64,000 nt of DNA from Mesodorylaimus sp. YZB2_4 (Eukaryota > Nematoda > Enoplea > Dorylaimida > Dorylaimidae): assembly GCA_030248295.1 (NCBI GenBank), contig JASANH010000986.1, positions 310,001-374,000 of the forward strand. The letters are read 5' to 3'. The notes beneath the pieces are model-generated. The model saw nothing but the letters and a program-made list of their open reading frames with translations. It did not search any database and had not been told where the DNA came from. Shown here in pieces: positions 1-64,000 of this stretch. The translations under genes were made by a program, and so were the position numbers. Numbering within the stretch: the stretch's first letter is position 1; every line of letters starts with the position of its first letter.

Positions 1-660
1 CTTGTTCTGACACGCGGAAAGCCCAAAGAGCGTGGACCTAGGCAAGAAGAGCATTTATGCTGCTTGACGCGACTTCATCAGCGAGCAGACGTCCGAGGAT
101 CTTCACTTAGACCTGCAGATGCGCAGTGTATTCATATGTTAAACGTAGGCATTCAATAATTAGCACAAGCCATGAGATAGGGTTGGTGTGGTGCTCAAAG
201 TGTTAAAGGGGTAAAATTGTTGATGCAGTTATTACCACTTGAGCCATTGAGGGACTTTTCTTTCCGCTGTGCGCCCAACGGGTCGATGACAAAGTGGGTT
301 AGGGTTTGTGCTTGATTTATGACGCAAGCTATCTTCCTCACGTGCTACTAATAGCAAATGAGGGAGGATGCAGGAAGAACATCTTTTTCAATTTACCTCG
401 TTGTGCTGGCTTCGAAGATAGCGCAGACGCCTCTATAAGTCAGCCAGTGAACTGAAAGATGGCAGTAGTTTCGATTCGGTAGTCGGATGACGTCAACGGC
501 GTTTTACTGGCATTTCGTAGATGGCCTACAGGGTTTATTCGTGGGATAGTATCGTGGCAGGTGCTTGGATTGAATTTTCGGAGCCCGACTCGCTCTGCTC
601 GGTTGATTCTTGACGTCATCAACGATGCTCCTATCAACACCGGTCATGCCGTCCTCGTAG

Positions 661-3600
661 TCTGTGATTTTTGACTCCAAGCCACTCGTAGATAGCATTA
701 TTCGAAAAAACGCTCTGAAATGTGACGATTTCTTTTCTAAAAGATGCAAATCCATCAAAGAGCTACAAGAAAATGGTAGGTACGCGCAAAGCGGTTACGT
801 TGCCAGCATGAGATGGGTCGCAATGGTAGCACAAAGAATGCCAGAATGATACAGTACAGCGGAGTATGGGAGGTTGAGAACTAATGGGATAGGGGGCGCC
901 TTGTCTATCGTGCTGTACTTACAACAGGTTTTTGTCTTTCAGAGTTGTGTCGTCGTTGCCTGTGCCATCTCAACATTTACTGGTCCTATTGATCGGCACA
1001 TTCCGCCTGATCGCTGATGCTGCGGAGACGTGTGGTATGCGCATGTCTCCTGATGCCATCGGAGTCTCGGTCGCGCCATCTTTGTTTCATTCGTGTATTC
1101 ACGACGGACAGAGGGTAAGCGGGCTCGAGCTTATGTTGTCTTATGCTATTGCATCATTCATCGTTTTAGGCTAAAATGGAAGATATTGCTCGGTTTCATA
1201 TGGCTTCTAAGGTGCTCAGTTTTTTGGTTCAAAGTTTCGGATTCACAAATCTTTTTCCGAGGGAGAATTATGAATTTTATGCTCGAATTACCGGCCGAAC
1301 GTTGCGAGTGGATGAAAACTGGCATTTCACATTCCAATATCCCTCAAGTAAGTCGCACGCTTCGATGATTTTGGGGAGATGGTAAACTTGACGGAAGCAG
1401 GAATTGATGCGCCTTCGACTGCCCATCTGTCTGCATCAACGGACCTCTATGTAGTCCTTTATTTGGTCCGTCTTGAATGGACGGGCTGGGCGTAGTTGTA
1501 CTGGTACCTAGCGCCATACGACTGGCCCGTATTTTTCTTGGACCAGGACCGAAACATCTGGTTTCGGTCAATTAATGGAGCACAAAAGCGGACGACTGGT
1601 GCGGTATAGTTCTGAGTAGAGTGGAGGAAAGGGGAAAGGATGTAAATCTTTTATGGGGCGGGCGACTAAATTAGCATCGTTGGAGAATGAGAATACAGGG
1701 CCTAAGGGGAGACATGGGCGTAAAATAAGCGTAATACTGGCACGTATAAACCAACTTGGCTTGATTAGAGCTTGTAACGAGGAGAGCTTATCAAAGCTGT
1801 AGCGTTCAAGTTCTTGTCATTCTGGAAACGTCGAGCTTTGACGTCATCAGCCATGACTACTCGCCTACATTGTTGGCGAGTATTTGACCTTTTCCTGGCA
1901 TTTCATAATGTAATATCGATCGAAGAAGACGAAGTAACTGGGCTTTCCTTCTGCTCCCCATTCACATTCTTAGGCCAATGAATGAAGTGGCCACGAGGTC
2001 TGTCGTCTCGCGCGCTCTAAGATTAGAAATAAATCAAGTTAGGCGCAGCACTAGGTGCAAGTATGAAAAGGAGTAAATTGATCGAGGGACCGACTACGCA
2101 TCATATTTCTTCTCTGTTCTATCCTCCATGGCCTATTCACCTCGAGAGTTACTCTACAGGTGAACAAGCTAGTTTGAGCCATGGTACTGTGCGTTAGGTT
2201 TGAGCAGATTTGGCAGTCATAGGTTGCATACGTTGGATTAGACTGATTGAAGCATTGGGGTGGGGGGCCAGTCATCATGAGTGAAACGGACACGGCGAAT
2301 GTAGGCAGTGCTGCGGTCGTGGAGATAAAGGTCATCCGGTATTGATTGAGAGTTCTGAGAACTGAGGACAAGGAGAGAATGCTGGGGCGCAAAGAGCGAA
2401 CTTTATTCCGCACCGCGCGCTTATTATGGGATGTCCATTTTATATTGATTATTGGGGTGGGGAAATCGTAGCGTTTAGTGCTTGACTGCTCTTTGCCAGA
2501 AGTCTTCTAGGAACCCTGAGGCAAAATTAGTAGAGGCTAGTTTTGAGAACCCGAAATTATGAGAAGAACCTGCGTATGATGTTGCCACTTGGGTTAGATT
2601 GAATGACGAGGCTGTCTCGGCGGATGATTGACTATATTCAAGGCGAATGTTGGCCGTCCATCTGTTCGGCCGTGGCGAAACAGCCGGTTGCTTAGCGGGT
2701 GGTCAGAGAACAGGGCCGAGTGAATAAACAAGGATTGACAATGTGCGAGCCACGCGCGGTTCGTGAATCGAGTCATCCAAACAAACAAACTGGCTGATCT
2801 TGAGGAAGGAATTTAGTGTTTGATTTGAGCGAACATATCAAATTTCGTTTGGTCATAAGGGCCTAATACGTTTGTTTTCTTTCCAGGGGCTTTCAGCCAA
2901 CCGGACGTTGTTGTGACGCCGGAACACGATTGTACGGCGGAGGAACCATTTCGACGATTGGCCAATAGTGCGGAATTGGCGGTAGGTGATTGAATAGTTT
3001 AGCCATTTCTTATCCGTATTTGGAAGTTGCTTCTTTTCAGACGACGGCAGTCTCGTTGGACGAGCTGAAACGGATAAACAAATTGGCCGAGAGTACGAAG
3101 TCGCTGTCCTATTTAGAATGGGTGCACGAGCGGCAGACGCAGCGCATGCAAAGTCGAAGCGAATGGTACGTTACTGCGAGCTCTCGTGGTGGTTGTGCTA
3201 GTCCGACACCGTCGTCGGCAAATGTCATTCCAGCGTCCGCACGCTAAAAGGGGGGGTAGTCGCCGTGATTTATTTGAGTTTGTAAATACATGTCTCAAAG
3301 GGCTAGCCTGAACATGAGGTTTCCAGATCTGGTCCGACGTGCATAGCTGCTTTTATGTTGGTGGTTAAGGAAGGGTCTGGGGTCAGAGGGTAAGAGGTCC
3401 TTGGGAATACTAACAGCAGGATTAGTCTTTTGAGGTAATAAAATAGCGACTGGAACTTTGACCAGGCAGAATGAATTACTTTTGGTTTGGTTTTTATTTA
3501 GTTGTTTAATATACTTACCATGCCCGTGATTTGCATTCCAGTAATGCTTATTTTGAGTTTACGGATCGTGTGCATTCGATTTTTTATTTCTCCAGCGGTT

Positions 3601-4693
3601 CACTTTACTTTCTGCCACTCGTTAACCAAACGCAGCTTTTTCCGTTTTCCTATTGTAGAATGTGTTGTGTGTGAGTGTATCGGAAGCATGCTGGCTTTTT
3701 TTTGTACAGTGACTTAGGAAGTGCTGGCCAGCGCGAGCTACCCTCATCGTTTTGTGTGTGTGCACGGTTGTGCCTGCAGTGATGGTCTGTTTTTGTGGAT
3801 TGTAAATAAATGGTGGTTATTGTGCTAGTATGTATTTAGGAATTAGAACTGCGCGGATTTAGATGAGTTAAAAGTTTTGTGTTGGAGTTGCTTTTTCGCT
3901 TGATCAAGTGCGTGTGGGTTCTTGGCTTCGGCTTTGTCTCTTCATTATGTATACTTACGTTCGCCTGATGGTTTTTGACAGGCATGGTCGTATTTACTTT
4001 GGTTTTTGCGATAAGCATGTTATGTATGTATTGAAGAAGAAGAAGAGTTTCCAGGCAAAGGGAGAGGGTAAGAGCTGAGGGGACTGTTAGCTGGGCATGC
4101 TTGCTGGCCGGCGTGTATATCGGTGTCTGTTCAGGTTCCTGTCGCCTGATCTGTCGGTGCAGAAGCAGCCATCGACGTCAACACATATCGAGTCCATGTC
4201 GGCCAATTTTCCAGACCCCTCACCATCGCACTACACTGGCGATCGTCACGGCAGTCTGCCCGCTGGTGGTGGAGCGGAGTGCGAGGATGAAGAGGGTCCA
4301 TCTTCGTCCTCGGCCAGATTGGGCCATGAGCTCCCCTCGCCATTGCATTATTATCGGTATCATAATTACAACCCTCAGCCGAGACAAAGGGCTGGCTCGG
4401 AGAGTGCCGATGTGAGGACTGTGATTGAGAACGTGCGCGTGCACTATTCGCCCCCTTCCAAACTGCATCCCCTCTCCGACTCGAATGGGCTCAATCAAAG
4501 CGAGAGCGCGCATGCCGAGGGGACTGAATCGATACGGTCGCCATCCGCCAGGTCTCCGGAGGCCATTGCCACGGCACCGTTGATTAGACGACAGAGCTGG
4601 AAAGTCCATTACGTCCGTCCTCAGGATGGCACCAGTATGAATACAGTGGCCGAGGTGGAGGTTGAACGCGGACAGGTGAAACGAGCTCAGTGA
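661..4693 (+). CDS. RhoGAP-domain protein, ARHGAP20/TAGAP-like, 5' part unresolved
   Basis: Predicted GTPase-activating-type protein acting on Rho GTPases. Exons read: 661-775 (start of the RhoGAP fold), 943/945-1114 (text LPVPSQHLLVLLIG and SVAPSLF, matching the RhoGAP helices around 'LP..N...L..L' and 'APSLL'), 1170-1347 (C-terminal helices of the domain), 2887-2981, 3041-3165 and 4135-4693. The 2887, 3041 and 4135 junctions keep phase; the last joins TG+G to give Trp across a 969-bp intron with a GTACGT donor. If that intron is retained, translation stops at 3247. The last exon adds about 186 residues rich in Ser/Pro with no domain I recognise. About 35 residues of the domain expected between exons 1 and 2 were not located; an open frame continues to 846 in exon 1 and may hold part. 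The usual GIFR arginine-finger site reads DFFS, so GAP activity is doubtful. The N-terminus probably lies upstream of the window. Confidence 0.6.
1348..2886 (+). other. Long intron of the RhoGAP gene
   Basis: This 1.5-kb stretch lies between two in-phase RhoGAP exons (A+GG joins as Arg). I see no second gene in it on either strand; open frames in it are short and lack recognisable domains. Confidence 0.5.
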
Positions 4694-5995
4694 ACCGGGC
4701 CAAGTGCTCCTACCAAATAGACCAGTCTCGCTTATTGTTAGCCGCAATATGAACTCAGCTGAATATGAAACTGCCTCGAGCACGTTTTGTGTGGCGAAGT
4801 TAGTGTTCACAGAGGTGCTGTAGCAATGCCATGTTTCGTGTGCAGTCAGGCTCTCTGGTGTGATCACCAGTGGAAGATGGACTGCGATGGACCATATCGC
4901 CGCATTAGGCACTCCAGTATGGACAGTGATATAACCAAATTGAGATTGGCACGCCAAATCCATTTCACTACGCGACGAACTTTGGCTGGTGTGGCTCATT
5001 TCTGAGCAGTCGGATAATGTGCTGCATGTGCGGTTGTCGTACCTCATCGATTTGATATCTTTATCTTATCACATCAGTGGTGATAACGAGATGCTATATC
5101 TGTGTACAGAGTAGGTTGTGTTCCCTTGTGTTCTTGTGCATATGACCTTGGTAGAAGCGGTTAGACTTGGTGTGGTTTGAATGATAGGAATGAACTAGGA
5201 TTTCGCGTCGCATTCATTACTGTACATCACTGCCAGACGACGTATCTCTAGGAAGCTTATCGTAGGCAGACTCAAGTGGCACGAAGACTAATGGCTTATG
5301 TTGGACACCCGATGCTGAGACATTCCAGTAAAGTGTTGGTTGCTGATGCTTGGCATGCTATCATTTGTTTGGGTGGACAAGAAGGGAATGAGAAGACCTA
5401 GTTTTCCCTCGAGCATGGCAAGGGTTATAGTATTCAGACCACCATCCAGAACAAGCTGAAAAGCTATCAGCAAATACTTTTTCCTCCCTAGCTTCAGCTA
5501 AGGAATCCTTAGCTGAAGTGTGTCGTTGAAGAATGAAGAGGGCCGTTTCAATAAGGCCATATGTACTGCGCTCTTGGCAAATCAACTTGCATGGAAAACG
5601 TAAAAAACCAGAAAAATGTACTACTGGCTAAAGTGAACGTACCGTGCTTGCCTTTGCGAACATGATACGCCGCTCACGCAGTCCACTCTCCTCCGAGCAC
5701 CACATCCCGCCAAACACCTTTCATCAGCATGAGTAAACATACGCAACATTCACAGGTACTGTTGCGTGTGGCATGGACCTTGTACTGTAGAAGCAGGAAG
5801 CTGCCAAGCTTATTAGAGCTCTGGCCGCTGAGAGCGTGTTTCTTGCTCGCCTGTGTTGTTTCGTGCTCACAAGTCACGCAGGTCCTGTTTTACCTCACGA
5901 CAACACACGACTTTCGACACAGCGAACGCGGACATCGCATCGATCACAGAACATGGCATCGCACTGCACAAGCCTCATCATCTCATCACTGGCCA
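4694..5995. other. Intergenic, RhoGAP to LIM gene
   Basis: Tail-to-tail gap between the RhoGAP stop and the LIM-gene stop, so it should hold both 3' UTRs. I see no supported coding exon here. Open frames at 4787-5005 and 5288-5585 have no domain and no convincing splice structure. Confidence 0.4.
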
Positions 5996-6743
5996 TCACT
6001 GCCCCTCGGCCGGCGGCGCTTCTCCTCCTTCGGCAGCTGGCGGAGCTTCTCCTCCCTCGGCGGCTGGCGGAGCTTCTCCTCCCTCGGCGGCTGGAGGCGC
6101 GGCCTCTCCTCCCTCGGCGGCTGGCGGGGCTTCTCCTCCCTCGGCGGCTGGAGGTTCGGCAGCTGGCGTGGTCTCGACTGGTTGGGCTTCGCCTTCGGCA
6201 GGAGCTGCGGCAGGTGGTGGCGGCGGCGGTGGAGGCGCTGCGGGCGCTGATTGCTGCTGCTTGGCGGCTTTCGCTGCGTTGGCCAAAGCGTCGGCGGCCG
6301 CTTTCTCTCGGATCACGCGCTCCTGTTGACATTTCACCTGGCAGTAGATTTCGCCCTTCATCAGAACTTGCTTGCCCGGTCCCATCGGCCGTTGGCATCC
6401 AGCGCATCGGAAGCACTTCTTGTGCAACGTCTTGCCTTGCGTCTAAAAGCGAAGAGACAATGGCGCAGGAGCTCAAACCAAAGAAAGCATCACTTACCGA
6501 AAGGCCGTCACCTTCAGGGATCGGCTGCTTGCAGGCATCGCACCGCGGCCGGAAGCGCTTCGTGAAGCAGGTCTTGCAGAAGACTCGGTTGTCGCGGATC
6601 TTTCCGTGATCGTCGGCGCCTAGCACCGCCTTGCAGAGACCGCACGTCAAGCAGTTGAAGTGGAACATTCGCTTTCCGAACTCGCGCGACTGGCCACTGA
6701 TCACCTTGCTGCACTTGAAGCACTTGGTCAACGCGTACGCCAT
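5996..6743 (-). CDS. Two-LIM-domain protein with repetitive Ala/Glu/Gly/Pro tail
   Basis: LIM domains are paired zinc fingers that dock other proteins, often on actin or muscle structures. There are two exons, 6498-6743 and 5996-6442, joined in phase 0 across a 55-bp intron, giving 230 residues. LIM1 covers about residues 7-70: it opens with CFKC, has a central HFNCLTCGLC and closes with FCKTC. LIM2 opens with RCDAC, is split by the intron, and continues with HKKCFRCAGC and YCQVKC. A Lys/Ala-rich linker follows, then a run of eight prolines and at least five near-identical copies of AAEGGEAPP. The LIM pair resembles CRP/CRIP-type proteins, but I cannot name an orthologue. The start is the first ATG, directly before the first LIM cysteines. 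The repeat DNA is GC-rich and could vary in copy number. Confidence 0.85.
6005..6165 (-). repeat. Coding minisatellite in the LIM protein tail
   Basis: Tandem GC-rich units of about 27-30 bp encode repeated AAEGGEAPP blocks. Neighbouring units are almost identical in DNA, with one variant unit carrying an extra Ala. All units keep the reading frame. Confidence 0.8.
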
Positions 6744-8219
6744 CTTGACTTCGACCTGGACAAATCGACAGACGCAACCGCACTCTGGCCTTCACGATCG
6801 ACGACTAAAGAGCCGCAGATGCTGACTTGTGTCTGGAGAGAGCTCTACTGGCACCGTAAACTGGGACACGTATCACAGTGTAAAGCGGGCCACAGTTTAC
6901 AAAATGGTTATTATAACACTGCAGTCACGTCACGGATGACGTACTTGGCTCATTTGCTGCATTTTGAGTCATGTTCGAAGCACATTGGCACATCGGGACT
7001 CACTTACCTCATTCGGCCACATTAGATGACTTTGAACAAGATATACCGTCTTAAAAGCCCCAGACCCTACGAAAACAGGACAACGTGCGTCATGCTGATG
7101 GACTAACGCTCAGAGCACACTGTGCCCACTAACTGATGGCTGGAAAAAAACTCCCACTCTTTTTATTATCCAAGCACAATATTTATGGCATGGCTCCTAG
7201 CGGGCACATGACAAGTCCAGGTCCATAAAGACCTACTGTTTTCCCCAAAGCTATCGTCCCTAAAGTGTTCGGGAAACCTACAGTACGTCAGCTCGGTATC
7301 AAAGTTGGCTTTGCTGTCATGCTAAGATCCTGCTGAAGCTTAAGATACTTAAATAGAAACTTGCAAGTATTCCTAGCTCCTTCACCGTCTTGCTGTTTGT
7401 CAGGTTAACCGCCTGTCAAAACAAAACTGTGGACTGAAAGGTAATCGACAGGGACCAAACACTTGCACGAAGCCAGAAATGGACGTGGTTTTGAGGATAA
7501 GGTCGTTTCATGAGACAATGCGGGATCCCTATCGCACCTACCACAGATAAATATACTGTTGGTAGCAGTCGGGCTTTAGTGCATGCGCTGACACTAATGT
7601 TAAACCGGCATGGTCTTCCCGCAGTTACGCAATTTCACTTAACTGATGCTAGTGAAAATAAGGTCAGAACTTAAATGTGGCAATGGTGAGAACGAAGCAA
7701 GTATGCATAAAAATACAAACTGTAAGGCGCGGGGGCGCATAAATATAAGCTGGCTCAGAACAATCCAGGAACAGTATTCAGAGATCATCCTTACAGATGG
7801 CTGCAGTAGGTCGGAACATGGAGTGGCAAAGTACCATCAACAGCGTCACCAAAAATCGAGCATCTGGTTCACGTCTAAAGTTTACTACCTCTCAAAATAG
7901 TCTCGGTAAACATGTAGTGCGATTGGCCCCTCAACGACTATTTTGCAAGGAACTCTCTTAGGTATTCTGCACTTTCTTGCAACATTTCTCTCGAACTTTA
8001 CAGTCTAGGAAGTCACGTGACCAGAGGAGGAGACTCCTGATTGGCTACTTCCAGATACTTTACACTGGTCGATTTCTGGAGGATCAGTTCCTCACCTGCC
8101 TCGTCATTCCTCCTTTCGCTGCCCGTCGTGAGCGCTTGTTCGAAAGTGAGCTTCCGTGTCGAAGTCGCGTCGTCGTGTGCGAGTGAGTTTGTTGATCGTC
8201 GAGTCGAAGTGTGCGAAGA
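6744..8219. other. Intergenic between divergent LIM gene and 8.2-kb gene
   Basis: Head-to-head spacer of about 1.5 kb that should contain both promoters. No exon, RNA gene or clear TATA box was identified. Open frames such as 7646-7900 have no recognisable domain. Confidence 0.4.
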
Positions 8220-9771
8220 ATGGCTGCCGTAAGTCCTCGGCCTTTCAGCCTTCTCCTCATCATAACTCGTTTCTTCATTTTCAGCCCGATCCGATCGCCA
8301 TGCACAACAAAGCGCAGTTCCTGTCGTCCCTGTTCGAGGCCCTGTCCACGGTCAAGCAGGTCCCGCCGTCGTTGCGAAGCCAAGTGTCGTACGCTCGAGC
8401 GACGTGCAAGCACTTCCTGAAACCGCATTTCCGTCTCCAACGCATCGCCCAGCAAAAGCTGCCCCTCGGCAAAGACTTCGAAAGCGGCCCGTTTGCCGCG
8501 GCCACCGATCAAGTCAAGCAAGCGTCCGACGTAAGTAGCTGCCTTGTACGAGTCGGGTCCCCGGGGTAGAAGGGCTCTCGTCCGTTTCAGCCGAAGGCGA
8601 GCCCAACGTTGCTGGCAGCCATGGGCAAAGTGGACGAGGCCGTCAAAGAATCGAAACAGCCGGTGCTGCAAGAGACCGTCGACGTGCTGCAAGAACTGGC
8701 CAAGATCATGTCGCTCCCCCAAGCCGTCCTCAAACCCGCCGTGCTCGCCTTGGTCAGCTCCGGAGTGGTGGACACGGCCGAAGTGGACGAGATCACCGCC
8801 AAGGTACCCGCCGCCACGTTCACGCCCGATCAACTCTGGGACGCCGTCGCCGATCGAATGGATGCGGCCAAGGACGGTCGAGCGGCCACCTACCGCAAGT
8901 TGGGAAAGGCGCCCCCCGTGCAGCAGAACGTGACCAAGGCCGGCTACTACCAGGTAAGCTCGTGTGCTCGGCTTTGCCTGACCGCCGCTGACGAGTTGTG
9001 GGTTTCAGATCGTGGACGTGCCGAAAGACAAGCAATTCGCCTCCATGCCCATCACGACCTCCCTGGCGGGGCACATGGCCTGCGGACCGCAACGAGCCAA
9101 CTTCACGCACCTGGACGCGGCGGGACACCCGGCGGCGAGGGCCCTGATCGAAGACCTGACCAACATCCTGCTCATCGGCACGAACGTGGCCGAACTGGAT
9201 CGAGAGAAGAGCGTGGCCATGACGTTGCGGTCGATCAACCAGCAGGACCCCATGGCCGTCTCCTTCCGGTTAGTCCCTTTGGTCATGATCTTACTCGAAA
9301 GAGCATGCTCTCATTTCAGTACCATCATCGACAAGAGCACAGCCCAGCCAGCCCCGACCTCCGGCAAGCAATCAGGCGGCACAGTCAAGTCGGCTTCCCC
9401 CGTGACGGCGTCCCCCGCCCCTGCCAGTACCAAGTCTCCCGTTGCGGCCGGTGCCCCTGGTGGCGAGATGAACTTCCTGGAGGTGTTCGAGGTAAGGACT
9501 CGGTTGGGCGAGACGAGGCTGTGTCGGCTGACGCGCATTCCCTTTTCAGAAACTGAAGCAGATGGGTCAGGGCGTGACGGTGCCGATCGAGATGCTGGAC
9601 GCCGTGTTCGCGCAGTTGGTGAGCGGCAACGTGGCCACGGCGGACGAAGTGAACCAGGCCAAGGCCCAGCTGAAGACGAAGGCCGACGACAAGGGTCAAG
9701 TCTCGTTCCCCATCATCCAAGAAGTGTTCATGAATGTGTTCGGCTCGAAGCTCGGCCAGCCCGCCAAGTGA
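8220..9771 (+). CDS. Unrecognised six-exon protein, 423 residues
   Basis: I do not recognise this family. The gene model is strong: exons 8220-8228 (only Met-Ala-Ala), 8285-8530, 8591-8953, 9009-9268, 9320-9491 and 9550-9771. All five introns are 51-60 bp with GTAAG/GTTAG donors and TTTCAG-type acceptors, and every phase matches. The protein starts with mostly helical, Ala/Gln/Val-rich sequence. A low-complexity Ser/Thr/Pro/Ala linker is encoded by exon 5. A last conserved-looking block of about 75 residues follows. No signal peptide or membrane segment is visible, so it is probably cytosolic or nuclear. The helical block near 'LKPAVLALVSSGVVDTAEV' and the C-terminal block near 'LDAVFAQLVSGNVATADEV' look like two copies of one motif. 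Codon use is strongly biased to C/G endings, unlike most neighbours, which fits high expression. Confidence 0.85.
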
Positions 9772-11039
9772 TCTGCGATCGATGATGTGCAACGGAGGTG
9801 GCTGTGCATGCAATGTGTGTCCGATGAGTGGATGTGTCTCGGGTGTCGAAAAAACTGGTGACCGAGTTGAGTTCCACACGTGCAAGCCATAGTCAGGTCA
9901 CGCTGGGGCGGTACAAGGGTTCGACCTTTTTACTGGGCGATAGCCATTCGTAAATCGTCCAACTGACCTAGCAAGCGGGGGGTGATGAGTGGCTCCTGGC
10001 AGCACTTGCTGCTCCTGCTCTGCTCGAAGTAGAGAGACGGAAGAGCTGGAGTGGCTAATAGCTGGGGCGATCTTTTGTACAGGCTAGAGTGGATAGACAT
10101 GCAGTTTCGTTGGCCTTGTTCTAATTGTAAGTGGCAGCAGGAAACTAGACCATGAGCGAGATAAGGGTTGAGCTCCTGGCTCATCCTCCAGGCATCTGTT
10201 CCTTTTTAAAATTTTTGCGGGTCAGGTATAGTGTCACCCAGTTCCCCACGGGACTTAAAACCCGTTTTGCCTATTTCCCAGCAGTAATGATATGATAAGC
10301 GATCCCGTGAGACGATATCTTTCCCTGGCAGCTTTCACTTTGACGTCTACGACCGAATCCTCCGCCCAAATCTACCAGCGTTAGAGTTTCACAAGGCTTC
10401 CTGGCAGGTGATGTACGTACAGTTCGTGACTCGAGACGGGCAGATAATATGTACGCCGTGAACCGCAGGTTTGACGACCTGCGGAGCGTGTTCTAGGTAC
10501 ATGTTGGTCAAGTTCCACAACCGACTACTGCCTTGGAAGAACGCCAAGGAGAAGAATGAGGCTAGCGAGATCTGACTCTTCTGTAGGAAAACGTCCCAGT
10601 GTTGCCTTTTTCAAGTCTTGCAAAGAAGGACGCTGGCGGAGATGCTGCTGAAGGACATCATGAAAGAGGGGTTAAAGTTCCTAGACGCGCTGAACTAGGA
10701 GTGGCACCGTCAGTAGCTGCGGTCGATCATGGCCAGGCACTGGTACACCGACACCCGTTTAACTGTAAGGAAGGCAGGCCGGGATTCGAGGTGGTCAAAC
10801 AATAATCCGAACCGAACCTCACTAGAAAAAGGAAAATGTCGACAAGAACCATCACGGAGAAACTACAGAGGCGAAGTCGAAGAGCGGCCATGGTTTCGTT
10901 GCATCTGACCTGTTGTGCGTGAAAGACATGTTGTGTGGGTGGACAAGAACGGTGTGTACACTTCCTGGGTGATATGCCAGTCCAGACCAGCTGCCATCAG
11001 CCATTACTGCATACTTGGTTGATCGGAAAGATGGTCCAG

Positions 11040-11310
11040 ATAAAGAAGATAAAGCAGTCATATTGGATACGTCAGGGTGGATCAGGCGTTTGGAGATCAT
11101 AGCAATCAGATAAATCGACCAAATCAGGCAGATCAGGTTGGATTAGGAATGGGATCTGCAATCAGAGTGGCCTGCTGACTGATCAGCTGGCTTAAGAAAA
11201 GTTGATCAAATTGATCAGGCTGGTCAGGCTGGGAAGAACAGAGGGATGGTAGGATTGATCAAATTAGAGCAGATAAGGTCAGGCCACCTCTGCGAGGCCT
11301 ATCAGGTCAG
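11040..11310. repeat. Degenerate GATCAG-rich tract
   Basis: Words of the form GATCAGG, GATCAAAT and GGTCAGG recur irregularly through about 270 bp, for example around 11080, 11128, 11180-11230 and 11250. It looks like a decayed short tandem repeat. It is also unusually rich in the GATC tetranucleotide. Confidence 0.6.
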
Positions 11311-11346
11311 ATGGGATATACTGTATATGGCATGTTAAGAAATAGT

Positions 11347-11367
11347 CACACACACACACACACACAC
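11347..11367. repeat. (CA)n microsatellite
   Basis: About ten uninterrupted CA units. Confidence 0.95.
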
Positions 11368-11724
11368 GACTGTATATGCAGTACATCGCAGTGACAAGGA
11401 CGGCCAATGGACGAGTCAACTACAACATTGACAAGATGGGTATGTACGAGCCTGGTGCTTATTGCTGATACAAGAAAAGTAACCGATACAGTATATCATA
11501 TTTTAACCAGACAATCAACAAAGTAGTGATTTATCATGAGTGCGCGCATGCACGCGACATTTCTTAATCGAGAAATAAGCACCCTCTTCATGGGATAATG
11601 CGCAAAATCTCTAAATCGCTAAATCACAACTCGCTTGCCCTCATCAACGGCAATTACCAAGAAAGAACAATGTAAGCCCGTGTTTCGAGATGATGAACTG
11701 GAAAAAATAACGAGACTGAAACTT

Positions 11725-12396
11725 TTACATAAGACTGCACTTGGCGCCGCCTTTTTTTGATCCCGACTTTTTCGAATCAGGGCTGCCAGCATCAGTCCCA
11801 TTTTCGCCCCCGGCAGTAGATTTTCCCCCACTGCCGCTCTTTTTGCTTGGTTCTTCTACACTCAAATTAAGATTGCGACGTCTCTCCAAGGTCAACAGCT
11901 GTTGAAAAAGTTCTTTGATATTGGCATCGGTTTTTGCCGATGTTTCCACAAATCCGCATCCCCATTTCTTGGCCAAGCTCTGACCCAGTTCCCTGGATAC
12001 TTCGCGATTTGATTCTTCATCCAGTTTGTTGGCTGCCAATACGACAGGGACTTCGCCGGCCTCGTCTCCTTTCACCTCTCTGATCATATCGACTATGGGT
12101 TTGAGTTCTTCCAAGGACTGTCTACTCGTGATCGAGTATACCAATACGAACGCGTGACCTTTGGCTATCGACAAACGCTGCATAGCCGGAAACTGATGAC
12201 TGCCTGTCGTATCAGTGATTTGCAAGGTGCACACATTGTTCTTGTTACAATTAATCACTTGACGATACGTGTCCTCGATTGTGGGCACGTAGCTGTCCTG
12301 AAACGTGCCCTTGACGAATCGTAATACTATCGAACTTTTGCCCACACCACCCGCTCCGAATACGGCCACTCGATAGTCGTTACTTTGCTCCGGCAT
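11725..12396 (-). CDS. DIRAS-type Ras-family GTPase
   Basis: Small GTPase of the DIRAS branch of the Ras family (C. elegans has one called drn-1), a membrane-bound signalling switch. Uninterrupted 223-residue ORF. G1 loop GAGGVGKS at residues 14-21; effector region contains [10 protein letters not shown]3 reads DTTGSHQF, the DIRAS form in which Ser replaces Ras Gln61; NKLD and ETSAK give guanine-base contacts. The C-terminal tail is rich in Ser/Gly/Lys and ends in the prenylation box CSLM. The Met at the last position fits farnesylation. Length is slightly above vertebrate DIRAS because of the tail. The ATG is preceded by TTTCAG plus nine bases, which would suit a 5' UTR intron or a trans-splice acceptor. 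Confidence 0.95.
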
Positions 12397-14240
12397 CCGT
12401 CCGCCCTGAAACGTAAGGAACCTTTTACTGCAACGGCCACAGCTACATCATAACCACGACTTATCACCAGTGCCAGCCAGCCACATCTCTGGCCTGTCTT
12501 GCTTGTCCGCAAGAGGCCAGCTACAGCCGTCTACTTATGTACAGTCAGCCAAGGTGGCTGACATACATGGTTCAGAAGTAGGCACTCGGAAGGACTGTCA
12601 TTAACGAATGAAAGTAGGGCTACTACTGGGCACTCAGAGGACTGTGATTGGTATGAGTTCACGAATGGCGACAGATAAGCAATAGAATGGGCTTGGCTCA
12701 CACATACGTTAGCACAGAGGCGTAAATGAGGCAAATCTATTCAGACAACGAAAATAGCCCATTTGAGCCCTGTATCACGGGCAAAGTGAGAATAACAGGG
12801 GCACCTCATATAACTCCTTCCATGACAGCAAGCCATAGTCAAAAGACACCCGCAGCGTCAGTTTAGGCATAAACGTGTCCCCGTCTCCAGTCTACCAGAC
12901 CACCGTCTGCTTCCTGGGTCGCGCACATTTTCCAGATTCCTCCTTTTAGCTTTTGATTAAATTGCACATAGCCACAAGGCGCAACCATTCCCACCGCTGT
13001 ACAATCAATTTTCTCACCAATCTTTAGCGTTAGCTGATGGAAGAAGCGGAAGAAAGCGGAAAGAGGTATGAATCGACGACTATATCCAGCCGCAATCTGA
13101 AAGCTTTATCAAAGAGTCTCGCGCAGACTTGCGTCATCTCGATCGGGTACCAGACGTAAAGGTGTTTCCGGCACCTAATCGTCAACACCCCGCCACGACG
13201 CCCCGAACCCCTCTCCGTTCAGCGTCGCAAAGAAGCTTGGCTGGAGGTACGCTCGAAAGAGTGCAAACTTGTACGGAGGGTGATGGAGTAGAAACTGGGA
13301 AGGGCAGGCCGAGTCGTCCGCCAGGGATTAAGACAGTTAGACGAGAAATGGAAATGTAGAATGACGTGCTAATGAAAAAACTCGGAATACAGGCCAGAAA
13401 TTTCCTATAATTCCCACCTTGCCATTGATAGCATCACCTAGTTTCTCCTTCAAGGACGCATTTCCACACGGCAGGCCTTAAGAGGTGGTCTTGACAAAAC
13501 TCAAGTACATTTTTAGTCCTTCACTAATCAGATAACTGACCATTAACTCAAACGGCATAAACGCCCGCGCCAGTTACTAGAGACTCGAATTAGTGCTGGC
13601 TGTAGGAAACGGTCAAAACTTTCCTTTTACAGAATAGCAGGCTTTACCACCCACCTAAATTACGGTTAACAGAAAAACGCAATCTCGGTCAGGGCAGCCA
13701 TGCAAAATTTTATTTTGAAAGCAGTGAATATTCTGCACAGAGTACAGCCATGAGCCAAACAAGTAGTCTAAAAGTCTCTTTCCCGCAAGGAGCTAATTAT
13801 TGAGTGATGGACTAAGGCAAGACAAATGAGTCTATGAAACCGCCCCTTCGAAAATTATACCTATTTGAGCACTGATATGCTCAATGCTCCTTCAACATCG
13901 CTCTTCTCCCGCGTTGCGCACCTGCTAGCGTTTCTTATTGTCCTAGAGAAAATTACTAGCTTGGGGAAATATTCGGGTAATAATTTTGTCAATCACAAAT
14001 CTGAATCAAGCTGTACCAGTCGAAAATTAAAAAGCGCTAGGTAGTACTAGGTCAGCACAGCACGTCACGTGGATGAAAAGCAACTTTTCGTGAGTCCTTT
14101 GGGAAACAATAAAAATCCTAAGTATAGGTGCCTACTCTGCTGGTCTGATCGACCAGGGACATACGAGCGACTAGCAGAACCACTTAGACACGTAGCGAGC
14201 GAGGAGATGTTGAGCGCAGACGTCTCTCAGTAAGTAAGCA
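12397..14240. other. Gene-poor stretch upstream of the DIRAS gene
   Basis: Holds the DIRAS promoter side. Short open frames (for example 13129-13359) have no recognisable domains or splice context. Nothing else supported. Confidence 0.35.
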
Positions 14241-14255
14241 AGGTTCTTCCAGAGA

Positions 14256-14401
14256 CGGCGTTTCCTTGGCAAATCATCAACACCTACAGTATGTAAAGCA
14301 GCTTTTGAAAGACTGCGTCGCTGCCGGCAGCTTTCTGTCCTGCGAGAATGCAGCGGCCTTAATCGAGTCCAAAGACCAGCTGAAACAGTACGTCACTCAA
14401 G
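14256..14401 (+). other. Possible isolated coding exon, unrecognised
   Basis: This frame encodes an amphipathic, helix-like text with QHLQYVKQLLKDCVAAG, followed by a Ser-Cys-Glu-Asn-Ala-rich stretch. It looks more protein-like than the neighbouring frames. No domain is recognised, no partner exons were found and the borders are guesses. It may be chance. Confidence 0.2.
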
Positions 14402-14579
14402 TTAGCACTATGTCACACATCTCCTCCAACAAGTACCACTACATAAAGCAAGGAAGGGTGCCGTCCATGCGGGGTACCTGGTCCAGAAAGAGAGAACGCT
14501 CGATCGTGTCCTTGCCAGGCTACGTCGCATCTATGGCGCTTTTACCGGTGGGACAGAAGCCTGGGCAATACTGAATGAG

Positions 14580-17500
14580 GCATGCCAGTTGTCCGAGCAA
14601 GGTAGTCGGAGATGCTCGTTTCAAAGATCGATTCATTTAAAGCTCCGGTCTCTAAACGTTTATGTTTTACGAGTGAACGAGGGCATAAGCAATAAAAGAG
14701 ACAAAGGAGTGCCTTTTCGTTGGACTTATTGACGGAATTTGCAATCCGAATAAGACTGCGCCTACTATAGAGAGTAGTCAAGAAGGCGGTGTTGGCGAGA
14801 TGGGTAGGAAAAAGGAATGAATAAAGAGAATTGAGAGGGTTGGCATTTCGTGAACGTATCCGGAGTCTGCTGCGCCTCATTTACAGGTCGCATACCTCAT
14901 ACCGACGAGGTGCTGCCGCATCAGCGGTTTCAACAGTAGAAGAAGTACCAGCCTGAAAAGCGGAAGATTTATGTTGAATTGTTTCTGGTAGTGTCGGGTA
15001 GAGTCGCCATCGATTCGTAACTTACTTCGTTCGCACTCATTATTTTGAAATGTTTCGAGCAAATAAGTCGTTCTGAAGTTTCGGAATCGAATCAGAAAGA
15101 CAAGAGTAGTCTTAATGTTAGTCACAATGTACTTTGATATTTTTAGGTCACAGAATAGATTTGTAGAAAATGAAAAAGCTAGTTTTCGTTGACGTGCTCG
15201 TCTAGGATTCGAGTTTGCCGTTGTCTATCCGTTTATTTCCATTTACAGACTCGGAGAGTGTGGCTCGACTGTTCTCATATTCATCTCGGCGGCTATGAAA
15301 GGCATGGCCTCAATGAAATGATGCTGACGTCCATTGAGGCCCACTGGTGATAGAAGCGGGCACATGGAGCGATGACAGCAATAGGCTCAATTTTCTTTTA
15401 TATAATAGACTGTACAGTATACAGTCGAGTGAAGCAGCCAGCACGAGCTAGCGATGTCGTCTTGGGGAGGAGGGGAGTGTGGAAAATGAGGCCGTACGTG
15501 GGGCTAGTGTTGAAGAGAGTGAATGAGGGTCTCATCACTTCCTCCTTCTTTTCACGAGCCCTTTAGGCATTTTCTTTTTCACCGTACATGGCGGCTTTTT
15601 GACTCGACTTTCTTCGGGGCTATATAATCAAGGAGGGGGCCAATCGAAGTTAGAACATGCAATTCCAAAGCGCCAAGCAAGCTCGAGTAAGCAGCAGTCG
15701 TGTGAGTCTTTGAGTGAAAGGTTTTGTGCTTCGTCAGGCGAATCGTTTCGTCGCTAGCTGAACTTCCGTTCGGCGCAAACGCCACTGGCCAATACGTTTT
15801 CCGAGAACTGATTCTACAAAACCGGAGCCGAACGCCACTCCGTCTTTCTATTTTCAGGAGGCAAAATGAGCGACGAGCTGAATTAAGAAGGGGATATAAA
15901 AAGCGATTAGCATACACTAGCCGAATCCCAAACCGACTCCCTCTTATCCCCCCTCGCCTTGCCCAATCTTGTCGTTCGGCCTATTCGTCTAAATGAACTT
16001 TGAGCAACGAGAGCTTTACAGACAGAAACCGACCAAACGATAGTGTCTCACTAAAGTCGCCTCGACCATCTTACAAGTGTCCTTATGATGCGGCTACGTT
16101 ATCACCAAGTTAGCCAGAGCGCAAACGGGTCGATCAAAGTCGAAGCTGAAAAGAATACTTTAGCGGCCCCTAGCTTCGACTGCTTCGATTACGGCAGCCA
16201 AATAGGACTCGCTACCAGAGAGCCGAGGGCGCTCACGGCCCGCGGAGGAAGACGCCTTGGAGAGGATAGCCAGAGCTCGAGCAGTGAAATAGAGTCAGCC
16301 GCCAAAGTCCATTATAAGCTACAACACAGTCAATCGCCTATTTGCCTATCCCATTTATGGTCGTCACTTTTTATAACTCCCCACCCTTCCGCCTTTCCAA
16401 TGTCCTGTTAGAGCTGTATGGTTCCCTCCAGTAAGTATCCCTAAGCAACCCCCCTCGCCCAAACATACCCTTATTCCTTTCTCGTTGGCCACTACGAATT
16501 TCTCTCTTTGGTTCATTTTGAAGCTTTAAAAACGAGTAATAATCTTGGTAGAGCGAGTTGACACAATCAAAAATGAAAGCTGCTTGTGTCACAAGAAACT
16601 ATCCGATACAATAACTATAATTGTGCGACAACAATTTTCATCGTGTTGACCCTTGACTAAGAAAATACAGCATGGTCACTGTAGCAAGACCTTGTTCACA
16701 TAGCGACAGTCGTGGCGACGCCAAATTGGTCATACAGGATGTCCTGCGTCATTCAAAGTCAATATCGAACCAAAGGCACAACCGAGTTAACATTTGTTGC
16801 TTGGCGATTGCCCAGAATTTGATCTTTGACGTTACTAGGATGAAGGCGTACAAAGTAATCAAGCACAAGGCGTCATATATAGCTGCGAGCTGGCGAAGAC
16901 ATTCAAGTCATGAACTCGTGAATGCCTAGGATCAAGAAGCCTCACTGTCCGGGCAGATTGGAAGACTGCATTATTCGGCGGTATGACCCTACAGAATCCT
17001 AAATGGCCTCCCTTAGCCTTTTCAATCGAGAAAAAGTTCAAGAAACTGATCCTGGCCGTCAAGCCTCTAACTTTGCATCTAGATAGCTTTCTTGGTCGGG
17101 CATCTCTTTGCTGTCATTTGCACCGGGGGGGAGGGAGGTAAAATTAAAAATTTGTGATGCGTGACATTGACACAACTGCCAGTTCCAACGCTTAGAAACG
17201 CAAGCTTGCCAAAGACGTCTGCATAAAATGGGTGCATTGCGTGTCGTGGAAATGGCCAGTAACATGTAGGCCAGTTGACGTGAGTCTACTCCGATAGAAA
17301 GAGCAATACATCTCGTTCACGGGGGCTTTGTGTAGTGTCCGCCATGCAAATTAAGTTAGGCTCTACCTAATTTGATAAGCTCTACCTCCGGCCTGCTCTC
17401 ATTCTGTGCACACTCTACGGTGCATGAAGACAGTATGAAAAAGACCCGCCCAAGCCGTGGGCGTCACCAGATTGCAGACCAAACCATAACCTTGATTGCA

Positions 17501-20500
17501 CAGCAAAGGCGATACGTACCTGAGCATTCAGCAATGCGACAGTGCCTTTGGAGGAGGAACGCATGGCTCGGCCAGCCGCCATTCTGGATGTTTGTTTCAA
17601 ATCTCGATCGCACACGCGAGTCAAGCCAGTGCTCCCGTTGCAGACATAGTAGTGGCTTTTGCCTTGATTAGGAAACCTGAAAAGAGGCGTTAGGCATGTT
17701 AGGTTTGAGGAGTCAAGTGGTTCGAGTTGATCTAGTCCCTATTTGAGCAATCGCCGCCTAGCCGCCCATCTTCGCTGCGACTTAGACACTAGAGTCGCAG
17801 TCGCAGGTGAGGAAGGCTTATAGTGGACAGGTGGTCGTCATCGCAACGGGATACTAGCTCAATTCAATGTCATTCTTACCACGCATATTTGATTTTATTA
17901 CTTTCTATAGGCTCGTCGCGTCAACTTTTCTCAGTAAACGCCCGCCGAGACGTCTAAGAGCCGACTCACGCGAGCATGGCCGAATTGGTGGGTGGAGCAG
18001 GGCAGCTAGCTTAACAGCTATAGTTAGCTAGTACATCTTCGAGGATGGACGTCGCAAATCCGATCCGTGCTACATAACACTACTTCGACTGAACACGCAA
18101 GCCAACCTTACTGACTGACCTTGGAAATAGAACAAAGGAGGCCGCCTGACAGCGACAGACAATGACAAATAAAGTTGGGTATGTTAGAAATATGCAGTAC
18201 AGCAGACCTCCATCCGCATCCGCATCTGCAGCTTGCTCCACTACAGCCTGAGCCCAATGCGTGTGACTGCAGGAAGGAATGACCAGCGGAGTTTTTGCAT
18301 CGAGCCGAAAACCGAGAGCAGCCAAACAAGACTTCCTGACGGATGCAGGTCCCAGATGCGACTCCGCAGAGGAGTGAGAATAGTCTTTCTGATGCAAAGC
18401 AGCGCAGGACTGAGCTGAGCTGAACAAACAGCTCGAAGAGCCAGCTTCACTGCGCTGGCCGCTACAAGGACCAGCCCTTACATTGAAATAGCTGCGTAAA
18501 AAGACTGATAACCGGGACCTTATCACTGTGGACCAGAGCTGCTAGCTGCGCTCTCGAATGATAATGACACTTGTGAATAATTATTATTCTCCTGGATATT
18601 AGACGATGCCTGTACCATAACAGGTCTCGTCTCACACGTAGGCGAAGAAATGAATATGAAACGGTTTGGCTCATTTCATGATGATGAAGAAAAGGCGATA
18701 CCATCAACAGTTTTCCCAAATGCCTAAATTTAAATAGCTAATACGCCCGAGGGACGGGGTCAATGATTGGGCATGGACGAAGATCACGTCGCGAGTCTGG
18801 AAAACCCAAATAAGGCTAGCCTACATATCAATTCCCCTTTCTAGCTTCGACTCATGTGCCCAGTTAGAACAAAGTGAAGTTGGTAGTCGATGTGGTGTGT
18901 TTTCCAATTTCGTACACGAGCCTACGCGTGACTCGCTATAATGATTGAATCAGGATCTCGGCCTCCAGTCGGTACCGGCCTAGAGAAATAGCTAAACTTA
19001 ATTTATGCCTTCGACAGCTTACGAAGACAACGAGCGTGAAGTCCTAATGTGACATTCAGCTTATGTCTTGCATGGGTATGCACCCGAGAAAAGCCAATTT
19101 CAATCTTACTCGTACCAATTCATCCGTACGTGAAAATGAGGTTTTTTTTCTTTGGAGGACAAACAGGCAAATGAGTAGGAACAGTCTTAGTTTTTCTTGT
19201 TTGTGCCAGCTGAAGAACAATTTTTCAATGTTTTGATGTCGAGTCGGTCTCCACGAATGTTGCCTCCTACGGCTATTGCCAGCTGCCTTGGTCACCTATG
19301 TTGCCCAGCACAGAAGCTTGTAGCATACGAGGAAATCAAAGCATGGCCAATGCACGCCAAGTCGAAGGATCCTCAGAAAATAAATCCGCATTCCGCGCTT
19401 GCCCCAAACGCACCCAGCAGCTGCAAAGCCACTGCCTCAAGGGGTGCTGGTCGCACCAACAAGCATTGAAATTCTTGGCTTATCCAAGGGAAAACTAGGC
19501 CTGACCAGAGGCAGGAACGACCCTCTCCATGACACCTCGTGAAGAAGGTGAGTTTATTTCCAGCATACCGATTCGAGGCTGTAAGCGACGCTCTGACGCC
19601 TTTCCGTCGTGAGCCGAAACCACCAGGGACTTGAGACAAGTTATAAGGATGCCCGAACCAAACCTGGTGCTATACCTCCGATCTCGCTCTCCGTCTTCTG
19701 TATGCCTGACTATATAGAGAGCCGGACTGCTTTTAAACTAGTGCGCATATTGGTGCAGGCAAGAGATTCTAGATACAAGATCAACAACGCGGGCACTTGA
19801 GGGTGAGGGATATCCTTGAAATAATTGATCTTGACGCGAGTCGAACAGTCGCCAGTAAATGTGCACCCAGCGACAAGGACAGACACCCAAAAAGCCCACG
19901 AGCTGGCCTCGAGAAGCCCGGAGCACGACACAAAAAAGCACTGCATTGGTGCAAAAAGTGATGGCAATGAAAATTTGAGATAGGATCGAAATTGAAGCGC
20001 TTTGGGGGCGTTCCAAGACCGACACAGCATATAGATTCCGAGAACCAAATTATTTTACAATTTACGGACTCTAGCAGGATAACTCACATTGGACCGACAA
20101 CGGATCAAAGATTTGAAGTGACCATCACGGTCTCCAGCTCATAAACCCTCGGTTTTCTCACCATCCTTGGTTTCGACTTGTCAGATTACGTAATCAAGTC
20201 AAAGTAATTGGAGCTGTTACAGGCGGCTTGTTTCTTCAGATCACTTTTCCCAAGAAGGCTACTAGTACAGCGACCATTGAACCAGATAGGCACCGACCTA
20301 TCGTTAGATGTCAGCAGAGCAGGCACGAAAAGTTTCATTGTAAGTAATCCGAGGTTTGCGGCACCCAAAGCAAACTTGCCGCTCGCATTACATCATTATG
20401 CTTATTTGCTTATCCTGTGATCGATAATCCTTCACCGTCCCTAGTTCTTTTCACAGAGCATTATTTTTCTTGCTTTGGACATCACTGGGCCAGAATGGTA

Positions 20501-21062
20501 AGCTTTTTAATTTGCAGGCAGGTGTTGGCAAGACAATTACTGCGCATTGCCTTCAGCTGTTGCTGACCTAATCAAAAGGTCAAATTTTCTGCAGCGCGCT
20601 AGCTATAGGTCAAGCCAAAAATTAGTGTGGTGATCGTGAAGACTATACGCATCGAAGGCCTGACTGACTTGGCGAAAGTATAGGGAAAACTAAAAGGCCG
20701 AGTGTGCCACTTTTCTGCGTTCCCCCGGTCAGTCCTTCCAAAAGTCGTCATACTCTTTAATTTCCACAATATGAGATGAAGTGTAAAGAATCTTATTGCA
20801 GCGTCATTAATGCAGTGTTCTAATGAGCCTATTTTTTCATCTTTGTTTCGAGCGCGTTTCTTCCTTATGACAGAAGCCCATTTCGCCTTGTACTTGTAGT
20901 CGTAGGAGAAACGAATAGTAGAGCTCACAAGACCACATAAATAAGACAAATACGTTCATTATTATTTTCCATACACGAGACAAAGGCAGCCAATTAGGCG
21001 CATTTCAGACTTTACACTGCGCAATAACGTTATGCTATCCGACTGATATATACGCCTCGCAG
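14580..21062. other. Long stretch without supported genes
   Basis: Over 6 kb in which I found no open frame with a domain, no chain of phased exons and no large repeat. It could hold introns of a gene with tiny exons, regulatory DNA or decayed transposons. Confidence 0.35.
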
Positions 21063-21134
21063 TCGTTGATCATCCTTGGTGGCGTGAGGCCGAGTTGCGA
21101 AACGCTAGTCGTCGATCGGACCAGCAAGCTCGGA

Positions 21135-21569
21135 ATGCCGAAGGAAAAATTGGTTTGGTCCGCGGACACGGCTGCGGTGAAGCCAAACGATTGTGTGACG
21201 CTGGTACCGAATGGGAAAACGTCCATCGAAATCGTCAACAGCAGCATGAACAAGGTGACGTTCAAACTGAAGGCGACGAGGCCGCGAAGTGTTCATCCCA
21301 CGGTCCCCGTCGGTGCGATCGAAGAAGGAGGACGTACCACGGTGAATATCTCGTACAAACCGAAACAGGAAGAATCTCCGTTCAACGTGAAAGATCACCT
21401 GACCGTCCTCATCCACCCGCTGCCCGACGGAGTTGTAAGCAGTTACATTAGTTAGAATGATCTTTGAGATTATTTCTGTCTCTCATTGCAGACGCCCGAA
21501 GACTACTGGAAATCGCCAGATGCGACTTTGGCGCACCGCATCACCGTCCCGATGAAACCAGATCAGTAG
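21135..21569 (+). CDS. Small MSP-domain protein
   Basis: Major sperm protein (MSP)-domain protein of 125 residues, an immunoglobulin-like seven-strand fold. In nematodes this fold builds the sperm motility skeleton or serves as an adaptor. Exons are 21135-21434 and 21492-21569, phase 0, intron 57 bp. Matching features are KLVW near the start, SIEIVNSSMNKVTFKLKAT in the middle, and P-VG-I--GG--TVNISYKP leading to a strand ending VLIHPLP. The domain fills nearly the whole protein, as in MSP and SSP single-domain proteins, and there is no membrane anchor as in VAP proteins. The frame is open upstream to an AG at 21061-21062, so a longer N-terminus (from an upstream exon) is possible; 21135 is the first in-frame ATG. 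Confidence 0.8.
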
Positions 21570-21949
21570 TCCGTGTGATGGCAGCGTGATCCAAGACAAC
21601 CTGTTCGCAATGTCAGATTCGGTGTCATTTGTTGTCTTGATGTGCTCGCGAGTGTCTTGCTAATCGTGAACTGGAAGGAAACAGTAAAGCCAAGCGCGAA
21701 GCCAGGCAAACAATGAGAGCCCGCATCTGCCACATTACAGCGGTTAAAAGGGAATCGGAAAAAGGCCCAGGCTCGTGGCTTGGCGGGTCAGGTGAGAGCC
21801 TGACTCACTGCTGGATATGTCACTTCGTGTATACTGGAGCCCCTTCAGACACTCAAGTGCGCATACCCGCTTTTGGTTATGCGGTAAAGTATGAACACGA
21901 ACCATATGCACACTAGCCATGTCCGCAGATCATAAATTCTTGATCCATA

Positions 21950-23280
21950 TTAGAATTTAGTGGTAGCAGAACAATCAGTCTCGTCACGATCTCTTCTCGA
22001 CCTCAGCACACTCCTGGTTATGGATATACGAGGTACGAGCCCCTTGGAGCCGAGTCGGACCTTGCGCATAGGATCGGATGGAGGATTCGAATTCCACGCC
22101 TTGTTCAGGATGTTAAAGTGTACTTGGTGTTCGTTGATCACATCCGTCTCCACTTGCTTCACTGCCGTGTTCATCCACACTGGCCCAACCTTGCTCATCC
22201 TTTGGCGCAAGTACGTATTGTGTTTGAAAGATATGAGAGCGTGGGCCAAAGCGTAAATGAGTTTCCTGTGGGAGCAATCATGGACGAGTTCAGGTGAGAC
22301 CAGTTTTTATAAACAAAAGGTAGCTTACCAAAGATAATTAACGTGGATTAGCCAAGTCTGAACTTCATACGACAGGTGCAAGCCGGATATGACGATCGAT
22401 AGGAAAGCGTAATTGGGTAGATAGCACAATGTAAGGATGAACATCGACGGCATCATGACCTTGTTCACCTAGAATAGGCCGGTAGGCGTGGTCCCTCTGC
22501 TGACCAACGGTCACACCCCTGGCATGCACTCACCTTAACGTTCTGATCTATCTGGAATCTCGAAGCCAGCGTATGTTGGGCACGGTTGATGGCAGCTTGT
22601 CTCAACCTGTACTTGTTCCAGTAGTATCCAGTCACGCAGCAGACCATGCCTGCCACTAGCAGCAGTGAATTAAGGGTGAACGCCTTGGTAGCAGTGACGG
22701 CAGTCAGTGAGAGCAAGTTCTCACACACACCCACCAAACGATCTTTGGGCACATGGCCAGATGAGCTTACGACCAGGCCCACAGATCCAATCCAAGCCCC
22801 AGCGCCCAGAATGCATCCCAACCACGGCCTCGATCCATCCTGCTCGTACCGCCGATAAACCAAGGTCGAGTACAAACGCTCCAAATGAATAGCCAACAAA
22901 TTAAACATGGTCATACTGATGGGAATAGTGTAGGGAAGTTCCTGGTGCTTACACTCGTACGCATTCATTGTCAAGGTGCAAGGATCGATCCCACTCACAA
23001 TCTCATCCAGTAGTACGGCAGCCTTGATCACATACCCCACACTGTACCACAAGAGACCGAAACTCAGTTGACTCAATAAAATACGAAGGTTAAAATGGAA
23101 CACGGAAACTCGCCATACCATGATCGTAAGTGGCAAGTTGGCCGATGCTGCTAACAAGCCAACTGCAATTTCCAACACCAGCAAATAGGCGAATCCTCTC
23201 GCTCCAAGTGTAGCTTCGGCAATGGCGCAATAAATGCTCATATTCGATTCGTTTCCCATCTCCATCCTCCAAGGTCGCAT
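21950..23280 (-). CDS. Nematode serpentine receptor, SRA/SRAB-like (receptor 1)
   Basis: Seven-transmembrane receptor, likely a chemoreceptor in sensory cells. Exons 22534-23280, 22329-22468 and 21950-22265 join in phases 0 and 2 to give 400 residues. The SRA/SRAB pattern is visible: a short N-terminus with an N-glycosylation-type Asn, FHFNLRILL at the end of the first loop, an extracellular DPC....ECK cysteine pair, and the LERLYSTLVYRRYE motif after TM3. A cytoplasmic tail rich in Arg/Lys ends the protein. The start ATG lies two bases after TTCTCAG, a candidate splice or trans-splice acceptor; a second Met five codons on (MEMGNES) would also serve. It is paralogous in pattern to the receptor at 27.6-28.7 kb, with the same exon 1/2 junction position and phase. 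That junction reads Asn-Val-Lys|Val here and Asn-Ile-Gln|Val in the other gene. Confidence 0.85.
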
Positions 23281-23774
23281 ACCTGAGAATATGAACAGTC
23301 TGCCAAGAAGGCCCGTCTTCGTCTGCTCGACGGAATTACTTCAAAGCTAGTTTGTCCGAAGTGAGGAAAAAATAATTACGAGCAAAACGAAATGGAAAAG
23401 GGCAGCCCTATTTATGTGACTTACTATGGTAACCGTTCACTGAGCTACGCATTTCCTAATTAATTCACACAGCAAGCTTCATGTTTTCCTTTTAAGGTGA
23501 TTACTATACATTACTAAGAGTAGTAAGAAGCGATTAATTACGATCAGAGGCGTACAGCAAGTTCGAATTGTCACTAATAAATAGATGCACGCGCCAATTT
23601 TTTGAAACCTTGCATAGAATTTAACCAGTAAAGCTACACAATTTACGAATACGGATTACAAGATTAGTATAGAATGCCAGCTGGCAGAATGAAAAAGAAA
23701 ACGCAAATTTTTCATTGAATCAGACCAGTATTTCCAAACCTCATAAATTGTTCTTTTAGTGAAAAACCAATATG
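23281..23774. other. Gap between receptor 1 and TPR gene
   Basis: AT-rich spacer of about 500 bp between two genes on the minus strand, so it should contain the receptor promoter and the TPR 3' UTR. No other feature seen. Confidence 0.4.
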
Positions 23775-25195
23775 TTACTCTTCGTCGCTTGATCGTCCAG
23801 AAGATGACGAATCGGAATCGGATGATGGAGAAGGCGAAGATGATGAACCACGCGAAGGCGATTCGGCGTAACGTTTTTTACTTGCTTTCTTCTTCTTTTC
23901 GCGTTTACCATAGATTACGGCATCCTTGCTTAAACCCAATCCACTTTTCGATAAGCCACGTTGAAAATTATCTTTTAGTTCTTCCTGCGATTGCTTCTTC
24001 GCCTCTGCGAGCTGTGCTTTCACACGATTCAAATCTCGTTGAATAGCGGCATCTAAAATCAAAATCAAGATTCTAAAACAAGGTACGATGGAAAATATCT
24101 GGATGCCTAAATTGTCTTTAGGTCTTTAAAACAAAAAGACGTCGTTGCTTGATCGTACAAATATTGATCAGAACCAGAACAATGTCTTCGAGAAAGCGAG
24201 CACTCCTCGTAAGGATTGGTCGGTTTTTCGAATCAAAACGGCCCTCGAGGCATCGAAGAAGCCACTTAAAGGGGTACAGAATAGCACCCGCCATGGCCTT
24301 AGACCCAACAAACCAAACTTTTCGCTTACTTTTATGTTTTTCGGCTAAATCAGCATCGCGATAAAACGTTAATGCTCGTCGTAAATGTCCCATTTTCTCC
24401 AGCGCTTGAGCTTTGCGATACATTGCTTTGGAATTGTCTGGTTGAATCAGAAGTACATTTGAACAATAATCGGCCGCTCGTCCATAATCTTCACTTTTCT
24501 GTCCTTCTGGATACGCGAGTATGACGGCTAAAAGAAAAAAAAAGTCAAGGATATGCAATATGCTTGATCAAAATGTTGGAACCGGTGTGAAACATTGTGT
24601 GATAAGACTCTGCAGCGAGACGAAAAAGACCTCTGCTCAAGGCATAGAAGGCGAAAGTACATGTCCGAATCGTGCTACCCCTTTCAATCAAAAGTGGCCG
24701 AATCTACTTACCAGCAAGATTATTAAAAATCGAGGCAATCAAGTCGGCCCATTCTTTCTTGAGCTCTGCATGTTCATTGACGGCGGAAGTAGATGCGCCG
24801 TCGCCACTGTCCGATTCGTTCTTGAATGTATTAGCATTAAACGGATATGCGGCCTGAGCTTGTAGGCGAGCCAGATGATACAGACGCTTAGCTTCCTGAA
24901 AAATCGATTTAGGTATGAGCCCACTGTGATTACAAACACATGAGTCATTCAAATTTACTTTTTGAATTTTCTCGATGGAGGTCGAGTCCCGCTGTTCAGT
25001 CGGCTTCTTACACTCGTCCAACAACTAAATCGGGAAATAGAGAGAGAGTGACTGTATTAGTCCGCTATTATGTAACTGCCTCACCATTTTATAATGTTCG
25101 TTTCCAGCATTCTTGAACGTTTTGGCTTTCTCAATGAATCCTTTCCGCTGAGCAAGAGTGGTTCGATCAGCCATCGCCGAGGCAAAGCTGTCCAT
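23775..25195 (-). CDS. TPR-repeat protein with basic/serine-rich tail
   Basis: Probable co-chaperone or scaffold with tetratricopeptide repeats, 278 residues. Exons 25085-25195, 24959-25024, 24712-24895, 24330-24527 and 23775-24052 join in phase. A TPR first helix (KAKTFKNAGNEHYK) sits at about residues 24-37. A typical TPR pair follows in exon 4, with AADYCSNVLLIQPDNSKAMY, then a helix containing RKAQALEKMGHLRRAL. The last exon is a charged helix, then KREKKKKASKKR and a Ser/Asp-rich end. The layout recalls FKBP/TTC-type TPR proteins, but no isomerase domain is present and I cannot assign an orthologue. The gene is divergent from STRAP with 412 bp between the start codons. Confidence 0.8.
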
Positions 25196-25607
25196 TCTGA
25201 TATGATTCAAAAAAGTGGGTGAAATCGGAGAAAAGCTGACTAATGCGACATACACAGACGAGACGATCTGCTGCAGCCGAAGAGATCTTTGCGCTGGATA
25301 TGATATCCTCAAGTATTTCTCACCTTTTAAACTCGCAGAACAGACAAAAATGACCGCTTTTCGCTGTAAAACCGTTTAATTTATAAATTTATTCTTAGTT
25401 TTATTATTAAAAAACCAGCCAACTGACTCGGTTTTCTTAAATGCTTGTATTAATACTTTAGTAACAGGTGTGAAATACTGTTAACGAGACCCGTCTTCCA
25501 AAAACCTGGAGCCGGTGGCTGGCTGGCATGCGTGTACTAAAAAGTTTTGGGGCTCGGTCGGTAGGCAGGGCGAGTTGGTGGCAATCGAAAATCATTTTGG
25601 AGCGGAA
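25196..25607. promoter_or_regulatory. Shared promoter region of TPR gene and STRAP
   Basis: 412-bp spacer between two divergent start codons, AT-rich around 25370-25450. No TATA box or known operator stands out; the role is inferred from position only. Confidence 0.4.
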
Positions 25608-27401
25608 ATGCTTCGACAACTTCCTCTGACTTGCAGTGGTCACTCGCGGCCAGTGGTCAACTTGTACTTTAGCGACGTGACATCGGACGGTTTGTATTAC
25701 GTGCTGTCGGCTAGTAAAGGTATGCAGCAGGTGATTTTAGATGGTTTTTATGCTGGAATAAGTGCTTTGCAGATGGTCAACCCATGTTACGTCAGGGCGA
25801 TACAGGGGATTGGGTCGGTACATTTCTGGGCCATAAAGGCGCTGTTTGGGGTTGCGCTTTGAACTCTGATGCCACCAAAGCAGCTACAGCATCTGCCGAT
25901 TTTACTGCGTAAGTATATACAGTATTTGGTAAATACTTTCCTTCGGTGCATATTCCATGAGTAGGCTAGTCTGGCCGGTACAGATTTGTCCGCTTATGAG
26001 GCTAATGGGGTGGCCTGTCTCCGCGATCTTCTAATCGATTCGATAGATCACCCATGAGGCGCGTTATCTTCGATTTTATGAGCAATTTGCTCTCATCTTT
26101 TTCAGGAAGTATTGGAACGCTGTGACCGGTGACGAATTGCATACCTTCACCTTGTCCTATATTGTGCGAGCGGTGGATTTGGACAAGAAAGGCGAGCATA
26201 TGCTTCTGACCTCTAAACAGCAGTGCTTCACTTACGATATGAACCGAACCGATGCTGGTAAGTTACTGATAGCAGCCTCAAACATCTAACACGCCAAATT
26301 GGTGCGTCTTTCAGAACCATACGTTTGGGAAGCCCACAGTGGCATTGTGAAACGGTGCGCTTATGTCGACAAAGACCGGACCCACGTATTGACAGCGGGC
26401 GAAGATAACAAAGTCAGGTAGGTCACAGGCCGTTCTAGTTTATGCAAACCTCCAATTCAAGAGGGAGAGGATGAGACCGAGCAAAACTGAATGGGGGAAA
26501 TTTAATCGGCGCTCTTGTTCTTTGATCCTCCACGGATGTTTGGTAGATTTTTCCTTAGCCGAAGCCACTCGCTAAGCATAATCTTATTAGCCCTAAGCCG
26601 AAGGGAAAAACCAACTAAACATTTCTTGGGGACCAAAACACTTGGAGTCTAGAACTATATCTGCGGCTGAAACATCAACCAGAGGAGTTGATGACCAAAG
26701 GAGATTGATAATCCTCTCCCACTGGACGCTACCCGCACTCCTTACGGTGGTCACATTTATCTTTACTTCCTTATTTCAGAATGTGGGATCTTCGTCAACC
26801 GTCTTCTGCACCCATGCGAGAAGCCGATTTGAACGGAGCCTCGTTTGGTGATTTTGCCTTCGAGCGGCAGTCATCGATTGCGAATCCCAAAGCTATATTT
26901 ACAGTAGCGTGTGGCCGTCAAATTCATTTCTTCGATAATAATCTATCGCTATTGAAGTCGGTCGATGCTCCGACAGTCGTCTATTCGGCAGCACTGGCAC
27001 CTGATGGAGAAAGTTTCATATTCGGAGGCGAGGACTTCAAAATGTATCGCTATCGGTACGAAGATGGCAAGGAAATCGAGAATTGTAAAGGCCATTTCGG
27101 GCCAGTACATTGCGTCCGTTTCTCACCCGATGGTGAACTATACGCCAGTGGGTCGGAAGATGGTACTATTCGCCTGTGGCAAACACATTTGGGCAAAGAT
27201 TATGGTTTGTGGAAAGTAGATCGATCAATACCCGCCTCCCTGCCAACCCCCGGAATGGAATCACCCTTGTCCGTTTCGCCCAGTCAACAGCAAAATACAG
27301 CAATGCAGACACCGCATGTGATTACGGTAGGAATGGATACAGCGTCTGCACCAATCGTCGTGGTACCAAAGTCACCCACCAGTCCTAACAAACGGCATTA
27401 G
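25608..27401 (+). CDS. STRAP/unrip-like WD40 protein
   Basis: Serine-threonine kinase receptor-associated protein, a WD40 propeller that in animals joins the SMN complex and modulates TGF-beta receptor signalling. Exons 25608-25719, 25773-25908, 26106-26257, 26315-26417 and 26780-27401 join in phase; 374 residues. The start [17 protein letters not shown] is family-like. Clear WD units include [37 protein letters not shown], and near the end [20 protein letters not shown] followed by DGTIRLW. The last 70 residues are Ser/Pro-rich and extend past the propeller. The fourth intron (about 360 bp) is the longest. Confidence 0.93.
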
Positions 27402-27556
27402 AAGACAGTTTGACGGAGAGGGGATCGAATACTGTGATATTGATTAGGTGCCTTAGTACGGGCAGGCAGGCTGACAAGTTTTCATTTTTGGAATGGTGGA
27501 CTCATAGGTTTATAAATGCTGATTTGGTGTACGCTAGGCCAGACTAGACTAGACTA

Positions 27557-28680
27557 TCACTTTCCAGTACTTTCCCAAGTTCGCATGAGTATATCAAAAT
27601 GTCGGTCACTCTCGCTCGCTGCGCCCGTGAGCTGGTAATCGTTGGTGTATCGACGCTTCTGCGAGAGTCTTTTCGGATCGATGGTGATCTCTTTCTTGGA
27701 TCGGGTTATCAGACTGAGGATGGTCCGACGTAAAGCCCCATTCCGTCCGAAGCAGATGATGGGGTGCACGACAGTGTAGATGACTGCCGATAGGTAACTG
27801 GCGTGCACGAGTTCGACTCGTTGCACGAAATCCATGTCTAATCCCGCCACAACCAGTACTGCTAATCCGTTGGTTGGTAGCATGAAGGCAGCGTGGGCTG
27901 CTGCCGTCGGTAGCATTAGTTCGCTCACCTAAAATATACCAGTCTGATGATACATCCCGGCCAGCAGCCCGACTTGCTCACCTGGATGTTTTGCGCCAAT
28001 TGGAAACGACTGGTCAAAGTTTGTTCAGACGCCCGATTGATGAGTAAGTTGACGTAGAGGGTTTTATTGATGAAATATGTGGCCAGGTACAAGGCCAAAG
28101 CTATGAATTCTTGCACTGTGCCCAGGACTAGCATCCAGACGACGGCTGAGTTGTTCATGGCCAGCAAGTTGACACAGAAGGGCACCGTCTCGTTCTTGGA
28201 AACAGAATTGAGTGAATGGAACTGACTGGCCATACTGCACAGCCAGGTTGCGGCAATGAGGGCCAGGCTCAATGTGATACTCCGTGATCTTTCGTAGAAG
28301 CGATAGCGAAGCGTGGCGTACATTCGTTCCAGGCCGATAGGTACCAGAGAGTACATCAAGGTCAGCAGAGGCAAAACGGAGACGAGTTCTATCAGTTTGC
28401 ACTGATATATGCTGATGACGAGTTGGCACGGGTCCGTCCTCCACCTGGCCAGCACGTAGAGTCCCTTGATGGTCATGGAGAAGGAATAGCAGCTGGCCAC
28501 CACGCTCAAGTGGGTCAGCAGGATACGTAGGTTGTTATGGAAGAGAGCAGTCTTCCACAGAGCCACCACTAAACACGTGTTGGTCAAAGTGCCGAGGAGG
28601 CCGAACAGGATTTCACTGCTTAACAAGCAAATGAATGTGGGGCGGTGCAATAAATATTCAGTCTCGTTACAGTCGGTCAT
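27557..28680 (-). CDS. Nematode serpentine receptor, SRA/SRAB-like (receptor 2)
   Basis: Seven-transmembrane receptor of 356 residues in two exons, 27982-28680 and 27557-27928, phase 0, intron 53 bp. Visible motifs are an N-terminal glycosylation site NET, FHNNLRILL, the DPC....QCK cysteine pair, LERMYATLRYRFYE after TM3, and a basic tail. I start at 28680 (MTDCNETEY); the frame is open further up but with no ATG. It shares motif order and the exon 1/2 junction with receptor 1. However, its second exon runs to the stop, whereas receptor 1 has an extra intron, so intron loss or gain followed duplication. Likely a plasma-membrane chemoreceptor; ligand unknown. Confidence 0.85.
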
Positions 28681-30140
28681 GTTGCTATGGCCGACGAGGG
28701 ATTCCAGCTCGACCGAGACAATCCTCGGCACCAATCTTGGCCACCGAATACTGGCTGCTGCAGTCAGTTAAGAGCCGTGGCAACCAGTCGCGCAGAGAAG
28801 CTAGGAGCATCGACTGGCGGTAAGATGCTAGACAGCTACTGGAACGAGCCGCCTCTCCGACTACCTGCTACTTAGAAATGAAAACATTGCGCACGACTCG
28901 ACTTGAAGATGTTACTCAAAAAGCACGATGCTTGGTGCGGAAAGGACTGCCAAACGGACAGCTTCCGTTTTTTGAAAATGGCTACAAATGTGTCCTCGTC
29001 GAACCCATTCATCATAAACGTATTGATTTTCCATTTTCCGCACATTCCGAGATCACACGAACAACTTCTAAAAGAGAAGGCGCTAATTGATGAGGCCCTC
29101 GCGCATGTGCCAGAATCGCGCCCTCCTTCTTCCCTATCATCATTTATCATATGACTCCGTGGCAGCTGAGGACCCACGCCGCGATCCTGCTATCTATTAG
29201 CTACACTCCCGTGCCCAGGCCAGCTGGCTGGTGTTGACGTTGCGGAAGAATGTTCTAGAAAGGTGTGTGCTCGGCACTGATTGACAGTGAGTGCAGAGCA
29301 CAAAACACGGCAGCTTGTGTGGGTGCTTCTGTTGCCTACTCCCCACCTGCCCCATCTCAGGCCTCACAGCATTCACTGAACTAGTCATCAAATGCATGCA
29401 CTCGAGAGATGAGAGACACATAAGAGCACCGAAAGTGCATGAGCAAAAGATTGAATACAATTGAAATAGTCAGACCGAAGCTCGAAAAATCAGCCATGCT
29501 GTGCTTGTTTCAGACAGAAACTGCTTCTATAAGCACTTGCTACTATTATTACTACAAAACGCAAGGAGCCCACTCAAGCGTCAGAAGACATAAATAAACG
29601 TAAAGGAGTAACAGAACGGATGCATAAAAGTAGATACACATGATAAGCCAATTGAATCAGCAGAACATTGGAGAGACGGCTGAGCAGAACTGATCGTGAG
29701 CCAAGTTCCTGAAGCTACAGTAGGTCCTCAGGAACAGTATTCCATAGCGTCATAGCAGAACATTCGAAAGACTGCTAATGAATCTTTCCTTGGGGCAGGT
29801 GGAATTGCAGTGGAATGCAGTGAGTGCCATTTACCCGCTCACTGAACCCCCAGCCTGACTCGGCCATTCGCTGAAGACTTCCAGGATAAACATGACTAAG
29901 CATATGCACTCTGGCAGAGGACTGGGAACACGAGATGCACTTCGAGGCTGCTAGAACAAAAGTCAGACCTGTGAATAAAACAGCAATTGTGGACCCAAAT
30001 TGGGTTGGAACATAAATTTGTCCATATTCGGAAGTATAAATCTTGTATACGGTCAGTGGTGGAATTCGTTCGGCCTCAGCCTCAGTCGGCACAGCATTTT
30101 GTTCAGTATCTGAGACAAGGTGTACTGTAAGGTTATGTTT
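28681..30140. other. Intergenic upstream of receptor 2
   Basis: Contains the promoter side of receptor 2. No supported exon. Frames such as 29775-30092 lack domains. Confidence 0.4.
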
Positions 30141-30500
30141 GGCGGCCGCGTGGTGTAGCGGTTCGGCATTGGTCCCTCCGTATTGCCTGGGAGTGGCTGG
30201 ACTCGTCCCGGGTTCGATCCCCGGTCATGGAGGTCGATTTGCGAACCATGAACACTTGCTGACCTTGCACGCCAGGCCGTGGGTGACTCACCTGGTACCC
30301 CAGGAGAGACGGAAGCCAAACGAGGAGACAGTTTTGACTGTCCAACATCAACAAGTTCTAAACCCACCCGCTATTGTCCGAGGAAGTCGGTGTCCAGTCC
30401 AGGATGCCCTCGCGTGCTGTTTGCTGGTCCCCTTGCGTTTAAGGTTTTACTGCCGGCCGGCTAGAGGCAAAACGGGCTTCGGCCCACAAACATTTTAAAA
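30141..30500 (+). mobile_element. tRNA-derived SINE, copy 1
   Basis: The head looks like a tRNA promoter: an A-box-like GTGTAGCGGTTCGG near 30153 and a B box GGGTTCGATCCCCGG near 30211, about 45 bp apart. A body of about 270 bp follows, ending in an A-rich tail after GGGCTTCGGCCCAC. Body segments recur in opposite orientation at 49.14-49.49 kb (for example around GCCAGGCCGTGGGTGACTCA and CCAGGATGCCCTC), which shows this is an interspersed family. It cannot be a functional tRNA, because no acceptor stem closes. Confidence 0.7.
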
Positions 30501-30757
30501 AAAGTTTGATTTGTAGTATTTGGGATAGGAAAGGTTAGGATGGCCTGAAAAAATGTTTATTTGGGTTACTGTAGGTTAGAACGCATGCCAGTTTATTGCA
30601 ATGTGCCTTGGGTAGGACAGCGAGAGAAAATGTTTTGGGGGGTGGGTTGTAATAGCGTGCCAGTTTGTTACTTGATCATGCGCTGTTGTGAATGTGTCAG
30701 CAGTGTTCGAATAGGGTTTCATCAAAACGGTCGGCTCCCTCCTGGATGCCAGCATCG

Positions 30758-30840
30758 ACCGATCTGACCCTGGGCCTGGATCCCAATCCCGATCCGATCC
30801 AGGGTCTGGATCGACGCGATCCCGATCCGATCCAGCCGGC
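30758..30840. repeat. GATCC-rich short repeat
   Basis: Repeated GATCC, CCGATC and TCCAG words form two near-copies of CGATCCCGATCCGATCCAG-like text within about 80 bp. A similar GGATCGG string occurs at 32536-32562 on the other side of the transposon cluster. Confidence 0.6.
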
Positions 30841-31253
30841 CCGCTTCACAAAATACAAGATTGGTGGGGATGACGTGTTTGGCACAGAGTTCTCACCAGC
30901 CTGCCCTGTTTCTCCGTTGTGACTCTCTCTCAGACCACTCCAAAGGACACAAAATAATTAACCAGCGCCTAAAGTGGGATTGAATGCTGATTTGAGAGAA
31001 AAACGGGACTTTCTCATCATAGTTCGCCGCACTATTTCATTTCCCAGCAGATAAAGCGCGGAAAATTTTAGTTGCTGATTCGGCCGATTAAGCAATCGTA
31101 TTGGATCGGGAACCGATCAACCCCTAGATCGGTGGATTGGTCGATGCTGGCCTGGCTACTCTCATTACAACGTTCCAAGGCTGAGGCCACATCTTGTTCA
31201 TGCGTGCTGGTCTCATGCCGTCCAGTCCAAGTGCATTTCCAGGTCTTCTACAC

Positions 31254-31905
31254 ACACTACTGGCAAAAATTAAGTTTCACCCTGTGCGCAAACTGATGTA
31301 TTCAACTTCTTGCGCCTGCATCATTGCAGATAATGATTACACTATCATGAAACTTACATCGGTTGCAAGAAAATTTAATGCTGCGCAAATCAAAAAAATT
31401 TCTTAGAATCGACAAAAAATTACGTAATCGATCAATATTTCGTCGACCCTCCTTCGTTGTCCTTTGTAAGTGGTTTTTTGGCACATCGATACACCTGATA
31501 TCCTTTTTCTTTCAGTCGGCGACGCACAGTGTCCCTACCGATCGAAATTCCAGATAAATCGCTGAAATCCTCTGCGATCGATTCGAGCGAACTTTTCCGC
31601 TTGCTCTTCGCAATCCTTGTTAGCTGGCGATCGTCGTGATCAGTGGTTTTTCGAGGTCGTCCTTGGCCAGATAATCGTTTGACGGATCCTGTTCGCTCAT
31701 ATTTTGCCAAAAATTTCCGAATTGCTCGATCGGATGGTATAAAATCGTTGTTCGATTTTGTTCGTTCCAATTCCTCGACAATTTTTTTCGATTTCAGTCC
31801 GCTTTTGTGCAGCTGAATAATCTTTCCAGCTAAGAGTTTTGATATATTTTGACGTTTCCGAACATCTGTAATATAAAACAGATAGGTAGTTGAAAATCAT
31901 ACAGA
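31254..31905 (-). mobile_element. Tc1/mariner-type remnant, catalytic domain deleted
   Basis: On the minus strand 31432-31880 encodes the DNA-binding half of a Tc1-like transposase. It has a helix-turn-helix region, the RLSGQGRPRKTT linker typical of Tc1 elements, a second helix-turn-helix and the KKPLT that normally begins the DDE domain. The frame then ends in 11 unrelated codons, and only about 180 bp separate it from the terminal sequence at 31254-31282 (ACACTACTGGCAAAAATTAA...). The DDE domain is therefore gone. The opposite end may be the inverted match at 33675-33704, with a younger element inserted between. It cannot move itself. Confidence 0.75.
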
Positions 31906-32106
31906 TTGGTAGAAATCAATAAAATCGATCATGCATGATCGACCAAAAACAGGTATAGCGAGCCCCGCGACTCTGGGGCTGGGAAGGGGTCTCCGAGCCC
32001 CATCGTGATGTGGCTGGGAAGGGCCTCGGGGCACGCTTGGCACGGGGCTCGGAAGGGGTATTCCCTGCCACGTTGTGAGCGTGGCTGACTACCAGGCGGC
32101 GGTTTA

Positions 32107-33168
32107 GGGGCCATCCATAAAGGTCGACCGCAGCCTAGGGGGGAGGGGTTAGCAAGAAGTCATCACTTGCGGTCGGGGGAGGGAGAAGGGTGGCGGCTAA
32201 TGGTCGAGCGCAGCAAATTTTTACACTTTTGATGACAAAAAAACACCTTTTATCTTCACCAATAGTGCGCGTTCAAACCTTTAAAACTTTTTTGTCTTCT
32301 CGTCTCGGTCGTTCATTTATTCTCGACAATACCCAAGGAGTATAGGATTGGGAAACTGTCCTCGAACACCAGTCGGGAAGGTCCCTAAGCTAAGCCTAAG
32401 CCCCCTCTCACCCAGTATGCCTTCGTGTGGCCGATACTGCTGTTGTCTCTTCATCGCAGATATGATGGCACTGAGTGTGCCATGCTTATACAGATCATAA
32501 TTGTTAGCAGCATCCCGATGCCTCAATGTCCGGATCAGGATCGGTATCGGGATCGGGATCCCAAGCTGTTCCTACTCACCTCACAGCCGCGCTTATCATC
32601 TCATGACTGCTGGCCAGCTAATATGATTGGAAGTGTCATGGAGAACTGGGTCAACGTGGCCCAACCCGCAAAACTTTTTTTAAAAAGGGGGAAAGTTAGT
32701 GTAGGCTTTTACAAAATAGAGATCCGCTTCATGGATCATAAAAAGATTTGGCTTCGAAGGAGAGGGCACCTTGTCAAGCTCAAGAAAGCATAAGATGAAA
32801 CATTTCACAAAACTGTGTTTGGAAGGGGGGTATTGCTCAAGTGGTCGCCCCATTTGGCACTTTTGCTGTTCGGTCCCCAACATGGTTTAGCTTAGGCTGG
32901 AATTAGGCTTGGGCTTAGGATGGCATATGACTTGGGCTTAGACTGATACTAGGCTTACGCTTGGTCTGGTATAAGAATTAAGCGTAGGCTGATATCAGGC
33001 TCCAGGCAGCCTTATACCAGCCTTCGCCTGGGGACTAAACGGCAAAAGCGCCGACCATTTTTGAAGGGGGGGGGGGGGGGGTTCGCGAGAAGTGGTCGGA
33101 ATACGGTCAGCAGGGGAGGGGTGTCAAAAAATCGAGATTTTGTGCGGTCGACCTTTATGGATGACCCC
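32107..33168. mobile_element. Non-autonomous inverted-repeat element (MITE), 1.06 kb
   Basis: The ends are inverted repeats of 26 bp with one mismatch (32107-32132 and 33143-33168; each contains ATCCATAAAGGTCGACCGCA or its complement). Both ends are flanked by TTA (32104-32106 and 33169-33171), a candidate target duplication. The interior has no transposase. It has G-rich subterminal blocks on both sides and its own foldback at about 32840-33060. Superfamily not assigned. Confidence 0.8.
32840..33060. repeat. Foldback inside the 1.06-kb element
   Basis: The left part (CACTTTTGCTGTTCGGTCCCC near 32859) is complementary, with a few mismatches, to the right part (GGGGACTAAACGGCAAAAGCG near 33030). 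The arms enclose repeats of AGGCTTAGGC type. A long hairpin RNA or a nested MITE is likely. Confidence 0.6.
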
Positions 33169-33674
33169 TTAGAAGTTTTCAGTTTCTGAGTGCAAATTAG
33201 CGTACCTTACGAAGTACGGTGTGTGCAACCGTACCGAATGGAACATTCCAAGTCCAGGTTTTTACAGGCCTTTGCCTAAAAGGGTAAAGTGGTTCATGGA
33301 CTTGGCCAATCGATATCAATTTCCAGATTTACAGAGCGGATCATTCGCAAAAATTATCAGGAAAAAGCTCAACAATGTCATTGATACATCAAAACAAGAA
33401 AAACCACTCACTTTCAGTCATTTTGATTAATTTGAATAGTAAATCGACGAAGTTGAAAAAGGTTCGAAAGCCCGAAAAGGCAACTGTTTGACCACCTGTC
33501 GTTAGAGTGATTCTCCAAAAATGTTACGACGAAACGAACCTAATCTTGCAAGTTGATGCTGGATACTTTTGTAGAAAAATGAATTCTCCATCAAGCACAC
33601 ACGTCTGCGAGCCGCCTAGGCTGAGCGGCGGCAGATTTAAACCTAGTCCCTGCTCCGCCCCGTGCGTGCTCGCG

Positions 33675-33704
33675 GGGTGGAACTTAATTTTGGCCAGTAG
33701 TGTA
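33675..33704. repeat. Inverted partner of the Tc1-like terminus
   Basis: Its complement contains ACACTACTGGCCAAAATTAAG, matching the terminus at 31254-31282 with few differences and in opposite orientation. It is either the second end of the same element or a separate solo end. Confidence 0.55.
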
Positions 33705-33796
33705 CGTACAGTATGTATGCTCTGCTGCTTGGGACCCTTCTTCAAACTGATGCACAGTGTAATACATACGAGTACGGCTGGTTCCGAATTCTCTCT

Positions 33797-34505
33797 GGCT
33801 GCTGTAAAGCAACTTAATTTCGCGGATTTCGCGGTTCGTCGTCGACCTTGAAAATTTCTTCCCGCGAATGTGTCCTGCACAAAACATAATTCGGACAGGA
33901 AAACTAATTTAGAGCTTGTAATTTGGAAAATTGGAGGAAAGCTACTCTGATCTGGCTGAGCACAAGCTGTCATGGCTTGCTGTGAGATTGGACCAATTCA
34001 ACAGTTTGTTTCGGATAGGATAGCATAACCGCTTATACACGTATGTAATTTATGTAAAACACGCCATGTAATTTACGGATTCAAAGGATTGGCGACCACG
34101 CTCAAACTTTTTGCAGAGACCTTGCTAACTGCATTATACAGTCTAACCTGTATAATAGCCGCTGCATAGAAATGAAATTTGATTATTAAGACAGGAAAAG
34201 TGCTTGGCTTCATGGCAGAAAAAGCAATGTGAAGAAACACAGGCATAGATTTACTGTGAATGATGAATCTAATACTTGCAAGGAAAGTTAGTAATGTGTA
34301 CTGTATGTGCAAGAAACGAAAGAGCTAAAACGTGCATAGCGTTGGAGTGCACTGCTTGCTGTCAGTGATCGAGATACGCACCCACCCAAATAAGAAAAGT
34401 TGGATGAAGCACGGAACCGCGAAATTTTCTTTCCGCGATCATAGCCAAAATTGGAAAACCGCGAAACTTTCTTGCCGCGACATTAACTTGCTTTACAGCT
34501 GCTGG
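33797..34505. mobile_element. Second inverted-repeat element, about 0.7 kb
   Basis: Ends near 33797-33825 (GCTGTAAAGCAACTTAATTT then CGCGG) and 34476-34505 (complementary, about 25 of 30 matching). CGCGGTT/CCGCGAAA words are repeated inside both ends. No coding capacity. A similar CGCGGTTTT string at 38805-38860 suggests another decayed copy. Confidence 0.6.
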
Positions 34506-35089
34506 AGGGACTCATCAGTGGAGCTTGCGCCACGCCAAATACCCAGGGTCCGACCACGTGTCCGACGCGGTCCATGTGTAGATCGGCTCGAATGACAGTC
34601 GATACTCTGCACTAGCTGGCAGCTCGGACCGTCACCCGTCGAAGTGATGTTTCAGCCATGGACTAGGTCGGAAGCCTTGGCTGTCCTTGGGTTTTGGCGT
34701 GGTAAAAGGCTCCATCGGTCACTCCCTTCAGCAATACTGAGCCAGTCGTATTACACATGGCTGACGGATGACGGTCCCATCTGACAGCTCCGTGCAGAGG
34801 AGTGATTGTCAGTCGAGGAGCCTATGCTGTAATGTGCATGATGGATGATGGTCCCCAGAAACTGGCCCGAAGATGCATTCAACTCAACTGGTGTTAGGAA
34901 CTGAGCTAGGAATAGGCAGCATGTTGTTAACGTGTGCAGTACTGGTACACCAAGGCCAAGTTTATTAACCTGCAGGCCTTGTATTATAACTTTGGCGAAC
35001 TGATTGCACCTCACTCCAGTTACTGACACGCATCATGGAGTGCGATCGGCCTCTACATTTTGCAGGCGACAGTGTGGCAATGACTTGTA

Positions 35090-35240
35090 CTAGATACAAT
35101 ATCCACTGCATTCCACTGCACTACAGTACATAGCACAGTACAGCACAGCATTACATTGCGCTGCACTACGTTGCGGTGAACAACAAGAAAGCTCACAATC
35201 AGCACTGGACTGCCCTGCACTGCATTCCCCTCAGCCCGGT
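35090..35240. repeat. Degenerate CACTGCA/ACAGCAC repeat
   Basis: Words such as CACTGCATT, CACTGCACTACAGTAC and CACAGTACAGCACAG recur over 150 bp, giving a low-complexity tract. Confidence 0.6.
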
Positions 35241-36108
35241 AAAGCACAGTGCCTGTACCGCATAACAGCAGCAGACACTGTAAGTCATCGAGGTACAAGG
35301 AATGTGGCAGTTCACACGTGCATGTGCACATTATCTTCATCTGCTCATTGCACCCTTTTGTAGTGTCCGTCACACGGTTACAGTATATGGGCACATGCTG
35401 GATAACATTGCATACTGCCAGCCAGCAAAAGCGTGTCCACCAAACCATATCCTCATTTGTGACCTTGGAAGATGTAGCTATAAATGGAGGTGTGACAAAC
35501 TAGGGGTTACAGTGAGCAGGCTGTTAATAATCGATAAGCCACTTGTGTCCCTGGGCCATCTTGTGCAAAATGGATACAGTATACCCCAATGCCGCCGTTT
35601 TATCCCGGATGACTTCTGTCCCCAGTACGGACAGGGCATCCTATGTGGGACTCTGACATTACCATGCCGACTGGCGGACACCTCCGAAGAGGTTCGGCTG
35701 CACTGACATACATAACCCCTCGAAATGACGGGTCAGTTTGCTGTGCAGTGTTCGAGCATCCAATCATTCTGGTTGGACCACCTCGACGGAACCTTGTCAC
35801 TCACAGCCATCCACGCGGTCTTTCGAGGCTCGTTGAGACTTCAACACTTGACGACCTCTCGCGCCCACAAGGCAAGACGGGCGCCACCGTCACATGCCTT
35901 GTACACTGGACTAAGGGGGGGGGGGTAGATCCACAAACTTTTGCTGTCCTTTGGGCAGCTTGGAATCCAAGGAGTACGGGTTCGATTCCCACTTAGGACT
36001 ACACGTTTTGATTGTATTTTGTTGACGAAAATCGCGCGATCTGGGAGCCCCGACACTTGACTAGTTCACCCCTGCTCTACAAAAGAACAAACACCAATTT
36101 CAAAATCA

Positions 36109-36114
36109 TTTATT
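36109..36114 (-). terminator. Poly(A) signal of the Hsp40 gene
   Basis: AATAAA on the minus strand, 262 bp past the stop codon. Confidence 0.5.
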
Positions 36115-36375
36115 GCGCTATTTGAATCCAAAATGCGCTCGACATAGAACCTACAAAGCGCTTGTTCACTTCGCCAACACAGACAATCTTCCACAACAAA
36201 AAATACAAACCTGAACTCCAAAAATGAGTTATAGTCACAGAAAAAAGTAGCTTACACAAGGGAGCTGTTCATAGAACAATGACCTTCAGTCATACAGTTC
36301 ATAAAGCAAAGATTACAGAGAAAGAATCGAAATTAATATTAGCGCGAAAAGATCACAAAACTCATGATCTATTTC

Positions 36376-37605
36376 TTACGTAGGTGGCAAACAATCGCGA
36401 AGAATGTCCCTGACGGATGGTGACAATTGATCGGGAAACGCGACTTCGAAATTTACGATGATATCACCCCGACGCGACGGTTGCTTTGGCAAAGGTAATC
36501 CTTGACCTTGAAGACGTTTGACTGTACTTGGTTTGATAATCTCGTTTGTCATAACGATAGGAATCGCGTGGCCGTCTAGAGTTGGAACGTGAACCGTCGT
36601 GCCGCTCAAGGCCTCTCGTAACGAAACCCGAGCCGTGTAGCGAAGATCAGCGCCGTCGCGTTTGAAATGAACATGAGGCTTATCTTTGATCACGAACACA
36701 ATATCGGCTGGCGAATTATTTGGTCCTTGATCGCCTTCTTTCGGAAATGTGATCTTAGTACCGGCTTTCCAACCTGGTTTGATATTGATCGTCAGGACCT
36801 TGTCTTCTAAACGTGTCGTGCGGCCGTCGGCATTCAATACTTTTCGAGTGATTTTCATTTTCTTCGTAGCCCCTTTAAAGATATCTTCCAAACTGACCAA
36901 CAGTTCGTGGACGACAGGAGGATCTTGACGACGTCTCGGATGACCACCCATCATGCCTGGACCGAAATGCATAAACTGACTTCCGCCCATTCCTGTAATA
37001 AAGTCAGGATGAGGTAAAAAATTTTCAATTACACCTAGCCAAAGCCCTCTTTCGCTTAGTCATTGTATCCGTGAGTCCCAGCTCCAGCATCCAAGTATTT
37101 GGGAAACCAGACCCCTACGCAGCCTCCTAAACGATTTGTATCAATCAATATAAACCGGAGTCTTACCTGGCCCTCCAAACATGTCGTCCGTATCCATGGC
37201 TTCGTCATCGCCTCCGATATTGACCACTCGAGTGCCTCCGGGGCCACTGGTCGCAAAAAACGCCGCAAACGGATCTTCCCCACCGAAAAACTGACTAAAG
37301 ATTTTTCTTGGATCACCCGTGAACGTGTAGTGATAACCACCGCCGGGAAATCCACCACCGCTATGACCACCTTCACCCAATCCGCCCTTGAGACCTTCTT
37401 CGCCATATTTATCATAAATATCTCGTTTTTTCGGATCCGACAAAACGTCATACGCCTCGGCGACTTCTTTAAATTTCTCTTCTGCGCCGGGCGCCTTGTT
37501 CTTGTCCGGATGGTATTTCAAAGCCAATTTCCGATAGGCCTTCTTGATATCGTCGTCCGAGGAGCCCTTCTGAATACCGAGAATTTTATAATAGTCCTTG
37601 CCCAT
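36376..37605 (-). CDS. Type II Hsp40 (DNAJB1-like) chaperone
   Basis: J-domain co-chaperone that stimulates Hsp70 ATPase and delivers unfolded clients. Exons 37167-37605 and 36376-36992 join in phase 1 (G+GA gives Gly), 351 residues. The J domain is at residues 1-70 with the catalytic HPD in [11 protein letters not shown] Gly/Phe-rich region follows, with [11 protein letters not shown] and DDMFGG. Two C-terminal beta domains contain [39 protein letters not shown] and [13 protein letters not shown]. There is no Cys-rich zinc region, so it is type II (class B). Length and motifs match DNAJB1/DNAJB4-type proteins. The promoter carries a heat shock element (separate entry), so heat induction is likely. 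Confidence 0.95.
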
Positions 37606-37741
37606 TTTGAAATAGAAATCTCGACAGAAAAGGGCAAAGTGAGTCTAAACCCGATGTTGCCAATAGTTTTATCCACGCATAGAATCAACTAGAAGCACTC
37701 ACGTCAAATGAGCTTATATGACGACTCGTGACGGCATGGGT

Positions 37742-37749
37742 CTATTTAT
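37742..37749 (-). promoter_or_regulatory. TATA-like box of the Hsp40 gene
   Basis: ATAAATAG on the minus strand, about 137 bp before the ATG, leaving room for a short 5' UTR. Confidence 0.5.
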
Positions 37750-37781
37750 GCGCGACCTAGCACCGCTGGTAGAAACTATGT

Positions 37782-37799
37782 GAATCTTCTAGAACGTTC
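37782..37799. promoter_or_regulatory. Four-unit heat shock element
   Basis: GAAtcTTCtaGAAcgTTC: four perfect alternating GAA/TTC units with two-base spacing, the consensus for the HSF1 trimer. It lies 33 bp upstream of the TATA-like box of the Hsp40 gene on its minus strand. Confidence 0.9.
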
Positions 37800-39789
37800 G
37801 ACCAGCGCCGTGTGGAAAACAGAGCAGCCGGCCATGTGTCTCACCGCCTCGCGCACACCTCCGCACGTACTGTCACTGCTTATGACAAACATGCTTCATC
37901 TACCGTCTGCTCGGTGCGCGCTTTGTGGGTTGAATTGTATTGCCATATTAGAGCCGATCGAAGACGCAAGGAGGCGGGTTGATTGATCAGCTAATTACCC
38001 ATTTAGTTTCTTCTTGCCTTACTCGCATTTTGCTGACGTGCTCTTTTTATCGGAACACTATGTAATGCGTGACGAGAGCTAGTACAGTACGTACGTTCTC
38101 ACGCCTGAACGTGTTTCACACGTGTTAGTCGTTTGGGTTTGATTAACTGAAAAAGACTGAGTAAGCTACCGTATGATAGCCTAATGTATGCTAATTAGTA
38201 GATTGGCCATACGTCAAGGTCGACCATATCATCATCTACCTCATGAGACTTTGATATCTCTTTGCCTTGTAAATTGCTTTTCGCCTCAGCAAACTATACC
38301 TGGGTATGGCATTCTTTATGCTTGCTTAGACAGACATCCTGCCAGGTCGGATAGGTGTATTTCCTGACTTATATATTATGTAATTTAGTTCTTTCGATAT
38401 TGGCTTTGTCATCGGCGAAATGCGCTTTTTCAATCAGGTTTGATTTACATCATATTCCTGGCTGCGCCGCTGTATGTTAGGCTATATATACAGCTGCGAG
38501 GGTTGGCGAGGGCAGCAAATGGGCAGTCTTGTGAGTCCCAGTCGAGCGGCGAAATGTATTAGCCGAGTAGTCGAGAGCCGAGGCCTGGTATAGCTGCGAT
38601 TTCATTAAAGGCGGGATCTCTTAACGAAGCTGTGTAGACTTTGACGTAGGCGAGAATGGAATGGGAGGACTCGTTGCATTTCTCTTTCAAACAGACCTCA
38701 CATTTAGTCGAATGCTGCTCTCTCGGTGAGAATGGCACCGCGTGTGATCGTTAGAATTATACCGATGTGTGGCCTGGTCAACTGCATGTTTGCCATTATT
38801 GTTAGTTCGCGAAACCACTGATTTGCGGTTCCTGCAGAAAATTCTTTTCTCGCGGTTTTAGATGGCGTGCCCACTTCGCTCATTTCGGTTTGTCTGTTCA
38901 GTTGATTTCATCCATAGATTTTTGCTTAAAACGTTTGACACATCTTCACTAGGACAGAAGGTATTCAATTCACAGCTCCAAATGCGTTTTCCTCTTGGGC
39001 AACTGGGAATGGTTTCGAGCGGCTCAGTTCATAGGAGTCGAGGCGAAGTAGTCATTTCCTATGTTAGCTTACGGGGCTGACATTAAAAATGCATTTCCCT
39101 CGAGGTAACATTACGAAGATTCATTGCCCGAAAAAGGCCTCTGGGTGTAAAAGTGCACTGATCAATAATATATGCTTTATAAGTGAAGGAAAAAGAAGTC
39201 TATTTTATTTCTCTCGCTGACGACGTCCACGTTTTGTTCTTCTATTACCTTTTGTCAATTCATTTTAATTTCTACCTGGTTTTTGCTCAAATAATCCTGT
39301 GCTCTTCGATAAGACTTGGATTGGGATCCGTTGGGACTATGTAGTGGAAGAATGCAAAATTTTAGCACTAATGTCGATGATTATGCCCTATCTTGCAAAG
39401 TTGGCTCACTTTTTTGCGTGTGCCTCGTGTATTCGAAGGCCGTGTCGCCGAGGTGATATTAGGTGGAGCTGGGTTGAGTAAAAAAGGACGAAACTTGATC
39501 GATGTATCGATTTAGCGCGGTGCATAATTTAAATTTTTGTCATTGATGGTTGGAGCTAGAACTAGTGAGAGGACAAAATTAGCTAACTATGGTTTCCTTA
39601 GAACGCGATACGCCAATGATGTCAGTGTTTCTTCAGTGTGTTTCTCACGTTTGATAGAACCATGACGTCAATATATACTGTCAGTATCGGTTCGTTTTCA
39701 CAAGATTTAATGAAGTTTTTTCGTGTTTGTTTTTCAGAAGACGAGAAAAGGGCCTAGACATTTCAAAGAGTCGGCCGTCAACGTATAGA
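37800..39789. other. Intergenic before the FRS2-like gene
   Basis: A TATATATA-type box at about 38482-38490 might serve an upstream exon of the FRS2-like gene. A polypyrimidine acceptor (TTTTTCAG) ends at about 39738. No coding exon identified. Confidence 0.4.
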
Positions 39790-41478
39790 ATGGGTTGCGT
39801 TAGTAGTCGACCCGAATTTCCGAACGATGTACATCCGAACATATTTACGGTTACGACGATCGCTAAGCCGATCAACGTCGGTGATCAGAGATCGATGGCC
39901 AGAGATAATACGACGGGTCATTTGGAAGTGACCAACAACGAATTGATATTGCATAGACGAGGGCACGACGCCGTCCATTGGCCGCTACAGTATATAAGAC
40001 GATACGGTTTTGAAAATCATTTGTTCAGTTTCGAAAGTGGTCGTCGATGCGAATCTGGTCCTGGAATTTTCACGTTTCGATGTCGTCAAGCGCGAGAATT
40101 ATTTACGTTGGTACAAAGTAGTGTGCAAGATGCTCGTACACCACCTCTTTCGGGAACTGCAACGGCAACGGGCGTACCGACTAGAGTTCGATCAGGAAGT
40201 GCTACTAGTCAAAACCAATTCGCATTTCCTACCCCGTTAAATGGCGGAAGTAGTCGTCGTTCGCTGAACGAATATTTATCGCCCGAACCGCCGAGCATGT
40301 TGCGAACTACGACATCATTGACGACGAATGGTAACCCTACTCGAGCCTATTCCCCAAATTCATCCGTGCCTTCTCCTCGAAGCGGGTCGTGTAACGTTGG
40401 CGGTGGGGGAAATGCGGATGGTGGCCCTTTCGATGACATCGATAGCGGACAAGTGTTCGTGGAAGTAACGCCTTTGAGAAACAACGGCGTGCTACCGCCT
40501 CGACAACGATTGCTCAATGAAGAGAGACGACAACGGTTAAGCAGCGCCAGAAGTCAAACTTCATCGGCGGCGAGTGATCATTCGTTATCGACTAATTTCG
40601 GGCAACAACAAACGAAATCACGACCAATTTCGTTCGAGTTCGTCTTATCTCCTACTAGTTCGCCCCCGGATGGCGATAATGCTTTTGCATCGCCTCAGCA
40701 ACCCAACTTATCGCCCACCGCCTCGCCGCCTTCGTTTGCATATTATGTAAATGTGGCTCCGCCGACGTCAGGCGCCAATGGTTCTGCTAAGAAGATCGAT
40801 TATTCGCAACGACATTTGAGCGCCGATCGACACGTAAATGGAAATTGGAAGCCACCAGCGAGGAGTCAATCATTGGGCTCACCCAATACGGCCGACCATA
40901 ATCAATATTTCGATTCGTCGAGTGGCGCTGGTGATGGAGCTTACGTGAATATTGTTCGAAGTGGCAGGTCTTCCGCATCGCCCGCTCATCCGAGCAATCA
41001 GGAGAAAGAAGATACGACGAGCAGCGATGCTGATAAGATTACGTTGGATTACGTGACTTTGGACGTGGGTGGGGGCATGTCTACCACGGCCTCTCCATCT
41101 ACCTTAAATCATCGTTATTACAGACGACAATCCTCGCACGCGACTGGAATGAATGAATCGCTTTTAGTCAGTGCAAAACGCGCATCGACCGCCGGCTTGT
41201 TCGCCAGTAGTTTAACATCGGTGGCTGAAGTTGGTTCGTCGAAAATTGGAGATGACGAAATTTCGTCCACTTGCAATTACGCTCGGATCGATTGTACTCG
41301 CACGAAGGCATTACGGGAAACTGCGGCTGTTGCTCACATGCAACGACATTCGACTTCGTGTTCAGCCTCGTCAACCGAAGCCATGATCGGCGGCGATCAA
41401 GTGGCGTCGATGAACAGACGGACCAGGCACGACAGCACCATAACCTCGTCGTCATCGTCGGGTCATAAGGCCTTGTAG
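39790..41478 (+). CDS. FRS2-like membrane adaptor with PTB domain
   Basis: Adaptor that links receptor tyrosine kinases to downstream signalling, 562 residues, one exon. The start MGCVSS gives an N-terminal Gly for myristoylation and a nearby Cys for palmitoylation, hence plasma membrane location. The IRS-type PTB domain covers about residues 35-115, with GHLEVTNNELILHRR, the core WPLQYIRRYGF and GIFTFRCRQARELF, as in FRS2/FRS3. The rest is a long Ser/Pro-rich tail. It contains tyrosine motifs: Y319-V-N-V and Y385-V-N-I (both Y-x-N, the Grb2 SH2 consensus), Y421-V-T-L and Y497-A-R-I. The ATG is the first in frame that yields a myristoylation site; a longer open frame upstream lacks this and passes a splice-like TTTTTCAG. 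Confidence 0.88.
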   Translation: MGCVSSRPEFPNDVHPNIFTVTTIAKPINVGDQRSMARDNTTGHLEVTNNELILHRRGHDAVHWPLQYIRRYGFENHLFSFESGRRCESGPGIFTFRCRQARELFTLVQSSVQDARTPPLSGTATATGVPTRVRSGSATSQNQFAFPTPLNGGSSRRSLNEYLSPEPPSMLRTTTSLTTNGNPTRAYSPNSSVPSPRSGSCNVGGGGNADGGPFDDIDSGQVFVEVTPLRNNGVLPPRQRLLNEERRQRLSSARSQTSSAASDHSLSTNFGQQQTKSRPISFEFVLSPTSSPPDGDNAFASPQQPNLSPTASPPSFAYYVNVAPPTSGANGSAKKIDYSQRHLSADRHVNGNWKPPARSQSLGSPNTADHNQYFDSSSGAGDGAYVNIVRSGRSSASPAHPSNQEKEDTTSSDADKITLDYVTLDVGGGMSTTASPSTLNHRYYRRQSSHATGMNESLLVSAKRASTAGLFASSLTSVAEVGSSKIGDDEISSTCNYARIDCTRTKALRETAAVAHMQRHSTSCSASSTEAMIGGDQVASMNRRTRHDSTITSSSSSGHKAL

Positions 41479-42645
41479 ATTAGGTAACTCGCATTGATTC
41501 TTGCCTCTCGCAGGTATCGTCCGGATGCCCTTGACCCATAGTGTTTCAATATCCATATAGTACCAATCGTTTGCCATAGCAGATGACGCACGCGCAGACG
41601 GTCACAGTGCCAATCTTGCCTGAGCTGAACTATAACAAGCAGAGTTCGAGGATTGTATTTTAGTTTTGTTGCTGATTACATGTGGGCAGGAAATTAGAGG
41701 TAGGATAGATTGTTTTGCAAAGCAGAGAAGAGTGCCTGTTTGAAAGGTGTTTTGCGTAGGATAAACACAATGTACTGCGAACTTGGTCAAACTATAATCT
41801 AGTCTCTGACATGCTTGACAATTTTAATGGAGAGGGAGTTCATGAGGGCTAGGATTGACCATGAGGGGAGAATTACGATTGCAATCGCACGTGCAATGTT
41901 TGTATTACTGAGGCACTATATCATTCGGTTTTGTTATCTCACATTGAGGGAGGCAAGAGGACTTTTGTTTTTATTCAGCGCGAGTTTTACGAATGCGCAG
42001 CTTTAATGATTTGCTGCACTGTTTTGTGTATTTTTCTTCGATTCTTGCCAATGGAGTATTTTGTTGTTTAGCAGCTAGTCATATGAGATTCGTGCGTGTC
42101 CCACTCTTATCCCTATATTCTAGTCTATTTGATTAAGTTTTATTGACTTGGACATTTTCTTTGTATCGATCTCCCATAATGGCTTCCAACTTTATCCTCT
42201 GGCCGACTGGTCACTCTGTTAGCTATCTTTTCCTAATTCGTTTATTGATGGAAATGCCAGCCTAGGCCTTGACCTATTTAGGTTTTATTGCCGCGTCAAT
42301 TACACGGCTGTGAATAGAACACTTTAAAGAACTCTGAAAAATATGTATAATTCATTTAGTTTGATAGAATTTCAGTGCGATATTTCGAACAAGTCGCTAT
42401 GACACGCCGGCATCGCATGTGACATTTAAGCCAATGTCCCCATTTCTATGTTTCCGCTTTGCCAAAACGCAGATGAGGCTAATCTTTCCTAGAAGAACCA
42501 ACACTAAGATCCAAATTCTTAAACCAATCTGCTTCACCCACATCCACAAATTTATTCAAAATCCGTCAACATCGGGACAAAATTTCAAACAAACCAAAAA
42601 AGCGATCATCCAATACTCCGCAAACGATTATCGCTTTTAAACGGC
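41479..42645. other. Tail-to-tail intergenic, FRS2-like gene to eL42
   Basis: Should hold both 3' UTRs. No further gene seen. Confidence 0.4.
42551..42556 (-). terminator. Poly(A) signal of the eL42 gene
   Basis: AATAAA on the minus strand, about 90 bp past the stop codon. Confidence 0.6.
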
Positions 42646-42963
42646 CTAAAATTGAATCATTTGTCCCCTAGTCTTTTTCTGGCCGCCCAATTCGAAATGC
42701 TTGCAACGTTTCAACGCAATTTGCTTCTTGTGCTTGCATTCCGAGCATTCCATTCGAAGCACGATCTTCTTGGTGGTCTTGGCTTTCTTTCGGAAAATGG
42801 GCTTCGTTTGACCACCGTATCCTTGCTGCTTACGATCGTAACGACGACGTCCTTGGGCGTGCGTCGACTCCTTGCCCTTCTTATACTGCGACACCTTGTG
42901 CACAGTGTGCTTACGACACTTTCCATCGCAAAATGTACGCCTACTTTTTGGAACGTTCACCAT
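42646..42963 (-). CDS. rpl-36.A: Ribosomal protein eL42 (RPL36A/L44)
   Basis: Component of the large cytosolic ribosomal subunit near the E site. Complete 105-residue protein in one exon, beginning [12 protein letters not shown] and ending GQMIQF. It carries the zinc-ribbon cysteines (CDGKCRKH near the start, CSECKHKK and [10 protein letters not shown] near the end) and the conserved [20 protein letters not shown]. Length is within one residue of the family norm. The open frame runs on upstream, but MVN is the universal start. Introns may exist in the 5' UTR, since an acceptor-like run precedes the ATG. Confidence 0.96.
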
Positions 42964-43395
42964 TTTCAAAATCTGAAAGTCAGATTTTTTAACCCTCCTT
43001 TGCACACACTCCATCTCAAAATGACTTACTTTTCCACCTTTCTTTATCAACCAACGATATCCTAATCGTGACCTGAACGCGTCTGTTAACTGCCCTGAAA
43101 CACAATATGTCAAGCAACATCCTCAACATATACCCAACAAATAACCAGGCTCCGATGACCCTAATCAACCAACACGCCCCCTTCCATCCAACAATTTACT
43201 ATAACAGATGCACCCCGGGTGAATGCACATACAACAGAAACATTGCAATAAGAGAAGACATCACAGTTGCCCGAAATGGTCCACTTCCCTTCCTCGGCAT
43301 CATGCGCCAAACCGACACCCCGCAACGACGCCAGTTCGTTGACTGAACCATGGCCAGGACGGAAAGGGCAGATTTGGGGAAATCGAAAATGCACA

Positions 43396-46650
<3,255 letters not shown>

Positions 46651-47111
46651 TTGTTCGAGAAATCGTTCCAACTTCACGAAATCGTCAATCACGAAAACTG
46701 TGTGAAAAAAAACAGAATAACAAACTCAAGAAAATCCGTTTGATGAGAAAATGCCACGACAATGGAACCACTGGCGAATTCGCACATCTTTAATATGCTT
46801 ATAACAAAGAGTAAATCATAACTAGTTCTTAGCTCATTTGGCGCTAAATTTGAATTATGAAGATTCTTCGAGTGTAATCTTTCAACCTTGCCAAGTTTTT
46901 ATGGATTTTTTATGAGTTCTAAAAGAACAAGATGGCCGATAATTGTTTCCTCGGAGCAGTTCGGTAACCCACTCGGTTCTTCTGTCATATTTGAACGCAA
47001 GAAGGAGAGGCCTCTTCTATCGCCTAGTGAGGGCCGCTAGACGTGCCAATATCAGGTTCCCATTATTTTCTGTGCGTTCGAACTGGTCAGTTTATTCCCC
47101 AGCCTAAAGCC
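46651..47111. other. Gap between divergent ZnT7 and receptor genes
   Basis: About 460 bp between start codons on opposite strands; promoters expected. No motif stands out. Confidence 0.35.
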
Positions 47112-48095
47112 ATGAATATTTCTGACCTGTCTCTCCGTTCCTCTCGTATACTTCAGAGTCTGTACTTTGGTAATATTTTGGCCTTGATCACCAGCCTAGC
47201 AGGTGTGGTCATGGCTTCGACCCAGACCGCTCTTATTCTCTGTTGGCCACCACTGCGAGGAACTCATCAGGTCCTCATCCTAACTGTGGCTCTGGGGGAT
47301 TGGTTTAAGGGCTTGGTGCACGCCATCAGCTACAGCAGACGACTGCACAGAGGCATTGATCTGCAAACTGAGAAAGACTGCTTGCTCTCCTTGGTACCTG
47401 TCTGTATCTCTACTTACTACTGTCTGATTGCTGTCGTCTGTCTTGGCGGGGAACGGCTGCTGGCCATCACTGCCACTATTTGGTATCGATCCAACCATCG
47501 TACACTGAAACTGGCTCTGGTCATCGTGGGCACTCTGTCCGCTCTTCTCTTCGGGCTTCTTCTTCTCACTGATGCCAATCCGGAGCAATGGAGTGTGCAT
47601 TGCTCTTTGGTCACTTCGCCTGATGAACTCCTTCGAAAATTTGGGGCAGCTGTACAGAATATACTGGCCCTGGTCATGTTAGCTGTGAACATAGTAAGTG
47701 GTGTTACTGTTCTACGACGATGGAGAGCGGCTCAGAGCACACGGGCTGATATGAGAGTACTAAAAACTGAAGTTCAAATCAATGTTCTGAAAACCCTATT
47801 CGCTATTGTATCCTTGTTCCTATTCAGCATATTCATTGGGGCGATTTTCATGTCCGTTATTAATTTCACACTTTCGGATGAGGACAGTGCGGCGGCCTAC
47901 GCACCTTACATAGCCTCTCTGGGACTGTGTCGGGGAGTGCTCGATTTCATTATTTACATGGCTATGAACAAAGAGTACAGAAGGGGTTTCATGAAAGTGA
48001 TTTGCAGAAGAGACTCAGATGAGGCTCGTAATTGTGATGGTTCCCAAGTACGAGAGGGGGCGATCGTGAATAGGAAATTGGGATCGACTCAATAA
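47112..48095 (+). CDS. Intronless rhodopsin-like 7TM receptor
   Basis: Putative G-protein-coupled receptor of 327 residues in one exon. Seven hydrophobic segments are visible. N-terminal NIS glycosylation site; LTVALGDWFKGL in TM2 (the class A LAxxD site); Cys before TM3 in EKDCLLS; GGERLLAI at the TM3 end (ERL in place of DRY); and DFIIYMAMNKEYRRGF at TM7 (NPxxY position reads DFIIY). This puts it nearer class A and nematode SRSX-like receptors than the two SRA/SRAB-type receptors here. Start is the first ATG; AATAAA lies about 100 bp after the stop. Ligand unknown. Confidence 0.85.
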   Translation: MNISDLSLRSSRILQSLYFGNILALITSLAGVVMASTQTALILCWPPLRGTHQVLILTVALGDWFKGLVHAISYSRRLHRGIDLQTEKDCLLSLVPVCISTYYCLIAVVCLGGERLLAITATIWYRSNHRTLKLALVIVGTLSALLFGLLLLTDANPEQWSVHCSLVTSPDELLRKFGAAVQNILALVMLAVNIVSGVTVLRRWRAAQSTRADMRVLKTEVQINVLKTLFAIVSLFLFSIFIGAIFMSVINFTLSDEDSAAAYAPYIASLGLCRGVLDFIIYMAMNKEYRRGFMKVICRRDSDEARNCDGSQVREGAIVNRKLGSTQ

Positions 48096-48193
48096 TGACT
48101 TGACTTGTTCTGAATTGTACTGGTTTCGAGGGATACCCTGCATGACTGTACGATACACAGGCAGAGCACTAGGGACACTTGGGTGTGCAGCGC

Positions 48194-48199
48194 AATAAA
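48194..48199 (+). terminator. Poly(A) signal of the 47.1-kb receptor gene
   Basis: AATAAA about 100 bp past the stop codon. Confidence 0.6.
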
Positions 48200-48369
48200 A
48201 TCTACAGTATGTATACTTTGCGGTTCTCTCTCATGATGTACATGATGTAAGATTTTCTGCTCTGGTCAGGCGATATAGCCGACATTGAAATACTGTCAAT
48301 TTCGAGCCAACCAGTAGTCCTCACAAGAAGCCATGTGTAATAGGTGCCTTCAGTGGTTATCCTATTTGC

Positions 48370-48850
48370 ATAGGACATCTAGTGTGCACACGAGGCACAG
48401 ACTATTTGTCTCCCTCCTCCCTGGTCAGGGCCGAGCGAGGCCGAGAGGCCGAGCTGACTGGTTTTCCTAACATGCGAGGGATTGATAGGACTAGTTCCTG
48501 GACCCCCGAGCACCGCCTATATAAAGGCTCTGCTCCTGGCCTGGCGAGATCATCTCGATCAGTGAGACTCCTCGACGACCTGACGATCGTAGCCGGCTCT
48601 TCCGATCCTACGTGAGTCCCCCTAGTCCGGCGTAGTAGACGCTAGTAATAAACTACATCGGTACTTGGGCTGCGTGGCTTGATTCGAACCTCCACATTAT
48701 AGCGCAGTTGGTTCAGTGTACTAGCACGAGAACCCGACTGTTTCACATGAAGGGACCAGTTGCATGGTCATCCTGGTCCAGACATTGGCTTCGTCGGACG
48801 ATGGCGGGTGGGCTCTGAATCCTGTCGTTATGGCTGTAGATGTTGTAGAA
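48370..48850. other. Promoter-like and SINE-like debris
   Basis: CTATATAAAGG at 48518-48528 is a good TATA box, with AATAAA near 48646. The layout recalls a solo LTR, but no matching second LTR or defined ends were found. TAGCGCAGTTGG at 48700-48711 is a perfect A-box match. TCATCCTGGTCCAGACATTGGCTT at 48765-48788 resembles part of the SINE at 49.2 kb. Confidence 0.3.
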
Positions 48851-49139
48851 ATTGTGACAGTATCTTTTTATCCATCTTACTCCCCGTGAGAGCGAGCTAT
48901 TCAGTGCCTTGCGTGATACCAAGGCGTGGGAGGGCTCTTTTCACATCGAGGAACTGACGATGAGATTCGCAACTGGCCTAGAGTTTACGAATATGGACGG
49001 GTGAGCGATGCGGTCGATTTGAAACGAAGTTGGATGCCGAGTATCTTGCAGAATGATCGATGCTCCTTTTTCAAGACACAAATTTCTGGACCATGGAACG
49101 TCATTGCGATCACATTTTAAAAACTCTTTTGACTCCGCA

Positions 49140-49492
49140 GACTTGCGGGGCCCGTTTTGTCTCTTGCTGGCCAGCAGTCAAGCCTTATAAGAGACCACGA
49201 GGGGCCAGCCACAAGGCAGTTTTCCTCCGCTCCGCTTGAGGGCATCCTGGTCTGGGCATTGGCTTGTGGGCTGATGTGAAGCCCTTCCATGTTCGGCAGT
49301 CGAGACTGACGTCTCCACTCGAGCACCTGTCAGTACCAGGTAAGTCACCCACGGCCTGGCATGCAAGGTCGGAGATGGCTTATGGTTTAGATGACCATCT
49401 CGTGGGGATAGAACCGACCATCCCGGGCAATTCCTGCCAAGCAACACAGTATGCAGAACGCTGAACCACTGCATCATCGCGGCCTCGCGATC
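49140..49492 (-). mobile_element. tRNA-derived SINE, copy 2
   Basis: Inverted relative to copy 1 at 30.1 kb and sharing its body: GCCAGGCCGTGGGTGACTTA, ACCAGGATGCCCTC and the AAACGGG end. The head, read on the minus strand from 49492, has GATGCAGTGGTTCAGC as A-box region and GGTTCTATCCCC as a weakened B box. Divergence from copy 1 is large, so both are old. Confidence 0.65.
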
Positions 49493-50014
49493 AGATTTCG
49501 CTGATCAATTCATTATGCTAATGTCCAAGACCAAACCGTCTTCTACTCGAACTAAGGTGGGTTGATCAAGATGTTGGAGTCGTCAAGGACTTTCTTTCGT
49601 TATCTTTTCTGGACCTAACCCTAAAAGTTAGACAGTACGACGATGTAGGAAAGTACGAATCTGCATCACTAATCCTTCTGAGACGCACATTCAGATCACT
49701 TGAACTCTCGACTGTAAATAGGGTATTGAGTTACTCCATCATCGATGTTTGACTCTGAGTCAATGTCAACACGCATACCACGACCACGATGGCCTCGCTT
49801 TTCTATAGAATCTGCCCCAATAACCTACAGTACAGTAGTTGCAAAAAGCAGGAAGTCGATCGGCCTTATTCAGCGAGATTGAGGTCATCCAACCAATCGA
49901 CAGGAGCTGTGATAGTGTACAGCGCAGCACAGCTTGGAACTATTCCCGCCTAGAGCTGTATTTAAGTGCGAACAGTGCGCTTCAGTAACCGTGAGACGGG
50001 TTCGTTGCCTTGGA
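49493..50014. other. Upstream region of the 50-kb gene
   Basis: Promoter side. A GCGCTTCAG acceptor-like site ends at 49985, 29 bp before the ATG. Nothing else identified. Confidence 0.35.
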
Positions 50015-51256
50015 ATGACCTCGCCGAAGAATTCTCATGCCGCTTCAGAAACTAGCCGTGTCAGTCTCAAGCTGAGACAACTGATGGCCGAGGAGCAGCA
50101 CTACCGCCAAATTATACAAATCTGCGACAATCAGATGGCCCTTTTCGACTACCGACGCCAGGAACGAGCAGCCAAGAGCGAGGAGTGGGTGGCGACCTAT
50201 CGTCGTATGGCCGATGAGTACCTTGAGAAGCAATTTTTCGATCAAGGAGTCGAATTGGACAAAAGCTTGGGCATCGATGAACAGATCAAACTCCTCGACG
50301 AAGAGGCCGCCGGTTTGGCCAAACTGGTTTCGGACTTGACCCCCTTCCTGGATGCAAAGGACACCGACTCTGCTCGTTCATCCGAAGCTGGACAAAGCCC
50401 GAAATCGGCGCAAACTGCGGAAGACCCGATTGAATGTGAGAAACGGGACGTCGGCTACTCGCAGTTTGCCACGGTGGATGAGCTGGGTCGGCCGTCGGGG
50501 ATCAGCGACCATCGAGAATCGGAAAACGGGAGGCGGCCTGTCGATCGAAGTGGCTACCTCACATTGGGCACGGATTCGAATGAGTCGTGGCAGACAGTTA
50601 ATCCTAATCGAGCCGACGCCAGAAGTCCGAATAGCCAGAGTTCGAATAGAGCCGAGGCCGAGAGTCCGAGTAGCGAAAGTCCGCCGACGGTTTTGGGGTA
50701 CGAGGCGCTAATGAGAGCGGGACCAGCCAATCGGATCGTCCAGTCACCAGCAGCCCTAAACAACGTCCGCAGCGCCGCGTTCACGGCTCAATCACCAAAT
50801 GCTCGATCGGAGCAGCTCTGGCAAACATTGAGGTCAACGACTCGCGGCCGAGATGCCGAGTAAGTTTGTATTTGCTCAATGAGGTGTATCTGAGGGTAAC
50901 TCGAGCCTCGTTTCAGGGCCACTGGTGCAGAAAGCGGCTCGAGGACGGTGTCTGCTTATTCAATACTGAACGACAAGAACGAGCTGATTTTTGTGCCCAT
51001 TCTTAACTTTGAGGAAGAACGGAGCCAGGTTCCTCCCCCGGTGCGAATGAGCGAGGCCCAACGACTGTGGCAGGCCGAGCTGGACGCCTCGTCGGGATAC
51101 CAGTTCAGGTACAATGTGAAAATGGCGTCGAACGAGCGTGTGCAGGTCGCAGAGCTCCCGAGCACTTCGAAGATGGCAGAGCCCGCGCCTCGAAATGTGC
51201 AGCGATCTCTGCTGCATCGCGTGCTGACTAGTATCCCTCCCCGCTTGAAGAAGTAA
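50015..51256 (+). CDS. Unrecognised two-exon protein with N-terminal coiled coil
   Basis: 394 residues from exons 50015-50859 and 50917-51256 (GA+G gives Glu). I do not recognise the family. Residues about 15-115 are Leu/Gln/Glu-rich and coiled-coil-like (VSLKLRQLMAEEQHYRQIIQ, then LDKSLGIDEQIKLLDEEAAG). The middle 170 residues are Ser/Asn/Arg/Glu-rich and disordered-looking, with repeated SPNSQSSNRAEAESPSSES-type text. The C-terminus has an ordered-looking block around ELIFVPILNFEEE and YQFRYNVKMAS. No signal peptide or TM. The ATG chosen is the first in frame; the open frame extends upstream through non-ATG codons. AATAAA lies 100 bp past the stop. Confidence 0.8.
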
Positions 51257-52292
51257 GGTGCCTAGGGCTTCACTGATTTTGCTCAAGACGTCTTTACTGT
51301 TTTCCGGAGTTTGGCTATGCTTAAAAGCTTGTGAACAATACGTGGTAGCGGGATAATAAAGATTCGTCCTAGGCTGTGATCTCTTGCACGTTGGCCGCAT
51401 GAACTTGTCGATGTTTGACTGTTTCTACTAAATGCCTGCTGAAATCGAATAAGAGGCACACAGCGGGTCAATCAGATCCACTGATGACATCGTGAGCTTC
51501 CAGTTACAGCCGAATTAGAACCATTACTGTCAGCCAAGCGGCCAACAAGCGCGTCGAGTCAACACTTTTTTCCATCCGCTTTAAAATCATTCAGCCATCA
51601 GGCAAGCCTTGACAAAAAGTTCTTCGATGCCCACATGATAGAGGGCCACATCGAGGCACCTAACTGTACCCGCGTAAGCCTGTGCGATAGACTTTGTCGC
51701 TTCCTCTCACTCCACGTTCGCACCCGCTTTCTATTTTTCCACCTCATACAGTAATGCACCTCGTAAAACAAGACTTCGCATGCCTTTTTGACAAAATTCA
51801 CATGAAGATCTTCCAGATTTTAAAAACAGCCTAGTAGTTTCGGGGACTAGACTTCATCGTCAGCGGTGGCGTTGTGAGCTCACGATCAGTCAGTAATTTG
51901 GAATCCGAAACTGCGACAACTTAAGCGATAGTTTATGAAACCCAAAGCCAGTGTGAGAAACTGGAATGCGCGGGCACTCAAAAGAAGGCACTCAACCTAT
52001 TCTATTGTCTTCGATGGTGCCTGAGGCAAGAAAAAGAAAGCGATCACGGAAACGCCTCTACACCTTGGCGACAGAAGGAGGCGGTTGGTGACAAATGCTT
52101 TCTCTCATGCACTTATTATCGGTTATTTTCTATGTTGTTATGAGAACTGGGGATCTCTTGCGTGTTTTTAAATTGGTCTCTAGTTAGCCCTGAGCACTTA
52201 GTAGCGCACCACCAAGCGGGGGTGTGTTTTTGGTTAAATATCACATTTAAATAATCGCTCTCACTTTCTCCCTTCATTCCATCCGAGACAAG
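51257..52292. other. Intergenic before the tyrosinase gene
   Basis: Contains AATAAA for the previous gene at 51355-51360 and, on the right, the tyrosinase promoter. No exon seen. Confidence 0.4.
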
Positions 52293-55200
52293 ATGGCCGC
52301 CTCGGGGTCATTTTTGACGATTTTCATAGTTCTTGTCGGTTTGCATTGTGGTCACGGACTAACAACAAAGAATCCAGTGATGCAGGACGATGAGTGCGTG
52401 GAGTACGTGATGAGCTTCGCCCAATGCAGAATGCGCTTCCATGAAGAGTTTGTTCGGGCGGTTTGCGAGAAGCTTCGACACTGGTTACAAGCAGCCTATG
52501 CGAACTCGTCCAAGGCTGACTATATTCAAATTTTGACGGTCAATCAATTAAAGTACTTTTTGGAAGTGACTTCATGCCGAAGGTTGGAATGTATTTGCGA
52601 CCACTGGGATATGTGTCAAGAAGCCAAGGCCAAGTTGAAGTCAAGCTACGCTTTCAATCTCACTGAACTCTTCAACGAAATGAAGGCTGGGAGCGATGCT
52701 ATTGAGCAGCAAGGACACCAGTCCCCAATGCATCGCAGGAAACGCCAAGACGAGCTTGCTGCCGAAGCAGAGTTGGTGCGCAAGTTTGGTAAAGTGACCA
52801 GGAAAGAAATCCGTGCCATGACCGAAGAGGAAAGATATCGGTTGTTCAGCGCCTTGAACGCACTGAAAATGGACATGGTGGATAACATGTCCAAGTATGA
52901 CATCATGATCATATACCACACTGGCGAGAGAGCACCGGAGGCTCACAGCAGTGCGGCCTTTCTACCTTTTCATCGTGAATTTGTGAAGAACATGGAAGTG
53001 GCTCTACGAATGATTGACCCGAGGTAAGTGACATCATCGCGTACCGCGTGGTTTGACCTATCCTTACGGCTATGCGATTTCAGTGTCAGTCTCCCGTACT
53101 GGGATTCGACCTTGGACAGCCCTCTGCCAGAACCGGCTGATTCAATTTTGTGGTCGGACGAATTTTATGGAAATGGAAAGGGAGACGTGGTGACTGGCCC
53201 ATTTGGCAACTGGACAGTGCTTCCAGACACAATTTCTCAAGAGCTATCGCCTTCAGGAAGAATCGTCAGAGGGGTGGGCGAGAGCAAGAGGGCTCGGTAC
53301 AGCATGATCGGAGAAGACGACGTGCAGGCGATACTGACCAAACCAAATTTTAAAGATCTGGTATTTTGCGGAGATCCCTATTTCGAATTGGTCCACGGAG
53401 CCAACCATATGTTTGTAGGAGGGCACATGGTTGACCTTAGAAGATCTCCAAATGACCCATCCTTCTTCTTAATCCACTCTTTCGTTGACCTCATATGGGA
53501 AACGTGGCGTCAGTCGAAAACTCCCGTTGCTAGGTCAACTTACTTGCCAGATAACGAAACCTGCAATGCGTTCGACAAGGGCGAAATGCTAATCAAACCA
53601 TTCACACCGAAAATAGTTGATGGCCTAGCAAACACGTACTTAAATGAGTTCTACTCATATCAGCCACGTCCAAAGTGTACACCTAAAAACCCGTCGTGCG
53701 CTGGATCGCCTTATTTATACTGCGATGCGCCCAACTCAAGGTGCTTGTCAAAAATTCGAGTGACTGGGAATTGCACAGGTAGGGTGCCGATCTTAATCAC
53801 TGCTAGAGTACAGTAGACTGTCTCGTTTGAACAGTAGGCTGTCTTGTTTTGTTTTGTTGTCTTCTGTTGCGGTGGTCAGTTCTAGTCTCACAGGCCTCAT
53901 GCGCGTCTTACCTTCTGCATTTAGGCTATGACGGCACGGATATCTGCTACAAGAGCAAGTGCGTCAATGGCAAGTGTGTTCCTATTACTGGCACAACTGC
54001 TGCCTCGTCATTGGTACGCCTTTCTACTACACCGGGACCAGCAACTGCTAGTCCAGTTGCCACAGACGCACATCCAACTTCAACAATGCAATCTTCTGTC
54101 CCTGCCAAAACACCACAAGCCGATGTCGGGGTATCACCTGGTCCTACTGTCAGCAGTCCAAAAAGCAAGACAATGAAGGATGACAGTACAGCGACAAATA
54201 GCACAACTCTTGATCCCCCACCAACTCCAACCGCGCCTCGTCCAACCTCAATTTCTCCAGAACCATCAAGCACAACAACAACGACATCAACGACTCCCAG
54301 TTCGACAGTCATGAGCACAACCACGACCACAATTGCAACCACAACAATGAAACCAACGGAACCTTCGACTACGACTGTTGTTACATCAACACCCCCGACA
54401 TCGACCGCACCACGTACAACGACTGCCGTGACAACGACTAAAGAAACAACAACACCTGTGACCACTTCGGCACATACGTCGCTGACTCAGCCACCAACAA
54501 CAACAATAGCAGTGACGCAACCTCCAGCAGACGCTACTACCTCTCCATCATTCACCACGGTACCCTCTGAAACCGACCATCCCCTCGCTTCATCGCCATC
54601 ACTTCTATTAGGAACAGAGGAAAGTACAACTGCCGAGGCGCCTAGTTCCACAGACACGCCATTATACAATCCCACTCCGGATGAATCAGCCTCGTTAGAG
54701 GTTTCCTCTGCAACGTCGCTGGATGATGGCACTGCAATGACCACACTTTCAACAACACAAACGCCCGTTGAAAAGGAGACTACATACGCTGTTGACCCAG
54801 CTTCCTCTGACCTTGGAATTGCTACCCCTACTTTGGCAGGCGAAGAAATTGTTCCTGAGAATCCGCCGCTTCCCAACAGCACTGTTGAGCTGGCTCCAAC
54901 GAAAGTCTGGTTCCCTGTCACTGTGTTGGCCTCAAACGGAACTGATGCTTCCAAGGCCTATACCGAGGGCCGTATTCTATGCCACGCATCTGATGGCAAG
55001 ACATATTCTGGCAAGCATGCTGATCCCGATGATGTACCTTACTACACAGGGTCTGCTTTTGCATCGATGCCGTGTCCATTCGCTGGTCCTAATCCATCAA
55101 AAGCAGAACTAGTGGTGAAGGACGAATTTGGGAAACCATGCGCCAGCCGTTGTCTGGAAAAGGACAGCACGTATTCCCCTTGCAAGCCATCAGTCACATT

Positions 55201-56356
55201 CGATACTGACCGCAGCAAATCGGATAAGATTCCCAGGACACCCAATTTGGCCAAGGCTAAGTTCTTGAGCTGGAATGGATATCAGCGTGCACCAGACAAA
55301 TTCATATTCATTTGTGAGAAGTTTATGCCCTATTTTAGTGATACTGAATTATCATCGTCTCTTCCCTTCTAGGCAATACAGCGCCAGTCTCGGAGGCGGC
55401 CGGTACACCGACAGCGAGTTCCAGTGTATCATCCATGGGCGGCACTGTCCAGTACAGTATGCCATCGGACGATGGTATTTCGGTCATCATTTCCACCAAG
55501 ACCGATGCTGCTCATCAAATATACAATGGCGGTTGTTTGAATATGCATCGCTGCTGCGGATTATGGGCGTCTGGTGGTGAATGCCCAAGAAACCTATGGA
55601 TGCAGCTGGCCTGCGAATCATCATGTAACGTGTGTAATCCAGGCGACCAAAAGAAATTGCCAGGTTAGCTAGCTCGGTCTTGTCAAGCAAATCGATAGAC
55701 ACATAGGTCGTGTTCTTTTCAGATACCTGCATCGACTATCATCCACGTTGCTCTGACTGGGCTGACATGGGCCTTTGCACTAAATACGCCCCGTGGATGG
55801 AAGAAAACTGCAAGAAGACATGCAATGTCTGTTCACGCAGTCTGCAAGATCTGGGCGTAATGTGCGGGTCTCCCAAGAAATCAGGTATCTATCCTTTAAC
55901 ATGCGCCTTCCCCAGAGTTTTTAAGCTTGTGTCTCCCATCACATTCGAGCACTTTTAGGCTCAGACATCACATGATTTCACAGGGGTCAGACGCGTGTGA
56001 GGAGCAAGTAAAGGGAGATGCGTCCTTTCCTGAGACTCCATAGAGTTCAAGAACCCGGCTGACTATCACAAATATGCATCTTGTGTGTGGCTGGAGTCAT
56101 TGACCGCAAGAAACACCAGGGCACTGGAAGTAGGGGAAGGGCAAATGCAAGAATACGGTACTTGACATTCATAATCAGGGAGGACCCAATCTAGTCTCAG
56201 CAATCTCTCCCTTTTTTTTAAGGTTGCCAAAACTACAACTCAGAATGTGATGGTTGGGCAAAGAAAGGCGAATGCGAAAGAAACCTTTGGTGGATGAAGG
56301 AGAACTGTCCCCTGGCTTGTAAACTTTGCAGTCAAGACAGAGTGAAGAGCAGCTAA
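52293..56356 (+). CDS. Secreted tyrosinase with mucin-like region and three ShKT domains
   Basis: Type-3 copper enzyme that oxidises phenols, in nematodes linked to cuticle or eggshell tanning; secreted. Six exons: 52293-53023, 53084-53778, 53925-55313, 55373-55663, 55723-55884, 56223-56356, all in phase, 1133 residues. Signal peptide at residues 1-22. A dibasic RRKR at 148-151 suggests a furin-cleaved propeptide of Cys-rich type. Copper site A: His209, His218, His227 (HSSAAFLPFHREF). Copper site B: His348, His352 and His375 (VHGANHMF ... DPSFFLIHSFVD). All six ligands are present, so it should be active. Then about 250 residues rich in Thr/Pro/Ser, likely O-glycosylated. An unassigned Cys-containing block follows, then three ShKT six-cysteine domains in the last three exons (each with W at the core and ending C-x-x-C). 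The ShKT domains may anchor it to matrix. Confidence 0.93.
53980..54620 (+). repeat. Thr/Pro-rich mucin-like coding tract
   Basis: Dense ACA/ACG/ACC threonine codons, with runs such as STTTTTSTTPSSTVMSTTTT, inside tyrosinase exon 3. Low complexity, expected heavy O-glycosylation. Confidence 0.85.
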
Positions 56357-56879
56357 CTGTATGACCATTTGTCCAAGTGCCAGAGCACTGCACTAGCGGC
56401 ACGTGTTAGGTTTGAATACAATCATACAGTCCAGATGACGCCTGTAGTTTAGTTCTGTTGACCACCATGCACGTCGCACTAATCAGACTCTCAGAATCGA
56501 ACAAAACTCCTGTGATGTAAACGCATTGGTAGTTTGCATATTTGCCAGGTCATAGTCTCATGCCACTTCGCTTACGCACCGCTTATGATTAGGCTACCGC
56601 AAAGGTTACTGCTGGGAGAATGTTACAGCTATTAGCACTAGCGCAGCGCACCTACGGCTCACTTACTCTGCTTGTTGTCGACTAGTAAAGTAGTTTTATC
56701 TACTCGGGTCTTTAACATAACAACTCTCAATCGGTCAGTTTGACGGTAGGACAAAACAGACCCACAATGTATACCAGTTTGGTGCCCGACTCTTCTCTCC
56801 TGCATTCTTCATTACCGTAGGTTTTGGCTATGTGCAGCTAAGTATTGTCTGGATAACCTTCAGGAGCTTACAAGTAGAC
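56357..56879. other. Intergenic after the tyrosinase gene
   Basis: 3' flank of tyrosinase. No other feature supported. Confidence 0.4.
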
Positions 56880-57094
56880 ACGAAGACGCGGAGACACGAA
56901 CAGACTTTTTTCCACATACTGAACCGAGCAACATGGACCATCACGCATGAAAGCATTACGAGCACGCACAAGTCACCGTCTCCCCATTCTTCGTCCACGG
57001 GTTCTTCAACCGCCCAACTCTTTGCGGGTCAGCGACAGCACCTTGGGTAGATTTTCCGGCGGGTTCTCAAGATGCCCGGACGACTTGGCATACG
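56880..57094 (-). pseudogene. Orphan last exon of the tyrosine phosphatase family
   Basis: The segment 57006-57094 on the minus strand matches only the end of the last phosphatase exon (from Tyr-Ala-Lys to the stop, frame intact) and then breaks off. Sequence 56880-57005 matches the 3' flank of the family: it aligns with 57434-57553 downstream of copy A, and the part near 56970-57005 equals the last 40 bases of the window after copy B. It shares a His-Leu variant (GHLENPP) with copy B but keeps the Lys codon where copy B has a stop. It cannot encode a phosphatase. Confidence 0.85.
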
Positions 57095-57433
57095 TTTCTG
57101 TGGCTCGCCAACACTGAAATCTGGGGCTATATTGTGCCTACTTGTCAGTCTGTACTACATGCACCTCGAATGCCTTTTGCGTGATGCACTTTTTCTTGAG
57201 CGGGAGGCACTATTTCTCTATCTAATATTCATGGCCCTCTTCATCTCGCACGGCTGATTTTTTGAGAGATTAACGAGACTGGCTCCTTGACTGAGGCTCG
57301 GCTACTTATAGGACCTGCGGTTTCGAATGGATCGTCCACTCTTACATTATACTGTAGTACACTCACGATCAGTGCAAGTCTCCAGTGCGCGTGGCCACGT
57401 GTAGACAGCATTCACAACCTGTGTGCTTCCTCA

Positions 57434-58985
57434 AACACGAAGACACGAGCTGGCTACTTTTTACAAAACCGAGCACAAAATATCCACCATCGGATCACGA
57501 GCACGCACAGAACACACCATAATCATCGCACCACCCTTCGTCCTTGGCTTCGTTCAACCGCCCAACTCCTTGCGGATCAGCGACAGCACCTTGGGCAGAT
57601 TCTCCGGCGGGTTCTCGAGATTCCCGGACGACTTGGCATACGACACGATCGAGTAGACGAGAGCCATCGCTTGACACGGTTCCCGAAGCACTCCTGAAAA
57701 CGACAACAGTTAGGCAAAAAATTTAACCCGAAACGGAAGCGGCCCTACCGAATCGTTGATTTTGCAGGGAGATGATGATCTCCTTGACCGACCACTGCCA
57801 GCCGCGTTTGATGGCTTCGATGGCGATGGCGAGGGCCGTGAACTGACCGGAGCGTGTAGTGCCACTGCCGCAGTGGACGATCATGGGAGGCGGATGGCTG
57901 AGGTGGCCATTGGCTTTCATCATTTCCGATTCGGCATCCCACACGGCGTCCATCAGTCGCAGCAGCTTGGCCGTCGGCAGTCCCTTCGGTTCCCATCCCT
58001 CGGCGTGTAGATGCAGGTGCGTCAGAGACCGTTCGGGTCCTTGATCCTGCTTCCACTTGAGCTTCGTGGTGGTGATGCCCGGCTGTTGGCTGCCACCAGT
58101 GCGCTTCACTTCGACCGCGCCATAGGTCTCGACTTGACCTGCCGCTCGGGGCCAGTAGATCGGGAACGGATCTTCGGTCTTGGCCGGGGAGCTGCTCTCG
58201 TCGAACTGACAGATGGCCACGATCACTTGCGCCTCTTCCTGCGCGACCATATGCCAGAAGTCGTTGATCGTTTCAGGCAGCGGGGCTTGCGTCAGAACGA
58301 ACCGTCGAGTCTGTTGGTTCGTGGCCACGTAGCTGAAAACCAAGTCCCTTAGTTCCCCCTCGAGACGACCAAAGCTGCAAGGACAGACACTAACCTGGCG
58401 TGGATGTAGTCTCCACCGGGATAGTTGCGCAGTACGACTCGGGTGTGATCGTAGAGGAAGATGTTGCCGTTGTATCGATTCTTCTCCATGTTCATGCGGA
58501 AGTTGTCGAATCCGGGCGTCTTGGCGACGATGGCGTTGAACTCGTTGAGTAGCTCGACCATCAACCGGGCTTCGTCCGTGGCCGCGATCTTGTTGATCAA
58601 CGCCTGAACCGTCGTGCCGTCCCTAATCGTCGACTCGTCCATTGGTCTTTGCGCAAGCGACCGGCCACCAGCACTCGAATGCACAGCTAAGCAAGGAAAC
58701 GACTGTTCACCACGGAGACAATGAGAACAATGAGTGCGCAGAGTCGTAAATATTGCAAAATAGGTATATGTTGATAGGTACTACACAGCCTTATTGTAAA
58801 GACGCGACACGCATACTGACAGTGCTGTGACCATTAGAACCCTGCCATGCGAGCAGCACAAACAGAGCGATCTTGACCCTGGGCAGTCGGTCGAGAGCCT
58901 GTAAATGGATGTAGAAGTTTTCTCTGATCACAAAAATTTCTTCAACCGCCTTAAAAAACCCTTTGGAGTGTAGGAGTTGGCGTAT
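57434..58985 (-). repeat. Left arm of a large inverted duplication
   Basis: Covers copy A, its introns, promoter region and flanks. It matches 62530-64000 in opposite orientation, including intron sequence and the upstream region (for example GAAGTTTTCTCTGATCACAA near 58911 against its complement near 62593). The right arm reaches the window end, so the full length is not known. Confidence 0.9.
57554..58642 (-). CDS. Protein tyrosine phosphatase domain protein, copy A
   Basis: Single-domain cytosolic PTP of 323 residues. Exons 58395-58642, 57749-58332 and 57554-57693 join in phases 2 and 1. Domain landmarks: KNRYNGNIFLYDHTRV (phosphotyrosine loop NRY), DYIHA, TQAPLPETINDFW, YWP, the signature HCGSGTTRSG with Cys and Arg intact, and Q in SLQNQRF. 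The WPD loop reads GWEPKGLP, so the usual general-acid Asp is absent. That suggests slow catalysis, substrate trapping or a pseudophosphatase. The domain fills the protein, as in nematode-expanded PTPs often expressed in the germ line. The start is MDES; an upstream in-frame ATG at 58684 is not conserved in copy B, where a stop intervenes. Confidence 0.9.
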
Positions 58986-60565
58986 TATTTTGAAGGCACC
59001 GATTTACCATAGGCCGATTGGAATACCACGCAGCCTTACTGTAAAGACGCGACAGGAATATCGACACAAAAGTTACCCTTGCTTGGTGAGATGTGCAGGT
59101 TAATATCGGCTTCTTCCATGCATGCTGCTGATGTTCACCATTCCGCATTTTCTGTGACTTCTCGAGCTGTTTCGCTTGGGCTAACTGCTTGAAAATGGTC
59201 CAGCTTTCGAGTATTTGCGGGAAATATTGAATTGGAGGCTGCCAAAACAAAACTCATTCTTTAGATGAGTTATCAAGTCTTCTTTACTTGCGATGGGGAG
59301 CGATAGATGCAGTATTTATTTGAATCAATTCCATGCAGCAGGCCAAAAATTGACAGCGTCAAGCACGCAGTACATGCTTGTGTTCCAAAGCTAATGCCAG
59401 GGGGCTCGCACTGATCACTGCAAAAGGTAGCCTGCCCGGGTCGCGGCCTACTGTAATGTGCATCTGTCTCTCATGCTAATCCTAAGTGCGCATTTACAGG
59501 GTAGGGTTCGACTCCCGACTGGCCAAAAAATGATTTGTCAATAGCCTTCGAGTGCGCTATGTGATCTGGCTGCTCTGCCACGCAATAATAGCCGACCCGG
59601 GGCGAGACACAGAAGCAGCCGTTTATAAGGGCGGCCTGACTCTCGACTGATTGTCAGAGGACCACCAAAAGACACCGGCAGGCACGGGATCGGTGGTCTT
59701 ATGTTATCCAACTGAAGAAAGGTACAGTGGATCGATAGGTGGTAACGCGTTATTTTTCCTTCTTGATTACGTTGTTTTTTCTAGGACCTCCTGAGGGAAA
59801 TGTGCCTTCTCGTTTGCCCCAGTACCACGCGATTGTGGGCTTAGATCAAGATTTCCAGGGGTCCAAGGAGCCACATGCGGCGGCTACCATGATCAGTGCA
59901 AAGACAGCCATGCCTGCGCCATCGGTTGGGAGGAACACCGCCGACGCACTTCTGTCGATTCGCCCAGAGTCATCAAAAAGAAGAGAGCCACAGCTCCTCT
60001 CTGTCTAATCAAGAAAGGAACGGCGTCGATGGCGCCAGCTGCTCCCGCGGCGAAAGCGACAACAACTTTGGCTACAGCTGCTTCTGCTGTTCCAGCAGGA
60101 AAAGGGACGGCTACTCCGCTCCAGCTTCCCCAGGCGCGAAGGGTAAAATTCTATCTCCGATACGGGCGCTGCCCAAGCAATCGTTCATAGTTGGCTGATG
60201 GGGGAAACAAAATGGCCCTCTGCTTGTGCTTGGTGTCTCACACTAGTGCTGGTTGTTGTATCCTATTATCTTTGCATCAGCAAAAAATTCATGAAATTAA
60301 ACTGGGAAAGGTAGTACATGTGGTTTGATGCGCCTTCGGAGCAGGCCAGTCCAGGCTGACAAAAGGTGATCGAGAAAGATTTTGCCTGGCTACTGGCTGG
60401 TCACATGTACTCGCGGTTTTAGGGTTGACAAGTAGACCATAGCAACTAGCCTCATTTATGTCACGAGCTTGGGGAAGGTGGCTGCTAGAAAATGCTCACA
60501 TCTGCAGCTCTTGTATAGTGGATAATTCAGGGACTGTGTTGTGAAAAACGTTATTATACTTGCAG
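58986..60565. other. Spacer between the phosphatase copies, left part
   Basis: A second copy of a motif around TGTAAAGACGCGACA lies at 59030-59056; the first is at 58788-58816 in the copy A promoter. A B-box-like GGTTCGACTCC is at 59507. GTTTATAAGG at 59618 is TATA-like. From 59784 (after TTTTTTCTAG) a frame with Ala/Lys-rich text is open to 60008 in one phase and 60189 in another. I cannot decide which is coding. Confidence 0.35.
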
Positions 60566-60922
60566 GACAGGTCTGTCTTTCAATTGCGCAATCTCCTACT
60601 CAGGCTGGAATTTTGATGAATGTGCAGCTTCGTAAGACCTTCTAGAAGTAATGGGGCACAACGAAATTCAGACACTGGGATGTTTTGCGTGCCTGGCGCT
60701 TTTGACCCAATGCATTGAATTTATAAGTGCTAAAGTGAAGATGACTTTGGTGACTCATCCAAAGGATGGAATTTGGGTCCGCAGTGAAGTTCGGTGGCCA
60801 CTGGTGTTCTCCTGCTGCAGATGTTCTCCACATATCCTCAGATTATCCAGCAGTTAGCCGAAGCAGCATACGGCAAGGAGCCTTGGCAACACATGCTCGG
60901 AATGTTGAACACACGAGTATAG
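60566..60922 (+). CDS. Probable 3' exons of an unrecognised gene
   Basis: Two stretches look like real exons. 60566-60631 has a TTGCAG acceptor and a GTAAGA donor and encodes QVCLSIAQSPTQAGILMNVQ. A second, about 60790-60922, encodes VATGVLLLQMFSTYPQIIQ, then QLAEAAYGKEPWQHMLGML, and ends in TAG. The phases do not join directly, so an exon between them or a different acceptor is needed. The 5' part may include the Ala-rich frames at 59.78-60.19 kb. AATAAA at 61484-61489 could end the transcript. Family not recognised. Confidence 0.4.
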
Positions 60923-62014
60923 TGGCAGATAATATTTCAGTTTACATGCGGGAAAATATTTTTCTCTCGTTCAGTCCCTGTTGGGGCATATTCTAAAAAC
61001 TGTTTAGAGTTTTAGCTCTTTGTCGTGAGTCAGTGAGTCGTGAGGTTCTGATGTCTGCCAGATTGCCTGAGAACTGATATGCAACTTCAGGCAGGAAAAT
61101 TGTAATGACAACTGTTTGGGGCCCGAGTAAATTTAATACTTTTATTATGACTGCTCATGAGAGTCGGCTCCATAAAATGATTTATGCATGAGGAAATGAT
61201 CTATTTGTTGCGTGCGTAAGCGTGGACAAGCATCTGTCGATGTGTCCACGCTAGCCTTTGCTGACACTGCTTTTGGATCGCAATGGCGCTGTCTTTCTGT
61301 TGCCTCGTATCTTTGGGGAGTCGATAGGACAGGATAATCTTCTTTCCCTGATCTATATTACCTTGTGCAGTGGATAACCCAGTTTTATACTGTTGTGTAT
61401 GGTTCTGTTAGGCGCAGCGCCCAGTGAACTATGGGGCTCAAAGCTAAAACTCTGTAATTTCATAAACTTGTAATCGGGTCCATAATAAAGCATGGAAGTC
61501 GTGAAACAAGCTTCCTCTAAAGTCCCTAAGCCATTATGCTTTGCAGGAAAGTTTTACTTTAGTACCTACCTGCGAGATTTATAGGTCTGGTCAGCAGAAG
61601 CCACCCAGCTAGATCTACAGTAGCTACCCATTCTTGAGGCCCTGACATTTTTGGAGAGTTAAACGGCTGTGCACCTTTTGGGGTCACCCACCATCCATTC
61701 AATGCACACCAGAACAAGCAACAACTAGGAGTTCACTGATACCCGAATCAAGGACAGCCATAGAATTCAATCGTAAGCATGTACGGGTATTAAGCCCGAG
61801 ATTACAGTAAATGAAATACTGAATAAGCAGCCTCTTCCTCCCGCCACAGGATCGACCGCATTCAAAAGTAGTACGGTATCATCCAATCAGCACAGACATC
61901 TGTTCACATCATTCTTGCGCAAGTAAGGCAATCGAGTCCATCAAACGGTCGAATGGACCCTGGCCAATGGCAAGACGATGAGAATGTGATGAGACGATTC
62001 AGAGAGATGATGAC
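60923..62014. other. Spacer between the phosphatase copies, right part
   Basis: Probably 3' UTR of the preceding exons up to the AATAAA at 61484, then anonymous sequence. No gene supported. Confidence 0.35.
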
Positions 62015-62094
62015 GAGATGATTCAGACCATACTTCAAAGACTGTCCATACTATGCATCCTAGACTGTCTTTGAAGTATGGTCTGAATCATCTC
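62015..62094. repeat. Perfect 28-bp inverted repeat (hairpin)
   Basis: 62015-62042 and 62067-62094 are exact reverse complements, each containing ATTCAGACCATACTTCAAAG or its complement, with a 24-nt loop. Confidence 0.95.
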
Positions 62095-62216
62095 TGTTCC
62101 CATTTCTCGGCTGGAACCAGTTTGGTCAAGTATCATGTTCCAATGTTGTGGTTGTGCATTGTTCCCCCTGATTTGGCCCCTGCTGGAAAGCCTAGAATTA
62201 CAGTCAACGCGGAAGG

Positions 62217-62343
62217 GCGCATTTATAGTCGACAAAATTTCTACACCTACCCCTCAGGTAGGAGTAATAGCACACGCTTAAGTATATGGTCATTACACCT
62301 ACCCTAGGGGAAGAAGTAGAAATTTTGTCGACTATAAATGCGC
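62217..62343. repeat. Second hairpin with near-perfect 27-bp arms
   Basis: 62218-62244 (CGCATTTATAGTCGACAAAA...) and 62317-62343 are reverse complements. The loop of about 70 bp contains CCTACC/GGTAGG words that could pair further. Looks like a foldback element. Confidence 0.9.
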
Positions 62344-62529
62344 CTGAAGAGACGCTAGCGACTGGCTCCCTCAGGTAGGCTTAGTCGCTAGTGCATCGGG
62401 TTGGCAAGGTGTACAAAACTGACGTGAGTTTTGCACCTTCCATTTCCGAGGGTTAGGCAGGAGGGCCAAACTGTGCCAGAGGCTTTAAAGCCATAATGGC
62501 CAATGGTGAGTCGGAGCCATGCAAATGAT

Positions 62530-64000
62530 TCGCTAAGCCAACACCTACGCTCCATAGTTTTTTTAAGGGCGGTTGAAGAAATTTTTGTGATCAGAGAAAA
62601 CTTCTACATCCATTTCCAGGCTCTCGACCGACTGCCCAGGGTCAAGATCGCTCTGTTTGTGCTACTCGCATGGCAGGGTTCTAATGGTCACAGCACTGTC
62701 AGTATGCGTGTCGCGTCTTTACAATAAGGCTCTGTAGTATCTACATGCACCTATTTTACAATATTCACGACTCCGCGCCTTCATTGTTCTCATTGTCTCC
62801 GTGGTGAGCGGTCGGTTTGTCGCTTTGCTGTGCATTCGAGTGTTGGTGTCGGGTCGTAAGCTAGACCAATGGACGATTCGACGATCAGGGACGGCACGAC
62901 GGTTCAGGCGTTGATCAACAAGATCGCGGCCACGGACGAAGCCCGGTTGATGGTCGAGCTACTCAACGAGTTCAACGCCATCGTCGCCAAGGCGCCCGGA
63001 TTCGACAACTTCCGCATGAACATGGAGAAGAATCGATACAACGGCAACATCTTCCTCTACGATCACACCCGAGTCGTACTGCGCAACTATCCCGGTGGAG
63101 ACTACATCCACGCCAGGTTAGTGTCTGTCCTTGCAGCTTTGGTCGTCTCGAGGGGGAACTAAGGGACTTGGTTTTCAGCTACGTGGCCACGAACCAACAG
63201 ACTCGACGGTTCGTTCTGACGCAAGCCCCGCTGCCTGAAACGATCAACGACTTCTGGCATATGGTCGCGCAGGAAGAGGCGCAAGTGATCGTGGCCATCT
63301 GTCAGTTCGACGAGAGCAGCTCCCCGGCCAAGACCGAAGATCCGTTACCGATCTACTGGCCCCGAGCGGCAAGTCAAGTCGAGACCTATGGCGCGGTCGA
63401 AGTGAAGCGCACTGGTGGCAGCCAACAGCCGGGCATCACCACCACGAAGCTCAAGTGGAAGCAGGATCAAGGACCCGAACGGTCTCTGACGCACCTGCAT
63501 CTACACGCCGAGGGATGGGAACCGAAGGGACTGCCGACGGCCAAGCTGCTGCGACTGATGGACGCCGTGTGGGATGCCGAATCGGAAATGATGAAAGCCA
63601 ATGGCCATTTCAGCCATCCGCCTCCCATGATCGTCCACTGCGGCAGTGGCACCACACGATCCGGTCAGTTCACGGCCCTCGCCATCGCCATCGAAGCCAT
63701 CAAACGCGGCTGGCAGTGGTCGGTCAAGGAGATCATCATCTCCCTACAAAATCAACGATTCGGTAGGCTCGCTTCATTTTCCATTTCTTGTTAGCTTTGA
63801 CGTAATTTTTGTCGTTTTCAGGTGTGTTTCGGGAACCGTGTCAAGCGATGGCTCTCGTCTACTCGATCGTGTCGTATGCATAGTCGTCTGGGCATCTTGA
63901 GAACCCGCCGGAGAATCTGCCCAAGGTGCTGTCGCTGATCCGCAAAGAGTTGGGCGGTTGAAGAACCCGTGGACGAAGAATGGGGAGACGGTGACTTGTG
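62530..64000 (+). repeat. Right arm of the large inverted duplication
   Basis: Opposite-strand copy of 57434-58985, carrying phosphatase copy B and continuing to the window end. Confidence 0.9.
62869..63883 (+). pseudogene. Protein tyrosine phosphatase, copy B, truncated by a stop
   Basis: Exons 62869-63116, 63179-63762 and 63822-63883 match copy A in position, phase and length up to the last exon. There GCC-AAG of copy A is GCA-TAG here. The stop at 63881-63883 removes the last 26 residues; after it the frame stays open to the ancestral TGA at 63959-63961. The read-out protein is 297 residues and retains HCGSGTTRSG and the altered WPD loop GWEPKGLP. Only a few residues differ from copy A (for example Asp/Glu near the start, Ala/Thr before PGFDNF, Leu/Phe before PIYWP). 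It could still be a shortened but expressed protein, since the catalytic core is complete; I treat it as a recent, possibly decaying paralogue. Confidence 0.8.

Follow-up and report, generated by a model that had tools for sequence, protein, structure and literature searches.

We found that two oppositely oriented copies of a tyrosine phosphatase (PTP) gene, lying near the end of the window of 64,000 nucleotides of Mesodorylaimus sp. YZB2_4 DNA that was analysed, form an inverted pair with a mosaic history, in a family with both intact and broken copies. The explanation we favour, at a probability of roughly three in four, is a PTP family that evolves locally by birth and death and undergoes ectopic gene conversion, in which the right copy is a mosaic that would owe its left-like body to exchange between the inverted arms. 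The case is a clear example of a known process and not a new kind of system.

A preliminary description had reported an inverted duplication with arms of about 1.5 kb, some 3.5 kb apart, and pairwise alignment confirms it. The left arm (57435-59015, minus strand) and the right arm (62498-64085, plus strand) share 91.6% identity over 1599 aligned columns (E=0), with ungapped inverted blocks of 919, 210, 167, 128, 119 and 44 nt, and are separated by a spacer at 59016-62497 of approximately 3482 bp (3.48 kb). The right arm does leave the window, in which it occupies 62498-64000, but the excess on the contig amounts to only 85 bp (to the equivalent of 64085), or to 176 bp when similarity to a third copy, a truncated tail, is counted as well. 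The spacer contains a repetitive element of about 1.4 kb (60276-61685) with many sequence matches at 86-90% on other contigs, and about 190 bp of this element recurs inverted beyond other copies. Upstream of the right copy, a MITE-like palindromic insertion (62216-62345) is missing from the otherwise homologous sequence at 419 kb of contig C78; GAAG, read by eye, flanks it on both sides.

The left copy (57554-58642, minus strand) is an intact PTP-domain gene of 323 amino acids, as recognised by spliced translation and PDB matches. Alignment columns place its exons at 58642-58395, 58332-57749 and 57693-57554; its introns (58394-58333, 62 nt, and 57748-57694, 55 nt) have GT..AG borders, and the spliced translation contains a single, terminal stop. 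Alignment and translation identify the right copy (62869-63961, plus strand) as the same gene in opposite orientation, head to head with the left copy, with exons at 62869-63116, 63179-63762 and from 63822 onward, and with both introns conserved in position. A TAG at codon 298 (63881-63883) removes its last 26 residues, indicating that the arms have not both been kept intact. The third copy, truncated to part of exon 3 and the 3' flank (56778-57094, minus strand), lies head to tail behind the left copy; its identity is 82.8% with the right tail (63873 to the equivalent of 64176) and 81.9%, over 149 nt, with the left tail.

The assignment of the arms to a tyrosine phosphatase gene is borne out by a match of Pfam PF00102 to the right protein (172.4 bits against a curated cut-off of 20.9; E=1.6e-50). 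This query contained one mis-read residue. The left protein was compared with PDB. The signature loop Cys-x5-Arg is present, as HCGSGTTR of the left protein aligns to HCSAGVGR of PDB 4bpc. The Asp of the WPD loop, which is the general acid in classical PTP catalysis, is replaced by Pro (WEPKGLP aligned to WPDHGVP); judging by this substitution, phosphatase activity may be weak or absent. Searches of the left protein against NCBIfam, a bacterial and archaeal library, and of the window against Rfam at gathering scores gave no match.

The initial observation that the exons are nearly identical and that intron and upstream DNA also align is true, but the similarity is distributed unevenly. Identity between the left and right copies reaches 98.8% in exon 1, 100% in intron 1 (62/62), and 99.5% over the first 406 aligned nucleotides of exon 2 (97.2% in the remainder); it is 70.9% in intron 2 (39/55), 94.3% in exon 3, 73.6% in the 3' flank, 85.1% in the near promoter and 98.0% far upstream (145/148). 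Counted as differences, the two copies are separated at 20/133 sites in the promoter, 3/721 from exon 1 through intron 1 to exon 2, and 58/444 in the tail (body vs rest, Fisher p=3e-25). The right copy and the copy at 418 kb of C78 (C78a418) differ at 1/133, 18/720 and 63/444 sites, respectively. The contrast between intron 1 (0/62 differences) and intron 2 (16/55) is significant (p=1.5e-6), whereas the control comparison of the left copy with the copy at 308 kb of C78 (C78b308) is flat (2/62 vs 4/55, p=0.42), indicating that coding selection alone is insufficient to account for the pattern. Outside the body the closest relatives mostly lie elsewhere: C78a418 for the right near promoter, the copy at 267 kb of C78 (C78c267) for the right tail, and C78b308 together with C78a418 for the left 3' flank.

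Local maximum likelihood trees were built for alignment columns 440-576, 606-1366 and 1500-1867, and each segment rejects the trees of the other two (6/6 tests; AU p between 1.6e-85 and 0.0017). The left and right copies group together in the body with support of 99, and the right copy groups with C78a418 in the promoter (89) and with C78c267 in the tail (100). Informative sites in the quartet of left, right, C78a418 and C78b308 number 28 and are arranged in blocks, so that the label switches 4 times along the alignment; as few switches were obtained in 0/20000 shuffles. At columns 1019, 1055, 1130, 1164 and 1166 the left and right copies have a common state absent from the other 6 copies; sites exclusive to the pair span 58227-58086 in left coordinates. 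A runs test on the pair gave 0/5000 with 8 sequences and P=0.0008 with 5, although this test is generous because exons vary less than flanks: in the 8-sequence set, 8/28 pairs reached 0/5000, including the left copy and C78c267 at columns 607-857 (exon 1 to early intron 1). The exon 1 portion of the tract is therefore not specific to the left and right copies.

Alignment, trees and difference counts thus point to a single conversion tract between the two copies, which at its widest would begin early in exon 1, take in intron 1 and end late in exon 2 (57904-58624, minus strand, in the left copy; 62887-63607, plus strand, in the right). Conflicting segment genealogies and a bounded tract, as expected of ectopic conversion, are both found; the 3' limit is sharp, and the 5' limit is bracketed, since five copies resemble one another in exon 1. 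This inference is based on a single assembly and a single alignment. The exchange between the inverted arms may have involved as much as about 0.7 kb, perhaps from left to right. The direction is uncertain, since the left copy is possibly part mosaic itself: its differences from C78b308 are fewer in the body (11/721) than outside it (25/589; p=0.003), and the runs test for this pair gave P=0.003 with 5 sequences and P=0.18 with 8. We propose that a small family of one-domain PTP genes was spread by DNA duplication and that its members trade sequence through non-allelic gene conversion. The right copy would have its near promoter from the lineage of C78a418 and its tail from a third lineage, and in the body, around intron 1 and exon 2, it almost equals the left copy, 5 kb away in inverse orientation. 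The proposed mechanism is that a break in one arm was repaired on the inverted arm as template, leaving a patch without crossing over.

Two explanations had been offered at the outset. Of these, arm-to-arm gene conversion agrees with the near-identical stretch spanning intron 1 and the different closest relatives on both sides of it. The other, one recent inverted duplication of the segment, appears very improbable, also when purifying selection is taken to have kept the exons alike. It would account for the gene, introns and promoter in both arms and for the low dN/dS, but not for an intron 1 that is identical beside an intron 2 that differs at 29%, and the right copy has its extra 130-bp insertion, missing in the C78 relative. 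The arms are also not mutually closest along their full length: although they agree at 98% far upstream, their promoters and tails have different closest relatives, and the segment trees disfavour this reading. A variant that we regard as possible, though on balance unlikely, takes the arms as sisters of one inverted duplication of about 1.2-1.6 kb, the left near promoter having been overwritten later by sequence of the C78b308 type and the right copy from intron 2 to the 3' flank by the C78c267 type. The far upstream identity and the body (718/721) are consistent with this, as is the C78b308 state of the left copy at 12/12 informative sites upstream of the ATG (58748-58649, first quartet). 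However, the likeness of the right copy to C78a418 continues upstream (91-95%, as far as 61900) where similarity to the left copy has already ended, and their far upstream identity (97.3%) is barely below that of the two arms; moreover, conversion would still be required, with tracts that merely differ.

An assembly artefact, in which misplaced paralogue reads created a spurious mosaic or the inverted arms were wrongly joined, seems quite unlikely. The family does contain near-identical copies, the genome is in 1067 contigs, and neither arm is more than 20 kb away from a contig end. Yet the bases of the right body at columns 719, 1082 and 1107 are not shared by any of the 7 remaining copies (one of them gapped at 1082), and a fold-back or duplicate artefact is improbable because the arms are about 8% apart and each has its own flanks. 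Neither 53000-56500 (40 of 107 candidates scored) nor 59100-60275 (40 of 515 scored) has a second copy among the candidates scored, which also makes a haplotig unlikely. Contigs C100, C78 and C139 showed no end-to-end overlap in the stretches compared, which did not reach the left end of either C78 or C139; the longest repeat common to two contigs spans 0.8-0.9 kb at 71-85% (C100:5-1980 vs C78:273598-275486).

The left and right copies belong to a set of eight long copies, all of a single PTP gene with 3 exons, found on these three contigs of the 145 Mb genome, in which at least 159 exon-level PTP matches were found. Four of the eight are broken, and three (left, C78b308 and C78c267) are fully intact, with pairwise dN/dS of 0.06-0.21 (binomial P 4.6e-7 to 0.0012), consistent with selection preserving intact copies. 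RNA-templated copying was rejected because all 8 aligned copies keep both introns, and a transposon carrying the gene was rejected after informal inspection by eye, as the unit ends of the C3 and C4 copies showed no common terminal repeats or target duplications. Three PTP copy sets were inspected, two of them chosen for equal scores. The two members of the C4 pair face opposite ways at a distance of about 240 kb and share 99.1% identity over 1032 bp, a stretch that takes in both introns; the match stops at the stop codon, and the amino termini differ, both in frame. This pair suggests a broader reading, which we consider unlikely, of the PTP genes as a conversion network: oppositely oriented copies may exchange entire gene bodies together with their introns, the tracts ending at gene borders. 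Proteins would then become homogenised, and diversity would build up in promoters, in start regions and at 3' ends. If this pattern does span the large PTP set of the genome, it becomes testable whether conversion homogenises proteins and leaves regulation free to diverge.

Inverted paralogous pairs kept alike are known from Caenorhabditis, where gene conversion is the proposed cause and identity, at first 99-100%, may stop within the gene after 297 or 764 nt (Zhao et al. 2007, PMC1803023). The present pair is similar in being from a nematode, in opposite orientation, and in combining near-identical gene segments with a remainder that is less alike; it differs in its multi-copy family, in flanks from different copies, in a 3.5 kb spacer instead of a short intergenic palindrome, and in being compared within one genome and not over three species. 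It would thus add a measurable conversion patch between inverted gene copies beyond those loci, with two introns as internal controls. Young C. elegans duplicates have a median span of 1.4 kb, are often adjacent and inverted when newborn, and often have structurally different ends (PMC2728529, PMC3449122). Our copies are likewise short, inverted neighbours with differing ends, but those studies concern duplication, and the mosaic described here requires later exchange. Judged by titles and abstract openings, none of the papers found in searches on nematode PTP genes and gene conversion or expansion was on point.

In mammals, the palindromes of the Y chromosome have long, near-identical inverted arms that undergo arm-to-arm conversion. 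The present locus resembles them in its inverted arms with putative arm-to-arm conversion, but its arms are only 1.5 kb long, the right copy is truncated, and near-identity does not extend over the whole length (91.6%; near promoter 85%, intron 2 71%, 3' flank 74%). The comparison with germline palindromes made at the outset is not supported. By its gene content the genome is that of a nematode, with Srab and Srsx chemoreceptor as well as MSP matches among 10 open frames scanned; a search for the exact SL1 leader pattern found 0 matches.

In a self-comparison of the window, 56967-59066 matches 62534-64000 in inverse orientation through blocks of 919 nt (98%), 210, 167, 128, 119 and 44 nt. BLASTN joins these blocks into inverted arms at 57435-59015 and 62498-64085, with 91.6% identity over 1599 columns and a spacer of ~3.48 kb, so that the arm size of 1.5 kb and the separation of 3.5 kb given in the preliminary description are both correct. 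The right arm extends 85 bp beyond the window end; the window corresponds to C100:310001-374000 in an assembly of 145.1 Mb and 1067 contigs, and the contig (C100) itself ends at position 386468. Each arm carries a copy of the three-exon tyrosine phosphatase (PTP) gene: LEFT lies on the minus strand, where its ATG is at 58642 and the last base of its stop codon at 57554, and its two introns measure 62 and 55 nt; RIGHT starts at 62869 on the plus strand.

A DNA search with the left arm as query gave 19 matches genome-wide, eight of them long (1.1-1.6 kb, 87-100% identity): C100 at 14, 94, 368 (LEFT) and 373 kb (RIGHT), C78 at 267, 308 and 418 kb, and C139 at 278 kb. Since these three contigs together make up 0.77% of the assembly, the long copies are clustered. 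Alignment and counts are based on these eight; the remaining 11 rows, comprising fragments, distant copies (C2, C78:172 kb), a piece upstream of the C139 copy and dispersed promoter repeats, were omitted from the counts.

Identity between LEFT and RIGHT changes along the gene: 98.0% far upstream, 85.1% in the near promoter, 98.8% in exon 1, 100% in intron 1, 99.5% and then 97.2% in exon 2, 70.9% in intron 2, 94.3% in exon 3 and 73.6% in the 3' flank. When promoter, body (exon 1-intron 1-exon 2) and tail are compared as blocks, LEFT and RIGHT differ at 20/133, 3/721 and 58/444 aligned sites, RIGHT and C78:418 at 1/133, 18/720 and 63/444, and LEFT and C78:308 at 12/136, 11/721 and 13/453. RIGHT is 99.4% identical to C78:418 in the near promoter but 69.1% in intron 2. 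From intron 2 through exon 3 and 119 aligned nt into the 3' flank, C78:418 equals C78:308, and LEFT is 97.5% identical to both in that flank.

All tests of mosaic history rest on one MAFFT alignment of the eight sequences. In the first quartet the 28 informative sites fall in blocks with four switches, and 0/20000 shuffles gave so few. Trees of promoter, body and tail are mutually rejected in all six cross tests (AU p <=0.0017), and LEFT and RIGHT differ at 0/62 sites in intron 1 vs 16/55 in intron 2 (p=1.5e-6), the control comparison of LEFT with C78:308 giving p=0.42. A runs test on the eight sequences, which is generous because exons are less variable than flanks, gave 0/5000 for 8 of the 28 pairs. 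One of these is LEFT/C78:267, from exon 1 to early intron 1; exon 1 is therefore not specific to LEFT and RIGHT, and the sites that only this pair has in common fall within LEFT 58227-58086. Most weight is borne by the intron contrast and the segment trees.

The data are most economically explained by a conversion patch between the inverted copies, superimposed on other exchanges within the family. The patch would span at most ~0.7 kb (LEFT 58624-57904, RIGHT 62887-63607), with limits placed at the nearest LEFT/RIGHT differences. LEFT is the likelier donor, though not firmly so, because it is C78:308-like from the near promoter through the 3' flank, whereas the closest relative of RIGHT switches twice along the gene. 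However, the LEFT/C78:308 rate in the body is itself below that outside (p=0.003), and the corresponding run has P=0.003 with five sequences and P=0.18 with eight, both of which weaken this assignment. The three differences within the tract are all private to RIGHT, as expected of changes that followed a conversion event, and they argue against a simple mis-assembly of LEFT reads.

The encoded protein consists of one PTP domain (PF00102, 172.4 bits, the query being the RIGHT copy read by eye with one residue misread), and its best-scoring solved relatives are receptor PTPs, e.g. 4bpc (E=5.1e-42). The Cys-x5-Arg loop is retained; catalysis may be weak, judging from the alignment, because the position of the WPD aspartate aligns to proline. 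Full 323-aa frames are found in LEFT, C78:308 and C78:267. In RIGHT, a stop at codon 298 removes 26 residues downstream of the Pfam match; the other four copies (C78:418, C100:94, C100:14 and C139:278) are broken. Values of dN/dS of 0.06-0.21 between pairs of the three full copies (3 nonsynonymous and 14 synonymous changes for LEFT vs C78:308) are consistent with selection on the protein.

With 150 of 231 candidates scored, the genome holds at least 159 exon-level PF00102 matches, several of which form equal-score pairs on the same contig in opposite orientation. Two sets, picked for equal scores and hence a non-random sample, suggest that conversion of gene bodies may be frequent in the PTP genes of this genome. 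The inverted C4 pair (C4:1004704-1005735 and C4:761041-762072, ~240 kb apart) has nine differences in 1032 bp (99.1%), both introns included; similarity stops at the stop codon, the in-frame amino termini differ, and the 3.5 kb compared per copy contain no other BLAST match of at least 100 bp. On C3, a 1268-bp unit is >99% identical in three copies (342814-344081, 389872-391139 and 477897-479164). Those at 343 and 478 kb lie in opposite orientation and have ~3.1 kb in common; they differ at 6/1268 sites of the gene unit vs 36/1843 in the homologous flanks (p=0.0004). The 390 kb copy has only the unit in common with them over the 3.5 kb compared.

In Caenorhabditis, oppositely oriented paralogous genes with near-identical segments, some of which stop within genes, were described by Zhao et al. 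2007 (PMC1803023), who propose gene conversion as the cause. Another paper (PMC2728529) gives a median span of 1.4 kb for C. elegans duplicates, newborn ones being often inverted and adjacent, and cites an earlier study in which gene conversion in C. elegans occurred mostly in large families. The LEFT/RIGHT case fits these accounts and is a further example of a known phenomenon, not a new kind.

Behind LEFT, in head-to-tail arrangement, comes a third, truncated copy (56778-57094) made up of the end of exon 3 and its 3' flank. A dispersed repeat of ~212 bp (56511-56723) occurs elsewhere in pairs ~4.6 kb apart, the spacing expected of LTRs, and is probably a solo LTR. The spacer contains a dispersed repeat (60276-61685), a near-perfect palindrome with 32-nt arms upstream of the right arm (62015-62094) and a 130-bp palindromic insertion (62216-62345) absent from homologous C78 sequence. 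LINE-like reverse-transcriptase text, read by eye, lies beyond RIGHT at the equivalent of ~64.8-65.2 kb. At the opposite contig end, a larger inverted duplication (C100:1-4946 and 6007-11424, 86.9% over 5.4 kb) adjoins the 14 kb PTP copy and may be a mobile element; near the C139 end, 289072-290176 and 290790-291872 form a 1.1-kb inverted repeat (80%).

An exact search found no canonical SL1 leader. The 10 open frames scanned in the window gave domain matches to tyrosinase (two), MSP, Srab (two), Srsx, a Tc3-type transposase helix, DnaJ, LIM and Ras, the Srab and Srsx chemoreceptor families being a nematode marker. A tyrosinase-domain gene lies at 52251-53813 and is followed at ~55.4-56.4 kb by ShK-like cysteine-rich modules, read by eye.
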